A stretch of DNA of 64,000 nucleotides from Natrinema saccharevitans. GTDB lineage: Archaea; Halobacteriota; Halobacteria; Halobacteriales; Natrialbaceae. The notes below the pieces were generated by a model. The model made no database searches. It saw only the letters and a list, made by a program, of their open reading frames with translations, and was not told the origin of the DNA. Of the stretch, positions 1 to 64,000 are shown piece by piece. The position numbers and the translations under genes were made by a program. The stretch covers positions 2,108,001-2,172,000 of the forward strand of contig NZ_LWLN01000001.1 in assembly GCF_001953745.1 (NCBI RefSeq), given 5' to 3'. Position 1 is the first letter of the stretch, and the number at the start of each line of letters is the position of its first letter.

Positions 1-595
1 TGGCGTCGAGATCGAGCGCGATCGGCGAGGCGTCGGTCTCGTAGGTCCACCGGAGCGACCCCGCGGAGTCGAACGCGTAGACGGTGCTGTGCCACTGCCG
101 GGTCTCGCCGTCGCGTTCGTACCGCCGCGCGGCGGCGTAGAGCCGTTCGTTGCCGTCCGCGTCGGTCCCCGTCTCGAGCGCCACGACGTAGGGAAGGTAG
201 AAGACGGAGTCCTCGATTGCCGCACCGACGTCGTCGGCAGTGTCGTAGCGCCACCGGCGTTCACCCGTCGCGGCGTCGTAAGCCGCGATCGTTCCCGTCT
301 CGCCGCGACCGGCGACGACGATCGTCTCGTCGTCTCCGGGTCCGTCGCCTCCGAGCGACGCGATCCCGACCGCGTGATCGGGGTGGTCGGCCGTCCATCG
401 GGGCTCGAGCGAGTCGACCTCGCGGGCGGTAACGGTGCCGTCCCACTCGCCGGTGACGACGAGGTCGCCCGACTCGGCGAGCCCGACCGCCGAGCGGGTC
501 CACATGTGGCGACTGCGGGCGGGGTCGATCTCGCCCAGCGGGACGGTCCGAAAGTCGAGACCGTCCTCGCGTTCCGTGTCGACAGTTCCGGCCAT
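1..595 (-). CDS. PQQ-like beta-propeller protein, C-terminus beyond the window edge
   Basis: The last gene of the long cobalamin operon; about 198 codons are visible and the gene runs off the left edge. The ATG at 595 lies just after the stop of the DUF3209 gene (598), so the two are translationally close. The visible part shows repeated blades typical of PQQ/WD40-like propellers: a stretch reading GDLVVTGEWDGTVTARE, then TIAAYDAATGERRWRYD and a similar unit near residue 180 (STVYAFDSAGSLRWTYE). There is no signal peptide, so it is probably cytoplasmic. Its position after cbiX and DUF3209 suggests an accessory role in the cobalt/corrin pathway, but nothing in the sequence gives a reaction. 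Propeller fold fairly sure, role unknown. Confidence 0.75.
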   Translation of the reverse strand, partial: MAGTVDTEREDGLDFRTVPLGEIDPARSRHMWTRSAVGLAESGDLVVTGEWDGTVTAREVDSLEPRWTADHPDHAVGIASLGGDGPGDDETIVVAGRGETGTIAAYDAATGERRWRYDTADDVGAAIEDSVFYLPYVVALETGTDADGNERLYAAARRYERDGETRQWHSTVYAFDSAGSLRWTYETDASPIALDLDA

Positions 596-597
596 CG

Positions 598-969
598 TTA
601 CTCCTCTACCGGGAAGGTCTCGTGGAGGGTGTCGTGGGCGTCGCCGAGCCCGTCGACGATGCTCGATCCCTGCGTGCGAAGCCGCTGGATGGCCCGCTCG
701 GCGTTGCGGACCTCGAGCAACCGACCCCGAGTATAATCGAATTCGGGGTCCTCGCTGTCCAGTTCGGCGACCTCTTGCTCGAGATCGACCAGCGCCGCGT
801 CGAGGTGGCGTTCGATCTCCGCGAGGCTGTCGGCCTCCGCGAGGCCCTCGATGGGGCCCTCGAGGTGTCCCTCGAGTTCCTTCTCCGCGTGGTCGCGAGT
901 ACTGTCGTCCCCGACGCCGAGGACGTTCATCAGTCCGAGTCGTAGTGCTTCGATTTCGTGGCAGCTCAT
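598..969 (-). CDS. DUF3209 family protein of the cobalamin cluster
   Basis: A 123-residue acidic protein beginning MSCHEIEALRLGLMNVLG. It matches my memory of the DUF3209 family, which is largely restricted to haloarchaea and found beside cbiX. It is predicted mostly helical, with a long charged middle (about residues 25-95), and has a single cysteine followed by histidine at positions 3-4 (C3, H4) that could bind a metal. It sits 59 bases after the cbiX/ferredoxin fusion and 2 bases before the propeller gene, so it is almost certainly co-transcribed. The function is unknown; conserved context suggests a helper of cobalt chelation or storage, which is inference. Confidence 0.75.
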   Translation of the reverse strand: MSCHEIEALRLGLMNVLGVGDDSTRDHAEKELEGHLEGPIEGLAEADSLAEIERHLDAALVDLEQEVAELDSEDPEFDYTRGRLLEVRNAERAIQRLRTQGSSIVDGLGDAHDTLHETFPVEE

Positions 970-1028
970 GGGTGTGTGTCGTGAATTATCGGAGTCGTGT
1001 GGTTCGGTCGGTGATCGGTTCGCGGCCG

Positions 1029-2261
1029 CTACAGCGTCTGATCGACGAGGTCGCTGACGATGCGGTCCCGGTCTAAGTGGTCCGAGACGATCCGTTCGGC
1101 GTCGCCGTCGTCGACGTCACCGTACCAGATCCCGTCCGGGTAGACGGCGACCATCGGCCCGTCGCCACAGCGGCCGAGACAGGACGACCGCGTGATGCGG
1201 GCGTCGCAGTGGTCCGAATCCCGGACCTCCTGTCGAAGCCGCTCGAGGACGGCCGGCGACCCCATCTTCGCGCAGGTCTGGTTGGTACAGACCGCGACGT
1301 GTTTCTCCGGCGCGTCGTGGCTGTGGGGTTCGTCGTCGACGTCGTCGCGATCGGCGTGGGCCTCCTGGTGAGCTAGCGCCCGCAACATGGCGCGAGCGCC
1401 GCCGACATCCTCCTCGTAGCCCTCGAGGTCGACCTTGTACTTGCAGGTGTCACAGGACATCTCGACGCTGTCGGTCCGGGCTTCCTCCCAGCGGTCGGCG
1501 AAGACGTCCAGCAGCCGGGAGTCGGTCCCGAGCGGGTCGCCGGCCATCGCGTCGACGTAGGGGTAGTCGGAGTCGAAGTCGGCGGTCCAGTCCCGGACCC
1601 GCTGGGTGAGGACGCCGTCGCCGAGCATATAGGGGAGGACGACGACCGCGTCGGGCCGGTGCTTCGAGAGCCCGTGGAGCGTCTCCTCGAGGGTCGGCTC
1701 GGTGACGCCGATGAACGAGGCCTCAACGCGGTCGAACTCGCGCCCCTCGTAGAGCAGTCGCGCGAGCTTGTGGACGTCGCCGTTGGCGTCCGGATCGCTC
1801 GAGCCCCGGCCGCAGACGACGACGGCCACGTCGCCGTCCGCACGGTCGACGCCGAGTTCGGCCTCGACAGCCGCGGCGCGGTCGTCCAGCAGGTCGAGGA
1901 TCGCGGGATGAACTCCCAGATGAGAGCCGTTGTCGATCTCTACGTCGTGTTCGGCCCGGGCCTGCTCGATCGCCAGCGGCACGTCGTTCTTGACGTGGCT
2001 CGCGGCGAACAGCGAGCAGTGGACGACCGTCACCCGCTCGGCGACGGGCGAGAGTCCCGCGAAGGCCTCGTCGATCGCCGGCTCCGCGAGTTCGAGGAAC
2101 GCGGCGTCGACCGGGATTCCCAGTCGGGACTCGAGGTCGGCGGCCAGCTCGCGGACCTGTTCGTTGGACTTCTCGCGCCTGGAGCCGTGGCCGATCAGGA
2201 GGACGGCCTCGTCGTCGAAGCCGGGTGCGGGAGCGGCCGTGGTGTCGTCTGGTGTGCTCAT
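1029..2261 (-). CDS. cbiX: Sirohydrochlorin cobaltochelatase CbiX fused to a [2Fe-2S] ferredoxin domain
   Basis: This 410-residue protein inserts cobalt into sirohydrochlorin, the first committed step of the early-cobalt (anaerobic-type) B12 route. The N-terminal CbiX/SirB half starts with LLIGHGSRREKSNEQV (catalytic histidine near residue 25) and is followed by a second chelatase lobe up to about residue 260. A CDTC pair lies near residue 274. Residues 320-410 form a thioredoxin-like [2Fe-2S] ferredoxin domain with C325, C330, C361 and C365. Family members usually end after the chelatase part, so the Fe-S tail is an elaboration known from haloarchaea. The gene begins one base after the stop of the LAGLIDADG-like gene, in the main cob operon. 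Confidence 0.92.
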   Translation of the reverse strand: MSTPDDTTAAPAPGFDDEAVLLIGHGSRREKSNEQVRELAADLESRLGIPVDAAFLELAEPAIDEAFAGLSPVAERVTVVHCSLFAASHVKNDVPLAIEQARAEHDVEIDNGSHLGVHPAILDLLDDRAAAVEAELGVDRADGDVAVVVCGRGSSDPDANGDVHKLARLLYEGREFDRVEASFIGVTEPTLEETLHGLSKHRPDAVVVLPYMLGDGVLTQRVRDWTADFDSDYPYVDAMAGDPLGTDSRLLDVFADRWEEARTDSVEMSCDTCKYKVDLEGYEEDVGGARAMLRALAHQEAHADRDDVDDEPHSHDAPEKHVAVCTNQTCAKMGSPAVLERLRQEVRDSDHCDARITRSSCLGRCGDGPMVAVYPDGIWYGDVDDGDAERIVSDHLDRDRIVSDLVDQTL

Positions 2262-2262
2262 A

Positions 2263-2967
2263 TTACTCGTCGTAGGCGTCGGCCTGCTCGAGACTGCGCT
2301 CTAACTTGCGCCGGCGACTCGGCGCGAAGAGGCCGGTCTCCTCGCAGTCCTCGTAGAGCCACGTGCCGAAGGCGGGCGCGGCGGCGTCGTCGACGCCGAA
2401 CCAGTGGCCGCCCGAGGAGGTTTCGGATAGCTCGCCGAAGGGCGCATCGACGGGACAGTCGGCGATCAACTCCTGTGCGAACGCGAGCAGGTCCCGATCG
2501 TCGTGGACGAACGAGATCCCGACGGTGCCGCTCGAGGACTTGAAGCAGACGGTGCCACAGCCCTCGAGCAGGCCCCGGAGCAGTTCGCGATCGTAGTCGG
2601 CGAACGCGCCGAAGCGGTAGTTGCCGCGGCCGTCGACGGGCAGTCCGAGCGCGCCGCTGCGGCCGAGCAGGCCGTCCTCGCCCTCGATCGTCAGCACGTA
2701 CTCCTCCTCCGTCCGCGTGATCGACGTGTCGTGGGCGTACTCGCGGCTGGTCGTCTCGCGCTCGAGGTCGCCGCCGGCGACGGCGGCCAGCACCTGTGCG
2801 GACGCCTCGTCGTTGGCGACGACCTCGATCCGGTCGTCGGTAACGTCGCCACTGCCGGCGACGTGGCCCCAGAAGTACGCCGTGGCCGCGTGGCCGGCCA
2901 GCGGGTCCGACGGGACCGAAACCTCGAGGGCGTCGTCGCCGCCGTCGGCGGATCGGGCGTCGCTCAT
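2263..2967 (-). CDS. LAGLIDADG-like protein of the cobalamin operon, nuclease residues lost
   Basis: A 234-residue conserved haloarchaeal protein usually labelled only as a cobalamin biosynthesis protein. Two segments read like the paired LAGLIDADG motifs of homing endonucleases: TAYFWGHVAGSGDV (about residues 29-42) and LLRGLLEGCGTV (about 134-145). Each is followed by a beta strand and a helix, as in that fold. The acidic residue that binds metal in true nucleases is serine in the first motif and cysteine in the second, so DNA cleavage is unlikely. The gene overlaps the ferredoxin gene by four bases and abuts cbiX, which ties it to cobalt insertion. A DNA-binding regulator or a protein scaffold are both possible; the fold call is inference from motifs. 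Confidence 0.6.
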   Translation of the reverse strand: MSDARSADGGDDALEVSVPSDPLAGHAATAYFWGHVAGSGDVTDDRIEVVANDEASAQVLAAVAGGDLERETTSREYAHDTSITRTEEEYVLTIEGEDGLLGRSGALGLPVDGRGNYRFGAFADYDRELLRGLLEGCGTVCFKSSSGTVGISFVHDDRDLLAFAQELIADCPVDAPFGELSETSSGGHWFGVDDAAAPAFGTWLYEDCEETGLFAPSRRRKLERSLEQADAYDE

Positions 2968-3230
2968 TCGCCCACCTCCTCGACGACGATGGCGTCGGTC
3001 GGACAGGCCGCGGCGGCCTGCTGGGCCTCGTCGATACGGTCGTCGTCGAACGTCGCGACGACGCGTTCGGCGTCGTCGATGACCTCGCCCTCGCAGTCGT
3101 AGACCGGATCCGCGGTCGGATCGATCGTCGCGAGGCCGTCCTCGCCCTCGATAAAGCGCGGGTCGCGGGTCAGGCAGGCGAAGATGCCGTCGCAGGCGTC
3201 TTTCTCGATGGTGACTTCGTATCGTGGCAT
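2964..3230 (-). CDS. Small ferredoxin of the cob operon
   Basis: An 88-residue ferredoxin. The first cluster motif is C13-x5-C19 (ACDGIFAC), with a later C76-P (ACPTDAI) and an extra C46. The spacing resembles single-cluster 3Fe-4S/4Fe-4S ferredoxins rather than classic two-cluster CxxCxxCxxxCP types. The central insertion is acidic, as usual in haloarchaea. It overlaps the LAGLIDADG-like gene by four bases (stop and start share ATGA) and follows cbiH by 16 bases. It probably carries electrons for corrin ring chemistry or for the Fe-S chelatase; the partner is inferred from position. No second CxxCxxC motif is present. Confidence 0.85.
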   Translation of the reverse strand: MPRYEVTIEKDACDGIFACLTRDPRFIEGEDGLATIDPTADPVYDCEGEVIDDAERVVATFDDDRIDEAQQAAAACPTDAIVVEEVGE

Positions 3231-3246
3231 GGTGAATTCCTGTCGC

Positions 3247-4275
3247 TCAGTAGTCGTACTTCGTCTCGTAGCCCCGGGGTGTGACCATCCGGTCGTCCCA
3301 GACGTAGGTGTCCTCGGTGCCGACGACGATCGTCGTCGTCATGTCGACGATCTCGCTCTCGCCGAGGTTCTCGAGCTCGGCGAGTTCGGTGATCAGCACC
3401 TGCTCGTCCTCGCGGCCCGCGCCGTGGACGATGCCGACGGGCGTATCGGGCCCGCGGTGGGTCAGCAGGATCTCGCAGGCCTTCTCGAAGTTCTCGCGGC
3501 GCTTGCGGCTCCAGGGGTTGTAGATGGTGATCGTGAAGTTCTCGCTCGCGACCGAGTGCAGTCGGGACTCGATCTCGGGCATCGGCACGAGGTGGTCCGA
3601 CAGCGAGACCGAGACGGTGTCGTTGACCAGCGGCGCGCCCAGGCGCGCGGCGCAGGACTGCGCTGCTGGGACGCCCGGCACGACCTCGAAGTCGACCATC
3701 GAGGCCGTCGCGCCTTTGGACTCTAAGATCTCGAGGGCCAGCCCCGCGAGCGCGTAGACGTTCGGGTCGCCGCTGCCGACGATGGCGACGTCGTTGCCCG
3801 CCAGCGCGCGGTCGATCGACTCCTCGGTGCGGGAGACTTCGCCGCACATCGGCGTGTCGTAGATGTCTTCGGCCTCGTCGGTGATCTCGTCCGGAATCAG
3901 CTCGATGTAGGTCGTGTAGCCGACGATGTGGTCGGCCTCGAGCAGCGCCGTCTTCGCGCGGTCGGTCATCCCCTCGGGGTGACCGGGACCGAGGCCGACG
4001 GCGATCAGTTGGCCCGGCTCGGCGTCGAAGTCGTCGGCCGTCGCGCCGACCTCCTGCTCGTTCGAACTCCCGTCGTCCGAACTCGAGGCACCACAGTTCG
4101 AGGACGACGAGGAACTCGAGGACCCACCGCATTTCGACCCGCTCGAGTCGTCGGTGCTACTGGACGCGCCGCACTTCGAGCCGGAACTCGAGGTGTCGGT
4201 ACTCGCGTCGCTCGTCGATGCGCCACACTTGGAAGTCGATTCGTCGTCAGCGTCCGCGTTGGTGTCCGTGCTCAT
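3247..4275 (-). CDS. cbiH: Cobalt-factor III C17-methyltransferase CbiH with a Cys-Gly-Ser repeat tail
   Basis: A 342-residue SAM-dependent methyltransferase that methylates C17 and drives ring contraction in the corrin pathway. The methyltransferase fold begins near residue 90 with GLGPGHP (94-100) and contains the family motif SGDPNVYALAG. Before it lies an unusual ~75-residue Ser/Asp/Thr-rich extension with four Cys-Gly units at C17, C35, C49 and C61 (KCGAS, KCGAS, KCGGS, NCGAS), not part of the normal CbiH domain. A second CbiH copy lies 18 bases upstream, so the operon carries a tandem pair. The tail could bind cobalt or another soft metal; that is inference. Start chosen at the first ATG after the upstream stop. 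Confidence 0.9.
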   Translation of the reverse strand: MSTDTNADADDESTSKCGASTSDASTDTSSSGSKCGASSSTDDSSGSKCGGSSSSSSSSNCGASSSDDGSSNEQEVGATADDFDAEPGQLIAVGLGPGHPEGMTDRAKTALLEADHIVGYTTYIELIPDEITDEAEDIYDTPMCGEVSRTEESIDRALAGNDVAIVGSGDPNVYALAGLALEILESKGATASMVDFEVVPGVPAAQSCAARLGAPLVNDTVSVSLSDHLVPMPEIESRLHSVASENFTITIYNPWSRKRRENFEKACEILLTHRGPDTPVGIVHGAGREDEQVLITELAELENLGESEIVDMTTTIVVGTEDTYVWDDRMVTPRGYETKYDY

Positions 4276-4293
4276 GGTTGTGTACTGTTGGGT

Positions 4294-5172
4294 TCAGAAG
4301 TCGTCGACGTCACGCCCGCCGCGCGGGGTGACGAGGTACGTTCGGTCGTCGTTGCGCCAGGTCTCGGTCTCGTGGGTGCCGATGATCAGCGAGGTGCCCA
4401 TCCCCGACACCTTGTCGTCGTGGTCGGCGGCCTCGCCCAGCGTCGTGATGAACTGGCTCTCGCCGTTGCGGCCGGCGTCCGCGCGGCCAGCGTCGTTGAC
4501 GATCGCCACGTAGGCGTCGTCGGTCCGCTCCTCGCGGACGATCTCGACCGCCTGCTCGTAGTTGCGCCAGCAGTTATAGAGGACGATCACGAAGTCCGAG
4601 ATTGCCGCGGCGCGCAGTTTCTCCTCGATCTCGTCCCAGCCGCGCCACTTGTCCGACAGCGAGACCGTACAGAAGTCGTTACACAGCGGCGCGCCGACGT
4701 TGGCCGAGCCGCCAAGCGCCGCGGTGAGTCCGGGCACGATCTCGATCGGAATGTCCGTCGCGTCCTCTTCCTCGGCCATCTTGAAGATGAGGTCGGACTT
4801 GCCGTAGACCGACGGATCGCCGCCGGAAACGTGAGCCACGTCCTTTCCTTCGCGGACGTATTCGAACGCCGCGCGGGCGAGTTCGATCTGGCGGCCCATC
4901 GTCGAGCGGACGATCTCCTGCTCGAAGCCATCGTCTCGGATCGCGATACCGTCCTCGTTGGTTTCATCTTCCGGCAGTAGGGTGCCGTCGTCCCGCAGGA
5001 ACTCCTGATAGAGGCTCGAGGCGATGACCACGTCCGCGGTCTCGATGACCTCTTTGGCCCGCTCGGTCATGTGGTCGGGAAGCCCGGGACCGATACCGAC
5101 GACGTAGAGGGTGCCGTGGTCGTCGGGGGTGCCGCCGGCCGTCGCGTCGATGGACTCGGCGTCGGAACTCAT
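4294..5172 (-). CDS. cbiH: Second CbiH/CobJ-type C17-methyltransferase
   Basis: A 292-residue paralogue of the neighbouring CbiH. It starts at ATG 5172, four bases inside the end of cbiG (overlapping ATGA), which decides the start over the longer open frame. It shows the SAM-binding motif VVGIGPGLPDHMTERAKEV near residue 22, the SGGDPSVYGKSDLIF motif, and VPGLTAALGGSANVGAPL of the substrate pocket. It lacks the Cys-Gly repeat tail. Tandem C17-methyltransferase paralogues are known from haloarchaeal cob clusters; whether both act on the same intermediate, or one has another position or redox form as substrate, cannot be read from sequence. Operon position between cbiG and the other cbiH is consistent with ring contraction. 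Confidence 0.9.
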   Translation of the reverse strand: MSSDAESIDATAGGTPDDHGTLYVVGIGPGLPDHMTERAKEVIETADVVIASSLYQEFLRDDGTLLPEDETNEDGIAIRDDGFEQEIVRSTMGRQIELARAAFEYVREGKDVAHVSGGDPSVYGKSDLIFKMAEEEDATDIPIEIVPGLTAALGGSANVGAPLCNDFCTVSLSDKWRGWDEIEEKLRAAAISDFVIVLYNCWRNYEQAVEIVREERTDDAYVAIVNDAGRADAGRNGESQFITTLGEAADHDDKVSGMGTSLIIGTHETETWRNDDRTYLVTPRGGRDVDDF

Positions 5173-6161
5173 CGGCCGATCGCCACCGTGACCTCGTTCT
5201 CGTAGCTGATCTTCTCGAGGACCAGCTCCTGTTCGGCACCGCCTGCGATCGCGGCGGCCTCGGAGACGCCGGGCCAGCCGATCAGCTCCTTCGACTTCGA
5301 GGGCGTCGGCCCCTCGTTCGCGAGCAGCGTCTCCTTGTCGAAGGCGACCACGCCGAGATCGAGTTCCTGCGCAGCCTCGAGCAGGCCCGCCTCGTCCTCC
5401 TTCCGGGTCGCGGTGCCGACGAACTCTACGTCGTCGAAGTCGTAGTCGGTCCGCTCGAGGGCTTGCTCCCACGCGGCGAGGAAGGCGTCCTTGCTGGCCC
5501 CCGAAACGCTACCCGTCCCGAGGACGACGCCGTCGTCTTTGTTCCGTTTGAGCACCGTCACGTCGTCGCCGACGAGGACGGCCTTCGGCCCGTCGAGTCG
5601 CGCGACGGGCCCGAGTTCGTCGTCCAGCACGGCGAGGTTGGTTTTGACCGTCGAGTCGCCGTTGACGACGTGGGCGTCCATCGCCTTGGCCTTGGATTCG
5701 ACGCCCTGTTTGCCCGCAGCTTCCGAGGCCGTGGTCATCGCCGGGACGGCACCCATCGTCGCCAGATCCTGTGCGACCTGGTTCGCGCCGTGGTGGCCGC
5801 CGGTGATCGGGATGGCCCACGTCAACTCCTCGTCGACCACGCAGATCGCGGGGTCGTCCCACTTGTCGTCTAACAGGTGGGCGGTCTTGCGCATCGCGAT
5901 CCCCGAGGCCATCAGCCCGATGAAACAGTCGTACTCGCCCCAGTGCTCCTCGAAGACGTCGCCGTGGTACTCGACGATGTCGATCGCCTCGTAGCGATCG
6001 CCGATCTCCGCCTTGATCTCCTCGGCGGTGTCCAGCTTCCGCCCGAAGGAGACGATCGCGATCTCCTCGGCGACCTCGCCGTCCGAGTCGGCCGTCGAAC
6101 AGTGGCCGCCATCGGAGTCCGATTCGTTCGTCGTGTCCGTGTTCTCAGTTCCGGAACTCAT
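5169..6161 (-). CDS. cbiG: Cobalamin biosynthesis protein CbiG (cobalt-precorrin-5A hydrolase)
   Basis: A 330-residue CbiG, which opens the delta-lactone of cobalt-precorrin-5A and releases the C20 fragment as acetaldehyde. It shows the three-part family layout: N-terminal domain (IAIVSFGRKLDTAEEIK onward, about 35-120), the middle segment with GLMASGIAMRKTAHLL and ITGGHHGANQVA, and the C-terminal domain with TGSVSGASKDAF and FVGTATRKEDEAGL. The first 33 residues are an acidic Ser/Asp-rich extension with one cysteine. A 201-base gap separates it from cbiF upstream and carries an AT-rich promoter, so it can start its own transcript. It overlaps the next gene by four bases. Confidence 0.93.
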   Translation of the reverse strand: MSSGTENTDTTNESDSDGGHCSTADSDGEVAEEIAIVSFGRKLDTAEEIKAEIGDRYEAIDIVEYHGDVFEEHWGEYDCFIGLMASGIAMRKTAHLLDDKWDDPAICVVDEELTWAIPITGGHHGANQVAQDLATMGAVPAMTTASEAAGKQGVESKAKAMDAHVVNGDSTVKTNLAVLDDELGPVARLDGPKAVLVGDDVTVLKRNKDDGVVLGTGSVSGASKDAFLAAWEQALERTDYDFDDVEFVGTATRKEDEAGLLEAAQELDLGVVAFDKETLLANEGPTPSKSKELIGWPGVSEAAAIAGGAEQELVLEKISYENEVTVAIGR

Positions 6162-6175
6162 TGTGTACTCTCTCT

Positions 6176-6188
6176 CATATCGATATTG
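6176..6188 (-). promoter_or_regulatory. Internal promoter in front of cbiG
   Basis: An AT-rich block (ATATCGATAT with flanking CAATAT on the minus strand) stands 15-27 bases before the cbiG ATG in an otherwise GC-rich 201-base gap. It resembles the TATA box of a leaderless haloarchaeal transcript. It would allow cbiG-cbiH-cbiH-ferredoxin-cbiX and onward to be transcribed separately from cbiT-cbiL-cbiF. The rest of the gap (6189-6362) holds no supportable gene. Confidence 0.5.
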
Positions 6189-6362
6189 TCCCGTCCACGC
6201 TTTCCGCTCCCGTCCAATCCACCGCCCGGGTGGGACTGAAAGGGGCTGCCGCGCTCGGTCCGGTAAGGCGACGCAAGGACCGCAGCGGAGCGAGGACCAC
6301 AGCGAGCCGCAACCGGTCGAGCGCGGCAGGGGCTTTCATCGTGTTCGCGGTACCATCGCATC

Positions 6363-7259
6363 TCAGTCATCACTAGCCTCCGTTTCGGCCGAGTTTTCGG
6401 AAGGCCCGCGATCCGCCCAGTCGCCGTAGAGGAAGGATCGCTCGTAGCCCGCGCCGGTCACCGCGTCGCCGATGACGACCAGCGCCGAGGCGCGGTAGCC
6501 CGCCTCCTCGACCTTGTCCGCAATCGTCCCGATATCGCCGACGATCACGTCCTCGTCCGGCCACGAGGCGTGGTAGATCACCGCGACCGGCGTCTCGGGG
6601 TCGTGGCCGTCCTCGAGCAGGCGATCCATCGTGTCGCGAACGGCGTGGGTCCCGAGGTAGATACAGGTCGTCACGTCGCCCATCTCGACGAACTCGGAGA
6701 TGTGGTCCTCCTCCGGGGTCAGGGTCTTGCCCTGTGGTCGGGTGAACGCGACGTGGTTCGAGACCTCGTTGAGCGTCAGTTGGGTCCGCAGCGTCGCGCT
6801 GGCCGCGAACGCCGACGTGACGCCGGGCACGAAGTAGGTCGGGACGCCCTCGTGTTCTAAGGCGTCCATCTGCTCGAGCGCCGCGCCGTAGATGGCGGGG
6901 TCGCCGCTGTGCAGCCGAACGACGTCGTCGCCGTCCTCGTAGGCGTCCCGCATCAGCGGGATCAGCTCCTCGAGATCTTTCCCGACGGAGTTCACCAGCT
7001 CGGCGTGGCCGCAGTACTCGTCCAGGAGTTCGCTGTTGACCAGCGAGCCCGCGTGGACGACGAGATCGGCTTCCTCGAGGAGTTCCTTCCCGGCGACGGT
7101 CAGCAGCCGCGGGTTGCCGGGGCCGGCGCCGACGAAGGGGATCCCCTTCTGGTCGTCGCCGGCGCTGTGGTCGAAGATCCGGTCGTCCAGCTCCTCGCGG
7201 CGGCGCTCGCCTTCGGAGTCGATCGCGTCCTGGGGATCGTTCCCCGCGTCGTCGGTCAT
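6363..7259 (-). CDS. cbiF: Cobalt-precorrin-4 C11-methyltransferase CbiF
   Basis: A 298-residue SAM-dependent methyltransferase acting at C11 of cobalt-precorrin-4. The SAM motif VGAGPGNPRLLTVAG starts at about residue 43, followed by LHSGDPAIYGAALEQMDAL and VPGVTSAFAASATLRTQ, all diagnostic of CbiF/CobM. The first ~38 residues are a charged extension. The start at ATG 7259 overlaps the cbiL stop by four bases, so the longer upstream open frame is not used. The C-terminal tail (about 275-298) is acidic and Ser-rich. Second gene after cbiT-cbiL in the operon. Confidence 0.94.
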   Translation of the reverse strand: MTDDAGNDPQDAIDSEGERRREELDDRIFDHSAGDDQKGIPFVGAGPGNPRLLTVAGKELLEEADLVVHAGSLVNSELLDEYCGHAELVNSVGKDLEELIPLMRDAYEDGDDVVRLHSGDPAIYGAALEQMDALEHEGVPTYFVPGVTSAFAASATLRTQLTLNEVSNHVAFTRPQGKTLTPEEDHISEFVEMGDVTTCIYLGTHAVRDTMDRLLEDGHDPETPVAVIYHASWPDEDVIVGDIGTIADKVEEAGYRASALVVIGDAVTGAGYERSFLYGDWADRGPSENSAETEASDD

Positions 7260-8068
7260 CGCTTCCCTCCGCGATAGCCGCCGCAGTCGCCGCCCGCACG
7301 GCCCTCGGCGCGCTCGAGGGCGGCCAGTTCGTCGTCGGCGAGTTCGCGACCGCCGTCGGAGCGCAGCTCCGAGCCGGTACTGTCGGTCTCGAACGCCGCC
7401 GTCGCCTGCTCGACCTCGAGGTCTTCCTTCTCGGCGTAGGCGAGCGTGTAGTAGTCGCGTTCGTCGATGTCGGCGGGGTCGTCGGTGACGATCGTGTCGC
7501 CCTGTTCCATGAACAGCCGGCGGCCGTAGGTCACGTCGTAGCCGGCCTCGACGAGGCCCTCGTGGGTCGCCGGCGCGTCGGTGACCTTGAACAGGATCAT
7601 CCGGTCCGGTCCCGTCGGGCTGTGGCCCGAGGCGGCCTCTCGCAAGGAGAGCCCCGCACCGGCCTCGATCTCGACGCCCATCGCGGTCGCGAAGGCCGTC
7701 ACGGCGCTGACGCCGGGGACGATCTCCAACTCGACCTCGGGGTGGAACGCGTCGATCGTCCGGCGCAGGTGGCCAAACGTCGAGTAGACGTTGGGATCGC
7801 CCAGCGTCACGAAGGCGACGTCGCCGTCGCGGGCGTTCGGGGCGATCTCCGCGGCGGCCTCCTTCCAGGCCGCCCGGAGCTTCTCCTCGTCTTTCGTCAT
7901 CGGGAAATCGAGGTCCCCGATCTTCGACTCGGCGACGTGATTCAAGGCGACGGTCCGGGAGAGCCGGCCCGGCGAGTAGACCACGTCGGCGTCCTCGAGG
8001 ACCGCTTTCCCGCGGACGGTCACGAGGTCGGCCTCGCCGGGACCGAGTCCGACGCCGTAGAGAGTCAT
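7256..8068 (-). CDS. cbiL: Cobalt-factor II C20-methyltransferase CbiL
   Basis: A 270-residue methyltransferase that adds the C20 methyl group to cobalt-factor II. It begins directly with the SAM-binding motif GVGLGPGEADLVTVRG, then TLGDPNVYSTFGHLRRTI and VPGVSAVTAFATAMG, the standard CbiL/CobI signature set. The C-terminus (about 225-270) is a low-complexity tail rich in Gly, Glu and Arg, ending GGYRGGKR, which is longer than typical. It overlaps cbiT upstream and cbiF downstream by four bases each, so the three genes are tightly coupled in translation. Confidence 0.94.
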   Translation of the reverse strand: MTLYGVGLGPGEADLVTVRGKAVLEDADVVYSPGRLSRTVALNHVAESKIGDLDFPMTKDEEKLRAAWKEAAAEIAPNARDGDVAFVTLGDPNVYSTFGHLRRTIDAFHPEVELEIVPGVSAVTAFATAMGVEIEAGAGLSLREAASGHSPTGPDRMILFKVTDAPATHEGLVEAGYDVTYGRRLFMEQGDTIVTDDPADIDERDYYTLAYAEKEDLEVEQATAAFETDSTGSELRSDGGRELADDELAALERAEGRAGGDCGGYRGGKR

Positions 8069-8691
8069 CGCTGGCTCCCTCCGTCAGCGTCGCCGCTCGC
8101 CTCACCGCCGTCTGCAGCGACTGTCTCACCGTCGTCGTCGGGCGTCGCGCTCCCGACAAGCATGTACACCGGGTTCTCCGAATTGAAACTCGTCGCACCG
8201 GCGAGTTCGTAACCGTGGCTCACCTGGAACTGGATTACCTCCTCGAGAATATCGCGCTCGCGGAAGGCCTGCGTCGCTCGGCCAGCCACCTCGAGTCGCG
8301 AGACGTTCATGACGACGCGATCGACCCCGGTGTCGACGGCGTGATCGAGGACGCCCTCGAAGTTCCGACTGCCGCCCAGAAACAGGGCGTCGGCGTCGTC
8401 GGGCAGGCCCTCGGGCGCTTCCGCGTTGCGCAGGTCGACGTCGGCGCGGACCGACTCCTCGTTAGCCGCGAGGTTCTGCTCGGTCGTCTCGAGGCGTTCG
8501 GGTTTCCGTTCGAGGGCGGTCACCCGCCCGGCTCGCTGTGCGGCTTCGATGGTGACGGCCCCCGTACAGGAGCCGACCTCCGCGAAGTGGTCGTCCGGCT
8601 CGAGCGCGAGCTTCGAGCCGACGACGGCCCGGACTTCCGACTTGGTCGGGCCGGCCTTCGCGTCGTGTGGAAGCGCGATAGGTGGCATCAT
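8065..8691 (-). CDS. cbiT: Cobalt-precorrin-6B C15-methyltransferase (decarboxylating) CbiT
   Basis: A 208-residue class I SAM methyltransferase and first gene of the operon. It methylates C15 and decarboxylates the C12 acetate chain. It shows TKSEVRAV near residue 16 and the glycine-rich SAM loop EVGSCTGAVTIEAA at 38-51, then the acidic residue at the end of the next strand (TALERKPERL). CbiE, its usual partner (fused as CobL in aerobic bacteria), is separate here, at 13.5-14.3 kb. The C-terminal ~30 residues form an acidic/glycine tail. Two ATGs are adjacent (MM); the first is taken. The promoter region upstream carries three inverted repeats. Confidence 0.93.
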   Translation of the reverse strand: MMPPIALPHDAKAGPTKSEVRAVVGSKLALEPDDHFAEVGSCTGAVTIEAAQRAGRVTALERKPERLETTEQNLAANEESVRADVDLRNAEAPEGLPDDADALFLGGSRNFEGVLDHAVDTGVDRVVMNVSRLEVAGRATQAFRERDILEEVIQFQVSHGYELAGATSFNSENPVYMLVGSATPDDDGETVAADGGEASGDADGGSQR

Positions 8692-8715
8692 CCGTTGGAA
8701 CAGAGCCCGCCCCTA

Positions 8716-8786
8716 AAACAATTTTGTTTGGGGTAGAACAACTGCGGTTGCCCAGGTGAGGTTGAAATAAGACAACGAGAGTTGTC
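8716..8786 (-). promoter_or_regulatory. Cob operon promoter region with three ACAA/TTGT inverted repeats
   Basis: Between cbiT and the downstream reductase gene the GC content drops and three perfect inverted repeats follow one another: AAACAA-TT-TTGTTT (8716-8729), CAAC-TGCG-GTTG (8739-8750) and GACAAC-GAGA-GTTGTC (8771-8786). All are built on ACAA/TTGT half-sites, with centres about 22 and 34 bases apart. An AT-rich TATA-like stretch (TTATTT on the minus strand, about 8766-8771) lies between the second and third. The layout looks like operators around a promoter. The regulator is not identifiable from the sequence. Confidence 0.55.
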
Positions 8787-8884
8787 GACAGGGGACGGAC
8801 TGTCCGCTCGTCGTGAACGCGACCGCGAGACGACGGCGTCGCTCTCGAGAACGGGGTCGATACGGAGCCGTCAGCGACGATCGA

Positions 8885-9667
8885 TCACCACTCCATCCCG
8901 CCGTTGATGCCAAGCACCTGCCCGGTCATGTACTCGGCTTGATCGCCGGCGAGAAAGCGGACCATCCCGACGATATCCGCGGGCTCGGCGAACCGATCCA
9001 GCGGGATGTCCTCGCGGATCTTGTCCTGCACCCTGTCGGGTACCTTCTCCAGCATGTCCGTCTCGGTGAAGCCGGGCGCGACGCAGTTGGCCGTCGACCC
9101 GTGGCTGGCCAGTTCCAGCGCCAGCGTCCGGGTGAAGGCGAAGAGCCCGCCCTTCGAGGTGGCGTAGTTGGCCTGCCCGTAATTGCCCTGCTGGCCGACG
9201 ACGCTCGAGATGTTGATCAGGCGGCCGTGATCGGAGGTCTTGATGTCCTCGTAGAAGGCCTTCGTGCAGTTGAACGTGCCGTGGAGGTTGACGTCGATGA
9301 CGGTCCGCCAGTCCTCGTAGGTCATGTCCTCGAAGGTCCGGTCGATGGTGATCCCCGCGTTGTTGACGAGGACGTCGATCTCGCCGAGATCTTCGCGGAC
9401 TTCGGCGGCCATCCGTTCGACCGCTGCCGGATCCGAGACGTCGGCTTGCACGGGAACCGCCGTCTCGCCGTTCTCCTCGATCGTCTCGGTCACCGCCAGC
9501 GCGCGGTCCTCCGAGGAGCGGTAGTTGACCGCCACGTCGGCCCCACACCGGGCGAGTTCGAACGCGATTTCGCGACCGATCCCCCGTGAGGAACCGGTGA
9601 CGAGACATGTACGGTCGGTCAGCGGGCGGCGCTCCAGGGGCTCGAGCCGTTGGACGGATTCGGACAT
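8885..9667 (-). CDS. Beta-ketoacyl-ACP/acetoacetyl-CoA reductase (FabG/PhaB-like SDR)
   Basis: A 260-residue short-chain dehydrogenase. It shows the NADPH loop VTGSSRGIGREIA (about 24-36), NNAG near residue 105, and the catalytic Ser...Tyr-x3-Lys set in ISSVVGQQGNYGQ and NYATSKGG. The C-terminus INGGMEW is typical of FabG/PhaB proteins. In haloarchaea such enzymes supply 3-hydroxyacyl-CoA for polyhydroxyalkanoate synthesis, since fatty acid synthesis by ACP is absent; assignment to PHA is inferred. ATG 9667 is chosen because the domain starts just after it, and sequence further upstream looks non-coding. The gene is monocistronic, with about 190 bases on the left and 115 on the right. Confidence 0.85.
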   Translation of the reverse strand: MSESVQRLEPLERRPLTDRTCLVTGSSRGIGREIAFELARCGADVAVNYRSSEDRALAVTETIEENGETAVPVQADVSDPAAVERMAAEVREDLGEIDVLVNNAGITIDRTFEDMTYEDWRTVIDVNLHGTFNCTKAFYEDIKTSDHGRLINISSVVGQQGNYGQANYATSKGGLFAFTRTLALELASHGSTANCVAPGFTETDMLEKVPDRVQDKIREDIPLDRFAEPADIVGMVRFLAGDQAEYMTGQVLGINGGMEW

Positions 9668-9782
9668 ACAGTTGACCCAACCACGGAGTCTGGTAATTAA
9701 CTGAGCACTTGTTGCGAGAGCTGAATGTATTCGGAAAGTACTAGACCGAGACGTGCGTCCGGACGCTGTCGGGAGGTTCGGG

Positions 9783-11171
9783 TCACCGGTCGGTCGTCGG
9801 CGTCCGCTCGGCCTCACCGGCTTCGACCGGCGGATCGACAGCGGCCGAATCGCGTCGACCGGCGGCCGCACCCGTATCGTCCGCCGTCCGGTCGTCGGGA
9901 GGAGCCTCGAGTTTCACGACGGTCGTTCCGGCCGCGAGGTCTCCGAGCCGCTGGCCGTAGTCGGTCGCGGCGGCGACGATACCGCCGAGGAGGTAGCAGA
10001 CTGGAAGGAAATCGAGCGGGTGTACCGCCGTTCGAACGACAGCGTGGCGGAACGTACACGGCGAGCCGTCGATCCGAACGACGGTCAGATCGAGGAGCGA
10101 TTTCCCGACGGTCTGGCCGAACGCCGTCTCGCCGATCACGTAGTACGCCGGCGGCGATAGTAGCACCCAGAGCAGCGTGAGGGCGCCGAGACTCGCGTCA
10201 CTGCCGATCGAACGCGCCGAATCGATACCGACGAGGGCCGCCGGAACGGAAAGCGCGAGCAGGACGATCACGAGCCAGTCGATCACCGTCGCCACGGCCC
10301 GCCTCCCGAGGACGTCGCCGGCCGTTTCCACGCGCGGCCGAACGTCGCGGTCGTCGGATTCCAACAGCGTGTCGGGATCGGCCCACTCGCCCGACGCTCG
10401 CCACCGCGGTTTGAACACGTCTCCCGTCGTCAGCCCGTACGCCGACGCGCGTTCGACCATTCCCGGGAGGTGGGCGTATCCAGTCGCGAGACAGAGTCGC
10501 TCGTGGTCGTGGGTCGTCGCCAGCGAGGCGACCTCCTCGAGCATCGCCTCGTTTCGCGCCTCGAGGGTGAGCCTGAGGAGAACGAGCCCCCCCACGGGAT
10601 AGAGGAGACCGACGAAACTCGCCCCGATATCGGTTCGGAAGAGGTCGACGACGAGCAATCCACAGGCGATCGCGGTCAGTACCACCGCCGCGACGATCGT
10701 CGGACGACGAATTCCATATCGGAACCGGGTCGTCAGGACCACCAGCAGACCGACGGCGAGCCCCGTTGCGACGAGCGTTTCGGCGGGGAACGCGACCGCG
10801 AGGACGAGAAACGTGAGCCAGTTGCCGACGATCCACAACGGACTGCGCCCGGACAGGATCTCGAGCGGATGTCGGTCGACTTCGTGGACCGGCCGTTCCC
10901 CCGCCACCGCTCGAGCGGCGAGGAATTCGGCTGACAGCAGGTCGCGGTTGAACAGTACGTACAGCGGCATCTGGAGGACGAAGATCGACTGGAGACCGAC
11001 GAAGAAAAACGGATACCGGAGGACGAGCCCGACCGCAGAGCGAACGGTCTCCCCCAGTCGCGGCTGCTCGACCGCGATCGCGTCCGCTCCCTTCGAAAAC
11101 GCTCGGAGGTCGTCTTCGACGACGCTCCGCGTATTGACGTGGATCGATCCGAAGATTCTGACCTTCGCCAT
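9783..11171 (-). CDS. Membrane protein combining TraB-like and RDD domains
   Basis: A 462-residue membrane protein. The start, FGSIHVNTRSVVEDDLRAF with AIAVEQPR, resembles the first motifs of the TraB/TIKI/PrgY family. Around residues 205-250, RNEAMLEEVASLA followed by CLATGYAHLPGMVER resembles the conserved Gly-x-x-His motif that ends the TraB domain. Between them lie about four membrane segments. After a ~35-residue linker comes an RDD domain (GRRAVATVIDWLVIV, then GQTVGKSLLDLTVVRIDG and the C-terminal GDLAAGTTVVKLE) with three membrane helices. RDD proteins are membrane proteins of poorly known, possibly transport, function. The domain call for TraB is motif-based only. It stands alone, without an operon. 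Confidence 0.65.
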   Translation of the reverse strand: MAKVRIFGSIHVNTRSVVEDDLRAFSKGADAIAVEQPRLGETVRSAVGLVLRYPFFFVGLQSIFVLQMPLYVLFNRDLLSAEFLAARAVAGERPVHEVDRHPLEILSGRSPLWIVGNWLTFLVLAVAFPAETLVATGLAVGLLVVLTTRFRYGIRRPTIVAAVVLTAIACGLLVVDLFRTDIGASFVGLLYPVGGLVLLRLTLEARNEAMLEEVASLATTHDHERLCLATGYAHLPGMVERASAYGLTTGDVFKPRWRASGEWADPDTLLESDDRDVRPRVETAGDVLGRRAVATVIDWLVIVLLALSVPAALVGIDSARSIGSDASLGALTLLWVLLSPPAYYVIGETAFGQTVGKSLLDLTVVRIDGSPCTFRHAVVRTAVHPLDFLPVCYLLGGIVAAATDYGQRLGDLAAGTTVVKLEAPPDDRTADDTGAAAGRRDSAAVDPPVEAGEAERTPTTDR

Positions 11172-11373
11172 TAGTGGTCACATGCCTAACTATACGGGCA
11201 TAAATTCAGCCGATCTCCCCTCACGAACCCCTCCCTCTCGAGCCTCGAAGATCGGCTGCGATTTCGACTCGTCTCCGACGGACGTTCGTCGTCCTCGGTG
11301 ACCGTCCCGACCGACAGCGGTTCTCCGACGGACGAACTGCGGAGCCGACCGCTTTCGAGCGACTCGCCCGGCG

Positions 11374-12684
11374 CTACTCGAGGCGTGCGAGGAACCGGTC
11401 GAACGCGCCGCTCTCGGGGTGGACGTGGACGTAGGTGCCCAGCGACTCGTACTCGGTCAGCCCGTCGTGATCGCCGTCGATGCCGTCGCCACGGACCGTT
11501 TCGAAGGCGAAACGGGCGTCGGCGTCGACGGCGGCGCTCGAGTAGTGGAACTCGTGGCCCCGGATCGTCTCGCCGGCGTCGGCGGTCAGCGTGTCGTCGA
11601 CGGCCTCGAGTTCGACGTGATCGAGCGCCTGATAGCGGTCGTGCATCGTCACGTCCGCGGGGAGGATCCCGGCCATCTCGCTGCGCTCACCCTCGGCCGT
11701 CGTCAGCGACCGGCTCATCGCCATCAGACCGCCGCACTCGCCGAACACCGGCAGCCCCTCGGCAGCGCGGTCGCCGAGTTCCGCAAGGGTACCGGCCGAC
11801 GCGAGGGCGTCGGCGTTGAGTTCGGGGTAACCGCCGGGCAAATAGACCCCGTCGCAGTCGGGGACCGGGTCGCCCGCGACCGGCGAGAACGTGACCAGGT
11901 CGGCCCGCTCGCGGAAGCGCTCAATCGTCGCCGGATACCGGAAGCAAAACGCCGCGTCGCTGGCGACGGCGACGGTGGCGTCGACCGGCTCGGCCGGGGC
12001 GGCGAGCGACGAGGCATCGGGAGCGGGCGGTTCGCGCGCGACGGCAGCCAGTCGATCAGCGTCGAGCGACTCCGCGGCCGCCCGCAACGCCGTCCGCGGC
12101 AGCGCGGCCTCCTCGCCCATCTCGAGCCCCAGATGGCGGTCGGGAATCTCGAGGTCGTCGTTCGGCGGGATCCGCCCGAAGTACTCGAGGCCGTCGGGCA
12201 AGGCGTCGCGAATGCCCTGTTCGTGGCGGCCGCCGTGGGCCCGCTGGGCGACCACGCCGGCGACCTCGACGTCGCGGCCGACCGTCGCGGCGTACTCGCG
12301 AAAGCCCAGCGCGGTCGCCGCGACGCTTTCCATCCCCGCCTTGGCGTCGACCACGAGGACGACCGGCAGGTCGAGCGCCTCGGCGACCATGGCGGTACTC
12401 GAGCCGTCGCCGTCGTACAGGCCCATCACGCCCTCGACGACGCAGATATCGCCCTCGCCGCGGCGGTAGTTCCGCCGGAGACCGTCCGCGCCGCAGAGCC
12501 ACAGATCGAGCGTGCGAGACGGGCGGCCCGCGATCGCTTCGTGGTGGCTCGGATCGATGAAGTCCGGGCCCGCCTTGGCGGGCTGGACCGCGTGGCCGGC
12601 GTCCGCGAGCGCCTGCACGATCGACAGCGTCGCGACCGTCTTCCCGACGCCGGAGCTGACGCCGCCGAGGACGAATCCGTTCAT
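11374..12684 (-). CDS. cbiA: Cobyrinic acid a,c-diamide synthase CbiA (CobB)
   Basis: A 436-residue glutamine-dependent amidase that converts the a and c acetate side chains of cobyrinic acid to amides. The N-terminal dethiobiotin-synthetase-like ATPase domain starts with GGVSSGVGKTVATLS (7-21) and has AGPDFIDPSHH. The C-terminal class I glutamine amidotransferase domain carries LPGGYPELNA, the nucleophile in FGECGGLMAMS (cysteine near residue 316) and the histidine region HEFHYSS. ATG 12684 gives the ATPase motif at the very N-terminus; the longer frame upstream is rejected. It is transcribed separately from the main operon, with a palindrome in its promoter. Confidence 0.93.
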   Translation of the reverse strand: MNGFVLGGVSSGVGKTVATLSIVQALADAGHAVQPAKAGPDFIDPSHHEAIAGRPSRTLDLWLCGADGLRRNYRRGEGDICVVEGVMGLYDGDGSSTAMVAEALDLPVVLVVDAKAGMESVAATALGFREYAATVGRDVEVAGVVAQRAHGGRHEQGIRDALPDGLEYFGRIPPNDDLEIPDRHLGLEMGEEAALPRTALRAAAESLDADRLAAVAREPPAPDASSLAAPAEPVDATVAVASDAAFCFRYPATIERFRERADLVTFSPVAGDPVPDCDGVYLPGGYPELNADALASAGTLAELGDRAAEGLPVFGECGGLMAMSRSLTTAEGERSEMAGILPADVTMHDRYQALDHVELEAVDDTLTADAGETIRGHEFHYSSAAVDADARFAFETVRGDGIDGDHDGLTEYESLGTYVHVHPESGAFDRFLARLE

Positions 12685-12690
12685 CGGTGA

Positions 12691-12704
12691 TTGTGTTCGA
12701 ACAA
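12691..12704. promoter_or_regulatory. TTGT-N6-ACAA palindrome in front of cbiA
   Basis: Seven bases before the cbiA start is TTGTGTTCGAACAA, with TTGT and ACAA ends and the perfect eight-base core GTTCGAAC... reading GTTCGAAC as its own complement. It uses the same ACAA/TTGT half-sites as the three repeats in front of cbiT, but facing outward. A site this close to a start codon could block transcription of a leaderless gene. That it shares a regulator with the cob operon is inference. Confidence 0.35.
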
Positions 12705-12825
12705 CTGTACTTGAATCCGTCGATGGGACTGGTGTCCGGCCTCGAGGGGCCGAAACCCCCCGTAAGCGGGTCACCCCACCAACGAACTTAACCGCTCGAG
12801 TCGGTTACGATTCGGCGCTCGACCC

Positions 12826-12993
12826 ATGACAGAGAATACGGACCCCGACACCGAACGGCACCTTCGCGAGGCGCTTCGCCACCTCGGCACAGCCCAGGAC
12901 GACGGCGACCTCCGGAAGACTCACGCCGTCGCGCTCGAGGAAGTGTCGAACACCGTGTCGTCCGTCCTGCGCGAGTACGAGGGCGACGAGTGA
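12826..12993 (+). CDS. Small conserved-looking acidic protein
   Basis: A 55-codon frame beginning MTENTDPDTERHLREALRH and ending VLREYEGDE. It has strong third-position GC and an acidic, helical composition typical of haloarchaeal small proteins. It is divergent from cbiA and lies between it and the zinc-ribbon gene. An ACTTAACC-type TATA-like element lies about 35 bases before the ATG. No metal-binding residues, signal peptide or membrane segment are visible; the whole chain can form two amphipathic helices. I do not recognise a function. Confidence 0.6.
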   Translation: MTENTDPDTERHLREALRHLGTAQDDGDLRKTHAVALEEVSNTVSSVLREYEGDE

Positions 12994-13101
12994 CGGCCGT
13001 TCCGATCCGTTTTTCGACGCGTACAGCCTCGTCTCGCGGGCCCGATCTCGCGCCCAACCATGGTATGTTTTAACTCGACATAGACCGTAGTGACGGCCGT
13101 G

Positions 13102-13323
13102 ATGAGGCCCGAAACCGACCATCCGTCGATCGCGGACGAACTGCGGAACAAAAACGAGACCGAACTCCCGATCGGCGAAGCTCGGGAGCCCGAGAGCCGC
13201 GGGTACACCATGTGGCGCTGCGGGTCCTGTGGCGAGATGGGACGGTTCGAAGACGAACTACCGGACGCGTGTCCCGGCTGCCTGTCACCGCGGGAGGAAC
13301 TGTTCTACTGGGAAGAGGACTGA
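13102..13323 (+). CDS. Rubredoxin-like zinc-ribbon small protein (DUF7130-type)
   Basis: A 73-residue protein with two CxxC knuckles, WRCGSCGEMG and DACPGCLSPREELFYWEED, forming a rubredoxin-like metal site near the C-terminus. The first ~35 residues are charged and probably flexible. Haloarchaeal proteins of this kind are annotated as DUF7130 rubredoxin-like; the number is from memory. The ATG at 13102 is preferred over GTG at 13090 because TATGTTTTAA at 13064-13073 would then stand about 30 bases upstream, as for leaderless transcripts. Role unknown; an electron or metal carrier is possible. The MITE-like element starts 70 bases after its stop. Confidence 0.75.
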   Translation: MRPETDHPSIADELRNKNETELPIGEAREPESRGYTMWRCGSCGEMGRFEDELPDACPGCLSPREELFYWEED

Positions 13324-13393
13324 GACCGAGGCGGGCCCGTCCTCGGGCCCGCTCGCTTCGGTTCGCGGTAAGAACGCGACGGGGCCGCGACCG

Positions 13394-13484
13394 CTATAGG
13401 AGCTCTTGAAAGTCACTGGACACCCGATCGCAGGACAGCGTTGCGATCCGATCGGTGTGTGAATCGCTTCAAGAACTACTGTAG
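13394..13484. mobile_element. MITE-like palindromic element, copy A
   Basis: A 91-base non-coding element bounded by imperfect inverted repeats: CTATAGGAGCTCTTGAA at the left and, on the other strand from the right end, CTACAGTAGTTCTTGAA. The interior is also partly self-complementary (CACCCGATCG against CGATCGGTGTG). Two further copies lie at 26777 and 54149 with the same layout. It codes for no protein, so it would need a transposase supplied elsewhere. Its right end overlaps the last codons of cbiE and provides that gene's stop codon. Confidence 0.8.
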
Positions 13485-14272
13485 ACCGGCTGTCGCACCG
13501 CAAGCACCACCAGATCGGAGAACGGGCTGTCGTCCCTGCCGTCCCCGCCGGCGTGGGCTGCCAGTTCGGCCAGCGTGAACCGGTGGAGTTCCTCGTCGTC
13601 GTGGGTCAACTTCTCGCAGACCAGCGCCTCGAGGTCGGGATCTGCCCCTTTCGCGAGCAAGAAGGCGGCGAGGTCGCCGGGCATCCGGTCGTACGGCCGG
13701 GGGAGGACCAGCAGGTGGCGTTCGTCGACCGTGGCCGCGGCCGCGAGGCGGTCCATGTCCGACTCGAGGTCGCCGCTCTTGTGCAGCGTGACGAACTCGG
13801 TGTCCTCCATCGGCGTCCGGGCGCGGCTGGCGGCCAGCTGGATCGAGGAGATGCCGGGGATCACTCGGACCGGTAGATCGGGAGCCGCTCGTTCCACGGC
13901 GTCCTGTACCTTGCCGACGAACTGGTAGCCCGAGTGGTTGGGATCGCCCATCGCGACCGCAGTCCCGGACTCGCCGGCGGCGACGCGCTCGCCGAACTTT
14001 TCGAGCGCCTCGGCCTCGTCCTCGTACCCGCAGGTCAGCAGATCGGCGTCGGTCAGCTCCTCGACGAACTCGACGACCGTCGTGAAGCCGACGACGACGT
14101 CGGCCTCGCGGATCGCGCGCTCGCCGCGGGGCGTGAGATACTCACGATTACCGGGGCCGACGCCGACGGCGTAGACCGGATCGCCGGCGGCTTCATCGAT
14201 GTTCGGCTCTACCGCACCCGCCGCGAACGTCGCCGGATCCGGCCCCGCGTCGAGGTCGTATTCACCGCTCAT
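13469..14272 (-). CDS. cbiE: Cobalt-precorrin-7 C5-methyltransferase CbiE
   Basis: A 267-residue SAM methyltransferase adding the C5 methyl group. After a ~30-residue acidic lead it shows VYAVGVGPGNREYLTPRGERAI, then AMGDPNHSGYQFVGKV and VIPGISSIQLAASR, the CbiE signature. Its ATG overlaps the cbiC stop by four bases, and it is the third gene of cobN-cbiC-cbiE. The natural end of the fold is near VVLAVRQP; the last residues VYSSS and the TGA stop are read from the inverted repeat of MITE-like copy A, so insertion replaced the original end of the gene. The catalytic fold appears complete, so the protein is probably active. Confidence 0.92.
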   Translation of the reverse strand: MSGEYDLDAGPDPATFAAGAVEPNIDEAAGDPVYAVGVGPGNREYLTPRGERAIREADVVVGFTTVVEFVEELTDADLLTCGYEDEAEALEKFGERVAAGESGTAVAMGDPNHSGYQFVGKVQDAVERAAPDLPVRVIPGISSIQLAASRARTPMEDTEFVTLHKSGDLESDMDRLAAAATVDERHLLVLPRPYDRMPGDLAAFLLAKGADPDLEALVCEKLTHDDEELHRFTLAELAAHAGGDGRDDSPFSDLVVLAVRQPVYSSS

Positions 14273-15015
14273 CGGTTCTCGCCGGTTTCGGCCCGCGTCT
14301 CGGCGTCGATCTCGAGGTCGATCTCGTCGGTCCGGACGTCCGTCGCGACGTGGATGAGTTCGTTCGTCAGGGCCGCGGCGAGGCCGCTGCCGCCCCGGCG
14401 ACCGACGTGGGTGATCGCCGGGACGCCGAACGCCTCGCTGACCTCGCGGATCCGCTCGCGGCTCTCCTCGGCCTTGACGAAGCCGACCGGGTTCGCGACG
14501 ACGACCGCCGGCCGGGTCCCCTGCTCGATGCAGTCCGCGAGCGCCAGCGCCGCCGTCGGCGCGTTCCCGATCGTGACGATCGCGCCCTCGAAGGCGTCTT
14601 CCTTGTCCAGTTCGAGCATCGCCGCGGCGGTCCGGGTCATCCCGGTCTCGGCGGCGAGTTCCTTCCCGTGACCGATGGCCTTCGAGACCTCGCAGTCGTG
14701 GCCCCGGCCCGTGACGCCGGCTTTCACCATCGTGATGTCGGTGAAGATATCGGCCACCTCGAGGACGGCGCGCGCGCCGGCACGGATCGGCGCGTCCTCG
14801 TCGTCGCCGATCCCGTCGTCGCCGGTGAACTCGATCAAGTGCTGGAATTCGATGTCCCCCATCGAGTGGACCGACTTCTGACGCACGCGGTCGGCCAGCG
14901 TCTCGTCCGGCGTGAACCCCCGGACGATGTCCATGCTCGTCTCCGCGATGTCCATCGCGTTCTGCGTCGTTGCTCCCAGATCGGCGTACTCCTCTTCGAA
15001 CTCCTGATCAGTCAT
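14269..15015 (-). CDS. cbiC: Cobalt-precorrin-8 methylmutase CbiC
   Basis: A 248-residue CbiC/CobH, which moves the C11 methyl group to C12 to give cobyrinate. Recognisable segments are VRQKSVHSMGDIEF (with the catalytic histidine, near residue 50), TDITMVKAGVTG, and NAPTAALALADCIEQ, with GRRGGSGLAAALTNELIHVA in the C-terminal part. It lies 60 bases after cobN and overlaps cbiE by four bases. The 60-base gap holds no obvious promoter, so it is presumably read from the cobN promoter. Length fits the family (about 210-250). Confidence 0.94.
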   Translation of the reverse strand: MTDQEFEEEYADLGATTQNAMDIAETSMDIVRGFTPDETLADRVRQKSVHSMGDIEFQHLIEFTGDDGIGDDEDAPIRAGARAVLEVADIFTDITMVKAGVTGRGHDCEVSKAIGHGKELAAETGMTRTAAAMLELDKEDAFEGAIVTIGNAPTAALALADCIEQGTRPAVVVANPVGFVKAEESRERIREVSEAFGVPAITHVGRRGGSGLAAALTNELIHVATDVRTDEIDLEIDAETRAETGENR

Positions 15016-15075
15016 CTGGTATCACTCTCTTGGTGGTCGGTATCGGTCGTCGATCGAACCGGTTCGGTCGGTTCG

Positions 15076-18000
15076 TCAGTCATCGGTCGCCGCCCCCACG
15101 GCCTCGTTGGTGGTCCGCGCCTCGAGGTCGCCCTCGACCTCGAGGTTCAGATCGCGCAGGCGGTCGACCGTCTCGTCGTCGGCGTTCCACAGATCGCGCT
15201 CGACGGCCTCGAGCAAGGTGTCCGTGATCGACTCGAGCGCCCACGGGTTCACGTCGCGCATCCAGTCCTGTCGCTCCTCGTCGAAGGCGAACTTTGCGGC
15301 GACTTCCTCCCAGAGGGTGTCGCTCACGACGCCGGTGGTCGCGTCCCAGCCCAGCGTCACGTCGACCGTCGTCGAGAGGTCGCCCGCGCCCTTGTAGCCG
15401 TGGTCCTCCATGGACTCGAGCCAGTCCGGATTCAGCACGCGCGAGCGCATCGCCTTGCGGACCTTCTCCTCGTTGGTGTAGACGTCGACGTTGTCGGGGT
15501 CCGAGGAGTCGCCGACGTAGGAAGCCGGCTCCGCGCCCGAGATCTCGCTCACCGCGGAGATGAAGCCGCCGTGGAAGGCGTACCAGTCCGAGGAGTCGAA
15601 CTCGTCTTGCTCCATCGTGTCCTCGATCTTGACCGTCGCGTCGACGCTCGAGAGGCGGCGCTCGAAGGCGTCGTGGGCGTCGGAAACGCGCCCTCTCGAG
15701 CCCATCGCGTAGCCGCCCCACTGGACGTAGACGGAGGCGAGGTCGGAGCGGTCGTCCCAGTTGCCCTCGTCGACGGCCTTGTTCGTCCCGGCACCGTAGC
15801 CGCCGGGCTTGGTCGTGAAGACTCGATGCTTTGCTGCCTTCCGAGCGTCCGACTCGTCGAGGCCTTCTTCCTCCTCGAGTTCGGCCTGCTCCTCCTCGAC
15901 GTGTTTCTTCACGTAGTTCATCTCGTGCGGTTCGTCGAGGTCGACGACGGCGTCCACGGCGTCGTGGATGACCCCCGCCGCGGCCGGGAAGGCGTCGCGG
16001 AACAGGCCCGAGACGCGGGTCGTCACGTCGACTCGCGGTCGGTCGAGTTCCTCGAGCGGGATCGGCTCGACGTCGTCGATCCGGCCGGCGTCGGTCCACC
16101 GCGGTTCGACGCCCATCATCGCGAGCACCTGGGCGATCGTCTCGCCGCGAGTGCGCACCGTCGGGGTGCCCCACGCGACCACGCCGATCTCCTCGGGGTA
16201 CTCGCCGTTCTCGTCGCGGTGGCGCTCGAGGACGCCCTCTGCCACCTCCCGGCCGACCTTCCAGGCCGCTTTCGCGGGTACCTTGCGCGGGTCGAGCGTG
16301 TAGAAGTTCCGCGCCGTCGGGAGTAGATCGACGCCGCCGCGGGTCGGCGCGCCCGATCCGCCCGGCGGCACGTACTCGCCCGAGAGCGCGTCCGCGGTGC
16401 GCGGGATCTCGTCTTCGGCCCCCTGGACGCGGGGCTGGGCCTCCTCGCAGACGTAGGCCAGCGCCTTCCGGAGGTCGTCGTGGGCACCGGATTTCGCTCG
16501 TGCGTCGCCGATCGTCTCGAGGTCGACGACGAGCAGGTTCATGTTGACCTCGTCGTCGGGGCCGCCCTCGAGTTCCGACTCGGGCACGTCGAAGTCGTGC
16601 TCAGCGAGCGTCTCGAGCAGGGCCACGCTCGTCTCGTAGACCTCGTCGGCCGCCTCGGCGTAGGTCATCCCGAGATCGTCGTCGTACTCGCCGGGCGACT
16701 CGAGCATCGTCTCGTAGTCGACGCCCAGTACGCCGGCCACGCTCTCGCGCAGGCTCGGCGCGCCGGGGTTCTCGAGGCGGGTCAGCGCGACCAGATACTC
16801 CACGAGGCGTTCGTCGGCCGGCGGCTCGGACATGGTGTGCAGCCCGAGCCGGATCTGGGTCGTCTTGACGTCGGTGAGGTACTCGTGGATCCGTTCGACC
16901 AGTTCGTCGATATCGACCTCGTCCCCAGCGACCTCGCCCTCCGCGAGGCTCGAGCCGGCCGCGTCGGGGCCGCGAACGTCGGCCCGCTCGTCGATGGTGC
17001 CCCCGATTCCCAGCTCGACTGCGAGGTCCAGTTCTTCGACTTTCTCGCGGATGAGATCCTCGAGGTGCTGGCCGTCGTCCGCGCGGGCGTCTTCCATCCC
17101 GGCTTCCCGATATTGATTTGCAAGCTCCTCGAGTTCCGACAGCTCGTCGTACGTCCCCGCGTTTCGCATCACGGGCGTCAGATAGTCGACGATCGCCGCG
17201 TACGAGCGCCGCTTGGCCTGGGTTCCTTCACCGGGGTTGTTGACGATGTACGGGTAGACGTTCGGGACGTCGTCCACCAGCTGGTCGGGCGCGCTCTCGC
17301 CGTTCAGGCCGACGGTCTTCCCGGGGAGCCACTCGAGGCTGCCGTGGGTCCCGAGGTGGACCACCGCGTCGGTTTCGAACGTATTCCGGAGCCAGCCGTA
17401 GAATGCGAAGTAGTCGTGTGGCGGCTGCAAGTCCGAATCGTGGTAGACCTTCGAGGGATCCATGCCGAACCCGCGCGGGGGCTGGACGGTGACGAGGACG
17501 TTGCCGAACTCGACGCCGGGGATCGCGAACGGCCGATCGGGGACCTCGCCCCACTCCTCGATAACGTTCTCCTGGAACCGCTCGTCGGCCTCGGAGAACC
17601 AGTCCGCGTAGGTGTCCGGCGACACCACGTCGACCGAGCGGTCGCGGACGTCCTCCGGCGCGACCCAGCGGTCCTCGAGCGTAAGCTGCGCCGTCAGTTT
17701 CTCCACGAGGGACTGCCCGCTCTCCGGCATCTCGTCACCTAAATCGTAGCCGCGGGCGTCGAGTTCCTCGAGCAGGTTGACGGTCGATTCGGGACTGTCG
17801 AGCCCGAACGCGGTTCCGATCCCGTCGTCGCTAGGCGGGTAGTTGTGCAGGACGACGGCGACCCGTTTGTCCTCGTTGGGCGTGTGTCGGAGTTCCGCCC
17901 AGTTGACCGCCAGTCGAGTCGCGTGGTCGATCCGGTCCTCGATCGGGCAGTGGTGTTTCGGCGCGGAGCCGATGCCGGCCGCGTCGTCGGTGCGTTCCTT

Positions 18001-18966
18001 GCCGGAGATCGGATGGGTGATGACGTTGCCGTCGAACTCCGGCAGCGCGACCGAGAGCGCGAGTTCGAAGCCCATGACGCCCGTGTCGCTGGACTCGTAC
18101 CGGGATCGGGAGCGCATCGTGGTGACCGTCTGCAGAACGGGCACGCCGAGTCGGTCGAGGAAGACGTCTTCCGCACTGCTGCCCTCGTCGCTGGCGCTGC
18201 GGCCGCGCTCGTCCATCGAGAGGGAGAACATAAAGGACGACAGCACGGCGTCGACGACGGACTGGCCGTCATCGTCGATCAGCCAGTTATCGGTCACCCA
18301 CTCGGCGTCTTCCTGCTCGTCGGTGTCCGTCGCGGGGTTACAGAAGATCGGCAGGGCGTTGGCCCCCTGTGCCTCGAGGGCCCGGACCTGCCGATCGACG
18401 TACCGGGTGTTCTCGTGGGTCCAGTGGGACTCGTAGAACCAGACCGCGACCGTCGGCTTGTCGGACTCGTAGGTCGCGAGCAGGTCCTCGTACTCGATCC
18501 CCGGATGGTCGGGGTGGTAGACCCCCTCCGTTGGGAGTTCCGTCGGTTCGTCGTACTCGATATCGCGGCCCTCGTACTCGGCCGCGAGGAACCGACAGAG
18601 GTTCGCGACGTTGATCGTCCCGCCCTTCTCGAGGTAGTCGTAGACGCGGTCTCGATAACCGTCCGAGACCGTCGTGTCCTCGAAGGCGAAAGCGTCGCCG
18701 GTCGCCTTGACGATCAGCGGTACGCCCGCCTCCGCGAGCGCGCCCGTCGCGTAGTCGTAGCCCGGCATGCTGTCTTCGGCCCCGTGCAGCCAGAAGATCG
18801 CCGCCGCGGCGTCGTCCAGTTCCTCCACGAACGCCTCGACGTCGGCCTCCTCGTCGAGGTCGCTCTCCGAGCGCACCACGAGGTCGATCCCCTCGAGGCG
18901 CTCGGCGGCCCGCCCGATCGAGCCGAGTTCGTTCTCCGTCGCGGTATAGATCCCGATCCGTGTCAT
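15076..18966 (-). CDS. cobN: Cobaltochelatase large subunit CobN
   Basis: A 1296-residue CobN/ChlH-type protein, the porphyrin-binding subunit of the ATP-dependent cobaltochelatase. Characteristic segments include WFYESHWTHENTRYVD, IFCNPATDTDEQ, the region HLGTHGSLEWLPGKTVGL (about residue 555) and GWDATTGVVSDTLWEEVA near the C-terminus, all in family order. Its length matches CobN (1100-1400). In the aerobic pathway it works with CobS/CobT; here the motor is the divergent ChlI/ChlD-like gene 34 bases away. Co-occurrence with CbiX means this organism has both early and late type chelatases. The operon continues with cbiC and cbiE. Confidence 0.95.
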   Translation of the reverse strand: MTRIGIYTATENELGSIGRAAERLEGIDLVVRSESDLDEEADVEAFVEELDDAAAAIFWLHGAEDSMPGYDYATGALAEAGVPLIVKATGDAFAFEDTTVSDGYRDRVYDYLEKGGTINVANLCRFLAAEYEGRDIEYDEPTELPTEGVYHPDHPGIEYEDLLATYESDKPTVAVWFYESHWTHENTRYVDRQVRALEAQGANALPIFCNPATDTDEQEDAEWVTDNWLIDDDGQSVVDAVLSSFMFSLSMDERGRSASDEGSSAEDVFLDRLGVPVLQTVTTMRSRSRYESSDTGVMGFELALSVALPEFDGNVITHPISGKERTDDAAGIGSAPKHHCPIEDRIDHATRLAVNWAELRHTPNEDKRVAVVLHNYPPSDDGIGTAFGLDSPESTVNLLEELDARGYDLGDEMPESGQSLVEKLTAQLTLEDRWVAPEDVRDRSVDVVSPDTYADWFSEADERFQENVIEEWGEVPDRPFAIPGVEFGNVLVTVQPPRGFGMDPSKVYHDSDLQPPHDYFAFYGWLRNTFETDAVVHLGTHGSLEWLPGKTVGLNGESAPDQLVDDVPNVYPYIVNNPGEGTQAKRRSYAAIVDYLTPVMRNAGTYDELSELEELANQYREAGMEDARADDGQHLEDLIREKVEELDLAVELGIGGTIDERADVRGPDAAGSSLAEGEVAGDEVDIDELVERIHEYLTDVKTTQIRLGLHTMSEPPADERLVEYLVALTRLENPGAPSLRESVAGVLGVDYETMLESPGEYDDDLGMTYAEAADEVYETSVALLETLAEHDFDVPESELEGGPDDEVNMNLLVVDLETIGDARAKSGAHDDLRKALAYVCEEAQPRVQGAEDEIPRTADALSGEYVPPGGSGAPTRGGVDLLPTARNFYTLDPRKVPAKAAWKVGREVAEGVLERHRDENGEYPEEIGVVAWGTPTVRTRGETIAQVLAMMGVEPRWTDAGRIDDVEPIPLEELDRPRVDVTTRVSGLFRDAFPAAAGVIHDAVDAVVDLDEPHEMNYVKKHVEEEQAELEEEEGLDESDARKAAKHRVFTTKPGGYGAGTNKAVDEGNWDDRSDLASVYVQWGGYAMGSRGRVSDAHDAFERRLSSVDATVKIEDTMEQDEFDSSDWYAFHGGFISAVSEISGAEPASYVGDSSDPDNVDVYTNEEKVRKAMRSRVLNPDWLESMEDHGYKGAGDLSTTVDVTLGWDATTGVVSDTLWEEVAAKFAFDEERQDWMRDVNPWALESITDTLLEAVERDLWNADDETVDRLRDLNLEVEGDLEARTTNEAVGAATDD

Positions 18967-19000
18967 CGTACTTTTAAACCTCTATTGTATTAGCTCAAGT
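18967..19000. promoter_or_regulatory. 34-base divergent promoter between cobN and the chelatase motor gene
   Basis: The two ATGs face away from each other across only 34 bases. TTTTAAA at 18972-18978 is centred about 26 bases before the plus-strand ATG, and a TAATACAAT stretch on the minus strand (about 18983-18992) is centred about 22-25 bases before the minus-strand ATG. Both fit leaderless transcription, so each TATA box would lie close to the other gene's start. Balanced or mutually exclusive expression follows as inference. Confidence 0.6.
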
Positions 19001-21172
19001 ATGGTTGCAAACGCCGGGGGCAAAAAGCTGTCGTCACTCCCCTTTCCGGCGATCGTCGGACAGGACGAGCTAAAGCGCGTGTTGCTCACCGTCGCGGCCA
19101 ACGACGGCCTCGACGGGGCGCTGATCGTCGGCGAGAAAGGGACCGCGAAGTCGACCGCCGTTCGGGCGCTCGTCGATCTGCTGCCCGAACAGCGGGCCGT
19201 CGCCGACTGCCCGTACGGCTGTTCGCCCGACGACCCCGACCTGCAGTGTGCCGACTGTCGCGACCGCGACGCCGCCGATCTACCGGTCGAAATCCGACCC
19301 GTTCCGCTCGTGACGCTGCCGCTGGGCGCGACTCGAGATCGGGTCGTCGGCACCCTCTCGGTCGAGGACGCCCTCGCGGGAGAGGCGGACTTCGATCCCG
19401 GCCTACTGGCCCGCGCCCATCGGGGCATCCTCTACGTCGACGAGGTCAACCTGCTCGACGACCACCTCGTGGATGTCATCCTCGATGCCGCCGCAAGCGG
19501 CGTCAACACCGTCGAGCGCGACGGGATCAGCGTCTCCCACCCCGCCGAGTTTACCCTGATCGGCACGATGAACCCCGAGGAGGGCGACCTGCGTCCCCAA
19601 CTGCGGGACCGCTTCGCCCTGCAGGCCAGCGTCGAGGGCTGCCGGGCGATCGACGACCGCGTCGAGATCATCGACCGCGCGCTCGGGGCCGACGACGGCG
19701 CGTCCGACCCCCGGACCGAGTACGCCGACGCGGTCGACGCCCTGCGAGACGAGCTGGCCGCGGCCCGAGAGCGGCTCTCGAGCGTCGCCCTCCCGACCGA
19801 CTTCAAGGCCGAAATCGCCGACCTCTGTCTCGAGGCCGGCGTCGACGGCCACCGCGGCGACGTGGCGACCGCCCGAACCGCGATGACCATCGCGGCGCTC
19901 GAGGGCCGCGAGACAGTCATCGAGGCCGACGTCCACGAGGCCGCGACCTACGCGCTGCCCCACCGGCTCCGGAGTACGCCCTTCGAGGACGAACCCGACC
20001 TCGATGACCTGCTCGAGGACCGGTTCGACGAGGAGTCGCCGGACGAGGCCGACGGGGAGGAGGGCGACGCGGACGACGGCGACGGCGCGGCGGAACCGGA
20101 CAACGAGGACGGTGACGTCGAGTCCGAACCGGACGACGGTGACGACCGCGGTGATCGCGGCGAGGGAAACGGGCACGAGGGTGACGACGGCGCGGACGGT
20201 GAGGACTCGAGCGACGGGCCGGGTTTCGACGACGGCGACCGACCCGACTCGACGGAACAGTCGCCCGCCGAAGCCGGCGACGGCGGGTCCGAGGACGGCT
20301 CGAGCGACGGGGAATCGGAGTCGGAGTCCGACGACGGGGACGAGGAGACCGCCCAGTCGCTGGTGCCCGGCCAGCAGCGGGCCGGAATCGGCGAGGCGGC
20401 CGCGCCCGATCTCGAGTCGCCGACCGTCGACGGCGAAACGGCGACCGTGACCGGCTCGCGTGCGAGTACGTCGCCGAGTACGGACAATCGGGGCGCTCGC
20501 GTGCGTACCGAACCCGCCTCGGGCGACGGGTCGATCGACGCCGCGGCGTCGGTCCGGTCGGCCGCCGCCCGCGGGGAGTCCCGCGTCGGCGAGGCCGACC
20601 TCCGGCAGTCGGTCCGGACCGGCGACACCTCGGTGACGATCGTCTTCGCCGTCGACGCCAGCGCCTCGATGCGACCCGCCATGCGGACCGCGAAAGGCGT
20701 CGTCCTCGAGCTGCTGCGGGACAGCTACGAACACCGCGATCGGGTCGCGTTCGTCGCCTTCGCCGGCGAGGACGCCGACGTCTTGCTCCCGCCGACAGAC
20801 AGCGTCTCGCTGGCCGCCCGCCACCTCAAGGACCTGCCCTCCGGCGACCGGACGCCGCTGCCGGCCGGCCTCGAGACCTCGCGAAAGGTCCTCGAGCGCG
20901 CCGAGACCGACGCCTCGGTGCTCGTCCTCGTCACGGACGGCCGGGCGAACGTCGCCGACGGGAGTCCGACCGAGGCGACGCGGCGAGCGGCTCGCGCCCT
21001 CGCCGACGGCGACACGCGAGTCGTCGTCGTCGACGCGGGGGACGACTCCCGGGCCGGCCTCTCGGAACTGGTCGCCGGCGAGACCGAGGGGGAGCTGGTC
21101 GCCCTCGAGTCGCTGTCGGTCGAGACGGTCCGGGCCGCCGCGGAGCGGGCGGCCGACGAGACGCGGCGATAG
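19001..21172 (+). CDS. Cobaltochelatase ATPase/VWA subunit (fused ChlI-ChlD type)
   Basis: A 723-residue fusion of an AAA+ motor and a von Willebrand A domain, the counterpart of CobS plus CobT or BchI plus BchD. The Walker A motif is GEKGTAKST (44-52), and Walker B is LYVDEVN (144-150). Between them four cysteines (C70, C74, C83, C86) form a likely zinc knuckle typical of the cobaltochelatase type. Residues about 335-470 are an extremely acidic Asp/Glu/Gly linker. The VWA domain starts near 540, with the metal site D552-x-S-x-S556. It would drive cobalt insertion with CobN, encoded divergently next door. Confidence 0.92.
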   Translation: MVANAGGKKLSSLPFPAIVGQDELKRVLLTVAANDGLDGALIVGEKGTAKSTAVRALVDLLPEQRAVADCPYGCSPDDPDLQCADCRDRDAADLPVEIRPVPLVTLPLGATRDRVVGTLSVEDALAGEADFDPGLLARAHRGILYVDEVNLLDDHLVDVILDAAASGVNTVERDGISVSHPAEFTLIGTMNPEEGDLRPQLRDRFALQASVEGCRAIDDRVEIIDRALGADDGASDPRTEYADAVDALRDELAAARERLSSVALPTDFKAEIADLCLEAGVDGHRGDVATARTAMTIAALEGRETVIEADVHEAATYALPHRLRSTPFEDEPDLDDLLEDRFDEESPDEADGEEGDADDGDGAAEPDNEDGDVESEPDDGDDRGDRGEGNGHEGDDGADGEDSSDGPGFDDGDRPDSTEQSPAEAGDGGSEDGSSDGESESESDDGDEETAQSLVPGQQRAGIGEAAAPDLESPTVDGETATVTGSRASTSPSTDNRGARVRTEPASGDGSIDAAASVRSAAARGESRVGEADLRQSVRTGDTSVTIVFAVDASASMRPAMRTAKGVVLELLRDSYEHRDRVAFVAFAGEDADVLLPPTDSVSLAARHLKDLPSGDRTPLPAGLETSRKVLERAETDASVLVLVTDGRANVADGSPTEATRRAARALADGDTRVVVVDAGDDSRAGLSELVAGETEGELVALESLSVETVRAAAERAADETRR

Positions 21173-21293
21173 GGCGGGCTCGAGTGTGACGGGCGACGGC
21201 GGAGACGCCGACCCGCGACGGGACGGCGAGCGCGTGCTGAATCCAAGATCAACACCCCTTTGACCCCCCTCGCGTGTTATCCGACGAGAATCG

Positions 21294-22856
21294 ATGACGG
21301 GGGACGAGGCAGTCGCCGACGAGGCCGTCGGCGACGACATCGAATACGGAATCGACGAACAGCCGCCGCTGGGCGAGTCGGTCGTGCTGGGGATCCAGCA
21401 CTACCTGACGATGGTCGGCGCGAACATCGCCGTGCCGTTGATACTGGCGGATGCGATGGGAATGACCGACTATCCCGGTGTTACCGCACGGTTCATCGGG
21501 ACCTTCTTCGTCGTCTCGGGGATCGCGACGCTGGCCCAGACGACGTTCGGGAACCGGTATCCGATCGTGCAGGGCGCGCCGTTCTCGATGCTGGCACCGG
21601 CGCTGGCGATCATCGGCGTCGTCACCGCCGGCGGCGTCTCGGGCCAGCCGAGCTGGGAGGCCGCACTGGTGCAGTTACAGGGTGCGATCATCGTCGCCTC
21701 AATCGTCGAGGTCGCGATGGGCTACTTCGGTCTGGTCGGGAAGCTCCGCCGGTTCCTCTCACCGGTCGTCGTCGCGCCGACGATCGCGCTGATCGGGCTG
21801 TCGCTGTTTAGCGCCCCGCAGATCACGGCGGAGAACCAGAGCTGGCCGCTGCTCGCGCTCACGCTCGGATTGATCCTCCTGTTCTCGCAGTATCTCGACG
21901 TCAAACACAGGGCGTTCCGACTCTATCCGGTCATTCTGGCGCTGGTCATCGCCTGGGTCGCCGCCGCAGCGCTGTCGGTACTCGGCGTGATCGGCAGCGG
22001 TCATCCGGGCTTCGTCGATCTCGGAGCAGTCGCAAACACGCAGCCGATCATGCCGATCTACCCCTTCCAGTGGGGCACGCCGCAGGTGACGACCGCGTTC
22101 GTCGTCGGGATGTTCGCCGGGGTGTTGGCCTCGATCGTCGAGAGCATCGGCGACTACTACGCGGTGGCCAACATCACCGGCTCGGGCGCGCCCAGCGAGC
22201 GCCGAATCAACCACGGCATCGGCATGGAGGGGCTGATGAACGTCTTCTCCGGCATCATGGGCACCGGCGGCTCGACCTCCTACTCCGAGAACATCGGCGC
22301 GATCGGGCTGACCGGCGTCGCCTCGAGATACGTCGTCCAGCTCGGGGCCGCGGTGATGCTGGTCGTCGGCTTCGTCGGCTACTTCGGCCAGCTGATCGCG
22401 ACGATTCCGGACCCGATCGTCGGCGGCCTCTTCATCGCCATGTTCGGCCAGATCGTCGCCGTCGGGATCTCGAACCTTCGCCACGTCGATCTCGACTCCT
22501 CGCGCAACACCTTCGTCATCGGCTTCGCGCTCTTCGTCGGGCTGGCGATCCCGGCCTACATGGGCAACTTCGAGAGTACGATCGCGTTCCGCGAGGGCGT
22601 CGGCCTCGAGGCCGTCCTCGCGGAGGCGGGCGTCGCGACGCCGATCGAAGCCGCCGCACAGGCGGTCGTCGACACCGTCTACATCATCGGCTCGACGGGC
22701 ATGGCCGTCGGCGGCCTCGCCGCGCTCGTGCTGGACAACACGATTCCGGGTTCCCGTGAGGAACGCGGGCTCGCGGCGTGGGACCGCATCACCGAGGACG
22801 ACGCCGACTTCGAATCGTTCCGGGACCGCTGGCTCGCCCGCGACGACGCCGACTGA
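21294..22856 (+). CDS. Nucleobase:cation symporter-2 family permease (uracil/xanthine type)
   Basis: A 520-residue NCS2 permease with about 12-14 membrane segments. Diagnostic features are the early GIQHYLTMVGANIAVPL, the substrate-site stretch VGMFAGVLASIVESIGDYYA with its conserved glutamate, and GTGGSTSYSENIGAIGLTGVASR. It imports uracil, xanthine or a related base with protons or sodium; the specificity cannot be told. The C-terminal tail (about 485-520) is charged and cytoplasmic. The gene stands alone: 121 bases after the chelatase gene and 115 before the hydrolase, each with its own promoter-like region. Confidence 0.9.
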   Translation: MTGDEAVADEAVGDDIEYGIDEQPPLGESVVLGIQHYLTMVGANIAVPLILADAMGMTDYPGVTARFIGTFFVVSGIATLAQTTFGNRYPIVQGAPFSMLAPALAIIGVVTAGGVSGQPSWEAALVQLQGAIIVASIVEVAMGYFGLVGKLRRFLSPVVVAPTIALIGLSLFSAPQITAENQSWPLLALTLGLILLFSQYLDVKHRAFRLYPVILALVIAWVAAAALSVLGVIGSGHPGFVDLGAVANTQPIMPIYPFQWGTPQVTTAFVVGMFAGVLASIVESIGDYYAVANITGSGAPSERRINHGIGMEGLMNVFSGIMGTGGSTSYSENIGAIGLTGVASRYVVQLGAAVMLVVGFVGYFGQLIATIPDPIVGGLFIAMFGQIVAVGISNLRHVDLDSSRNTFVIGFALFVGLAIPAYMGNFESTIAFREGVGLEAVLAEAGVATPIEAAAQAVVDTVYIIGSTGMAVGGLAALVLDNTIPGSREERGLAAWDRITEDDADFESFRDRWLARDDAD

Positions 22857-22971
22857 ACGCGCCCCACGAGGCGGACCGACTTCCCTCGCCGTTCCGCGCT
22901 TTTAGACGCCGTTCACAGCCCGTGCCAACGCAACCCGGCGTTCTAATAGCTGCCGAGCCCCAATAGGAGAC

Positions 22972-23796
22972 ATGGCGGAACTCGACCTCGCGGACGGGAC
23001 GATCTGGTACGAGACGACCGGTGTGACCGACGGCGACCCGCTGGTGTTCATCCACGGCGGCTGGATGACCGGCGACGCCTGGGGCCCTCAGGTCGAGCGC
23101 TTCGCCGAGGACTACCGCGTCGTCACGCTCGACGTTCGGGGCCACGGCCGGACCGGCGCGACCGACGCCGACGCGTACTCGATCGAACTCTTCACCGACG
23201 ACCTCGAGGCCTTGTTCGCCGCCCTCGAGATCGAGCGGCCGATCCTCTGTGGGCTCTCGCTCGGGTCGATGGTCGCCCAAGAGTATGTGGACCGCCATCC
23301 AGACGGCGCGAGGGCGGCGATCCTCGGCGGCGCGGTCCGCTCGATGCCGCCGGTCGAGGTCCCCGGTGGGATGAAGTCCCTCTGGTCGCCACTGCCGGCC
23401 CTGTCGGCGACGCTGTCGGTCTCCGGCTCGGCGGGGACCTTCCGGTCGATGCTGTACTCGATCCGGGCGACGACCGGCGAGCGGTGGCTGTCGGTCGACC
23501 CCGAAACCAGGGCCGCGGCGATCGACGACGTCGGCGAGATCCCCGCCCGCGAGTTCCGCAAGATCTTCGATGCGCTCTACCGGTACGAACCGCCGGCACT
23601 GACCGGCCTCGAGATACCGACGCTCGTGGTCCACGGCGACCGGGAGGCCCCGCTCGTCAAGCGACAGGGAAAGCAGATCGTCTCGGCGGTCGCCGACGGC
23701 GACCGCCTGGTGCTGTCCGACTCGGGCCATCTCGTCAATCAGGACCGTCCGCGCGCGTTCAACAGCGCGGCCGCCGACTTCCTTCCCGCCGCGTAG
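22972..23796 (+). CDS. Alpha/beta hydrolase
   Basis: A 274-residue alpha/beta hydrolase. It has the oxyanion HGGW near residue 26, nucleophile elbow GLSLGSM (serine near 98), an acid in VVHGDREAP (near 222) and the catalytic histidine in DSGHLVNQDRP (near 251), so the triad is complete. No signal peptide, therefore cytoplasmic. Closest in style to esterase, lactonase or haloperoxidase-like enzymes; the substrate is unknown. An AT-rich TTCTAATAG stands about 27 bases before the ATG, consistent with leaderless transcription. Confidence 0.85.
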   Translation: MAELDLADGTIWYETTGVTDGDPLVFIHGGWMTGDAWGPQVERFAEDYRVVTLDVRGHGRTGATDADAYSIELFTDDLEALFAALEIERPILCGLSLGSMVAQEYVDRHPDGARAAILGGAVRSMPPVEVPGGMKSLWSPLPALSATLSVSGSAGTFRSMLYSIRATTGERWLSVDPETRAAAIDDVGEIPAREFRKIFDALYRYEPPALTGLEIPTLVVHGDREAPLVKRQGKQIVSAVADGDRLVLSDSGHLVNQDRPRAFNSAAADFLPAA

Positions 23797-23940
23797 GTCC
23801 GATCGGTCGGGACGCCACGTCGACGGCCCCGACCGTCGGCACCGGTCTCCCAACGTGCTTTGGCGATACCCCGAAGGGGATCTCCGTCCTAGGTACGTTC
23901 GCAATCGACCGACCGATTCGCCCCCTTGCAATTCAAACCA

Positions 23941-24594
23941 ATGAGTAGCCATCCTTCGGACGTCGACGACGGCCGCTCCGCCCCGCCGGACGACCACTGG
24001 TCCAGCGTCTCGAGACACGTTCTCAACAGCTACCGCGAGGCGAACAACGCGTTACTGGCCGCGATGGGCGTTCGCCCCGTGACCGGTTCGGACGCGACGC
24101 GGTCGGCCGCGGACACGACGGTCGAAACCCCCGCCGCCGAGGTCGCGTTCGGCGACGAGACCTGGATCGTGGAGCGCTCGACCGACGACCACGACTCGCT
24201 CGGCGTCGGCGACTACGTCCGCTTTAGCAAGCCGATCGCCGACACCGACGTCACCGCCTTCGCGCAGGTCTCCGGCGATACCAACCGCCTCCACCTCGAG
24301 TCCGAGTTCGCCGACGACACCCAGTTCGGCGGCCGGATCGCCCACGGGACCCTCGTCGCCGGAACGATCAGCGCCGCACTGGCCCGCCTCCCCGGACTGA
24401 CCGTCTATCTCTCGCAGGACCTCGAGTTCACCGGCCCGGTCGAGATCGGCGAGACGGTCACCGCCGAGTGCGAGATCGTCGAGGACCTCGGGGGCGACCG
24501 CTACCGCCTGCACACGACGGTCGTCGGCGAGGACGACGACCCCGTCATCGACGGCGAGGCCGTCGTCATCGTCGACGAACTCCCCGACGAGTAA
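23941..24594 (+). CDS. MaoC-like (R)-specific enoyl-CoA hydratase with a helical N-terminal extension
   Basis: A 217-residue hot-dog fold hydratase. The catalytic Asp/His pair lies in FAQVSGDTNRLHLESEFA (about residues 104-121), followed by FGGRIAHGTLVAGTI, as in PhaJ/MaoC proteins. The first ~45 residues are outside the fold: WSSVSRHVLNSYREANNAL forms an amphipathic helix that resembles phasin-like segments. It may supply (R)-3-hydroxyacyl-CoA for polyhydroxyalkanoate, which would fit the PhaB-like reductase at 8.9 kb, though the two genes are not adjacent. ATG 23941 is chosen over a TTG five codons upstream. Confidence 0.82.
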   Translation: MSSHPSDVDDGRSAPPDDHWSSVSRHVLNSYREANNALLAAMGVRPVTGSDATRSAADTTVETPAAEVAFGDETWIVERSTDDHDSLGVGDYVRFSKPIADTDVTAFAQVSGDTNRLHLESEFADDTQFGGRIAHGTLVAGTISAALARLPGLTVYLSQDLEFTGPVEIGETVTAECEIVEDLGGDRYRLHTTVVGEDDDPVIDGEAVVIVDELPDE

Positions 24595-24721
24595 GCGGGT
24601 CCGACGCACCGACGGCGCCGTCTCCGGGCGGGACGCGACGGACGATCGACAGCGCCCGATAGATCGATCGGTACGTTGGCTAACACAAAACCTGTATCGC
24701 TCGAGCGCAAGCGTCGGGACG

Positions 24722-26044
24722 ATGACCGACGACTCGCAGCGCGCCCGCGACCATCGAACGTACGGACGGCGACGAGTGCTACGGACGGTCGGGGGCGCGA
24801 CGGCGGCGACGATCGCCCTCGCGGGCTGTCTCGGCGACAGCGGGGACGACCTGATCCCCGAGACCGAGACCGATCTCGAGGCGACCGTCCCGGACGGCGT
24901 CGCCCAGTTCAGACGCTCGCTCGAACGATGGGGCTACTACCCGGACGCGTCGGTTCCCGACGCCGTCGAACGGGACTGGCGGCTCGACCGACTCAACACG
25001 GGCGCCCACACCGCGGCCAAGGCGAGCGCCGTCCCTCTCCCCGACGGCGGCGTCGTCTTCCCCGGCGACAGCGGCTATCTCGTGGCGCTCGACGCCGACG
25101 GCGAGGAGCGCTGGCGAACCGGTACCGACACCGGCCCCGATGCCCGGGGAATCCACGGGACGCCGGCGGTCGCCGACGGACGGGTGTATATCGGCGCGTA
25201 CGACGGCGTTCTCTACGCAGTCGACGCCGACACCGGCGACATCGACTGGCGGACGAAACTCGGCGGCTCCATCGGCTCGAGCCCGCTCTATCACGACGGC
25301 AGAATCGTCATGGCGGTCGAATATCCCGATCCGGAGGGGAGTACCTTCGTCGTGAACGCCGACGACGGCGAGGTCGTCTGGGAAGACCCCGAGGGCCGGC
25401 CGACCGACCATCCCCACTCGACGCCCGCCGTCGACCTCGAGACCGGCCGCCTCGTCTGCGGATCGAACGACGGACTCCTCTACGGCTGGTCGTACCCCGA
25501 TCCCGAGTTCGAGTGGTCGTTCGAGACCGAGAGCAACGACAACGACGGCGAGATCAAGGGCCCGATCGCGACCTACGACGGCGGCGCGTATTTCGGCTCG
25601 TGGGATCACCACGTGTATCGGGTGAACCTCGAGGACGGCACCGAGGACTGGTCGTTCGAGACGGGCAGTCTGGTGATGTCCGGCCCCGCGATCGACCCGA
25701 CGCTCGACACCGTCTTCGTCGGCAGCCACGACGGGAACCTCTACGCGCTCGACGCGCAGTCGGGCGACCGACACTGGTCGTTCCCGACCGATCGTCCGAT
25801 CACCGGCTGTCCGACGGTCTACGACGATCGCGTCCTCGTCGCCTCGAAGGACGGCGGCCTCTACGCGCTCGAGAAACGAAGCGGCGACCTCGTCTGGGAG
25901 GTCGACAACGACGGCGTGGTCACGAGTACGCCGCGGGTCATCGACGGAGCCGTCTATTACGCCGAACGGGCACCGAACCCGGACCCGGAGGACGACGAGG
26001 AGGGCGACACCGACGGCGGCGGCTACAAGCTCGTCGCCGAGTGA
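24722..26044 (+). CDS. Secreted PQQ-like beta-propeller lipoprotein
   Basis: A 440-residue lipoprotein. The N-terminus has a twin-arginine signal (YGRRRVLRTVGGATAATIA) and lipobox ALAGC with the anchoring cysteine at 36, so it is exported folded by Tat and tethered outside. From about residue 85 onward come seven to eight propeller blades with the repeated pattern LYALDAxxGDxxWxF, for example DGVLYAVDADTGDIDW and DGNLYALDAQSGDRHW. No PQQ-ligand set typical of alcohol dehydrogenases was seen, so it is probably a binding or scaffold protein rather than an oxidoreductase. Monocistronic. Confidence 0.85.
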   Translation: MTDDSQRARDHRTYGRRRVLRTVGGATAATIALAGCLGDSGDDLIPETETDLEATVPDGVAQFRRSLERWGYYPDASVPDAVERDWRLDRLNTGAHTAAKASAVPLPDGGVVFPGDSGYLVALDADGEERWRTGTDTGPDARGIHGTPAVADGRVYIGAYDGVLYAVDADTGDIDWRTKLGGSIGSSPLYHDGRIVMAVEYPDPEGSTFVVNADDGEVVWEDPEGRPTDHPHSTPAVDLETGRLVCGSNDGLLYGWSYPDPEFEWSFETESNDNDGEIKGPIATYDGGAYFGSWDHHVYRVNLEDGTEDWSFETGSLVMSGPAIDPTLDTVFVGSHDGNLYALDAQSGDRHWSFPTDRPITGCPTVYDDRVLVASKDGGLYALEKRSGDLVWEVDNDGVVTSTPRVIDGAVYYAERAPNPDPEDDEEGDTDGGGYKLVAE

Positions 26045-26135
26045 GCGGGCGGCGATCGGTCGCTCGGCGATACCGTCCCGCCTCCGCGACTCCCACCAAA
26101 CCTATTACGTCCCGACTCACACCCAGCGGTCGACG

Positions 26136-26447
26136 ATGACCGATCGACCGCCCTCGCCGCCGACCCCCACCCCTGCGACCGACGATTCCCGCGAGAACCG
26201 CGTCGTCGCGACGACCACACAGCTCTCCGACTCGATCGACGACGCCGTGGGCTGTCGCCTCGACGCCGCCGCCCTCGAGACGCCCCTGCTCGAACTGGAC
26301 CGCCACGAGTTCGTCGACTGGGTGACCGTCACCCGGCGCGGCGACTACGTCTGGGACCTCTCCGAGACGCCCGACCGGCTCGGCGACGCCATCGCCGACG
26401 CCCTCGTCGCTCGCCTCGAGGGTTGGCTCGCGTCGTCCGACGGGTGA
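26136..26447 (+). CDS. Small hypothetical haloarchaeal protein
   Basis: A 103-residue acidic protein with a proline/threonine-rich start and a structured part from about residue 25: VVATTTQLSDSIDDAVGCRL, then DWVTVTRRGDYVWDLSETP and a C-terminal helix DAIADALVARLEGWLA. The strand-helix pattern suggests a small alpha/beta fold. It has one cysteine, no signal and no membrane segment. Codon bias supports it as a real gene. Function not recognised; it lies alone between the propeller lipoprotein and a low-coding stretch. Confidence 0.65.
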   Translation: MTDRPPSPPTPTPATDDSRENRVVATTTQLSDSIDDAVGCRLDAAALETPLLELDRHEFVDWVTVTRRGDYVWDLSETPDRLGDAIADALVARLEGWLASSDG

Positions 26448-26521
26448 CTGCCGACAGCGGACGCCGACACCGCCGTTGGCGTCACCACGTGCCGTTCGAC
26501 CCACACGCTCCGAGACGACGC

Positions 26522-26614
26522 CTATCGGTCGACGATAATGATCTCGTCGGAGTCGTCTTCTTTCTCGAGCTGTCGAATCGCTTCCGTTACCTCGTCCTGA
26601 GTCGCTTCGTCCAT
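26522..26614 (-). CDS. Possible very short protein or gene remnant
   Basis: A 30-codon frame MDEATQDEVTEAIRQLEKE... ending EIIIVDR. The composition (acidic amphipathic helix then hydrophobic strand) is more protein-like than the antisense frames around it, and the frame stays open upstream through EYAKLPLGEPPPRRVV to MITE-like copy B. It may therefore be the 3' remnant of a gene cut by that element rather than a complete gene. Between 26620 and 26776 nothing else supportable was seen. Confidence 0.3.
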   Translation of the reverse strand: MDEATQDEVTEAIRQLEKEDDSDEIIIVDR

Positions 26615-26776
26615 CGACGGTTTCCGTACTACCCGTCTCGGAGGCGGCTCACCTAAAGGGAGTTTAGCGTATTCAGATCGAGAAAAAACCGTTCTCTGCC
26701 GTTGGTACTCCCGCGAGCGGTCCGGATCTTCGCGAAGGGCGGATCGACCGTCTTCGTCTCGGAATTTGAACGTTGA

Positions 26777-26862
26777 ATATAGTCGCTCTTGAAAGACAAT
26801 GCGTACCCGATCGTAGGTCAACGTTACGATCGGTGTGCGAATCGTTTCAAGAGCTACTATAG
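26777..26862. mobile_element. MITE-like palindromic element, copy B
   Basis: An 86-base element homologous to copies A and C. The left end reads ATATAGTCGCTCTTGAAAG and the right end, on the other strand, CTATAGTAGCTCTTGAAAC. The centre (ACCCGATCGTAGG against ACGATCGGTGTGC) is again self-complementary. It ends 22 bases before the DUF429 start codon. No coding capacity and no clear target duplication. Confidence 0.8.
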
Positions 26863-26863
26863 T
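26854..26863 (+). promoter_or_regulatory. TATA-like box inside the right end of MITE copy B
   Basis: The terminal sequence CTACTATAGT is centred about 26 bases before the ATG of the DUF429 gene, exactly where a TATA box of a leaderless haloarchaeal transcript belongs. The bases between element and ATG show no other AT-rich stretch. The element may thus provide the promoter of the gene. Confidence 0.45.
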
Positions 26864-26884
26864 CGGAGAGTCGAAGCGGGCAGT

Positions 26885-27646
26885 ATGTATCTCGGCGTCG
26901 ACGGCTGCCCAGCCGGTTGGATCGCTGTTCAGTACGGGGCGGATGGCTACGAAGGTTCGTCGCTGTACAGCGATATCGACGACCTCTGGGCGGCTCACCG
27001 CGAGACGGCCGAACTGATCCTGATCGACGTCCCAATCGGTCTTCGGGAGAACTCGAGCGCGAAGCGCCCGTGTGACGACGCCGCCCGAACGAAGCTCAGC
27101 CCGAAACGCCACTCCAGCGTATTTTCCGTTCCGGTACGGGCCGCCGTTCACGAGGGGAGCTACGAGGACGCAAAGGAGACACAGGAGAAGCGCACCGCTG
27201 GAAGTCTCGGCGTTCAGTCGTGGGGTATCGCCGACAAGATCGCCGAACTCGATACCTTCCTCCGTAAAACGGAGCCGGACGCCGCTGGAACGATTCGCGA
27301 AGCACATCCCGAAGTCTGCTTTTGGGCGCTAAACGGCGAATCAGCCACGAAGTACTCGAAGACGGGGCAACCGGCTGCCGCTTTTTGGGAACGGATCGGG
27401 ATACTCGAGACGATCGATGGGACGGTTGTCGATGCCGTCCGTGATGCTTCGACCGGTCTCGATGCCACGGTCGGTACCGACGACGTCATCGACGCGCTCG
27501 TATTAGCGCTTACTGCCAGTCCGATAACCGGACGGCTCCACACGCTACCGAACGAACGGCCGGAAGACGATGGTGGTGACCCGACCGACGAACTGCCGAT
27601 GGAGATGGCCTACGCCTATCCAGAGTCGCAAGCTGGGGAATCGTAA
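26885..27646 (+). CDS. DUF429 domain protein (predicted RNase H-like fold)
   Basis: A 253-residue DUF429 protein. It begins MYLGVDGCPAGWIAVQYG, the first-strand Asp motif of this family, followed by LILIDVPIGLREN (second Asp), RHSSVFSVPVRAAVH, and AHPEVCFWALNGE. The C-terminal VGTDDVIDALVLALTA supplies another acidic residue, which completes an RNase H-like arrangement known for the family. The biochemical role is not established. The start is fixed by this motif at the first residue; the open frame extends upstream only into the MITE-like element. Codon use is a little less GC-biased than the neighbours. Confidence 0.85.
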   Translation: MYLGVDGCPAGWIAVQYGADGYEGSSLYSDIDDLWAAHRETAELILIDVPIGLRENSSAKRPCDDAARTKLSPKRHSSVFSVPVRAAVHEGSYEDAKETQEKRTAGSLGVQSWGIADKIAELDTFLRKTEPDAAGTIREAHPEVCFWALNGESATKYSKTGQPAAAFWERIGILETIDGTVVDAVRDASTGLDATVGTDDVIDALVLALTASPITGRLHTLPNERPEDDGGDPTDELPMEMAYAYPESQAGES

Positions 27647-27983
27647 CTCGACGGGTTTCGGGTTCGACTCTCACCGCTCCAAAATCCAGCCAACCGTCGG
27701 AGGTTGAAACCGGCCTAGTTGATGACTCTGTGATGGTGTCGGGGGATCTCGGAATACAGGGCGCGCGTACGGTACGAACTGAAAGGCGAACAACGAGATC
27801 CGTGAGGATTCGCTGCAGGTGCAGATAATCTATCGAGGGCCCCGGAGATAGTTGCCAGCCTAATAACGTCTCTCCGTCACGAGATTGTTCTCAAATGTAG
27901 CCGCTGTATTATATGGGGCGCTGGTGTGCGGTTGTCCGAGTCGGTCCCGACCGCTGTGTGGGCCACTCAGGGAGGCACGGACC
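27647..27983. other. Intergenic stretch without a supportable gene
   Basis: No open frame with convincing codon bias. A TATTATATGG box at about 27908-27917 is the likely promoter of the DUF1254/1214 gene and gives a leader of some 40 bases; GGAGG at 27971-27975 is a good ribosome binding site for ATG 27984, which is unusual for this mostly leaderless genome. Confidence 0.5.
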
Positions 27984-29141
27984 ATGAGCAACGAATCACC
28001 AGACACGACGCCGGAATCGACCGCCGAACTACCGCGGGCAACGCGCCGAACCGCACTTCGCGGGGCGGGCCTCGCCGGACTGCTCGCGCTGGGCGGTGGC
28101 AGCGCCACTGCCGGCCAACATGCCTCGGAGGCGAACACCCAGGGGGCTGAAAACGAGACGGCAGCAGACGGCGAGTCAGTCCCAGTGACCTGGGAGAATT
28201 TTCCCCGGTCACAGATCCATCTCATGATGGAGAACATCGTCGAACAGGGCGGGTTCGGCGAATTTTACCATTTCCAAACGGTAGTCGGGCCCGACGTGCG
28301 GATCGCAGCCTTGCCCAATCGCGACACGATCTACTCGATCGGTGTCTTCGATCTGACCGAGCCGGTCACCGTTACCAAACCGGACACCGGTGATCGTCAC
28401 CAGTCGATGGTCGTCATGGACGAGGACGCGTACGTGAAAGCGGCGTACCAGGATTCCGGCGAGTACACGTTGACCCAGGACGGGGTCGGGACGCGGTACG
28501 TGTGGGTCATCGTCCGCACGTTCGTCGACCCGACCGATCCGGACGACGTAGCGACCGTCCATCGATTACAGGACGAACTCACAGTGAGCCAAAACTCGGT
28601 CGGCACGTTCGATATTCCCGATTGGGACCGCCAGACACATCACGAACTCTTCGACGCGCTCGTCACCGTCATGAAAACGATGGACGACTTCGGCGGTGCT
28701 TACGGCGACGTCGACGAGATCGATCCCATCAAGTACTATCTCGCCACTGTGACACCGGGTGGCGTTCCAGAGCCAGAAACGATCTATCTGCAACGGGTCC
28801 CAGACCAGAACGACGGTGACACGCCACACACGTTCACCGTCCGGGACGTCCCCGTCGACGGATTCTGGTCAGTGACCGTCTACAACAGCGACGGGTTTCT
28901 CGAGGAGAACGAGTACGACGCGTACTCGTTCAACGACGTGACTGCAGAGCCAGACGACGACGGCAGTATCACGATCCATTTCGGTGGTGACCCCGATCGA
29001 CCGAACTACCTCTACACCCCAGCGGAGTGGTTCTACCTGGTTCGGCTCTACGGGCCCCGCGAGGAGATTCTCGACGGAAGCTATCAGTTCCCCGAGGCCG
29101 AGCCGGTCGAACGAAACCACCAACAACGGGAGTTCCCGTAA
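27984..29141 (+). CDS. Exported DUF1254/DUF1214 domain protein
   Basis: A 385-residue protein with a Tat-type leader (RATRRTALRGAGLAGLLALGGG, ending SATAGQ near residue 50) and no lipobox. The N-terminal DUF1254 part shows DTIYSIGVFDLTEPVTVTKP and HQSMVVMDEDAYVKAAY. The C-terminal DUF1214 part shows FWSVTVYNSDGFLEENEYDAYS and WFYLVRLYGPREEILDGSY. Such two-domain proteins are widespread in bacteria and usually secreted; the function is unknown. ATG 27984 with GGAGG upstream is chosen over an earlier in-frame ATG at 27885 that would put untypical sequence before the twin arginine. It faces the MFS gene tail to tail. Confidence 0.85.
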   Translation: MSNESPDTTPESTAELPRATRRTALRGAGLAGLLALGGGSATAGQHASEANTQGAENETAADGESVPVTWENFPRSQIHLMMENIVEQGGFGEFYHFQTVVGPDVRIAALPNRDTIYSIGVFDLTEPVTVTKPDTGDRHQSMVVMDEDAYVKAAYQDSGEYTLTQDGVGTRYVWVIVRTFVDPTDPDDVATVHRLQDELTVSQNSVGTFDIPDWDRQTHHELFDALVTVMKTMDDFGGAYGDVDEIDPIKYYLATVTPGGVPEPETIYLQRVPDQNDGDTPHTFTVRDVPVDGFWSVTVYNSDGFLEENEYDAYSFNDVTAEPDDDGSITIHFGGDPDRPNYLYTPAEWFYLVRLYGPREEILDGSYQFPEAEPVERNHQQREFP

Positions 29142-29155
29142 CCACACGGTGAATT

Positions 29156-30886
29156 TTAGTCTTCCGCGGCCGTTTCGGACGTGTCTCGTGTCGAACCCTG
29201 GGGCGATTCGGCGTGATCGGTTCGTTCGTCAGCTTCCGGGATCTGCCGCGGCAAGAACGTCGATGCGACGAGCAAGAGTAACACGACCAGTACGAGGAGG
29301 AGCAGCGTCGCCCGCTGGGCGTCGAACATCGCAGCCTCGAAGATACCCTCGAGTAACTGCCGTTCCGTCAGAGTGAGTCGGTTCAGGAACCCTTGCTGCG
29401 TGGCTTCGGTCGCCGTCTCCGCCGTATCCTCGAGCGCGATCACCAGCTCATTTCGTTGTGCCGTTGAAACGGTCACGTGTTCCGCCCGGAGAACTCTATC
29501 GACGACACCACCGTAGAACTGTCCGAGAAAGAACGAGCCGATGACCGCAGTCCCCATGGCGAATCCGATCGAACTGCTTACGTTCAGGACGCCGGATGCC
29601 TCGGGGGAGTTCGTGGCCGGGACAGCCGACATCGTCATGTTACTGATCTGTGCCACTATGAGTCCGACACCGGCTCCGTAAAGCGCCACTGGGATAAGCA
29701 TCCTGTTGATCGTCTGGCCGGGACCCGTCTGCTCGTACAGTACCAACAGTCCAGCGCCCATACACACGATGCCGATCTGGACGAGCGTCTTCGGCGAGAC
29801 GTACTTCCGCCAGTCGGTCGTAAACGTCGCAAACAGGATCGACGCGATAGAATACGGTAACAACGCGAGTCCGGTTTCGAAGGCGGTGTATCCGAGTACC
29901 GCCTGGAGATAGACCGGGAAGATAAACATAAAGCCGGCCGAGACTATCGAGCGAATATTGTACGTTATGACGCCGGCTAAAAACGGGCGATTCGTCAGGA
30001 CATGCAGCGGAATGAGCGGCGACTTCCCGGCGCGTTCCATTCGGCGTTCGTACTGAACGAACGTGGCGAACGCGAGCAGTCCGACCCCGAGAAACCAGAT
30101 CGCCGGCGACGTCCCGAACGGATTGAACTGTGTCCCGCCGAGCATAAACGGCCGCCGTTCGACTAACCACCCGTACTTTCCGCTGAGAAGGAATCCCGTG
30201 ACGAGCGAGGTCGCACCCACGATGGACAGTGCTGTCCCGCCGACATCCAGCGAACTGCGCGTTTCCGACAGCGGGTTTGGCGTCACGTACCGAACGAAGA
30301 GGAGAATACCCCCCGCACCGACGATCTGGAGCGAAAACCCCCACCGCCAACTCGCGTACGTGGTTAGTGCGCCACCGATAATCGGCCCGAGCGTCGATCC
30401 GGCCCCGTGTACGCCAGCCAACAGTCCGAACGCCTTCGCCCGGTCGTCGTCTTCGTAACTGACTGTCAAGACGGTGAACGTCAGGGGGAATAACACGGCG
30501 GCCGCGGCACCCTGAACGAGTGACCAGCCGAGATAGAGGATCGTCGTGTTCCAGCTAATCGCCGCCACCAGCGTTCCACCGGCATAGGCGATCAGTGCGA
30601 CAGCCATTACACGCCTCGTGCTATACCGGGAGGGCAGCGTACCGGCTGGGAGAATCAGCGCAGCGATCACCAGCGAGTAGAGCGAAACCGCCCCCTGAAT
30701 CACCGTGATCGTCGTATCGAATTCGTCCACCATCGTGGGGATCGCCACGTTCATCAGGGAGGCGTTGACGACCACGATGAACGTCGTCAGACTCACGGCG
30801 ATTGCTGGAGCCCAGTATCGTACCTTCGTCTGTAATCGCAGAAATAGAGAAGACTCTCCATTTGAAGGACGCTCATCGGGGGCCAT
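29156..30886 (-). CDS. MFS transporter, DHA2 (14-helix drug/proton antiporter) type
   Basis: A 576-residue exporter of the major facilitator superfamily. It has about 14 membrane segments, with motif AVSLYSLVIAALILPAGTLPSRY near helix 2, GLLAGVHGAGSTLGPIIGGAL (antiporter motif C) near residue 155, and a duplicated second half. Residues about 470-520 form a long loop before the last helix, and the C-terminus is charged (about 550-576). It probably expels a hydrophobic or cationic compound; no regulator gene is adjacent. The ATG at 30886 gives a short cytoplasmic start and is the only good one. Ends 14 bases from the convergent DUF1254/1214 gene. Confidence 0.88.
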   Translation of the reverse strand: MAPDERPSNGESSLFLRLQTKVRYWAPAIAVSLTTFIVVVNASLMNVAIPTMVDEFDTTITVIQGAVSLYSLVIAALILPAGTLPSRYSTRRVMAVALIAYAGGTLVAAISWNTTILYLGWSLVQGAAAAVLFPLTFTVLTVSYEDDDRAKAFGLLAGVHGAGSTLGPIIGGALTTYASWRWGFSLQIVGAGGILLFVRYVTPNPLSETRSSLDVGGTALSIVGATSLVTGFLLSGKYGWLVERRPFMLGGTQFNPFGTSPAIWFLGVGLLAFATFVQYERRMERAGKSPLIPLHVLTNRPFLAGVITYNIRSIVSAGFMFIFPVYLQAVLGYTAFETGLALLPYSIASILFATFTTDWRKYVSPKTLVQIGIVCMGAGLLVLYEQTGPGQTINRMLIPVALYGAGVGLIVAQISNMTMSAVPATNSPEASGVLNVSSSIGFAMGTAVIGSFFLGQFYGGVVDRVLRAEHVTVSTAQRNELVIALEDTAETATEATQQGFLNRLTLTERQLLEGIFEAAMFDAQRATLLLLVLVVLLLLVASTFLPRQIPEADERTDHAESPQGSTRDTSETAAED

Positions 30887-31254
30887 AGAGTGGTCTCACG
30901 CTTTTGACCGCCAAATAACCGAGAGACCGTAGCGTCGACGAACGGGAACGCGATCACGAGTAGCGTCAGGCCCAGCAGTCACGACCGGATTCGTCAGGAA
31001 GACGATGCCGGCGCGGATCGAGGCGACGGCGAGCGATGCCTGCCAGATCGTCCCCGACCGACCGCGTGCGGCGTAGGCGACCAGCAGCAGGCAATGCGAC
31101 CATCGAACGGAGAGTGACGTCTCTGTACTCGACACGCGATTAATTGCTCTGACCGACCTCCGCACGCGGCCTCCAAGCATAATAATGCCGTATATCGTGT
31201 ACCGAAACGGAGGTCTCGGTCAGGTCGCCGGATCGAACCACTGGTATACGAACA
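30887..31254. other. Intergenic stretch without a supportable gene
   Basis: A weak 94-codon minus-strand frame (30896-31180) has poor composition (many Arg and Ser, no acidic bias) and no ribosome site or TATA box in place, so it is not called. It contains one hydrophobic stretch and could be debris of a small membrane protein. No repeat or RNA seen. Confidence 0.45.
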
Positions 31255-31890
31255 ATGAGCCTCGTAGAAGTTCTCCCTCTGGCCGTCGTGATGATCGCAG
31301 GTCCACAGATAATCTCGTCGATCTTCCTCTCCACGAGCAAACGGTGGCGGGCGAACTCGACGGCCTACGTTTTCGGTGCGGCCCTCTCTATCGGCCTCGT
31401 CGTCATCGTCGCGTACCTCCTGGGGAATCGCCTCAGTAGTGGTGGCGACGGCCTGTTGGGTGCGAGTACACGACAACTCCTCTACGTCGTCGTCCTCGTT
31501 TTCCTCCTCTACGCAGCGATAGATACCTACCGAAAACGAACGGTTTCTGAACCACCGGAGTGGATGGGGGAGTTAACCAGCGCGGCACCACAGTTCTCGT
31601 TTCGACTCGGTTTCCTCCTATTGGGGTTTTTCCCGACCAACATCGTCACCTCAGTTAGCGTCGGAACCTACCTCGCGGCTGACGATGCACCAGTCACCGA
31701 CGCGGCGGGATTCGTCTTGCTCACGCTCTTCATCTTGGCGCTTCCGTCGCTGGGGGTGTTCCTGCTCGGGAAACGAGCCGAGACCGCACTCCCGGAAGTC
31801 CGCGATTGGATGAACGATAACTCGTGGATCATCTCCGAGGCGGTGATCGCGATCTTCGTCGTCCTGACGCTCCAGAATCTGCTCGGGTAA
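31255..31890 (+). CDS. GAP/LysE-superfamily membrane protein
   Basis: A 211-residue integral membrane protein with six predicted helices, beginning MSLVEVLPLAVVMIAGPQII and including FSFRLGFLLLGFFPTNIVTSV in the middle. This pattern fits the GAP/Sap (sulfolipid-addressing protein-like) branch of the LysE superfamily, whose members export small molecules or lipids. Length is normal for the family (200-230). It is monocistronic; the candidate left end of the integrated element lies 32 bases after its stop. Function beyond the family is unknown. Confidence 0.75.
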   Translation: MSLVEVLPLAVVMIAGPQIISSIFLSTSKRWRANSTAYVFGAALSIGLVVIVAYLLGNRLSSGGDGLLGASTRQLLYVVVLVFLLYAAIDTYRKRTVSEPPEWMGELTSAAPQFSFRLGFLLLGFFPTNIVTSVSVGTYLAADDAPVTDAAGFVLLTLFILALPSLGVFLLGKRAETALPEVRDWMNDNSWIISEAVIAIFVVLTLQNLLG

Positions 31891-32219
31891 CATACCCCTC
31901 CCGCGATCGCTCGTTCGAAAAGATGGGCGCTGCGGGCCCACAGCCACTCAGGCTCCCTTCGGATTCCTTTCGTTCGGTCTGACGAACGGAGGCAAATCGA
32001 GGATTCAGATCGACTGTCCTCGAGTTCGCTACGCAACCGTGGTTCGTCGGGCCTCGAGCGGCCTGATTGAACGGACGTGGGCGAGTGAAAGCCACAGCCG
32101 TGAATAAGTCCAGAGCGGAGGTGAACGGAAACCGGCCGAAATCGGCTCTCGGGCCAGATATCGGTCGGTAGAAGGCACCTACCTCGGTGAGCGGAAAACG
32201 AACGGAATGAGCGGAAATC
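31891..32219. other. Gap at the left boundary of the candidate integrated element
   Basis: No gene is supportable. It contains the partial tRNA-Arg 3' end (31922-31936), a CGTTCG...CGAACG inverted repeat around 31968-31985, and short direct repeats of GAGCGGAAA around 32190-32217. No origin-recognition box of the usual haloarchaeal form was found beside the broken orc1. Confidence 0.45.
31922..31936. repeat. Candidate att copy of the tRNA-Arg 3' end (distal side)
   Basis: GATGGGCGCTGCGGG here against GATGGGCGCTGCAGG at 40124-40138, same orientation, 14 of 15 identical. The shared bases comprise the last part of the tRNA acceptor and T-stem plus two bases beyond, as expected for a tRNA attachment site, although it is short. 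Confidence 0.4.
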
Positions 32220-33229
32220 TCAAAAATCGGGGGCGGCGTAGGTTTTCCCTCTCCCACTTCCGTTCGATTCGATCAACCCGTACTTCTCCTCGAGGTTCGA
32301 GAGATACCGTCGGCGAGTACTTTTCGCCTTCGGGTTCTGTGCCCGCTGTTCGTAGGTCTCGTGTAGCTCCGAGCCGGGGACCGTTCCCGACGCCTCGATG
32401 GTATCGTAGAGCAGTCGCTTGTGCGTCCCGAGATCCTCGACGCGCTCGAGGTGGATCTCCTCGAGGGCGGCCGTCCGAACCTCGTCGACGATATCGATCG
32501 TGATCCGCGATCGATCGCAGTCCCTGGAGACGGCTCGCGCGGCGCTTCGGAGGATTCCGATCGCCTCGCGGGCGTCGCCGGCGGCGACATCGGCCAGATA
32601 GCCGATCGCGTCGGTCGAAATCGTTCCCGGCCGCAGCCCGGCCCGAATGCGGGCCTGGAGGATATCCACCAGCTGTCCGTGCGTGAATCGGTCCAACGTG
32701 ATCGGTTGGGCGCTGCGGAGTCGGCTCCGAACGCGGGAATCGAGGTGGGCGAAGAGATCGTCTTCGTCGATAGTGATCGCGACGATCGTCACGTTCGGAA
32801 TGTCGATGAGCGCCTGCAGCGTCGTGTCGTCCTCGAGTACGTCGACTTCGTCGACGATCGCGACGACGCGCCGATCGCTCTCGCGGAGCCGATCGATGAA
32901 CGCGCTCGTCGGCGAGCCCATCTTCTTGAGGTTCGCACCGAGGCCTGCATCCCGCATGATACCGTAGAGGACCTCTGCTTTCGACGAACCGGAAATGCAG
33001 TTGTGGTAGCCCCAGCGGAGATTGAGCCTCTCCCGCTCGAGTTCGCGAACGACGAACCGGGCGAGCGTCGTCTTTCCCGTCCCGCTCGGACCGAAAATCA
33101 GCGCATTTTCTCCGGTATCGCCGTCGGTGATCGGCGGAGCGCACCGGCTAACTACTCGATCTTCCCGTCCCGGTGGTGGAGGTCGCTCGGGACGTACGAC
33201 GGACGGAGGGCTCGAGCGTCCGTAATCAT
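32220..33229 (-). pseudogene. orc1/cdc6 family replication initiator, broken
   Basis: Full-length homology to an Orc1/Cdc6 ATPase of about 335 residues, in two frames. The start at 33229 reads MITDARALRPSYVPSDLHH, then RDGKIE and a TAG stop at 33152-33154, and seven codons later a one-base deletion (near 33130) shifts to the frame of ITDGDTGENALIFGPSGTGKTTLARF (Walker A). Downstream are IVDEVDVLED (Walker B), sensor 1 and a C-terminal winged helix to TYAAPDF. Any product could only start internally at 32957, after the Walker A motif, so initiation function is lost. It probably belonged to a plasmid or provirus. A sequencing error would have to account for two separate lesions. Confidence 0.85.
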
Positions 33230-33360
33230 GACTGGTAGTTCCCGGACTATCTATTAATTACTGACGAGTCGGTTAGATGATGAACAGCAACCGAATTCGT
33301 TTAGGACTCGGTATCGGAGATCGTTGGAGAGCAGATCGATAGTGAGGCTGGTTCAATCGG

Positions 33361-34163
33361 TTAGACTGTTTCGGGCTGTTCGAATCCGAGCGCGCGTGCT
33401 GCATCGGCCGACACCATGATCCCGCTGTCCGCGACCGTCACGGACTCACCAGCGACCGATTCGATGAGAGACGCCAGTTGCTCCTGATAAGTCCGGGGCC
33501 GATCCTCTTTGATCGCCAGTCCGGCGTTATCGACGTGGGGCTGGCCACGGTTCTGGAGATAGATGTCGACGAATCGTTTCCGGACCGCGTCGGGGGCGTC
33601 CTCGAGATACGACGGAAGCGAGAGATCGTCGGCGTTGGTCTTGCTCCCCAGCGGAACCCCAAGGACATGGAGGGTGCGGCCGATGATCGCAGCATCCTCC
33701 GCTGGCCCGACGGCCGGGGCATCTCCGGTTCCGTTCTCGAGTTCCTGCGATCCGACGCCGATCAGCTCGAGGCTGTTGACGACCAGCGAGTTCTCGAGCG
33801 ATCCAACTGTAAACGTGGGCTGGTAGTTTCGGGCGTCGATCGTCCAGCCGAGAGGGCGGCAGCGACGAGGATATTCAGCGGCGTAATTTCGTCGTAGTCG
33901 ACCTCGAGTAGTTTGTAGTCATGTGCTTTGTACAAGCCCTGGGTAACCAGTGGCGTCGCACCGTCGTCGATCCACGAGACGACCGAGTTGCGAGGCGCTC
34001 CCGAGATACGCATGAGTTCGGCGATTCCGGCGTCGGGGTTGTCGCGATGGTAGGCGATCACCCGCCGGTACTGTTTGACGGCAGCCCACGCATCGTCGTA
34101 GGCCCCACCATCGTAGGTACGCGCGAACTCGGGTTCGGTCACGTGCGCGTCTGGCGTGGACAA
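33361..34163 (-). pseudogene. LAGLIDADG-like haloarchaeal protein, frameshifted
   Basis: A gene of about 268 codons broken by a single-base loss near 33840. The first part reads from TTG 34163: STPDAHVTEPEFARTYDGG, a helix-turn-helix-like stretch (ELMRISGAPRNSVVSWIDDG), up to NILVAAALSAG. The second continues in another frame, IDARNYQPTFTVGSLEN, to the stop at 33361. SLPSYLEDAPDAVRKRFVDI followed by YLQNRG resembles the segment that leads into a LAGLIDADG motif, with the motif itself degenerate. The start codon is TTG with a stop just upstream, possibly also a decayed ATG. The family is common in haloarchaea, with no known function. Confidence 0.65.
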
Positions 34164-34481
34164 TTTCTACGGCCGCACGATCAAATCGGTACTGGTTCGT
34201 ACTGACGAGCGAGGAATCACCCGACTGCACCGCTTCAAGAAACTGCTGTAAGATATCTGCGGTCGCCTGATTCTCAGTTCTGAAAGCCTTTCGCTTTAAA
34301 CAGATGGTCACGGACCCATACCATTATATGGGATTGGTCAAGTCGTCACTATGAGCATCGGACGACAGTAGGAAAGCGGGGACGAAGGGTTGGTCCAATC
34401 CCCCCCCCTAACCGCATGTCTCGGTTCACCGAGACTGCAAATAAGCTTTCCTACCGTTTACGCGCCGGTGCGTGAGTAAAT
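34164..34481. other. Leader and promoter stretch before the pilin genes
   Basis: No gene is supportable. Notable are an AT-rich ATTATATGGG box near 34324-34333, a run of nine C at 34400-34408, and GTTTACGC about 25 bases before the first pilin ATG. GC content is lower than in the surrounding chromosome. Confidence 0.45.
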
Positions 34482-34907
34482 ATGGACGGAAAATCGATTC
34501 GGAACAAGCTAATTGGTACAGACGACGAACGGGCTGTCTCGCCCGTTATCGGGGTTATCCTGATGGTTGCAATTACTGTGATCCTCGCGGCTGTGATCGC
34601 AGCATTCGTGCTGGATCTCGGTCAGGGCCAGAACGCGAACGCACAGGCAGGCATCTCGTTCGACGAAAACTCAAGTAACGAGAGCGTGACTATCACTATT
34701 AATTCCGTCTCCCGTGCTGATGATCTTCAGGTCGAGTGTTCTGGCAAGGTCCAAGGGGGCACTGACGGGAGTGGTTTCCAAGGTGCTGGTGACAGTGCCA
34801 CGGTGTCGTATTCCAGCGGTGAAGATTGTAACGGTGAACCCATCCAAGTGATCGGCGAAGTTGACGGCAGCACTAACGTTGTCACCGATTACTCGGACCA
34901 CACATAA
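34482..34907 (+). CDS. Type IV pilin (PibD-processed), first of a tandem pair
   Basis: A 141-residue archaeal pilin. The prepilin signal ends in DDER, with the PibD cleavage site expected before AVSPVIG (residue 18), followed by the conserved hydrophobic helix [20 protein letters not shown] that forms the pilus core. The mature C-terminal domain (about 50-141) is Ser/Gly/Asn-rich, beta-rich, with cysteines in VECSGK and GEDCNGE that could form a disulfide on the cell surface. It probably builds adhesive pili. The first of two homologous genes; the second follows after 14 bases. Confidence 0.9.
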
Positions 34908-34921
34908 CGAGGTATACGCAA

Positions 34922-35323
34922 ATGAAATTAGAAAACATCGGTAACTGGATTCATGACGACGAACGTGGCGTTTCCCCCGTGATCGGGGCCATCCTCATGG
35001 TTGCGATTACCGTCATTCTCGCGGCTGTAATCGCAGCCTTTGTGCTGGACCTCGGTCAAGGACAAAGTGCGAACGCGCAAGCTGGTATCTCGTTCGACGA
35101 GGATTCGTCAGGTAGTAATACTGACGTAACGGTAACGATAAACTCAGTTGAGCGAGCTGACAAAATCAACGTTAGTGGGTGCAGTGACTCGAAAGAGTGG
35201 AGCAGCCCCAGTGCTGGTAACTCCTATACAATAAACGGATGTTCATCCGGAGACACGATTCAGGTTATTGGCACAGTTGACGGTAGCGAAAACGTCATTA
35301 CTGACTACGAAGTCAACGGATAA
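34922..35323 (+). CDS. Type IV pilin, second of a tandem pair
   Basis: A 133-residue paralogue of the gene before it. Predicted cleavage is after R15 (DDER, then GVSPVIG), with the same hydrophobic core and the same GISFDE and IQVIG-VDGS motifs, so the pair arose by duplication. Cysteines in VSGCSDS and INGCSSG are placed like those of the first pilin. ACGAGG upstream offers a ribosome site, so it is likely co-transcribed. The T-rich TTCTTTTTAT shortly after the stop is a probable terminator. Base composition is clearly lower in GC than the chromosome core. Confidence 0.88.
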   Translation: MKLENIGNWIHDDERGVSPVIGAILMVAITVILAAVIAAFVLDLGQGQSANAQAGISFDEDSSGSNTDVTVTINSVERADKINVSGCSDSKEWSSPSAGNSYTINGCSSGDTIQVIGTVDGSENVITDYEVNG

Positions 35324-35431
35324 CTCACATCCGTTCTTTTTATAAATAGGTTGAGTAAACCCGCAGACAATGCAGCGACACCACCGCATACTCGGCGACA
35401 GCATTTTTAGCTAACTGAACGACTTTGCTCG

Positions 35432-35478
35432 TGAAGCGGGAAATTTTCGACATAGACCATCGGCGGTTTCCCGCTTCA
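35432..35478. terminator. Perfect 12-base inverted repeat at the end of the RHH-like gene
   Basis: TGAAGCGGGAAA (35432-35443) and TTTCCCGCTTCA (35467-35478) are perfect complements separated by 23 bases. The right arm contains the stop codon of the minus-strand gene, so the hairpin forms in the 3' end of that transcript; followed there by AAAATG. It stands between convergent genes and could stop transcription from both sides, or protect a 3' end. Confidence 0.55.
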
Positions 35479-35841
35479 TTCCACTAGTTCTAACGGTCGA
35501 AGCCGACGCAGTCCAGCGATTAACCAGAGCCCCCCACTCAAATGGGACGATGGATCAACTATAAATTTGTCTTCCGAATCTTTCATCGCCATCAATTTTC
35601 GATGGTTGTCCGGTATCGAAGTCCAACCACAGGTATTTGCGATCGCCTGAATCGTCTCGGGATCGTACTCGCCTCGAGCATCGTCGATGTTCTGTTCAGA
35701 CTCGATTAGGTGCGTGAGCGCGGCGTCGATGACGACGGACATCGGCGGGTCGTCGAGGTCGTCTTCAGCGACGATCTCGCTCGCGCGCTCGAGTTTCAGC
35801 TGACGTTGGTCGGTGAGTTTCAGGCTGGTGCGTTTGGTCAT
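35476..35841 (-). CDS. Ribbon-helix-helix-like small protein (DUF7386-type)
   Basis: A 121-residue protein. The start, MTKRTSLKLTDQRQLKLERA followed by a helix and PPMSVVIDAALTHLIES, has the strand-helix-helix pattern of CopG-like DNA-binding proteins. The C-terminal half (about 65-121) contains IANTCGWTSIPDNHRKLMAM and a hydrophobic end (GGLWLIAGLRRLRPLELVE), a layout I associate with haloarchaeal DUF7386 plasmid/virus proteins. It may be a repressor of the element. It is convergent with the pilins, with a hairpin over its stop codon. Confidence 0.65.
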   Translation of the reverse strand: MTKRTSLKLTDQRQLKLERASEIVAEDDLDDPPMSVVIDAALTHLIESEQNIDDARGEYDPETIQAIANTCGWTSIPDNHRKLMAMKDSEDKFIVDPSSHLSGGLWLIAGLRRLRPLELVE

Positions 35842-35972
35842 GGTTTAAGCGAAGGTATGCACGGGGGGTCGGTTCGCGTCGCTCGCGGGTGAGCGACCGG
35901 TCGGTCCTTTATGAATGGAGATCGGGCCGCCGGCGTGATCACGGCGGGGGCCGGCCGGATCGGGTCTGATTC

Positions 35973-36012
35973 TATGCACCCGCGCGGCCCACAGCCCACG
36001 GTAGGGTGCATA
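35973..36012. repeat. Inverted repeat between the RHH-like gene and hicB
   Basis: TATGCACCC (35973-35981) and GGGTGCATA (36004-36012) are perfect complements 22 bases apart, in the 284-base gap between divergently arranged genes (35842-36125). It may be an operator for the RHH-like protein or part of the hicBA control region. Nothing else in the gap is supportable as a gene. Confidence 0.45.
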
Positions 36013-36125
36013 CATCGAGGTCTCCGTATACATCTGAGCGCGACCCGTGGGGTCGGACTCGAGGACACCGCTTCGGGTGTCTCAGTACGAACGCTTATGG
36101 TCGTATTCCCACTATTCCCACGTAC

Positions 36126-36401
36126 ATGGCGAGTGGAACGCGCAACGGCCGTTCCGAGGGTATCGAGTTCTACTACGAGAGTGACGGGAGCGTCACCGCC
36201 AAGGATCTCGAGACGGGACTCGCCCGCGGCGGCGACACCCGCGCCGAGGCGCTCGCCCAGCTGGCCGAAGTTCTCGAACTGCACGAGGACGGCGGCGAAC
36301 CCATCGACGATCCCGATGCCTTCCTCGAGGAAGAATTCGACCTCACCGAGGGCGATCTCGCAGCCGTCGACGAAGACGACCGGCCGGAGTTCATGCGGTA
36401 A
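36126..36401 (+). CDS. hicB: HicB-like antitoxin
   Basis: A 91-residue HicB-type antitoxin of a type II toxin-antitoxin pair. The partial RNase H-like fold is visible in EGIEFYYESDGSVTAKDLET and GLARGGDTRAEALAQLAEVL (about 12-50), which binds and blocks HicA. The C-terminal part is acidic and shows no clear helix-turn-helix, so it may rely on another protein for DNA binding. Followed by the toxin gene after 3 bases. ATG 36126 is chosen since the sequence before it is untypical and TTATGG lies about 27 bases upstream. Confidence 0.85.
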   Translation: MASGTRNGRSEGIEFYYESDGSVTAKDLETGLARGGDTRAEALAQLAEVLELHEDGGEPIDDPDAFLEEEFDLTEGDLAAVDEDDRPEFMR

Positions 36402-36404
36402 CGG

Positions 36405-36650
36405 ATGGTTCGAACGACATTCTCCGGCCGCGAGGTCGTCAAAGTGCTGACCTCGTTCGGCTATACGCCGGTTTCGCGCCGTGGTAGCCACGTTCGACTC
36501 CGGTACGAAAACGAAGATACCGGAGAGGTCCGTCTCGTCGACGTTCCACAACACGACGAAATCCGAATCGGAACCCTTCGGAACATCGCTGACCAGTGCG
36601 GCGCTGCCGACTTCTACGAGTGGTGCCGCTGGATCGATGAACACAGCTGA
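36405..36650 (+). CDS. hicA: HicA-like mRNA interferase toxin
   Basis: An 81-residue HicA toxin with the double-stranded-RNA-binding-like fold. GREVVKVLTSFGYTPVSRRGSHVRL contains the catalytic histidine (H29), followed by VPQHDEIRIGTLRNIADQCG. It degrades mRNA when free of HicB. It is directly downstream of the antitoxin gene, and the pair seems intact, unlike several neighbours; such modules often stabilise plasmids and proviruses. It ends 13 bases before the convergent AbrB-like gene. Confidence 0.88.
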   Translation: MVRTTFSGREVVKVLTSFGYTPVSRRGSHVRLRYENEDTGEVRLVDVPQHDEIRIGTLRNIADQCGAADFYEWCRWIDEHS

Positions 36651-36663
36651 GTTCATCGGTCGC

Positions 36664-36852
36664 TCATTTCGCCTCGATCTCCTCGACCAACTCGAGGGAC
36701 CACTGGCCGTCGTCGACGTGACGGATGTGCATGTGATAGTCGCCGTCGATCTCGCCGTCCTCGTCGAGAAGGCCTTCGATGCGCATGTCGTCTTTCGGCA
36801 TCGTGATGCCGACCGAATCGCGGTCGATCTGTCGCAGTTTGTTCAGCGCCAT
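36664..36852 (-). CDS. AbrB-like (SpoVT/AbrB swapped-hairpin) small protein
   Basis: A 62-residue protein. MALNKLRQIDRDSVGITMPK has the strand-turn-strand of AbrB/MazE-type DNA-binding hairpins, and the rest (DMRIEGLLDEDGEIDGDYH, then IRHVDDGQWSLELVEE) is an acidic tail found in haloarchaeal relatives (DUF8053-like, from memory). ATG 36852 is selected because TTTTATGAG lies about 27 bases upstream and because the bases just before it match the bases before the divergent gene at 36975. A regulator of the divergent viral-type genes is plausible. Confidence 0.65.
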   Translation of the reverse strand: MALNKLRQIDRDSVGITMPKDDMRIEGLLDEDGEIDGDYHMHIRHVDDGQWSLELVEEIEAK

Positions 36853-37406
<554 letters not shown>

Positions 37407-37416
37407 GGTCCCTCAA

Positions 37417-37545
37417 ATGAACGAAACTGGCAGCGACGACCCTCGGATCGTTCTCGAGGGCTTCGCGGACGGCTCGGAGACGGATCGGATTCTGAGTACG
37501 CTCGAGGCCGCCGGGATTCGGCGAGAGGCTATCCATGTCGAGTAG
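37417..37545 (+). CDS. Small protein between VP3-like and spike-like genes
   Basis: A 42-codon frame, MNETGSDDPRIVLEGFADGS, then ETDRILSTLEAAGIRREAIHVE. Good haloarchaeal codon bias and an acidic composition. It starts 10 bases after the VP3-like stop, and its end overlaps an ATG at 37535 which probably was the start of the spike gene (ATGTCGAGTAG). The chain suggests a short strand followed by helix. No known function; position suggests a minor virion or assembly protein. Confidence 0.55.
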   Translation: MNETGSDDPRIVLEGFADGSETDRILSTLEAAGIRREAIHVE

Positions 37546-37562
37546 CCCACCGCGCGTTCACG

Positions 37563-38739
37563 GTGCTGCTCGCGTTCCTCCTGGTCGGCTCGATAGTCGC
37601 ACCGATCGGGGCAGCGGAACCGGCAGCGGCCCAGAGCGAAAGCGAGGGCTGCATGTACGACGCCGTCGACTGGTGGGTTTTCTCCTGTACGAAACAGGCG
37701 TCGACCGAATACGTCGATACTGAGCAAACGGCCAAAGAGACGAAAGTCGATCTCCACGTCCAAGGCCAGGGAATCTGGGAGGACTGGGTGAGCCTCGAGA
37801 CGGACATTAACAACTATCTCGAGGACTCCGAGTCCATCGCTTCCCTCGAGGCCAAGCACGCAATCGCCGAAGCCTACGAAAACAACAAATCGGCAACGGT
37901 GGCCGACACTGCTGCTCAAGAGGCGATTCAGGACTACTATTCGACTCGGCAAGCCAAGATGCTCGAGGACTGGTCCCGCCAACAGGCACAGCTCTCGTAC
38001 ATCGGCAACGTCTCCGAGAACGATTCGGAGATTTCGAACACGTACGTCGGCCGCGTGATGCACGAGGTTAGCAGCGGGGGCGGAATCGGGCAGACGCCCC
38101 GTCCTGCTGGTGGGACTGGGACTGTCGAGGCAACGCTGATTAACGGCAGTGCCTACGAGTACGAGTCTGCGAACATCGAATTCGCCATTTCCTCGTCCAC
38201 TGGTGGAGACAACTTCTGGTTCGGATACAACCCGAAAATCGACCAGTTGAACGACGAGGGAGACATCGTGATCGGTGAGAACACCGAGAACGTCTATAAC
38301 GTCGACCGTGGCAAAAGCGGTCGGACCTCTTTTAGCGGGGCTTCTCTGTCCTCTCAAACGTGGATTAACCGGGCCTACAACGATGCCCCGCCGAGTCTGC
38401 ACAGTCAGATGGTATTTGACGAGGAGCGCTGGCATACCCAATGGGTTGCGCTTCAGGAGCAGGCGGCTACCATGCAGGAGAACTATCCCTCTGGGTTCGC
38501 CTCTGACGTGTACGCTAAGCACGATTCCGGCGAACTGACCACTGACGAGCTTCGGTCCGTCGAGGGGATGGCCCGATCTCTCCGGGGACTCTAACGTAAC
38601 GAGCGACCGCTTCCAGCAAGCAAACGTCGCTCTGCTGAGTCTTGACCGTCCTATGGACGGCGATACCTCGTCGATGGTCGTCCAGTACGACGGCGCGACC
38701 TCGAGCGGGGCGTGTTCTCGAGACAGACCCTCGGGTTGA
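37563..38739 (+). pseudogene. Pleolipovirus-like spike (envelope VP4-type) gene, frameshifted and truncated
   Basis: From GTG 37563 a secreted protein starts with signal LLAFLLVGSIVAPIGAAEPAAAQ and continues with a mixed helical/beta ectodomain (WWVFSCTKQASTEYVD ... MARSLRGL) to a TAA at 38592. The homologous sequence resumes in another frame right there: DSNVTSDRFQQANVALLSLD, then MDGDTSSMVVQYDGATSSG, to a stop at 38737, so one base was lost near 38588. The membrane anchor expected at the C-terminus of such spikes is missing. The likely native start, ATG 37535, is out of frame by one base, suggesting a second lesion. A truncated secreted 343-residue product could still be made. Confidence 0.65.
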
Positions 38740-38939
38740 TCGGCGTCGCGATCGCCGTCGCGGTGTTCGCGCTCGGACAAGGCGCGTGGTCGGTTGCGGT
38801 CCTGTCGCTCCTACTCGCCGGGTTCTTCACCTACGGCCCCGCTCGGGCGGATCGTCGCTGGCGAGACGACCGGAGGGACCGTGAACCGCTCGAAGCGCGC
38901 GAACCACTTCGGGACGGCCGTCGAGAAGCGAATGGCTGA
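38712..38939 (+). CDS. Small two-helix membrane protein
   Basis: A 75-residue frame from GTG 38712: FSRQTLGLIGVAIAVAVFAL and AWSVAVLSLLLAGFFTYG are two membrane helices, followed by a basic, arginine-rich tail (about 45-75). It overlaps the end of the spike remnant in another frame and the start of the nuclease-like gene. It may be an independent viral membrane protein or the displaced anchor of the spike. The start is uncertain because the upstream sequence is rearranged. Confidence 0.5.
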   Translation: MFSRQTLGLIGVAIAVAVFALGQGAWSVAVLSLLLAGFFTYGPARADRRWRDDRRDREPLEAREPLRDGRREANG

Positions 38940-39339
38940 GAAGCGCCGGTTCGACCTCGAGCGGGCGAGCTGGCACGACGCCCGGTTCGGCAACGGGACT
39001 CCCGTCGAGATCAAATCGACGATGCACGAACACGCGGACGGCCAGCCCGGCAACCGGAAGGTCTACCGCGAGTACCACGAGAAACTCCTGCGTCACGACG
39101 GCTGGTACTGTTTCGCCGTCTACCGGCCCCACGGCCGCTCGGGTTGCACGATCCTCCGGGACAAGATGGTCCGTTCGAGTGATCTCCCGCTACTCCGGTG
39201 GCACGGGGGCGGTGATCACCGCGGGACTGAACAAGCGAAGATTTCGATCGACTCGATCTTTTCGGAGAGAGTGTCTAACCGGCACCGTTTGCTTGTTTCT
39301 AATTCGGATGGCCAACAGGGCTATTGTCGTCTAACTTGA
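38881..39339 (+). CDS. Nuclease-like protein of haloarchaeal plasmids and viruses (PD-(D/E)xK-type?)
   Basis: A 152-residue protein from GTG 38881. The core SWHDARFGNGTPVEIKSTMHE has D...x-E-x-K spacing as in PD-(D/E)xK nucleases or Holliday-junction resolvase-like folds, followed by a basic helix and GWYCFAVYRPHGRSG. Near 115 is LLRWHGGGDHRGTEQAKI, a stretch I associate with this haloarchaeal family. The last ~20 residues (HRLLVSNSDGQQGYCRLT) look unlike the rest, so the natural end may have been altered. Probably cuts or processes DNA of the element. Confidence 0.6.
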   Translation: MNRSKRANHFGTAVEKRMAEKRRFDLERASWHDARFGNGTPVEIKSTMHEHADGQPGNRKVYREYHEKLLRHDGWYCFAVYRPHGRSGCTILRDKMVRSSDLPLLRWHGGGDHRGTEQAKISIDSIFSERVSNRHRLLVSNSDGQQGYCRLT

Positions 39340-39496
39340 AGTCACGGACGGCGAGGCACGATTCAGTCGTTCCCGACAGAATCCGCCGACTCCGAGACAA
39401 GCGGCACCTCGCCGATGAGATCGTTCCGACGCCAATGGCCACATTGACAGCGATCTCAGAACCCACCGATTGATTCCCACCATCGAAAGGGGGCTC

Positions 39497-39520
39497 AAAC
39501 GCTGGCTCCCGCCAGCGTTT
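39497..39520. terminator. Hairpin between convergent nuclease-like and DUF7692 genes
   Basis: AAACGCTGGC and GCCAGCGTTT are perfect ten-base complements around the loop TCCC, 14 bases beyond the stop of the minus-strand gene and 157 beyond the plus-strand stop. The A- and T-ended arms make it work in either direction. Confidence 0.6.
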
Positions 39521-39534
39521 CTCGAGGGACTGAT

Positions 39535-39789
39535 TCACTCTGTAGTGACGACGATCTCGTCTTCGATATCGAACGTCATCGCTCGCGTCGACAGCGTCTC
39601 GGCGATCTCCCGCCGCTGCTCGAGCGTGAGGTCCTCGCGCTCGAGGACCTCGCGGGCGGCCTGGACGAACGTCGGTACGTCGTCGCAGGCGCTGACGACC
39701 GCTTTCGTCTTGTTGCAGTCGTAGAAGTCAACTGCCCGCTCAATCGCGTCCCGTCGGTACGCGTAGTCGCCGTCGGTTCTGATTCGCAT
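39535..39789 (-). CDS. DUF7692-type small protein
   Basis: An 84-residue protein, MRIRTDGDYAYRRDAIERAV followed by DFYDCNKTKAVVSACDDVPT, a helix with VLEREDLTLEQRREIAETLS and the C-terminal strand MTFDIEDEIVV. I recognise it as a small family (DUF7692, from memory) that recurs in haloarchaeal plasmids and proviruses. The first half could be a compact DNA-binding fold; function unknown. The start at ATG 39789 is favoured over one five codons upstream by the family's usual MRIRTDG beginning. Last gene of the element before the tRNA. Confidence 0.7.
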   Translation of the reverse strand: MRIRTDGDYAYRRDAIERAVDFYDCNKTKAVVSACDDVPTFVQAAREVLEREDLTLEQRREIAETLSTRAMTFDIEDEIVVTTE

Positions 39790-40125
39790 GCTCGTACACA
39801 CGACCCCCGAAATCCTAGTTCGCTCTTGCGTAGCACATTGTTGATGGAGAGCCGTCTTGCGCTTCTGCGGGGAATTGAGCGAGGATAGTATCTGGTCGAT
39901 AGGCGATCAAACGGCCGGTTTCTGTTCCAACCCTTCTTTGGAGAGTTGTATCAACAATCTCCGACGGAAGAGCGTATGTGCCCGCGCTGTCATTCAAATG
40001 CAAGCGAATCGCATGACACCGGCGACCCCCGTTCCGAAACGTGATGAAATCAAAACGGCCGAAGAGGGGTTCCTTTATAAGCGCCGTACCGCCGTCTGCC
40101 AAATGTTGCCCGTCACGCAGAATGA
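39790..40125. other. Gap between DUF7692 gene and tRNA-Arg; proximal att region
   Basis: No supportable gene. GC content is lower than average, as in the rest of the element. The bases adjoining the tRNA 3' end (40124-40125) belong to the 15-base repeat shared with 31922-31936. Confidence 0.45.
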
Positions 40126-40200
40126 TGGGCGCTGCAGGATTTGAACCCGCGGCAGCTTGGTCCGAAGCCAAGTACTCTGTCCAGGCTGAGCTAAGCGCCC
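40126..40200 (-). tRNA. tRNA-Arg (anticodon TCG)
   Basis: A complete 75-base cloverleaf on the minus strand. The acceptor stem pairs GGGCGCT with AGCGCCC, D-stem GCTC/GAGT, anticodon stem CTTGG/CCAAG around loop CTTCGGA (anticodon TCG, reading CGA codons), and T-arm GCGGG-TTCAAAT-CCTGC. The discriminator is A. No intron and no encoded CCA. Its 3' end is the probable integration site of the neighbouring element. Confidence 0.95.
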
Positions 40201-40224
40201 GCACGAGTTCATTTCCGACGTGTC

Positions 40225-40232
40225 CATATAAG
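40225..40232 (-). promoter_or_regulatory. TATA box of tRNA-Arg
   Basis: CTTATATG on the minus strand is centred about 28 bases before the first base of the tRNA, the standard archaeal distance, in an otherwise unremarkable gap. Confidence 0.7.
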
Positions 40233-40349
40233 TCACTCGATTCGAACTAGTTTCGATAGACACCGCCACGCTCGCCGCTCGAGAATTTTCAGTCGGTGAC
40301 AATCAGCTGCGGGGGTCTTTGTTTTGTAGCTGCAACGGCTACGTGTGTC

Positions 40350-40532
40350 ATGAGCGAGACCGAAGCCCCCGTCCCAGACGAGGTCGAATCCGGCGCGACG
40401 CCCCTCGAGTTGCTCTCGGACGACGTGGGGAACTGGACTGCCGTACCGGCCGACGCGAGCGGTGACGATCGGGTGAGTAAATGGCTCGAGGTCGAGGCCG
40501 ACGTACTCTGTGATCTCGAGGAGTGGCGCTGA
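40350..40532 (+). CDS. Small haloarchaeal protein (DUF7511-type)
   Basis: A 60-residue acidic protein: after a short variable start comes TPLELLSDDVGNWTAVPADA and SKWLEVEADVLCDLEEWR, which matches a highly conserved short haloarchaeal family (DUF7511, from memory). It has one cysteine and no membrane or signal segment. ATG 40350 is chosen because the conserved part starts soon after it. Function unknown; possibly a small regulator. It stands between tRNA-Arg and the DGGGP synthase gene. Confidence 0.75.
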   Translation: MSETEAPVPDEVESGATPLELLSDDVGNWTAVPADASGDDRVSKWLEVEADVLCDLEEWR

Positions 40533-40665
40533 GACGCCGGCCGACCGAGACGACGCCTTCTTCGCCGTCGTGGATCATGCAAGCGACGCGCATAGTCGTA
40601 TCCGAGCGGAGCCGTTCTGGGCCCGGACCGGACCGTTTAACCAGCCCGCATGACCACTCGAGCGT

Positions 40666-41520
40666 ATGACTGTCGGTGAGACGGGTCGCGGGTTGCTCGA
40701 GTTGACGCGGCCGGTGAACGTAATCGCGGCGAGCGCCCTGACGTTCATCGGGGCCTTCGTCGCGGGCGGCGTGACCGAGGAGCCGCTCGCGGTCGCTGCG
40801 GCGGTCGTGGCCACGGGGCTGGCGGTCGGGGCGGGAAACGCGATCAACGACTACTTCGATCGGGAGATCGACCGGATCAATCAGCCGGAGCGGGCGATCC
40901 CCCGGGGTGCGGTGAGTGCTCCCGGGGCGCTCGCCTTTAGCGTCTTCCTCTTCGCCGGCGCAGTCGCGCTTGCGGTGACGCTTCCCCCGGCGGCGATCGG
41001 CATCGCGGGCGTCAACCTTCTCGCGTTGGTCGCGTACACCGAGTTCTTCAAGGGGCTGCCCGGCCTCGGGAACGCGCTCGTCGCGTATCTCGTCGGCAGC
41101 ACGTTCCTTTTTGGGGCCGCGGCGGTCGGCGAGATCGCGCCGGCAGTGATCCTCTTCGTGCTGGCGGCGATCGCCACGCTGACTCGGGAGATCATCAAGG
41201 ACGTCGAGGACATCGAAGGGGACCGCGAGGAAGGGTTGAACACGCTTCCGATCGCGATCGGGGAGCGGAAGGCATTGATCGTCGCCGCCGTCCTGCTGGT
41301 CGTCGCCGTCGTCGCCAGCCCGGTTCCGTTCCTCCGTGGCAACTTCGGCGTCGCGTACCTGCTCGTCGTCGCGCCGGCCGACGCCGTCATGTTACTCGCC
41401 GCCTACGAAAGTTTCGCGGACCCGACGACCGGCCAGTCGCGGCTGAAGTACGGGATGTTCCTGGCCGCGTTGGCGTTTATTATCGGTCGAGCAGCCCTCG
41501 AGGTCACTCTGTTGGTGTAG
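40666..41520 (+). CDS. Digeranylgeranylglyceryl phosphate synthase (UbiA family)
   Basis: A 284-residue prenyltransferase that adds the second geranylgeranyl chain to GGGP, making the archaeal ether lipid core in the membrane. The two Asp-rich prenyl diphosphate sites are NAINDYFDREIDR (59-71) and DVEDIEGDREEGLNTLP (about 179-195). About eight membrane helices alternate between. The length and the TRPVNVIAASALTFIGA start are typical of archaeal DGGGP synthases. Monocistronic, with GC-rich codons of a core gene. Confidence 0.92.
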   Translation: MTVGETGRGLLELTRPVNVIAASALTFIGAFVAGGVTEEPLAVAAAVVATGLAVGAGNAINDYFDREIDRINQPERAIPRGAVSAPGALAFSVFLFAGAVALAVTLPPAAIGIAGVNLLALVAYTEFFKGLPGLGNALVAYLVGSTFLFGAAAVGEIAPAVILFVLAAIATLTREIIKDVEDIEGDREEGLNTLPIAIGERKALIVAAVLLVVAVVASPVPFLRGNFGVAYLLVVAPADAVMLLAAYESFADPTTGQSRLKYGMFLAALAFIIGRAALEVTLLV

Positions 41521-41746
41521 GACACGCATCGCACACACGGGGCGACTGATTGGAGCCAGCTCACCCAGCGAGTGGGGACCGAACCGTCGCCCCCTCCTTC
41601 GTTCCGCGCTCGGAGACCGTACGAGACGCCAGCTACGTTATCAAAAGTACTATAAGCCGCTTCGCGTATCTTCATACCACACGCCGGCAGTCGGAGTGGG
41701 CTGTGGTACCAGCTCGTCGTTACGGCGATGGATGTGAGCATTCCGT

Positions 41747-42379
41747 ATGTATGACCTCGCAGATGTCCTTCCGGACGTCGAAATCGATCCGGGGACGAAC
41801 GTACTCGTCGCGGGCCCGCCACTGACGGGGAAACGGCGGATCGCCTTCGATATCCTCGCGAGCGGTGCGGCCCGTGGTGACGGCTCGATCGTCGTCACCA
41901 CCAAAGACAGTGCCGACAAGGTCCTCGAGAGCCTCGACGACCACGTCGGCGAGGGCGTCGAACCGGATATCGGCGTCGTCGACTGTGTCACCAAACAACG
42001 GGGTATCGGGACGATCGACGACGACCCGCGGATCAAGTACGCCTCCTCCCCGGTCGACATGACCGGCATCGGGATCAAGCTCTCGGAGTTCCTCCAGGAG
42101 TTCTACGAGACCCGCGGGCTGACCCAGAATCGCGTTCTCTTGCACTCGGTGTCGACGCTGCTGATGTACTCCGATCTCCAGACGGTCTTTCGGTTCCTCC
42201 ACGTCTTCACGGGCCGGATCCAGAGCGCCGACGCCATGGGCGTCTACGTCATCGACTCGACGGCCCACGACGACCAGACCATGAACACGCTCAAACAGCT
42301 GTTCGACGCCGTCGTCGAACTCGAGGAGACGGCCGACGACGAGGAGCCCGAGATCCGGACCGCCGGTTTCTCGGGGTAA
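41747..42379 (+). CDS. RAD55/KaiC-like ATPase
   Basis: A 210-residue RecA-fold protein. Walker A is AGPPLTGKRRIAFD (G23-K29), a hydrophobic strand with DCVTKQRG follows, and the Walker-B-like strand MGVYVIDSTAHDD lies near residue 165. The protein is shorter than KaiC and lacks its second domain; in haloarchaea such proteins are annotated as RAD55 family ATPases or HTR-like proteins, possibly signalling. Cytoplasmic. A TACTATAAG box near 41647-41655 could be the promoter, leaving a leader of some 70 bases. Monocistronic. Confidence 0.8.
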   Translation: MYDLADVLPDVEIDPGTNVLVAGPPLTGKRRIAFDILASGAARGDGSIVVTTKDSADKVLESLDDHVGEGVEPDIGVVDCVTKQRGIGTIDDDPRIKYASSPVDMTGIGIKLSEFLQEFYETRGLTQNRVLLHSVSTLLMYSDLQTVFRFLHVFTGRIQSADAMGVYVIDSTAHDDQTMNTLKQLFDAVVELEETADDEEPEIRTAGFSG

Positions 42380-42513
42380 CTGGCTCCAAACACCCGGCTC
42401 CGTTCGCGTCCGCTGGGCCCGTTCTTCCGCGACAGTCGCACGACCCGAGTCCGATCGTTCCCTAATCGAGCGACCCGAAACGTTTCAGCGGGGAGCGCAT
42501 ATACTCGGGTCGC

Positions 42514-42924
42514 ATGCCAGTCGACACCGCAGCGGAGATCGAGGAGATTCTGGAGTACGACACCATCGCCGTCGTCGGCTGCTCGAGTACGCCCGGCAAG
42601 GCAGCCCACGACGTGCCGAAGTACCTGCTGGATCACGGCTACGACGTGATCCCGGTCAATCCTTACGCCGAGGAAATCTTCGGCCGCGAGGTCTACGACT
42701 CGGTAGCCGATGTCGAGAAAGAGATCGACGTCGTCTGTATCTTTCGGCCCAGCGAGGAGGTGGGCGGGATCGTCGACACAGCCCTCGAGCGCGATGACGT
42801 CGACGTCATCTGGACCCAGCAGGGGATCCGCGACGACGAGGCAGCGGCCCGCGCGGAGACGGCGGGTCGGGCCGTCGTACAGGACCGGTGTATGAAGGTC
42901 CAGCACCGCCGGCTCGTCGCCTGA
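42514..42924 (+). CDS. CoA-binding domain protein
   Basis: A 136-residue Rossmann-fold protein of the CoA-binding type (YccU-like). IAVVGCSSTPGKAAHDVPKYL (about 18-38) is the nucleotide loop, then GYDVIPVNPYAEEIFGREVY, IDVVCIFRPSEEVGGIV and IWTQQGIRDDEAAARA follow in the family order, ending VVQDRCMKVQHRRL. Length typical. The physiological role of this family is poorly known. Promoter-like AT content is slight; monocistronic. Confidence 0.88.
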   Translation: MPVDTAAEIEEILEYDTIAVVGCSSTPGKAAHDVPKYLLDHGYDVIPVNPYAEEIFGREVYDSVADVEKEIDVVCIFRPSEEVGGIVDTALERDDVDVIWTQQGIRDDEAAARAETAGRAVVQDRCMKVQHRRLVA

Positions 42925-42945
42925 GCTGGCGACTCAGGAGATTCC

Positions 42946-43125
42946 TTACGAGGCCGTCGTCGATGCAGTTCGAAGGTCCGCGAGCGCGTCCTCGAGCGTC
43001 GTGTGCATGCGGTCGTCGACGACTGACTCGAGGTGTTCGAGTCGGATCCTCGACCAGGGCGGTCGTCGACCGGGACGCGTCGGGATCGCTATCGAACAGG
43101 ACGACCGGAAGCGTCGCGATGGCGG
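42946..43125 (-). pseudogene. Possible gene remnant downstream of the cysteine synthase gene
   Basis: Two short protein-like pieces in different minus-strand frames: IATLPVVLFDSDPDASRST (about 43060-43120) and, one frame over, RIRLEHLESVVDDRMHTTLE then DALADLRTASTTAS with a stop at 42946. The second has typical haloarchaeal acid-rich helix composition and could be the true 3' end of a lost gene. Evidence is compositional only. Confidence 0.3.
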
Positions 43126-43132
43126 CGTCTAG

Positions 43133-44113
43133 CTACGACGTCCAGTCCTCGAACGACCGATAGATGCCCTTCGAGAGGTAGCGCTCGCTCGAGTCCGGGA
43201 AGATCGTGACGACGGTCTCGTGGGGGACGTCGAGGTCACCGTCAGCGATCCGGTCGGCGACCTGCTTCGAGGCCACGCTCGCGGCGCCCGCGCTCGAGGC
43301 GGCCAGATGGCCCTCCTCGCGGGCGAGGCGGACGAGTTCGTCGTGGGCGTCGCGGTCCGAGACGGCGCTGACGGCGTCGACCAGTTCGGGATCGAACAGT
43401 TCGTTAGTGGCGGTGTCGTGTGTGCCAATCCCCTCGATTTTGTACTCGTCTTCCTCGCGTTCGTCGCCGAGGAGTTCGCCGTAGACCGAGCCATCGGGTT
43501 CGACCGCGACGACGTGCGTCTGGGGGTCCTGCTCGAGCGCGTAGCGGGCGATCCCCATGAGCGTCCCCGCCGTTCCGCAACCGGCGACGACGGCACCGAC
43601 TCGTCCCTCGAGCGCGTCGTAGATCTCGGGGGCGGTCGTCTCGTAGTGAGCTTCGGCGTTCAGCGGGTTCGAGAACTGCTGTGGGACGACGGCGCCCTCG
43701 AGTTCGTCGGCCAGTCGCCGTGCCCGGGCGATGGCACCGTCCATGCCGTCCTCGGTCGGCGTGTTGATGACCTCCGCGCCGAGCGCGGCCATCAACTGTT
43801 GTTTCTCCACGCTGAACCGCTCCGGGACGACGAAGACCGCCTCGAGCCCCAGCTGTTCTGCCGCGATCGCCAGCCCGATCCCGGTGTTGCCGGCCGTCGG
43901 TTCGACGATCGTCCCGCCGGCGGGAACGTCGCCGCGCTCGAGCATTCGCTCGAGCATGTACTTCCCGATGCGGTCCTTGATGCTGGCTCCGGGGTTGAAC
44001 GACTCGAGTTTGGCGTAGATCGGCACCGACGCGGGGCCGTCCTGTAGCCGGACGAGCGGCGTTCGCCCGATCGTCTCGAGGATCGAGTCGACCGGCTCCT
44101 CGTGGGTCGTCAT
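43133..44113 (-). CDS. PLP-dependent cysteine synthase family protein
   Basis: A 326-residue fold-type II PLP enzyme. The PLP lysine is K46 in FNPGASIKDRIGKYML, the asparagine loop is EPTAGNTGIGLA, and the phosphate-binding glycine loop is GCGTAGTLMG near residue 185. VEPDGSVYGEL is also conserved. It makes cysteine from O-acetylserine (or O-phosphoserine/cystathionine in relatives) and sulfide; the substrate is not certain. ATG 44113 is chosen as the sequence upstream (7 more codons) is untypical, but ATG 44137 is possible. Confidence 0.9.
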   Translation of the reverse strand: MTTHEEPVDSILETIGRTPLVRLQDGPASVPIYAKLESFNPGASIKDRIGKYMLERMLERGDVPAGGTIVEPTAGNTGIGLAIAAEQLGLEAVFVVPERFSVEKQQLMAALGAEVINTPTEDGMDGAIARARRLADELEGAVVPQQFSNPLNAEAHYETTAPEIYDALEGRVGAVVAGCGTAGTLMGIARYALEQDPQTHVVAVEPDGSVYGELLGDEREEDEYKIEGIGTHDTATNELFDPELVDAVSAVSDRDAHDELVRLAREEGHLAASSAGAASVASKQVADRIADGDLDVPHETVVTIFPDSSERYLSKGIYRSFEDWTS

Positions 44114-44204
44114 CGTACTGGCAAAAGTCGCCCCCATGGTTAGCTCTTGTCCCGAAAGTAGCCGTCTCGGACCGAAGGGCGGAGGAGCCGAACTCGCGTC
44201 GGCG

Positions 44205-44540
44205 TTATTGGCTCGCCGTTTCGCCGGCGGTCGCCTCCTCGTTGGCCGCCGCCGAGTCGGCGTCGTCCGTCACCGCTTCCTCGTCTTCGAGTTCGGCCTC
44301 GTCGATGGCCGCCTCCGCGAGGATCTCCTCGCCGTCGATCCCTTGCTCCTCGGCGATCGCGAGCAAGAGCGCTCGCTGTTCGGTGAGCTGGTGGTCCATG
44401 CGCGTGACCGTGTCGTGAGTCTCGTCCAGTTCCTCCTCGAGTCCGGTGATCCGGTCCTGAAGCTTCTGTACCTGCTTGTACATCGCTTCGGCTCGATCCG
44501 AGAGGCCCTGAATCTTCTTTGCAGTGCTGCCGAGTCCCAT
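44205..44540 (-). CDS. DUF5798 coiled-coil protein
   Basis: A 111-residue protein. MGLGSTAKKIQGLSDRAEAM leads into a coiled coil of about 55 residues (YKQVQKLQDRITGLEEELDE, HDTVTRMDHQLTEQRALLLA), followed by a strongly acidic Ala/Glu/Asp tail (about 75-111). This matches the haloarchaeal DUF5798 family. No membrane or metal site. Probably oligomeric in the cytoplasm; function unknown. The ATG at 44540 begins with the conserved start. Confidence 0.8.
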   Translation of the reverse strand: MGLGSTAKKIQGLSDRAEAMYKQVQKLQDRITGLEEELDETHDTVTRMDHQLTEQRALLLAIAEEQGIDGEEILAEAAIDEAELEDEEAVTDDADSAAANEEATAGETASQ

Positions 44541-44694
44541 GGACGAACGGTGTGTCGGAGCGCTAATGGGTCTTTTCCTCCCGCCGGCGCCAGATATATT
44601 TGGTACCAAGACTCGGCATACGACAGATTTGGGCCGGCGGCTTCGACGGGGTCTTCGAGGGGGCGCGAGACCGAGGTCGAGTGACCGGTCGCCG

Positions 44695-45546
44695 TCAGGT
44701 CGCCGCGGACGGTCGTGTCGGCCGACGGCGCTTGTGACGCGTCCGCTCGACCCACGCTTCGAGTCGCTCGACGGTCTCGGCCTCGACGCCGGTCCGGTCG
44801 GCGACGGTCGGCACGTCGACGCCCTCGTCGATCCTGCGACGGAGGATCCGATCGACGGTTTCGGGATCGATCTCGAGTGCCGTCGCCGGCGATTCGCCGG
44901 GATGTAACGGCGAGCCCGACGTTTCGACCGTCAGGTCCTCGGGAATCCCGACGGCTCGAGCGAGCGCCTCGAGTTCGGTCCGGTAGAGACCGGCGAAGGG
45001 GAGGCAGTCGGCGCCCGTTTCGCCGTGTTTGGCGACCGACCCGAGGAGGTACTGCGTGCGGTTGATCGGGCTCGCGACGAGCGCGTTCGTCGCGTTCGCG
45101 ACGTAGTAGGCACAGGTCATCCGGAGCCGCGACAGGGCGTTGTTGGTCGCGACCGGGTCGTCGGCCGGCCCGGACGACCCCCCGATGGTTTCCTGAAACG
45201 CCGCCAGGACCGGCTGGAGCTGCAGGCGACTGTGATCGATCCCCAGCGACGTCGCGACCGCCTCCGCGTTGCGGGAGGTCGCCTCGTGGCTCAGAAACGC
45301 CGGCATCACGAGCCCCGTTACGCGGTCCGCTCCCGCCGCGTCGACGGCGAAGGTCGCGGTCAGCGCCGTCTCGACGCCGCCGTCGAGCGGCACGACGAAC
45401 CCGTCCGCGCCGGCGTCGACCAGCACGCGCTCGAGAAACGCCGGCAGCCGGTCACGGAGCCGCGACAGCGCGTCGTCGGTCGTCGCGAGGCCGTCGGGGC
45501 CGCGGGGCAGGTCCGCGAGCGGAGACTGGAAGCCGGACACCGTCAT
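44695..45546 (-). CDS. NAD synthetase (NadE)-like protein with altered ATP-pyrophosphatase loop
   Basis: A 283-residue NadE homologue. Canonical NH3-dependent NAD synthetases have SGGxDS at the ATP-binding loop; here the place is taken by FVVPLDGGVETALTATFAVD, which lacks both serines. Later family segments remain: ALSRLRMTCAYYVANATNAL, PINRTQYLLGSVAKHGETGADCLP and LYRTELEALARAVGIP. The C-terminus from about 235 adds a helical region (VDRILRRRIDEGVDVP) resembling a DNA-binding or regulatory helix. It is probably a paralogue with changed or lost activity; a canonical nadE should exist elsewhere. Confidence 0.8.
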   Translation of the reverse strand: MTVSGFQSPLADLPRGPDGLATTDDALSRLRDRLPAFLERVLVDAGADGFVVPLDGGVETALTATFAVDAAGADRVTGLVMPAFLSHEATSRNAEAVATSLGIDHSRLQLQPVLAAFQETIGGSSGPADDPVATNNALSRLRMTCAYYVANATNALVASPINRTQYLLGSVAKHGETGADCLPFAGLYRTELEALARAVGIPEDLTVETSGSPLHPGESPATALEIDPETVDRILRRRIDEGVDVPTVADRTGVEAETVERLEAWVERTRHKRRRPTRPSAAT

Positions 45547-45929
45547 GGAACTCCGGGTGCGACGACCGGTCGGGACACGCTCGAGCGGCGGCGATCGATA
45601 CCTCCACGGCGCTCTCCCGACCGCGGGCCGGCCGCCGATCGGCCGTCGGTCGGACGGCAGGACTGGGATTTCATCGTTCACTCGAGTGTGAGTATTCGCA
45701 CGATATAACGCTATCTTGGCACATCATTACCCAGTTGAAAGCCATTTGTGGTGTTCGAGTGAATATATATGGTGAAAGGAAGCCTGAACTCGAGGGAACA
45801 CCACCGTCGATTCCGAAAACCGGTTCCCGACCGGTCGGAACTTCTGGGGCGTGCGTGACGAGGCCGCCGCCACGGGACTCGAGCGATGGAGACGAAAGGC
45901 CCTTAAGTTCTCACTTCCTACACGGAAGT
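45547..45929. other. Promoter region of the SRP RNA, no protein gene
   Basis: No supportable open frame. AT-rich pockets at about 45705-45770 include GAATATATATGG, which could drive an unknown small transcript. CCTTAAG at 45901-45907 is centred about 26 bases before the SRP RNA and is its likely TATA box. Confidence 0.5.
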
Positions 45930-46234
45930 GGACTAGGTCGGGCAGTTTGGCCCTGCTCGTTACCCGCGCTATGGTCATTAGCGGGGACCGAACGCCGCGG
46001 GCGTCCGGTCAGACCGACCGGGGCCCCGGGAGCCAACATGGAAGCCTCGTCCGTCGGGGACAGCGGTCCACGATGGCCGTCCGCAGGGACGACCCATCGT
46101 GGTTAGCCGGCGACAGCCCATCAGGCGCGGAAGCGAGCAGTGGACCGCCGGACACCTGTCGCTCGCCGGGTCGCGGGGTGGAGAAGGCAACCGGGATTCC
46201 CCCGGTCGGAACGCCGGGCAATCGCGGTCGTCCA
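45930..46234 (+). ncRNA. Signal recognition particle 7S RNA
   Basis: About 305 bases, close to the known haloarchaeal length. The S-domain hallmark is present: helix 8 with CATCAGGCGCGGAAGCGAGCAG (GGAA tetraloop at 46129-46132), paired with ACCTGTCGCTC further down. Helix 6/SRP19 region GTCCACGATGG...CCCATCGTGG precedes it. The 5' end GGAC (45930) pairs with GTCC (46230-46233) in helix 1, which fixes the ends. It scaffolds SRP54 and SRP19 for membrane targeting. Ends are accurate to a few bases. Confidence 0.93.
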
Positions 46235-46248
46235 CCATTCATACGCAA

Positions 46249-46299
46249 CGAAATTTTACCGAAGGCGCGGCGAAGCCGCGCCTGCAGAGTAAAATTTCG
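46249..46299 (+). terminator. Nested perfect hairpin after the SRP RNA
   Basis: Outer arms CGAAATTTTAC and GTAAAATTTCG (11 bases, perfect) enclose inner arms AGGCGCGGC and GCCGCGCCT (9 bases, perfect) with loop GAA. It begins 15 bases after the SRP RNA. It may end SRP transcription or be an unrelated palindromic repeat. The rest up to 46534 holds no gene. Confidence 0.55.
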
Positions 46300-46534
46300 A
46301 TCAAAAGCACTCCTCCGTCCGTTCCGTTCGCGCTGCTCACTTCACGTCAGTCGTCGGCCCGCTCGCGCCTCCGGCGCTCGCGGTCGTACCGGGTAGCCGC
46401 CTGCCCTCCCCCGGGTCGGACGGCTCTCACTGTCGTTCGAGCCGTCCTCCCGGCCGTTTCCCGACGAGGGTCGTTCGTTTCGAGCCGACGACGGAAGAGT
46501 AACAATTACTACTACTGTCCGAGTGACTCCGATA

Positions 46535-47326
46535 ATGACAGATCGTCGACTCGGCGTCCTGCTCGTCGTTCTGGCCGTCGGACTCCTACTGGCCGGCTGC
46601 GTGGCGCTCGAGGACCCCGAAAGCGATGCCGACGACCCGGACCCCGAAGCGATCTTCGAGGGTGCGTACGTCCACAGCGAGGACCTCGAGGACCTCCGGG
46701 GCGTGCGACGGGTCGAAATGACCGACGGGAACCGAACCGTGACGGAAGTCCTCCGGATCGAGAGACGACCCTACGTCGACGAGCGAAGCGAAGTCGTCGA
46801 GGCCTCCGACCCGGTCGTCGTCGGGAACAGGTACGTGTCGAACGCCACCGACAACTGGTACTACTATCCCGACGCGGACGTCGCTCAGCACTTCGAGACT
46901 GACGGACAGTTCGATAGCGAGGCGGTCCGGTCGAGTCGGGCCGAGACGGCGGCAAACATCAGCAGCCACTACGACCTCGAGTACCGAGGCACCGACCGGA
47001 TCGCGGACCGAGAGGCCCACGTCCTCGCCGTCGAGGCGAAAAACGAGACCGTCGAACGCGACGTGTCCCTGATCGTCGGCGACACCGAGTTCGTCTACCC
47101 GCTGGAGACGAGCGACCCGACGGACGAGATCGACGTCGTCGAGCAGCGCCTCTGGATCGATACGGCGTACGACTACCCGCTGAAAGAGCGACTGGTGTAC
47201 GAAACCCCGAGCGGCGACCGCTACGAGCTGCGCATGGAGTACGAGTCGATCGCGTTCAACGTCGGTCTCGAGGACGATCGGTTCGCGTTCGAACCGTCCG
47301 AAAACACGACCGTCGAGGAGTGGTAA
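46535..47326 (+). CDS. Exported lipoprotein, LolA/LppX-like fold suspected
   Basis: A 263-residue lipoprotein: hydrophobic leader LGVLLVVLAVGLLLAGC with the lipid-attachment cysteine near residue 22, without a twin arginine pair, so Sec exported. The mature part is a beta-rich domain with patterns such as RVEMTDGNRTVTEVLRIERR, NWYYYPDADVAQHFE and LWIDTAYDYPLKERLVYE, resembling LolA/LppX-like lipid-binding folds found in haloarchaeal lipoproteins. The fold is inferred. ATG 46535 is chosen to give a normal signal. Convergent with mscS, with 3 bases between. Confidence 0.72.
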   Translation: MTDRRLGVLLVVLAVGLLLAGCVALEDPESDADDPDPEAIFEGAYVHSEDLEDLRGVRRVEMTDGNRTVTEVLRIERRPYVDERSEVVEASDPVVVGNRYVSNATDNWYYYPDADVAQHFETDGQFDSEAVRSSRAETAANISSHYDLEYRGTDRIADREAHVLAVEAKNETVERDVSLIVGDTEFVYPLETSDPTDEIDVVEQRLWIDTAYDYPLKERLVYETPSGDRYELRMEYESIAFNVGLEDDRFAFEPSENTTVEEW

Positions 47327-47329
47327 CCG

Positions 47330-48259
47330 CTATTCCGCGGGCTGTACGATGCTCCGTCCGTCGTCGCTCTCGAAGCGGAGTCCGCCCTCGAGGGTGCGGA
47401 CGGGGTAGGGGATGTCGATGCCCTCCTCGTCGAAGCGGCGTTTGACGGCGGTAACGTACTCCCCGCGAGTCCGGACGAAGTCGGCCCGCGACGGGTTCGA
47501 GATCCAGAACCGCGACTGGAGACCGACGTCGGAGTCGCCCAGTTCCGTCAGTCGAACGGAGGGCGCGGGATCGTCGATGATGTCGGGGTGGCGTTCGGCC
47601 TCCTCGACGATGATCTCGGTCGCCCGCTCGATGTCGTCGTCGTACCCGATCCCGAAGACGAACTTCAGGCGGAGCTTGTCGGCGTCGACGGGGTTCTTGA
47701 GGACGCCGTCGGTCAGCGCCGAGTTGGGGACGGTAAGCAGTTCGTTATCGAACGTTCGCACGCGGGTGACTCGGAGGCTGATGTCCTCGACGACGCCGGA
47801 GTAGGTCCCGTCGTCCCACTCGATCCAGTCGCCGATCCGGAACGGCTTGTCGGTGTAGATGAACACGCCCGCGACGAAGTTCGAGATCACGTCCTGCATC
47901 GCCAGCCCGATCGCGAGCGCGCCGGCCGCGGCGATGCCGGCCATCGACACCAGGAAGTTCCCGAAGCCGGCGAAGCCGAATGCGACCGCGAACGCGAGGA
48001 AGGCGACCCCGAACCGCGTGAGCATCAACAGCGGGTTCTTGGCGTGTTCGTCCAGTTCGCGCCGGTCGAGCGCGCGACCGACCAGGGGGATGAAAACGAG
48101 TCGCCCGACGAGCCAGATCGCCGCAAGCGCGACGACGAACCGAATCGCGCTCTCGGCGACACCGGCCTGGGCCGCCGTGAGCCCCGCGCCCTCGAGCGCC
48201 TCGCCGATCACGCCCAGGACGATCCCGGGCGACGACACGCCGACTGCACCGCCGGTCAT
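47330..48259 (-). CDS. MscS-type mechanosensitive channel
   Basis: A 309-residue small-conductance mechanosensitive channel protein. Three membrane helices come first (about 20-130), the last being the pore helix (FLVSMAGIAAAGALAIGLAMQDVISNF), followed by the beta domain (FRIGDWIEWDDGTYSGVVED, then VPNSALTDGVLKN) and the C-terminal alpha/beta vestibule domain. It releases solutes upon osmotic downshock. Its ATG overlaps the stop of yhbY by four bases, so the two are co-translated. Confidence 0.92.
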   Translation of the reverse strand: MTGGAVGVSSPGIVLGVIGEALEGAGLTAAQAGVAESAIRFVVALAAIWLVGRLVFIPLVGRALDRRELDEHAKNPLLMLTRFGVAFLAFAVAFGFAGFGNFLVSMAGIAAAGALAIGLAMQDVISNFVAGVFIYTDKPFRIGDWIEWDDGTYSGVVEDISLRVTRVRTFDNELLTVPNSALTDGVLKNPVDADKLRLKFVFGIGYDDDIERATEIIVEEAERHPDIIDDPAPSVRLTELGDSDVGLQSRFWISNPSRADFVRTRGEYVTAVKRRFDEEGIDIPYPVRTLEGGLRFESDDGRSIVQPAE

Positions 48260-48504
48260 CGGTACAGCACCGCGGTATGACCGCGCGTCTCGACGAGATC
48301 GGCGCTGACGCGGTCCGCGAGGTCGGCGGCCTTCTCCGCGGTCGAACCCCCGGCACGGGCCGCGCGCAGGAACTTCACCTTCACGAGGTCTCTATCGTCC
48401 AGTTGGTCGTTGAGTTCGTCGACGACGGCGTCGACACCGCTCTTGCCGACCCAGACGGTGACGTCGAGATCGTGTGCGCGGCGTTTGCGTTCTGCTGTAT
48501 CCAT
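48256..48504 (-). CDS. YhbY/CRM-domain RNA-binding protein
   Basis: An 82-residue CRM-domain protein: the long helix MDTAERKRRAHDLDV is followed by VWVGKSGVDAVVDELNDQL with the GxxG-type RNA-binding loop, LVKVKFLRAARAGG, and VETRGHTAVLYR at the end. YhbY proteins associate with pre-50S ribosomal subunits. In haloarchaea it sits with RNase P component 4 and MscS, as here. ATG 48504 is the family start. The 87-base gap before it has no clear promoter. Confidence 0.9.
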   Translation of the reverse strand: MDTAERKRRAHDLDVTVWVGKSGVDAVVDELNDQLDDRDLVKVKFLRAARAGGSTAEKAADLADRVSADLVETRGHTAVLYR

Positions 48505-48591
48505 GGCCCCGTGTAACGAAGCGAGCCGTTTCAATCTTCGCGATTCGGATTCGGAATCGGGTCGCGCCCGCGCGAGCGCGTCGACACCGGG

Positions 48592-48900
48592 TCACTCCTC
48601 GTAGGGATATCTGGCGTGGGCACCGCAGTCACAGGTGATAACCACGTGGCCGTCCTGTAGCCTGACGCGGGCGTTGGTCCCCGGCCGGAGATAGGCGTCA
48701 CACCGGTCGCAGGTAAACCGGCGGAACCGCCGCGGGAGTGAGAGTCGGTTGCGCTCCGCGACGCGCCGGGCGAGTCGGACGTAGTTCCGAGCGCGGTCGT
48801 CCTCGCCGTCCGCGGCCGCCGCTCGAGCGAGGTCGTGGAGGCGCTCGATCCGCTCGGCCGCGATGTCCATACGCGTGTGTTCGTCGGTCGACGTATCCAT
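48592..48900 (-). CDS. Ribonuclease P protein component 4 (Rpp21/Rpr2)
   Basis: A 102-residue RNase P subunit that helps the RNA trim tRNA 5' ends. Two N-terminal helices (IAAERIERLHDLARAAAA; RARNYVRLARRVAERN) precede a zinc ribbon with C64, C67, C90 and C92 (FTCDRCDAY, ITCDCGAH). The basic stretch LSLPRRFRRF just ahead is expected to contact RNA. ATG 48900 is taken; ATG 48870 is also possible. Likely co-expressed with yhbY. Confidence 0.92.
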   Translation of the reverse strand: MDTSTDEHTRMDIAAERIERLHDLARAAAADGEDDRARNYVRLARRVAERNRLSLPRRFRRFTCDRCDAYLRPGTNARVRLQDGHVVITCDCGAHARYPYEE

Positions 48901-49033
48901 GTTGCGCTCCGGAACGGTCGGTCGGTGTCGTGTTCCCTGCGAACGCGACACAAGCCCTTGGCGACGGCGAATGTACCGTCGATTGAAAAGATTCTTTACC
49001 CGTCCACGTATTCGACAGTAGTACGCAGTACTG

Positions 49034-49040
49034 TTATATA
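49034..49040 (+). promoter_or_regulatory. TATA box of the first solute-binding lipoprotein gene
   Basis: TTATATA centred 33 bases before ATG 49070, within TACTGTTATATATCG. The paralogous gene at 51835 has TACTGTTATATCG (51793-51805) at the same distance, so the two share a promoter element. Confidence 0.6.
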
Positions 49041-49069
49041 TCGCAGACAAAGAGGTGCAAGCAAACGGA

Positions 49070-50869
49070 ATGAATTGGTCCCCATCTTCGCCCGACGACG
49101 GCGTTAGCAGGCGCTCGTTTCTGGCCGCCGGCGCGGCCGGTGCTGCAGTGACGACGAGCGGCTGTATCGACAGCGTCCGAAACGTCGTCGAACAGGCGGG
49201 AGACAACCAGTTGACGCTCTCGATCGCGACGCTGCCGGCCGACGCCGACCGGCAAAACGTCCAGATCGCTCGTCGGCTCGAGGCGAACCTCGAGGCCGCC
49301 GGCGTCGACGTCTCGCTGGACATGCGTTCGCCATCGGAGCTACTGAAAGCCGTCCTGATCGACCACGAGTTCGATCTCTACGTCGGCCGCCACCCAGCCG
49401 ACTACGACCCGGACTTCCTCTACGACGCCCTCCACTCCACGTTCGCCCACGAACGAGGATGGCAGAACCCCTTCGGGTTCGCCAACATGTATTTCGACAC
49501 CCTCCTCGAGGAACAGCGTCGACTCGACGGCGAGCAACGAAAGCAACGTCTCGGGTCGGTCCTACACGGCCTGGCTCAAGAGAAACCGTTCGAACCGATC
49601 TGTTTCCCCGACGAGCGCCGCGTCGCGCGGACCGACGAGTTCGAGGGCTGGGACGAGGGCACGCTCCCGACCCGACACGGCTATCTCGGGCTCGAGGGTG
49701 ACGACCGGCTCCATGCCCTCGTAACCGACAGTCGCGTGACGCAGAACCTCAACCCCCTCTCGGCGACGGCACGAGGGCGGGAGACGACGATCGATCTGCT
49801 CTATGACTCGCTGTTGAGCGAGCGCAACGGCGAACTCGTCCCCTGGCTCGCCGAGTCGGTCGAGTGGTCCTCGACGCGGAACGACGACACGAACGGCGAG
49901 CAAAGCGACGCGAACGTCGACGGCGAGCGACGGACCGTCTCGATCACGCTCCGAGAGGACTGTCGGTTTCACGACGGCGAGCCACTGACCGCGTCCGACG
50001 TGGCCTTCACCTACCGGTTCCTCGAGGACACGTCGCTCGGACGTGCGCCCGACTCGCCGGCCCCGAGGTATCGAGGGCAAGTCGAGATGGTCGAATCGAT
50101 CGAGGCCGAAGACGACCGTCGGCTGACGATCTCCCTGCGGGGCGAAACGCCGGCCGGGCGACGGGCACTGACCGTGCCGATCCTCCCCAAACACGTGTGG
50201 CAGGAACTGATCGATCAACGGGCGGCAAACGGCGAGTTCTCCGCGCCACAGGGCCGATGGGTGGCCGTCACCGGGGATCATATCCCGCCGGTCGGGAGCG
50301 GCCCCTACCGGTTCGAGAGCCACACCGAGGACGACCAGCTGATTCTCGGCCAGTACGAGGATCACTTCACGCTGCGGGAGGACGTCGACCTCGGCGAGCC
50401 GGTCCCCGGCGGGATCCGGTTCACCGTTGATCCCGGAAGTACGTCGTCAATCAGGCGGGTCGACGACGGGGGTGCGGATCTGACGGCCTCGATGCTCAAC
50501 GCACACTCGCTCGGAGCCATCCCCGACACCCCGGACGTCCGCCAGCTGTCTTCCCCTCACCGGATCTTCTATTACGTCGGCTTTAACGTCCGCAACGCCC
50601 CGCTCAGTAATCCCCATTTCCGTCGGGCGATCACGCAACTGATCGACAAGGAGACGATCGTCGACGAGGTCTTCTACGATCACGCGACGCCGACCGCGAC
50701 GCCGGTGACCGACGACTGGGTCCCGGCGACCCTCGAGTGGAGCGGCGAAGATCCGGTGACGCCGTTCGTCGGCTCGAACGGTCGTCTCAATGTCGAGGCC
50801 GCGAAATCGGCCTTCGAGACGGCCGGCTTCCGATACGATGATAACGGACGATTGCTTGGAGGCTACTAA
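49070..50869 (+). CDS. Solute-binding lipoprotein, ABC transporter family 5
   Basis: A 599-residue periplasmic-type binding protein of the oligopeptide/nickel family. It has a Tat signal (SRRSFLAAGAAGAAVT) with lipobox TTSGC (cysteine 32). The SBP family 5 core shows FHDGEPLTASDVAFTYRFL, PIPP-type VGSGPYRFES and the hinge region NVRNAPLSNPHFRRAITQLID. Unusually, about 160 residues after the signal repeat the fold's C-terminal style (ADYDPDFLYDALHSTF ... GWQNPFGFANMYFD). No permease or ATPase gene is nearby. The gene is followed after 5 bases by the PAP2 phosphatase gene. Confidence 0.85.
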   Translation: MNWSPSSPDDGVSRRSFLAAGAAGAAVTTSGCIDSVRNVVEQAGDNQLTLSIATLPADADRQNVQIARRLEANLEAAGVDVSLDMRSPSELLKAVLIDHEFDLYVGRHPADYDPDFLYDALHSTFAHERGWQNPFGFANMYFDTLLEEQRRLDGEQRKQRLGSVLHGLAQEKPFEPICFPDERRVARTDEFEGWDEGTLPTRHGYLGLEGDDRLHALVTDSRVTQNLNPLSATARGRETTIDLLYDSLLSERNGELVPWLAESVEWSSTRNDDTNGEQSDANVDGERRTVSITLREDCRFHDGEPLTASDVAFTYRFLEDTSLGRAPDSPAPRYRGQVEMVESIEAEDDRRLTISLRGETPAGRRALTVPILPKHVWQELIDQRAANGEFSAPQGRWVAVTGDHIPPVGSGPYRFESHTEDDQLILGQYEDHFTLREDVDLGEPVPGGIRFTVDPGSTSSIRRVDDGGADLTASMLNAHSLGAIPDTPDVRQLSSPHRIFYYVGFNVRNAPLSNPHFRRAITQLIDKETIVDEVFYDHATPTATPVTDDWVPATLEWSGEDPVTPFVGSNGRLNVEAAKSAFETAGFRYDDNGRLLGGY

Positions 50870-50874
50870 CAGCG

Positions 50875-51738
50875 ATGCTCGCCGAGGTGCTGACACAGGT
50901 CGCCCTCGTTATCGGGATCTTGCTCCCGATCTCGGTCCTCGTCTTTATCGGCCGTGATCGCCTCGTTCGGACTCGAGCCGAGTGGCGTGACCGCCTGCGG
51001 ACGAACGGACCGGTCATCGCCGTGTTGCTCGTCGTGTTGTTAATAAACCGCGTCGCCAGACAGGCGGGTCCGAAGCTCTCCCGAGAGATCGGGATCCATC
51101 TGACCGCGACGTTTTACAACGTCGAAGGGGAGTTCATCCTCCTGTTCAAGTCGGTCGAGACGCCGGAGCTGACGGCGTACTTCGCGTCCGTCTACGTCTT
51201 CGGCTACACGTTCCTGCTGATCTTTCCGGTCATCGCGTATTTCATGCTCTCGGACACGCGGATCTTTCGACGGCTGTTGGCAGCCTACGCCCTCAACTAC
51301 GCGATCGGGCTCGTCCTGTACATCCTCATCATCGCGTACGGCCCGCGGAACGTGATGCCGGCCGAACTCACCGAGCGGATGCTGTACGACACGAACCCCC
51401 AGTACCAGTATCTCACCCGCGAGGTAAACGCCAACACCAACGTCTTCCCGTCGCTGCACACCTCGCTGTCGGCGACCGTCGCGGCGTTCGCGTCGATGAC
51501 GCGTTCGGAGTACCCCAAGTGGTTCCCCATCGCGGTCGTGTTGGCCGCGAGCGTCGCGATCTCGACGATGTATCTCGGGATCCACTGGGGGATCGACGTC
51601 GCCGCTGGACTCGTCCTCGCGGCAGCCTGCGTCGTCCTCTCGGACAAACTGGTCGACCGCTGGTCACTGTCCGACCTGTTCGAGGAGCGTCTCGAGGGGC
51701 TCAGCGACCGACTGCCCTGGCTGTATCGGGAGGAGTGA
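50875..51738 (+). CDS. Membrane PAP2-family phosphatase
   Basis: A 287-residue membrane phosphatase with six predicted helices. The catalytic motifs are PSLHTSLSATVAAF (about residues 194-207, histidine nucleophile support) and MYLGIHWGIDVAAGL (about 228-242); the first motif KxxxxxxRP is weak. It probably removes phosphate from a lipid or isoprenoid phosphate on the outer face. It directly follows the first binding-protein gene and precedes its paralogue, an arrangement that suggests a shared transcript with the former. Confidence 0.85.
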   Translation: MLAEVLTQVALVIGILLPISVLVFIGRDRLVRTRAEWRDRLRTNGPVIAVLLVVLLINRVARQAGPKLSREIGIHLTATFYNVEGEFILLFKSVETPELTAYFASVYVFGYTFLLIFPVIAYFMLSDTRIFRRLLAAYALNYAIGLVLYILIIAYGPRNVMPAELTERMLYDTNPQYQYLTREVNANTNVFPSLHTSLSATVAAFASMTRSEYPKWFPIAVVLAASVAISTMYLGIHWGIDVAAGLVLAAACVVLSDKLVDRWSLSDLFEERLEGLSDRLPWLYREE

Positions 51739-51834
51739 CAACCGGCGGCCGGCGAAGCCGTCCGGCGATCGCCGGCCGTTGACTGAGCGCAATACTGTTA
51801 TATCGTGGCTCTGCAACTATGGTAGACGAACGAA

Positions 51835-53607
51835 ATGAACGGAGGACCAGCCGCACCGAACCGAACGGGCCCGAGTGACGGCGGCTCGAGCATCAGCCGG
51901 CGGAGCGCTCTGGCGGCGGCGGCCGGACTGACGGTCTCGACCAGCGGCTGCATTCGGCAAGCCCGGGACATTCTCGTGCCGAACAACATCCAGCAGCTCT
52001 CGCTGACGATCACGACCCTCCCCGCGGACAGCGACAGACAGAGCATCCGGCTCTCCCGGGAGTTGGCCGACGTCTTCGGGACGGTCGGCATCGACGTCTC
52101 GTTCGATATCCGGTCCCCGGTCGATTTCCGCCGGACGGTGTTGTACGATCACGAGTTCGACGTCTGGATCGCCGAACATCCGGGCGGCACCGATCCGGAC
52201 TTCCTCTACGAGGCGTTGCACTCGGTCTATACCGACGAATCCGGCTGGCAGAACCCCTTCGGGTACACCAACCTGACCGTCGACGACTCCCTCGAGACCC
52301 AGCGCCAACTCGAGGGCGAGAAGCGCCGCGAGGCCGTCACGGACGTCCTCGAGCAGGTCGCGATCGAGCAGCCGTTCGTTCCGATCTGCATCCCGGACCA
52401 GCACCGCGCGGTCAGAACCGATCGGTTCGACTGGGACGAGCGCGCGCTCGCGACCCCACAGGGCTATCTCGGAATCGATCCGGCACCGGACGTCTCGACG
52501 CTGCGGGCCACGCATACCGATTCCCGGCCGACGTCGAACCTCAATCCGCTCGCAGTCGACTATCGAGGGGAGGATCCGTTCGTCGATCTGTTGTACGATT
52601 CGCTGGCGACCGAGACCGCCGACGGCGAGATCGAGCCCTGGTTCGCCCGCTCGTGGGAGTGGGACGCCGGGACGATCGACGTGCGACTCCGGACCGATTG
52701 TCCGTTCCACGACGGCGAGCCGATGACGGCCGAAGATATCGCCTTTACGTATCGGTTCCTCGCGAATACGCGCCTCGACGACTCCGAGGCCGCCGCTCCC
52801 GCGCCCCGCTACCGCGGGCTGGTCGAGGCCGTCGACTCGATCGAGGTCGTCCACCGCGATCGCGTCGAGTTGCGGATCGACGCCGGCCGGCCGGTGGGCG
52901 AGCGGGCGCTGTTGGTTCCGATCCTCCCCGCCCACGTCTGGCGCGAGCGGGCCGGCGGCGCGAACGGCGCGGGGGGTGCGACCATCGCACAGAGGACCGC
53001 GGAAGCGGTCGCGACGGAGAACGTCCCGCCGATCGGGAGCGGCCCGTTCCAGTTCGCGGAGCGGACCGAAGGCGAGGGACTCACGCTCGAGCGGTTCGAC
53101 GGCCACTTCACGCTGCGATCGGGCGTCGATCTCCCGGCACCGACCGTCGACGAACTGACCGTCAGGGTCGATCCGCCCGGGGCGGCCGCCCAGCGGGTCG
53201 TCGACGACACCGCCGACGTGACGACCTCGCCCCTCGAGGCGAACGTCGTCGCCGGCGTCGATCAGTCCGGCAGTACCCGCGTCCTCGAGTCGCCGTCGTG
53301 GTCGTTCTACTGTCTCGGGTTCAACGCGCGGGACGCGCCGTTTAGCAACCCCCGGTTCCGCCGCGTCATCGCGCAGTTGATCGACAAGGAGTGGTTGGTC
53401 GACGAGGTGTTCCACGGCCACGCGCGGCCCGTCGCCACGCCGGTGACCGAGGAGTGGACCCCCGAGAGCCTCGAGTGGAACGGTACCGATCCCGAAACGC
53501 CGTTTCTCGGAACGGACGGCGAGGTCGACGAGGACGCGGTCGAGGTGGCCTTCGAATCGGCCGGCTTCCGCTACGACGATCGCGGCCGGCTCCGAGTCAG
53601 ACAGTAG
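51835..53607 (+). CDS. Solute-binding lipoprotein, paralogue of the gene at 49070
   Basis: A 590-residue homologue of the protein at 49070, alike along its whole length. The Tat signal (SRRSALAAAAGLTVS) ends in lipobox STSGC (cysteine 39). Shared blocks include GWQNPFGYTNLTVD, DCPFHDGEPMTAEDIAFTYRF, PPIGSGPFQFAE and the end FESAGFRYDDRGRL. The ligand is unknown; the nickel/oligopeptide family covers metals, peptides and more. It has its own TTATAT promoter 35 bases before the ATG. No transporter channel genes are adjacent. Confidence 0.85.
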   Translation: MNGGPAAPNRTGPSDGGSSISRRSALAAAAGLTVSTSGCIRQARDILVPNNIQQLSLTITTLPADSDRQSIRLSRELADVFGTVGIDVSFDIRSPVDFRRTVLYDHEFDVWIAEHPGGTDPDFLYEALHSVYTDESGWQNPFGYTNLTVDDSLETQRQLEGEKRREAVTDVLEQVAIEQPFVPICIPDQHRAVRTDRFDWDERALATPQGYLGIDPAPDVSTLRATHTDSRPTSNLNPLAVDYRGEDPFVDLLYDSLATETADGEIEPWFARSWEWDAGTIDVRLRTDCPFHDGEPMTAEDIAFTYRFLANTRLDDSEAAAPAPRYRGLVEAVDSIEVVHRDRVELRIDAGRPVGERALLVPILPAHVWRERAGGANGAGGATIAQRTAEAVATENVPPIGSGPFQFAERTEGEGLTLERFDGHFTLRSGVDLPAPTVDELTVRVDPPGAAAQRVVDDTADVTTSPLEANVVAGVDQSGSTRVLESPSWSFYCLGFNARDAPFSNPRFRRVIAQLIDKEWLVDEVFHGHARPVATPVTEEWTPESLEWNGTDPETPFLGTDGEVDEDAVEVAFESAGFRYDDRGRLRVRQ

Positions 53608-53658
53608 CGCCGAAGCCGGGGCTGTCGGGAACGGAAAACGGCGAAAACGGAGCGAGCG

Positions 53659-54039
53659 TTACTGGTCTTCGAGCGCGTCGGCGATCCGCTTGAGCGCGCG
53701 GGTCTGGTCGCGCAGTTCGTCGCGCATCTGTCGGACTTCGCGGACGAGTTCCTCGTTGCTTTCGTCCTGTCCGCTGCCGCCGGGACCGCCCGGACCGGGA
53801 CCGCCGGGGCCGCCGCCCATCATGCCGCCCATCATCTGTGCGAACGGGTTGCCGCCACCCATACCACCGGGACCGCCGGGGCCGCCACCGCCGCCGAACG
53901 GGCTCTCGGGGGGCTCGCCCTCGCCCTCTCCTTCTTCGGCGCGCTTCTCGCGGATCTCTTCGACTCGCTCTCGGAAGGATTTCTCCTCGCTTTCCTCACC
54001 GGCGTCGCCGTCGTCGGGTGCTTCGTTGTCGTCCGTCAT
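53659..54039 (-). CDS. Gly/Met/Pro-rich acidic small protein
   Basis: A 126-residue protein in three parts: an acidic helix (residues 1-40, EEKSFRERVEEIREKRAEEG), a low-complexity centre rich in Gly, Pro and Met (about 45-90, e.g. FAQMMGGMMGGGPGG), and a C-terminal coiled coil (EELVREVRQMRDELRDQTRA, LKRIADALEDQ). The layout suggests an oligomerising helix with a flexible linker. Not recognised; conserved style seen in haloarchaea. ATG 54039 is selected by composition. MITE-like copy C lies upstream. Confidence 0.65.
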   Translation of the reverse strand: MTDDNEAPDDGDAGEESEEKSFRERVEEIREKRAEEGEGEGEPPESPFGGGGGPGGPGGMGGGNPFAQMMGGMMGGGPGGPGPGGPGGSGQDESNEELVREVRQMRDELRDQTRALKRIADALEDQ

Positions 54040-54148
54040 ACCCTCGGATTCTGGTGCGGCGGGGAAAAGGGTTGCCATGTCTCGGATGCGGCCGCCGATC
54101 ATCGCTCGCCGCGACCCGGATCCGGCGGGTAGCCTCGCCGCCACTATA

Positions 54149-54234
54149 CTATAGTAGCCGCTGAAAGTCATTGCACACCTGATCGCACGACTGCTTCGCG
54201 ATCAGTGTGTAGATCGCTTCAGTGGCTACTATAG
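54149..54234. mobile_element. MITE-like palindromic element, copy C
   Basis: An 86-base element, the best preserved of the three. The left end CTATAGTAGCCGCTGAAAG and the right end on the other strand CTATAGTAGCCACTGAAGC match at 16 of 19 positions. The centre again carries GATCGCACG/CGCGATC symmetry. It lies in the gap between the Gly-rich gene and DUF2797, ending 7 bases from the DUF2797 stop codon. Confidence 0.82.
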
Positions 54235-54241
54235 GTCGCCG

Positions 54242-55003
54242 TCAGGTGCCAAACGAGCCGAGCGACGACTGCAGCGACCGGTCGGTCCGCCTCGCCTCGA
54301 GGTCGTGGCCGACGAGATCGCGCATGTCGACGGCGTAGGTCGTCCCGCCGGTCCGCACCACGAGCAGTCGGCCCTTGACGCCGACGACGGTCCCCGAGGC
54401 GATCGTCTCGCGAACCGGCCGGGCGTCGGGGTCGATACCGTAGTCGAACCGGTACCGATCGATGACGTCGAACTCGGCGAGGACGGCCTCCCAGCCGGCC
54501 TCGTCGACGGTCGCGGCGAGCGAGGCGACCTTCGCCGGCGTCCGGACGCGGTCGACCAGCCGCTCGGCGATCTCGGCCTCGAGTTCGCGCGCGATGCGGC
54601 CGTTCGAGACGGTGTGGACGTGGGCCCCCCGGTCGGCTCCCTGTTCGCGCAGCCGGGTCTCGAGCCGCCGATGTTTGGTGACGCCGACCTTGAACGTGTC
54701 CGGGGCGAATGCGGCGATGTAGACGGCGTGGTCCTCGTCACAGTCCATCTCGTCTTTCAGGCAGGTGCCGGTACAGCGGGCACAGACCCACGTGCTGGTG
54801 TGGTACTCGCAGTGGGGCGTCGACGGCCGATCGCAGGCGACGTGGGTCCCCGACTCGTCGATCGTGCCGGCACAGTGGCGGTCCCCGAGCGAGTACGCGA
54901 GGTCGTCGCCGGCCGCGAGCGAGCGGGCGTCGATTTCCCCGCCGCCGTCGCTGACCAGCAGCGCCGATCCCCGGCCGCTCGGTTCGTAGCCGACCAGTTG
55001 CAC
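54242..55003 (-). CDS. DUF2797 protein with zinc-binding cysteines
   Basis: A 253-residue DUF2797 protein. The N-terminal half carries seven cysteines (44, 57, 65, 74, 77, 81, 88; CARCTGTC and others) and H68, probably one or two zinc sites. It is followed by AVYIAAFAPDTFKVGVTKHR, a segment resembling the GIY-YIG nuclease start, with TRLREQGA shortly after. The C-terminus (about 205-253) is a small beta domain. Nucleic acid binding is likely but unproven. Stop codon lies 7 bases from MITE-like copy C. Confidence 0.82.
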   Translation of the reverse strand: MQLVGYEPSGRGSALLVSDGGGEIDARSLAAGDDLAYSLGDRHCAGTIDESGTHVACDRPSTPHCEYHTSTWVCARCTGTCLKDEMDCDEDHAVYIAAFAPDTFKVGVTKHRRLETRLREQGADRGAHVHTVSNGRIARELEAEIAERLVDRVRTPAKVASLAATVDEAGWEAVLAEFDVIDRYRFDYGIDPDARPVRETIASGTVVGVKGRLLVVRTGGTTYAVDMRDLVGHDLEARRTDRSLQSSLGSFGT

Positions 55004-55106
55004 GCGTCCGGGTTGGGACCGGGCGCAAATAGACGTAGCGCTCCCGTCCGACGGACGGCGAGGCCCGACCCGTGGCCTATATGTCGGCTCGAGAGAACCC
55101 GCCCGT

Positions 55107-55253
55107 ATGGATCGGTCGGAACTGCGGCGGCGGGACCTCCTCGCCGCGGCGTCGGGCGGCTGCGTGGTACTTGCGGGCTGTACGGACGGTGGACTGCTCA
55201 GTAAGTCGCCGGCGTACGGCGAGTCGTACGGACGAAACTACGGGGGCGAGTGA
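55107..55253 (+). CDS. Tiny lipoprotein leader overlapping the beta-helix gene
   Basis: A 48-codon frame MDRSELRRRDLLAAASGG followed by CVVLAGC and TDGG: a Tat-like start with lipobox VLAGC (cysteine 25), then SPAYGESYGRNYGGE and a TGA that overlaps the GTG start of the next gene (GTGA). The next gene lacks any signal, so this may be its detached export leader, either by a frameshift or as a separate short lipoprotein. Real coding is likely from composition. Confidence 0.6.
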   Translation: MDRSELRRRDLLAAASGGCVVLAGCTDGGLLSKSPAYGESYGRNYGGE

Positions 55254-56755
55254 ACGTGGCCGACGAAACCCCGCGGCTCGGACTGGGAACGTACGAGCCC
55301 GGCGAGGAGTGGGACCACACCGACACTGTCGAGGCGGTCGATCGCCACGCCATCGTCCGCGGGCCGATCGCCGATCGACCCGAAGCGGGCGAGTACGACG
55401 ACGAACTCTACCACGCCACCGATCAGGGGATCACCTGGCGGTGGGACGAGGCCGACGGGGACTGGGTCTACTTCGGCGGTCGGGGGAGCGCCGAGCGGCC
55501 GGTCCCCGGGACGAGTCACTTCGAGGCGGCGACGATGACCCGCGCCAGCACCGCGGAGTCGCCCGTCTGGAACGTCGAGGCTCACGGGATCGAGGGCGAC
55601 GGCGAAACCGAAGTCGGAGCGGCCGTTCACGACCTCCTCGAGACGGTCCACGAGGCCGGCGGCGGGATCGTCTACTTCCCGCCGGGTCGCTACCTCCTCG
55701 AGCGGACGCCGCTGATCGGCGACGACACGATCCTGCAGGGCGCGGGTCGAGCGACGGTCCTCGAGGGACCCCGTCCCGAGGGCGAGGAGGGGCGAGCACT
55801 GCTCTCGAACAGGGGCTTCGACGCGACGGGGTACGACGGCGCGTCGAACTGGGGCGTTCGCGATCTCCGGATCGACGCGCCGGAATCGACGGGGATCATG
55901 CCGGCCCACGCCGAGAACGTCCGGCTGGAAGGGATCTACGGCGACCGGATCCACTACCACCACGTCGACGTCGTCTCCGCGAAGAACGTCACCGTGGACG
56001 GCTACTGGGCGACCCGCGGCGGCGAGGGCGGCTCCGACGCGCCGGTCCAGTTCGACAACCAGAACGAGGGAACCGGTGTGAACGGCGTGTGGGACGGGAA
56101 GCGGGAGTCGCTGGTCACCGACGACGGGACCCCGACGCGGAACTGTACGCTCACGAACTTCGAGATCGATCCGACGAACGGTCCCGAGTACGGCGTTCAC
56201 CTCCACCGGGACGGCACCGAGTCGATCACGATCGAGAACGGGTACATCACCGGCTGCGGGTATTCGGCCATCAGGGCCGACACCGGCGGGCTGGTCGCGG
56301 ATTTGACGATCAACGCCGTCTCGTGTATCGACAACGCGCGAGGGATCTCGCTGGGCCACGTCGCGGACGGCCGGCGGGAACTGACGATCAGTAACGTCAC
56401 GATCAGGACCGACGACGACGCGACGGCCGCCGGCTCGGGGCTGTACGCGGCCGGCTTCGACGGCGCGACCGTCTCGAACGTCGTCGTCGACGGCGAGTTC
56501 ACGAACGCCGTCGTCTTCGACGACATGGACGATCTGAAGCTACACGGGGTCACCGCGAAGGGAGCCAGAGACCAGTCGTTTCGCTTCAGGGAGGGCGTCG
56601 ACGCGACGCTGACGACCGCCCGTGCGGCAGACTGCGGGACCGCGGCGATCTACTCGGGACCCGACAGCAGCGTCGCCTACGGCGGCGTCACGTTCGAGAA
56701 CGTCGGTCGCCGCGTCGAGGTCGACGGCCAACTCCGAGAGTGGACCACGTCCTGA
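55250..56755 (+). CDS. Right-handed parallel beta-helix protein (pectate lyase/GH28-like fold)
   Basis: A 501-residue protein. After ~100 residues of unassigned N-terminal domain comes HGIEGDGETEVGAAVHDLLE, the start of GH28-like pectate lyase superfamily domains, with GGGIVYFPPGRYLL and ILQGAGRATVLEG. From about 210 to 480 repeated rungs follow (e.g. NVRLEGIYGDRIHYHH, SITIENGYITGCGYSAI, LTISNVTIRTDDD). Catalytic Asp triads of GH28 are not clear, so enzyme activity is uncertain. GTG start overlaps the tiny lipoprotein's stop. Without that leader it would be cytoplasmic, odd for this fold. Confidence 0.78.
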   Translation: MNVADETPRLGLGTYEPGEEWDHTDTVEAVDRHAIVRGPIADRPEAGEYDDELYHATDQGITWRWDEADGDWVYFGGRGSAERPVPGTSHFEAATMTRASTAESPVWNVEAHGIEGDGETEVGAAVHDLLETVHEAGGGIVYFPPGRYLLERTPLIGDDTILQGAGRATVLEGPRPEGEEGRALLSNRGFDATGYDGASNWGVRDLRIDAPESTGIMPAHAENVRLEGIYGDRIHYHHVDVVSAKNVTVDGYWATRGGEGGSDAPVQFDNQNEGTGVNGVWDGKRESLVTDDGTPTRNCTLTNFEIDPTNGPEYGVHLHRDGTESITIENGYITGCGYSAIRADTGGLVADLTINAVSCIDNARGISLGHVADGRRELTISNVTIRTDDDATAAGSGLYAAGFDGATVSNVVVDGEFTNAVVFDDMDDLKLHGVTAKGARDQSFRFREGVDATLTTARAADCGTAAIYSGPDSSVAYGGVTFENVGRRVEVDGQLREWTTS

Positions 56756-56831
56756 CTGGGAGGACCCGACGGCGACTCGCGAGCGCTCGAGACGGCCAAG
56801 ACCTATCCGGGGCGGCCGCAAACAGGGAGCC

Positions 56832-57176
56832 ATGACCCTCGAGGGATCGCTCGAGACGGCGGCGGACGGCTCGAGAGACGCCGTCATGTTCGTGTTCACC
56901 GTGACCAACGCGGGCGAGGAGTCGATCGAACTCGACTTCACCGACGCCTGCAAGGCGGAGTTTCTCGTCGTGGACGGCGGCGCGGAGGTCTGGCGGTTCA
57001 GCGAGGGGCGAGCCTTCGCGCAGATGCTGAGTTCGGACCGCCTCGATCCCGGCGAGTCGACGACCTACGAGGCGGAGTGGTCCGATCCCGAATCGGGCGA
57101 GCACACCGCGATCGCGAAATTACGGGCGCGAGAGCGGACCTGCGAGGCGACGACGACGGTCGCGGTTCCGGACTGA
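56832..57176 (+). CDS. BsuPI-like intracellular proteinase inhibitor domain protein
   Basis: A 114-residue all-beta protein. MTLEGSLETAADGSRDAVMF leads to VFTVTNAGEESIELDFTDAC, then VDGGAEVWRFSEGRAFAQML and LDPGESTTYEAEWSDPE, the pattern of the BsuPI family (intracellular subtilisin inhibitor-like). It has no signal peptide. GGGAGCC just before the ATG at 56832 could be a weak ribosome site. It may restrain proteases; only the fold is reasonably certain. Confidence 0.75.
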   Translation: MTLEGSLETAADGSRDAVMFVFTVTNAGEESIELDFTDACKAEFLVVDGGAEVWRFSEGRAFAQMLSSDRLDPGESTTYEAEWSDPESGEHTAIAKLRARERTCEATTTVAVPD

Positions 57177-57300
57177 ACGGGTGGGGACTCCCGCGAGGCG
57201 AAACCGGCGGATCGCGTATTTGCCTTTCTGAAATCAGTTTTAACCGTACCCGAACTCTCTTTCGTTAGACGAAGGGGAACTATTGTGCTTCTCCATAGGG

Positions 57301-57306
57301 TATAAA
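57301..57306 (+). promoter_or_regulatory. TATA box of the cbiX-DR2241 operon
   Basis: TATAAA centred 27.5 bases before ATG 57331, which fits a leaderless transcript exactly. Confidence 0.75.
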
Positions 57307-57330
57307 CCGGCTCCGTCCGAACGGTCGCGC

Positions 57331-58230
57331 ATGCAAGCGCTGGTCATCGCGGCACACGGATCGCACCTGAATCCGGACGCCTCGGACCCCACCTACGCCC
57401 ACGCGGACACGATCCGCGAGACGGGCGCGTTCGACGAAGTCCGAGAGGCGTTCTGGAAGGAGGAACCCCACTTCCGCGAGGTCATCCGAACGCTCGAGTC
57501 CGACGAGGTGTTCGTCGTCCCGCTGTTTATCAGCGAGGGCTACTTCACCGAGCAGGTCATCCCGCGGGAACTCCGGCTCGACGACTGGGACCCCGACAAG
57601 TGGGAGTCCGACGGTACCAGCGCCTCCCAGGCCACCCTCGAGGCCGAGGACGTGGGCAAGACGATCCACTACTGCGGGCCGGTCGGGACCCACGACGCGA
57701 TGACAGACGTGATCGTCCAGCGCGCCGAAACCGCGACGGGCGATCCGGACGTCGGCGACGGGGTCGGCCTCTCGGTCGTCGGCCACGGTACCGACCGCAA
57801 CGAGAACTCCGCGAAGGCCATCGAGTACCACAGCGACTGCATCGCCGAGCGCGACCGCTTCGACGAGGTGAAGGCGCTGTTCATGGACGAGGAGCCGGAG
57901 GTCGACGACGTCACCGATTACTTCGAGAGCGACGACATCGTCGTCGTGCCGCTCTTTATCGCCGACGGCTACCACACGCAGGAGGACATCCCCGAGGACA
58001 TGGGCCTGACCGAGGACTACCGGCTCGGCTGGGACGTGCCGAGCGAGGTCGACGGCCACCGGATCTGGTACACGGGCGCGGTCGGCACCGAGGACCTGAT
58101 GGCCGACGTCGTCCTCGAGCGGGCCGCGGACGCCGGGGCCGACATCGGCGACGCCCGCGAGGCGGTCCGTGAGCTTGCCGCCTCGGTCGCGGAGCCGGAA
58201 CCGAACGCGGGAGCGGGCGCGGGGGACTGA
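57331..58230 (+). CDS. Tandem-domain CbiX-like cobalto/ferrochelatase
   Basis: A 299-residue protein of two CbiX/SirB domains in a row. The first starts LVIAAHGSHLNPDASDPTY (histidine 9) with FVVPLFISEGYFTEQVIPREL; the second repeats VVGHGTDRNENSAKAIEYH (near 150) and VVVPLFIADGYHTQEDIPEDM. Each chelatase site therefore has its own histidines, including the H/E pair after VPLFI. It inserts cobalt or iron into sirohydrochlorin-type rings. Unlike the cob operon CbiX it has no ferredoxin domain; that role may be taken by the following DR2241-like gene, which starts one base after its stop. The tail is Ala/Gly-rich. Confidence 0.88.
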   Translation: MQALVIAAHGSHLNPDASDPTYAHADTIRETGAFDEVREAFWKEEPHFREVIRTLESDEVFVVPLFISEGYFTEQVIPRELRLDDWDPDKWESDGTSASQATLEAEDVGKTIHYCGPVGTHDAMTDVIVQRAETATGDPDVGDGVGLSVVGHGTDRNENSAKAIEYHSDCIAERDRFDEVKALFMDEEPEVDDVTDYFESDDIVVVPLFIADGYHTQEDIPEDMGLTEDYRLGWDVPSEVDGHRIWYTGAVGTEDLMADVVLERAADAGADIGDAREAVRELAASVAEPEPNAGAGAGD

Positions 58231-58231
58231 C

Positions 58232-59380
58232 GTGACGGTGGCGACGGACGACCTCGAGGCGCTGGTCGAACGCGCGTCGGCGGGCGTCTCCGTCGACGGG
58301 CTCCGCCTCGAGGAGGGCGACGACGGCTATCGACTCGCGACGCCGGCCGACGAGTGGACCGGCCTCACCGAGGACGAACTGCGAGACGCCCTCGAGGCCA
58401 ACGGCGAGTACGTCACGAACTGGCGCTACTGGCAGGAGACCGTCGGCGGGGCGGGAACCGCCCGCCGCGCGTTCCTCCGATGGTGCGAGCGAGCGCCGCT
58501 CGCGGACGCCGAGGACGAGACGGCGAGTGCCCCCTGGACCGGCGACGACGGCCCGGCCGCGCTCGCGGTTCCCGACCGGTACGACGCGCTGCGGGACGGC
58601 ATCGACCGCGAGTGGGGCCAGCTCGCCATCACCGCCCGCTTCGTCGACGTCGACGACCCCGACGGGGAGCGCGTCTACGACCTCTGGCACGTCGACGACG
58701 ACGCCGACCTCGCGGACCTGGAGATCCACGACGACCCGCGGGACGCGCGCGAAATCGCGACCTACGACGCTGACGGCCGCTACCGACCGTTAAAGACCGC
58801 GCCGACCCTGCCCGGCGGCTGGGCCTTCACCGGGCTCTCCGGGGACGACCTCGTCGAGACGGTCGAGTTTTTCTACCCCGCGACCGTCGCCAACTGGCAC
58901 CGCGAACTGCGGGGGAACCTCGACGTCGACCACTGGCTCGAGACGGCCGAGCGCCAGACGGGGATCTACGACGTGATCGACGAACTCCCCCGCGAGGCCG
59001 TCGCGTGGATGGCCGAAGCCTGCTGTGTCGACTCCCAGTGTCTGCGCCGCCGCGAGTGGGAGTACGAGGCGGGCGACGACCTCGACGCCGACGGCGGCGA
59101 CGGCCCCTTCCCCTGTCGCGAGCCGTGTTCGCTCGTCGTCGCCGCCGCCCGCAAGTGGACGACACTCGAGTCCGAGGAGGAACACACCTACGAACTCGAG
59201 TTGACGACCAGCGAAATCAATCAGCTCACGGAGCTGATCGACGCCGTCGCCGAGGGCCGCACCGACGAGATCCGCGAGGCCGACGTCTACGACGGCGCGA
59301 ACCGCTACCGGGCGCGGTACCTCCGGGCCAAGCGCTTCGACGACGAGGGAGAACTCGAGGCGACCGAAGTCGACGACTGA
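58232..59380 (+). CDS. DR2241-family Fe-S protein partnered with CbiX
   Basis: A 382-residue protein of the DR2241 type; in Deinococcus this region is fused to CbiX, here it is a separate gene one base after it. The N-terminal stabilising domain (about 1-120) shows WRYWQETVGGAGTARRAFLR; the C-terminal part carries cysteines 264, 265, 270, 295 and 299 (EACCVDSQC, FPCREPCS), suitable for a 4Fe-4S cluster. It may support redox control of metal insertion. GTG 58232 is inferred from the tight junction. The C-terminal ~70 residues are charged helices. Confidence 0.85.
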   Translation: MTVATDDLEALVERASAGVSVDGLRLEEGDDGYRLATPADEWTGLTEDELRDALEANGEYVTNWRYWQETVGGAGTARRAFLRWCERAPLADAEDETASAPWTGDDGPAALAVPDRYDALRDGIDREWGQLAITARFVDVDDPDGERVYDLWHVDDDADLADLEIHDDPRDAREIATYDADGRYRPLKTAPTLPGGWAFTGLSGDDLVETVEFFYPATVANWHRELRGNLDVDHWLETAERQTGIYDVIDELPREAVAWMAEACCVDSQCLRRREWEYEAGDDLDADGGDGPFPCREPCSLVVAAARKWTTLESEEEHTYELELTTSEINQLTELIDAVAEGRTDEIREADVYDGANRYRARYLRAKRFDDEGELEATEVDD

Positions 59381-59395
59381 GTCCAGTTGTGACCG

Positions 59396-59980
59396 TTATC
59401 GGACGAGTAGCAAGAGCCCGACGGCGACCCCGGCGAGGACGATCACCAGTCCCGCCGCGGTGACGGGACCGCCGATCGTCGCCGCGGTCGCACCGCCGAC
59501 GCCGATCGCGACCAGCCCCAGCGCGGCGACCGCCAGCGTCGCCGGCTCGAGGCCGCCGACGAGCCGATCGAGGGGCGGGTCGATCTCCGTCGCCTCCGGC
59601 TCGGTATCGGCCGGTGCGGCCAGCGAGTCGTCGACGTCGACGGCCGGCGGGCCGGGAACGACGGTGACGGCGATCGCAATCGATTCCGCGCCGTACCCCG
59701 TGAGTACCTCGAGAGTTCCCTCGACGGGTCCGTCGATCGCGTCGGCGTCGACGGCGACGGGGACGGTGGTGACGGCGTTCGGTTCGACGTAGTAGTTTCC
59801 CTCCTCGAGGGCGGCGATCCGCTCGAGGTCACCGGCGAGTCGACAGTGGACGTGTGCGGGCGCGTCGTGGCCCGCAAGTCGAACGGCGAACGACCCGTCG
59901 ACCTCGAGGGCGCTCGCGGCCGTCTCGAGGGCGTCTGTGGACTCGCGGTTGACGTGGACGGTGACCTCGGTGTCGGGCAT
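59396..59980 (-). CDS. Haloarchaeal membrane protein (DUF7524-type)
   Basis: A 194-residue protein. The first ~110 residues are a beta-rich domain (MPDTEVTVHVNRESTDALE, FAVRLAGHDAPAHVHC, YYVEPNAVTTVPVAVD) exposed on one side. Two membrane helices close the protein (LAVAALGLVAIGVGGATAA; AGLVIVLAGVAVGLLLLV). I recall such proteins as DUF7524; function unknown. It lies 12 bases from the Trm112 gene, so the two are probably co-transcribed. Confidence 0.68.
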   Translation of the reverse strand: MPDTEVTVHVNRESTDALETAASALEVDGSFAVRLAGHDAPAHVHCRLAGDLERIAALEEGNYYVEPNAVTTVPVAVDADAIDGPVEGTLEVLTGYGAESIAIAVTVVPGPPAVDVDDSLAAPADTEPEATEIDPPLDRLVGGLEPATLAVAALGLVAIGVGGATAATIGGPVTAAGLVIVLAGVAVGLLLLVR

Positions 59981-59992
59981 GACTGAGTGGCC

Positions 59993-60187
59993 CTAGGCCG
60001 GGGTCTCCTCGCGCATGTCCGGCGGCAGCAGGTTCGGGATGCCGTCCTCGATGGGGTAGGACTCGCCGCACTCGGTACAGACGAGCGCGCCGTCGACGAC
60101 CTCCTCGCCGTCGTAGTCGGCGTCCTCGAGTTCCAGGTCGTGTTTGTCGAGCGGACAGCAGAGAATCTCCAGCAGCGACTCCTTCAT
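59993..60187 (-). CDS. Trm112-family methyltransferase partner
   Basis: A 64-residue zinc-ribbon protein. MKESLLEILCCPLDKHDLEL has C10/C11, and the second knuckle is LVCTECG (C37, C40), followed by ESYPIEDGIPNLLP, the Trm112 signature. It activates several rRNA, tRNA and protein methyltransferases by forming heterodimers. ATG 60187 gives the family's normal start; an extended frame upstream is rejected. The gene ends 12 bases before DUF7524. Confidence 0.9.
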   Translation of the reverse strand: MKESLLEILCCPLDKHDLELEDADYDGEEVVDGALVCTECGESYPIEDGIPNLLPPDMREETPA

Positions 60188-60265
60188 ACTACGTAGGCGA
60201 GTCGCCTCCAGCAAAAGGTTTCGGGAACGCCGCGAGCGATTCGAACCCGTTCGGTCGCGGCGGAG

Positions 60266-61630
60266 CTACTCGTAGGGGTTCTCGACGACGACGGTCTCCT
60301 CGCGGCCGGGACCGACGCCGACGGCGTAGACCGGCGCGTCGAGTTCGTCACTGACGTACTCGAGGTAGGTCCGAGCGTTCTCGGGAATCGCCTCGTAGCC
60401 GTCCTCGGCGACCGCCGCCCAGTCGACGTCGGGCCAGCCCTCGAAGGTCTTGAACGTGGCCTCACAGCGGCCCCACTGTTCGGTCGTCGGGGGCATCGTG
60501 AAGATCTCCTCGCCGTCGAACTCGTAGCTGTGGCCGACTTTGACCTCGTCGAGGCCGGCCAGCACGTCGACGTGGTTGACCGCGAGCCCGGTGAAGCCGT
60601 TCGCGCGGGCCGCGTGTCGCAGCATCGGCATGTCGAGCCAGCCGACGCGGCGGGGGCGGCCGGTGACGGTGCCGTACTCCCCGCCCTCGTCGCGGATGTA
60701 GGTCGCGAGTTCTTCCTCCTCGGAGCCGGCTCCCTCGTCGGCGTCGTAGTCGGGCGTCTGATCCTCGACGCCGCCGAGTTCGGTCGGGAGCGGACCGGTG
60801 CCGACCCGCGAGAGGTAGGCCTTGACGATACCGATGACCTCGCCGTCGCCGACGACGGTCGGACCGAGGCCGGTGCCGACGGTCGCCCCGCCCGCGGTCG
60901 GGTTCGAGGAGGTGACGTAGGGGTAGACGCCGTGGTCGATGTCGAGCGACGTTCCCTGCGCGCCCTCGAGCATGACGTTCTCGCCGGCGTCGATGCGCTC
61001 CTGCAGGAAGGTACCGCAGTCGACGGTCATCCTCTCTTCGGCGAGACGTTCGCCGTACTCCCGGTAGGTGTCATAGAGGTGGTCGATGTCGAACGCCTCG
61101 CCGGTCTCCTTGTCGAAGACTTCCTCGGCGAGGGCCTTCTTCTGGGGAACGACGTACTCGAGGCGTTCGCGCAGCGTGTCGGGATCGAGCAGGTCGCCGA
61201 TCCGGACGCCGCGCCGACCGGCCTTGTCCTCGTAGGTCGGCCCGATGCCGCGTTTGGTCGTACCGGCGGCCAGGTCCTCCTTTTCCTCCTCCTCGATGCC
61301 GTCGAGCGCGCGGTGATAGGGGAGGATAACGTGGGCGCGCTCGGCGACGCGGACGTCCGGATCGAGCCCGCGGTCGCGGAGTTGGTCGATCTCGTCGAAC
61401 AGCGTCTCGGGGTTGACGACACAGCCGTTGCCGAGGACGCCGATCTTCCCCCGGACTGCACCGGAGGGGACGAGCGACAGTTTGTACTTCTCGCCGTCGT
61501 GAACGACGGTATGGCCAGCGTTGTCGCCGCCCTGATAACGGGCGACGACATCGGCGGCGTCGCCGTAGAGATCGACGACGCCACCCTTGCCTTCGTCGCC
61601 GAGTTGCGACCCGACGATAGTGACGGTCAT
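60266..61630 (-). CDS. purA: Adenylosuccinate synthetase PurA
   Basis: A 454-residue enzyme that joins IMP and aspartate with GTP in AMP synthesis. The GTP-binding loop is VGSQLGDEGKGGVVDL (6-21, catalytic Asp 12), then GGDNAGHTVV (catalytic histidine near 40), TTKRGIGPTYEDKAGRRGVR, LEGAQGTSLDIDHGVYPYVTSSNPT split over the active site, and TTTGR-equivalent TVTGRPRRVGWLD. Length and motif order are normal with a haloarchaeal acidic insert near 300. Monocistronic. Confidence 0.96.
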   Translation of the reverse strand: MTVTIVGSQLGDEGKGGVVDLYGDAADVVARYQGGDNAGHTVVHDGEKYKLSLVPSGAVRGKIGVLGNGCVVNPETLFDEIDQLRDRGLDPDVRVAERAHVILPYHRALDGIEEEEKEDLAAGTTKRGIGPTYEDKAGRRGVRIGDLLDPDTLRERLEYVVPQKKALAEEVFDKETGEAFDIDHLYDTYREYGERLAEERMTVDCGTFLQERIDAGENVMLEGAQGTSLDIDHGVYPYVTSSNPTAGGATVGTGLGPTVVGDGEVIGIVKAYLSRVGTGPLPTELGGVEDQTPDYDADEGAGSEEEELATYIRDEGGEYGTVTGRPRRVGWLDMPMLRHAARANGFTGLAVNHVDVLAGLDEVKVGHSYEFDGEEIFTMPPTTEQWGRCEATFKTFEGWPDVDWAAVAEDGYEAIPENARTYLEYVSDELDAPVYAVGVGPGREETVVVENPYE

Positions 61631-61841
61631 AACAGCGGCGGGTTCATGCCGGGCCGATAAACAGATTACGGTATACGGGTCCGTCCGGAAGGTATCAGTA
61701 TTTATGCGCGCGGCACGAACGACGGGATAACGTGTACCACGACCCGCTCCGTGTCGTGGCGTTGCCCCGATCGGAAGCGTTAACTACTGACAGGAACGAG
61801 CAGCGAGTTGAGAGTGGACGGTTCACTGCTCGAGGGCAACC

Positions 61842-61848
61842 TTTAAAA
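61842..61848 (+). promoter_or_regulatory. TATA box of the winged-helix gene
   Basis: TTTAAAA centred 30 bases before ATG 61875; the downstream AAGTTAACAAATGCC places transcription start at or near the start codon. Confidence 0.6.
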
Positions 61849-61874
61849 GGTCCAAAGACAAGTTAACAAATGCC

Positions 61875-62180
61875 ATGATAGACCGACTTGAGAAGGAAGT
61901 CGATATGCTGGAACGCCATCTGCAGGTCCTGAAGATGGTCATCGAGAACGAGCCGATCGGCATCGTCAAGATGTCGAACGAGACCGGCTACCCCCACCAC
62001 AAAGTCCGCTACTCCCTCCGGGTCCTCGAGGAGGAGAACCTGATCGAGCCCTCGAGCCAGGGAGCGATCAAGACCGAGCGCACCGCCGAGTTCGTCGACG
62101 AACTCGACGGCAAGATCGACGACATCGTCGACAAGCTCGAAGGCATGAAGATCGAAGACGTCGCGGAGATCGAAGGCTAG
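61875..62180 (+). CDS. Winged-helix DNA-binding protein
   Basis: A 101-residue protein. The first helix MIDRLEKEVDMLERHLQVLK is a short coiled coil, then MVIENEPIGIVKMSNETGYP and HHKVRYSLRVLEEENLIEPS form a classic winged helix-turn-helix, with the recognition helix HHKVRYSLRVL. The C-terminal helix (EFVDELDGKIDDIVDKLEGM) is acidic and may dimerise. It belongs to a small highly conserved haloarchaeal group of likely transcription regulators; its target is unknown. Monocistronic, with a strong TATA box. Confidence 0.8.
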   Translation: MIDRLEKEVDMLERHLQVLKMVIENEPIGIVKMSNETGYPHHKVRYSLRVLEEENLIEPSSQGAIKTERTAEFVDELDGKIDDIVDKLEGMKIEDVAEIEG

Positions 62181-62340
62181 ATCTCGGTCGGACGCCGCCG
62201 CCCGTCCCCGCAACCGGGGCCGACGCGCGCCGACTTTTCATCGCCGTTTTCCCCCGCGCTAGCGGCCGGACGGAACCGTGGTTCATCACTGGCCGGCCGT
62301 CGAACGGTCGCCGTCGAAAACGAGCTGTGGAACCGCGGGC

Positions 62341-63993
62341 CTACAGTTCTGGCACGTTCATGTGGAACCCTTCGGAGCGGGACTCGACCAGACAGAGGTG
62401 ATATCCCGTCTTGCGCGAGAGGTTGACGTAACTGAGCTTCGAGCCGCGGCTGAGTAGCCCGCCGCTGGTGGCCTGCTCGGCCACCTCGAGCGCGCCGGGT
62501 TCGAAGTAACTCGAGGTGACGGCGATCGCCGCGGCCAGGTCCGGATAGTTGGCCTTGACTGCCGAGGCGGCCGCCTCGAGTTCCTCGAGGGTGTCCTGAG
62601 TCGCGGGCTCTCGCGAGTCGTTGAGCGCGACCAGCACTAACGGATTCCCCATCTTGTCGAACGCGACGATGTCGAAGGTGACCTCGTCGGGGACGTCCTC
62701 GGTGTCGTCGTCCGCGAGCGAAATCGTCGCGCCGAGTTCGGCCCGGTCGATGCGGGGAATCGCGTCGTAGAGATCGCCCAGCCCGTCGGCGTTACCGGTG
62801 TCGCGGATCTCGTACAGCAAGGTCGCGGTGAGCCAGTCGACGAACCGGTACTCCATCGAGGCGGCGAGGAACTCGTCGTAGGGACGGCCGTCGACGGCCG
62901 CGTCCGCCGACTCGAACTGCGTGTGGTGTTCGAGTTGCAGGTTCGACGCGACCTCGCTGCGGTCGGCGTCGCCGTCGTGGGCCGTCTCGAGGGTCGGCTG
63001 ACTCTTCGAGGCGTACCGGACGAAGAGGTTCGTCCCCGCGAGCGCTCGCTGGACCGAGAGCTGGGTGCTGGCACCGGCGTCGGCCGTTTCACTGTCGGCT
63101 TCTCGCGCCCGCTCGAGTTCCGCCTCGAGGCTCTCGATCCGGGACTGGAGCCGCTCGACCGTCGACGAGAGTTCGTCGTTCTCCGAGCGCAGTCGGTCGC
63201 GTTCGGCCTCGAGTTCCTCGGCCGTCGTCTCGAGAGCCTCGTATCGCTCCTGGAGCGTCTCGAGCTTCTCGGTCAGCGCGGCGACTCGCTCGCTCGCGGC
63301 GTCGGTCTCGGCCGACCGCCCGCTCGCGTCGGCGTCCCCGCCACCGGCGGCCCGGTCGCGTGCGTCTCGACTCGCTCCCGTCGCGGTCGCCTTCGCCGTC
63401 GTCGAGGCGGGTTGCGCCGCGCTCGAGTCGCCCCGTCCGTCGCTCGACCGGGACCCGGCCGCCGTCGCGGACCGGTCGCCCGACCGCGAGCGTCCGTCGG
63501 ACTCCGCCTCCGACTCGCTGTTGTCCGGGTCGATCGACGGAATGCGCCGCGTCTCCCGCCACTGCTCCTCGCGCTCGAGTTCCTCCTCGAGGTCGCCGTC
63601 GGGCGTCTCGGCGTCGTCGGCCGTCGGGTCCTCGTCGTCGCTCTCGTCGACCCACGAAATGCCGTTTCGCTCCAGTTCCTCGGCCGCCGCCTCGACCTCG
63701 GCGAGATCCGGGTCGTCGGGCCGGTCCGTCTCGGACCCGGTCGTCCCGCTCGAGTCGGAGGCATCGTCGGCGGGTTCGGCCGCGCCGGCAGCCACCGCCG
63801 GCTCCGTCCCGGTCGGGTCGTCGTCGGCCCCGTCTTCGGATTCGGTGATCGTGGGGGCGGTCGACTCCGTCGTCTGCCGGTCGACATCGGGCTGGGACGT
63901 CGATCCGGTATCGGCGGGGTCTTGCCGGTCGACTTCCTCGGTCACGGATTCCGTCACCGAACCGGTGCCGGCGATGGCGTCGGTGTCAGACAC
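62341..63993 (-). CDS. Large acidic coiled-coil protein (DUF7527-type C-terminal domain)
   Basis: A 550-residue protein, possibly starting further right outside the window, since the visible start is a GTG at the edge (63993). Residues 1-240 are low complexity (Asp, Glu, Ser, Thr), disordered. A coiled coil follows (about 235-305, AALTEKLETLQERYEALETT, SELSSTVERLQSRIESLEAE style). The C-terminal domain (about 320-550) is folded: TNLFVRYASKSQPTLETAHD, EFLAASMEYRFVDWLTATLL, VTFDIVAFDKMGNPLVLVAL, and GSKLSYVNLSRKTGYHLCLV, a layout resembling nuclease-like or DUF7527 domains (from memory). Role unknown. Confidence 0.72.
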   Translation of the reverse strand: MSDTDAIAGTGSVTESVTEEVDRQDPADTGSTSQPDVDRQTTESTAPTITESEDGADDDPTGTEPAVAAGAAEPADDASDSSGTTGSETDRPDDPDLAEVEAAAEELERNGISWVDESDDEDPTADDAETPDGDLEEELEREEQWRETRRIPSIDPDNSESEAESDGRSRSGDRSATAAGSRSSDGRGDSSAAQPASTTAKATATGASRDARDRAAGGGDADASGRSAETDAASERVAALTEKLETLQERYEALETTAEELEAERDRLRSENDELSSTVERLQSRIESLEAELERAREADSETADAGASTQLSVQRALAGTNLFVRYASKSQPTLETAHDGDADRSEVASNLQLEHHTQFESADAAVDGRPYDEFLAASMEYRFVDWLTATLLYEIRDTGNADGLGDLYDAIPRIDRAELGATISLADDDTEDVPDEVTFDIVAFDKMGNPLVLVALNDSREPATQDTLEELEAAASAVKANYPDLAAAIAVTSSYFEPGALEVAEQATSGGLLSRGSKLSYVNLSRKTGYHLCLVESRSEGFHMNVPEL

Positions 63994-64000
63994 TCGACCG

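What the first reader, a model, noticed from the sequence alone, without database searches (positions are those of the whole stretch)
2263..2967. A dead LAGLIDADG-type protein built into a vitamin B12 operon
The gene between the small ferredoxin and the cbiX/ferredoxin fusion shows two LAGLIDADG-like motifs (FWGHVAGSG and LRGLLEGCG), spaced as in a two-domain homing endonuclease, but the metal-binding acid is Ser in one and Cys in the other. It overlaps its neighbours by a few bases, so it is a regular operon member and not an invader. A domesticated endonuclease fold may here serve as a regulator or scaffold for cobalt insertion.
Basis: partly seen in the sequence, partly recalled or inferred. 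Interest (0 to 1): 0.7.

Follow-up and report, generated by a model that had tools for sequence, protein, structure and literature searches.

The report
Tamed DNA-cutter fold in B12 operon
A gene in the vitamin B12 operon of salt-loving archaea encodes a protein with the fold of a selfish DNA-cutting enzyme whose cutting residues are gone; nearly every B12-making haloarchaeon keeps it beside the cobalt-inserting enzyme, so a genomic parasite's protein seems to have been adopted as a working part of vitamin B12 synthesis.

Summary
Window 2263-2967 (-) encodes 234 aa, 4 bp overlapping a small ferredoxin gene and 1 nt from cbiX-[2Fe-2S], inside a cbiT-L-F-G-H1-H2-fd-X-DUF3209 operon. AlphaFold2 (pLDDT 87) plus Foldseek/VIA give a complete two-repeat LAGLIDADG fold: WhiA Z 15.9, I-DmoI Z 14.5, PI-PfuI Z 14.2. 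A profile comparison with haloarchaeal intein endonucleases aligns both motifs in register, far above shuffled controls. The catalytic positions are Ser39 and Cys137. Motif-2 Cys is nearly universal (136/139). Motif 1 still has Asp in 47/139 relatives, so the Ser is lineage-specific. dN/dS is 0.16, and 202 of 204 carriers also have cbiG; no convincing member was found outside Halobacteria. It is therefore a domesticated, almost certainly non-cleaving homing endonuclease, known so far only as unassigned HVO_B0055 (by synteny) or 'cobalamin biosynthesis protein'. New lead: B12-making haloarchaea without it carry CbiX with a His-rich tail, while carriers almost always have CbiX with a [2Fe-2S] domain. 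This suggests a role in cobalt or redox handling at the chelatase (inferred, about 40%). WhiA-like regulation and filling the CbiD/CbiJ gaps are less likely. Function is unproven.

The parts
2263..2967 (-). CDS of the degenerate LAGLIDADG protein, 234 aa (syntenic counterpart of Haloferax volcanii HVO_B0055)
   Evidence: ORF; AF2 pLDDT 87, pTM 0.84; fold matches to WhiA, I-DmoI, PI-PfuI; family of 139 distinct sequences
2848..2877 (-). LAGLIDADG motif 1, residues 31-40 YFWGHVAGSG; catalytic position S39 (2851-2853)
   Evidence: helix 27-39 in the model; aligned with intein motif 1; D in 47/139 relatives
2554..2583 (-). LAGLIDADG motif 2, residues 129-138 LLRGLLEGCG; catalytic position C137 (2557-2559)
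   Evidence: helix 119-137 in the model; C in 136/139, R131 G132 E135 G138 invariant
2545..2547 (-). C141, invariant Cys at a position that faces DNA in I-CreI (+4 from the catalytic position; register from memory)
   Evidence: 139/139
2964..3230 (-). small ferredoxin (Fer4_15), 88 aa, 4-bp overlap with the LAGLIDADG gene
   Evidence: Pfam E 6e-14; adjacent in 93/93 loci
1029..2261 (-). cbiX cobaltochelatase with MSCDTC motif and C-terminal [2Fe-2S] thioredoxin-like ferredoxin domain (about 1083-1310)
   Evidence: Pfam CbiX E 2e-45, 2Fe-2S_thioredx E 1e-7
598..969 (-). DUF3209 protein; the CbiX-DUF3209 pair also occurs in Thermus and Leptospira
   Evidence: distribution
3247..4275 (-). cbiH2 (precorrin-3B C17-methyltransferase)
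   Evidence: NCBIfam TIGR01466 E 3e-92
4294..8691 (-). rest of the operon: cbiH1, cbiG, cbiF, cbiL, cbiT
   Evidence: ORFs, tblastn synteny across loci, CbiG_N search; names as in PMC8305020
8714..8730 (-). conserved promoter/operator element CAAACAAAATTGTTTTA just upstream of cbiT, with a second related copy at 8734-8750
   Evidence: near-identical upstream of cbiT in the aligned loci (52 rows); variant forms in operons without the LAGLIDADG gene

Best explanation
It is a haloarchaea-specific, domesticated LAGLIDADG homing endonuclease that no longer cuts DNA. SHOWN: the two-repeat LAGLIDADG fold (predicted model); loss of the motif-2 catalytic acid across the family, and in this clade of both; operon membership; purifying selection; near-strict co-occurrence with the de novo B12 pathway; constant adjacency to a small ferredoxin. 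INFERRED: it works as a non-enzymatic accessory of the early cobaltochelatase CbiX together with that ferredoxin. The concave surface that once held DNA, with its near-invariant residues (C137, C141, K143, S152, S184/S185, W189, R75, H79, R85, R131, E135), would hold a metal, tetrapyrrole or Fe-S partner and help deliver or insert cobalt. This would take over the job of the His-rich CbiX tail found in haloarchaea that lack the protein. Confidence by step: fold and descent 0.97, no nuclease activity 0.9, chelatase-side accessory role about 0.4.
For: Fold: AF2 pLDDT 87, pTM 0.84; Foldseek top 50 all LAGLIDADG proteins, WhiA 1.7e-6; VIA Z 15.9 WhiA, 14.5 I-DmoI, 14.2 PI-PfuI. Descent: profile alignment with intein endonucleases plus controls; of the 6 sub-threshold hits of the phylum search, 3 coincide with LAGLIDADG_3 inteins and 1 is a free-standing LAGLIDADG protein. 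Inactive: C137 in 136/139, never an acid. Functional gene: dN/dS 0.157 against 0.10-0.25 for neighbours; at least 15 residues invariant in 139. Pathway: 202 of 204 carriers have cbiG, 202 of 210 cbiG genomes carry it. Module: ferredoxin next door in 93/93, CbiX-2Fe2S and DUF3209 in 91/93, one of the two gaps being an assembly gap. Genomes without it: 8/8 have a His-rich-tailed CbiX; 7/8 have no adjacent ferredoxin and no DUF3209; the eighth (G079) has a His-tailed CbiX exactly in the gene's slot.
Against: The His-tail association rests on few independent events: one old split between two operon types, plus G079 and G401. G401 carries both the protein and a His-tailed CbiX. G142 carries a divergent copy away from the operon, and G360 keeps it after losing cbiX. 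No model coordinates were available to show that the conserved residues form one pocket. No binding data exist, and LAGLIDADG proteins have no precedent (to my knowledge) for tetrapyrrole or cobalt binding.
Confidence: 0.45

Rival explanations
1. A WhiA-like DNA-binding regulator of the cobalamin operon: the degenerate endonuclease still recognises DNA and controls cbiT-DUF3209 transcription.
For: Best structural match is WhiA, a known domesticated LAGLIDADG transcription factor (PMC3781837). A strongly conserved element CAAnCAMAATTGTTTTA with a second related copy lies upstream of cbiT. In G079, which lost the gene, that element carries a change (CAAACAAAATTGATTTTA).
Against: No HTH domain: residues from about 25 to 234 are taken up by the LAGLIDADG fold, and in WhiA specific binding is by the HTH (PMC3781837). 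The element, in variant form, also precedes cbiT in all five other inspected operons without the gene. The family has fewer basic residues (8.3%) than haloarchaeal intein endonucleases (10.9%) (weak).
Confidence: 0.2
2. It catalyses one of the two missing pathway steps (CbiD-type methylation EC 2.1.1.195 or CbiJ-type reduction EC 1.3.1.106), with the ferredoxin as electron donor.
For: The gaps are real: no CbiD or CbiJ in 32 genomes. PMC8305020 proposes the four unassigned cluster genes, including HVO_B0055, as candidates.
Against: Eight genomes with the pathway lack this protein and also lack CbiD and CbiJ, so it does not track the gap. The LAGLIDADG fold has no known SAM or NAD(P)H site.
Confidence: 0.12
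3. Structural scaffold or assembly factor that holds the ferredoxin, CbiX and other operon enzymes together without binding metal or corrin.
For: Constant gene order fd-LAGLIDADG-cbiX with overlapping or abutting genes.
Against: Near-invariant Cys, His, Arg and Lys on the former DNA side suggest a ligand rather than only a protein surface (positions inferred from secondary structure).
Confidence: 0.15
4. A still active or recently decayed homing endonuclease that happens to sit in the operon.
For: Motif-1 Asp is kept in 47/139 relatives.
Against: Motif-2 acid is absent in all 139; dN/dS 0.16; co-inherited with the operon, distance correlation 0.73-0.83; present at one place in most pathway genomes; no intron or intein features seen.
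Confidence: 0.02

Closest known systems
WhiA (DUF199) of Gram-positive bacteria
   Same: Domesticated LAGLIDADG fold with lost catalytic residues; best structural match (8dy7_I Z 15.9, 183 residues, 3.1 A); works alongside an Fe-S protein (WhiB; PMC4850268), as this gene neighbours a ferredoxin.
   Different: No HTH domain; archaeal; inside a metabolic operon; near-invariant Cys at motif 2; about 13-15% identity.
Haloarchaeal intein and archaeal intron LAGLIDADG endonucleases (PF14528; I-DmoI, PI-PfuI)
   Same: Two-repeat fold, both motifs in register; profile P 1e-5.
   Different: Catalytic acids replaced; not inside an intein or intron; fixed in one operon under purifying selection.
HVO_B0055 of Haloferax volcanii / 'cobalamin biosynthesis protein' of PGAP
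   Same: Same family by synteny (fd-gene-cbiX); listed as function unassigned (PMC8305020); PGAP names relatives 'cobalamin biosynthesis protein'.
   Different: No fold or origin found in print in the library searched; identity with HVO_B0055 inferred from gene order in other Haloferax (L215, L219, L221), not by reading the H. volcanii gene.
Bacillus megaterium CbiXL
   Same: CbiX with MXCXXC Fe-S motif and His-rich tail (PMC7689651) resembles the CbiX of haloarchaea that lack the LAGLIDADG protein.
   Different: The window's CbiX has a [2Fe-2S] domain and no His-rich tail, and comes with the LAGLIDADG protein and ferredoxin.

Membership tests
LAGLIDADG fold superfamily | two LAGLIDADG helices with alpha-beta-beta-alpha-beta-beta repeats | tested here: met
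   AF2 secondary structure; Foldseek and VIA matches to I-DmoI, WhiA, PI-PfuI over about 165-185 residues
LAGLIDADG fold superfamily | sequence-profile relationship to LAGLIDADG domains | tested here: met
   hhalign score 44.4 against control maximum 22.3; PF14528 in 16/37 relatives, best 2.7e-5; window protein alone gives no Pfam hit
active LAGLIDADG homing endonuclease | acidic metal ligand at the C-terminal end of each motif | tested here: not met
   S39 and C137 in the window; no acid at motif 2 in 139 relatives
active LAGLIDADG homing endonuclease | mobile, in an intron or intein, sporadic distribution | tested here: not met
   fixed in the operon, co-inherited, 202/210 pathway genomes
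[quoted passage not shown]
   model ends with helix 216-233 of the LAGLIDADG fold; no further domain, N-terminal 20 residues low confidence
WhiA | sequence-specific DNA binding | not testable with these tools
   needs purified protein
CbiD / CbiJ | match to PF01888 or PF02571 | tested here: not met
   no Pfam match for the protein; neither family in 32 genomes
cobalt or tetrapyrrole chaperone | binds cobalt, sirohydrochlorin or the chelatase | not testable with these tools
   inferred only from distribution and conserved residues

The most novel reading that the evidence does not exclude
A selfish DNA endonuclease fold was rebuilt into a cofactor-biosynthesis protein: its old DNA-binding and active-site groove now holds cobalt, a corrin precursor or an Fe-S partner, and with the ferredoxin it replaced the His-rich cobalt tail of CbiX in haloarchaea.
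Probability: 0.35. Interest if true: 0.88.

Novelty: new variant of a known kind. Interest (0 to 1): 0.66.

Why it matters
Few domesticated LAGLIDADG proteins are known (WhiA and yeast HO among them; splicing maturases are related), and those act on nucleic acids. This one is fixed in a vitamin B12 operon, kept in nearly all B12-making haloarchaea, and has lost its catalytic acids. It assigns a fold and an origin to one of the four unassigned genes of the haloarchaeal cobalamin cluster. It also turns 'what does a tamed homing endonuclease do in metabolism' into a question that a Haloferax knockout can answer. The exchange between a His-tailed CbiX and this protein plus ferredoxin points to a specific, testable step: early cobalt insertion.

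Tried and rejected
Pfam, NCBIfam and PDB sequence searches with the window protein alone: no hit; PDB profile search: none. G112 hit (2.6e-4): an antisense ORF over another gene, rejected. G066 second hit (1.9e-4, in a 2017-aa ORF): not followed. Phage and viral collections: no relative. Non-haloarchaeal members of the phylum: none convincing; only sub-threshold hits, one of them a free-standing LAGLIDADG protein. CbiD/CbiJ gap hypothesis: neither gene correlates with the protein. Gene fusions with ferredoxin or CbiX: none seen. Cobalamin riboswitch in the window: none in Rfam. Halves of the protein against each other: no internal repeat detectable by profile. The second structure job was not used.

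Full report
OBSERVATION. The ORF lies at 2263-2967 on the minus strand: ATG start, 234 aa. It overlaps the small ferredoxin gene (2964-3230) by 4 bp and is 1 nt from cbiX (1029-2261), so the reading 'overlaps its neighbours' is right on one side and nearly so on the other. The ferredoxin is Fer4_15, cbiX carries a C-terminal [2Fe-2S] thioredoxin-like ferredoxin domain, and DUF3209 follows. Upstream are cbiH2, cbiH1, cbiG, cbiF, cbiL and cbiT. The two motifs are residues 32-40 and 130-138, and the positions of the metal-binding acids are S39 and C137.

FOLD. The window protein has no Pfam, NCBIfam or PDB sequence match. AlphaFold2, with 60 sequences from the window and public genomes, gave mean pLDDT 87 and pTM 0.84, with two helix-strand-strand-helix-strand-strand repeats; the first 20 residues are poorly defined. 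Foldseek against the PDB lists only LAGLIDADG proteins in its top 50, led by WhiA (1.7e-6) and I-DmoI (2.9e-6). The structural aligner gives WhiA 8dy7_I Z 15.9 (183 residues, 3.1 A), I-DmoI Z 14.5 and PI-PfuI Z 14.2.

HOMOLOGY WITHOUT STRUCTURE. A profile of 37 diverse members (A2) was compared with haloarchaeal intein endonucleases found by PF14528. The match has P 1e-5 over 190 columns, with both motifs and the C-terminal RRxK in register. Thirty column shuffles reach 21.9, the reversed profile 17.7 and four unrelated operon families at most 22.3, against 44.4 for the real profile. PF14528 itself is seen in 16 of 37 members, best E 2.7e-5. In a phylum-wide search the sub-threshold hits included three inteins already known from PF14528 and a free-standing LAGLIDADG protein. 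The protein therefore descends from LAGLIDADG endonucleases.

IS IT DEAD? At motif 2 the acid is replaced in all 139 distinct sequences (Cys 136, then Ala, Thr, Ser). At motif 1 the state is Ser 76, Asp 47, Asn 7, Gly 6, Ala 3. On the tree these states need 11 changes. Cleavage is very unlikely, though it was not assayed. The gene itself is alive: dN/dS against close relatives is 0.157, within the range of its neighbours (0.10-0.25), and residues such as Y31, W33, G34, H79, R131, G132, E135, G138, C141, G150, S152, F190, Y205, R218 and K221 are invariant.

DISTRIBUTION. In the window's family 97 of 125 genomes match the protein and 97 have CbiG. These are the same genomes except G079 (CbiG only) and G112 (a spurious antisense hit). 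In 391 genomes of the class, 204 have the protein and 210 have CbiG; by comparing the two lists, 202 have both, 8 CbiG only, 2 the protein only (G360, with a degraded cluster, and G377, 88% complete) and 179 neither. Outside Halobacteria no convincing member was found in the phylum sample, nor in phages or viral contigs. Distances between genomes for the protein and four operon enzymes correlate at 0.73-0.83, so it travels with the operon, though it evolves faster (mean distance 0.36 against about 0.2).

WHAT IT GOES WITH. In 93 loci with enough flank the ferredoxin is adjacent in all 93, and CbiX-2Fe2S and DUF3209 in 91. One of the two gaps (L192) is a run of N; the other is G401 (L082). The eight genomes that have CbiG but lack the protein were examined one by one. 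All eight have a CbiX with a strongly His-rich tail. Seven of them have no adjacent ferredoxin, no 2Fe-2S domain on CbiX and no DUF3209 over the cut-off. The eighth, G079, has the usual operon minus this gene, with an extra His-tailed CbiX in exactly that slot. G401 has the protein and ferredoxin but a His-tailed CbiX and no DUF3209, as an intermediate would. In the CbiX tree the His-tailed forms are basal and the 2Fe-2S forms derived (midpoint rooting, several long branches). B. megaterium CbiXL also has a His-rich tail, proposed to store or deliver cobalt, and an Fe-S centre not needed for catalysis (PMC7689651). This is why I place the protein on the chelatase side. Caution: the association rests on perhaps three independent events.

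RIVAL ROLES. Regulator: WhiA is the closest fold and a transcription factor, but its specific DNA binding is by an HTH domain (PMC3781837) that is absent here. A strongly conserved element (CAAnCAMAATTGTTTTA, with a further copy 20 bp upstream) stands before cbiT across the haloarchaea. It also stands, in variant form, before cbiT in the five other inspected operons without the gene, so its main reader is probably another protein. The changed element in G079 is the one hint the other way. Gap enzyme: CbiD and CbiJ are missing in all 32 genomes tested, with or without the protein, so it does not track the gap, although PMC8305020 lists HVO_B0055 among the candidates.

KNOWN OR NEW. The gene is known as an unassigned member of the cobalamin cluster (HVO_B0055 by synteny, PMC8305020), and PGAP calls relatives 'cobalamin biosynthesis protein'. 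No paper found in the library links LAGLIDADG with cobalamin, and only one mentions the H. volcanii locus tags. The fold, the origin, the split CbiX types and the promoter element appear to be new. It works like WhiA in being a tamed endonuclease, but it is not a WhiA. Verdict: a new variant of a known kind, with an open and testable function.

Noticed in passing
window 8714-8750 (-): Conserved promoter/operator element CAAACAAAATTGTTTTA upstream of cbiT with a second related copy 20 bp further up (CAA-N6-TTG pattern); near-identical across haloarchaeal families, variant in operons without the LAGLIDADG gene. A weaker form lies before cbtB in Halobaculum (L268 1951). Probably a B12 or cobalt operator overlapping the basal promoter.
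   Followed up: partly
L067 11703-12644 (G079): Extra short CbiX with His-rich tail sits exactly where the LAGLIDADG gene is in relatives; a candidate case of replacement by an unrelated gene.
   Followed up: partly
L105 1495-2091 (G142): Divergent copy (about 34% identity) outside the cobalamin operon, between two cation-diffusion-facilitator-like transporter genes and a rhodanese-like gene (named from reading the ORFs).
   Followed up: no
L266 9894-11360 (Thermus pTT27) and L267 8808-10369 (Leptospira): The CbiX-DUF3209 pair is shared with bacteria and lacks the LAGLIDADG gene there; DUF3209 is a further unassigned B12 gene.
   Followed up: partly
window 1-592 (L299 13304-14596): PQQ-type beta-propeller protein next to DUF3209, also next to it in Haladaptatus; probably a further unassigned gene of the cobalamin cluster.
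   Followed up: no
L068 7817-9910 (G066): A PAS-domain histidine kinase-like gene (named from reading the ORF) is inserted between cbiG and cbiH1.
   Followed up: no
L261 4503-5276 (G360): LAGLIDADG gene intact beside remnants of cbiH2 in a genome without cbiG, cbiX or DUF3209; recent loss of the pathway or a second role.
   Followed up: no
window 45926-46237 and 40126-40200: Archaeal SRP RNA (+) and a tRNA (-); no cobalamin riboswitch in the window.
   Followed up: no
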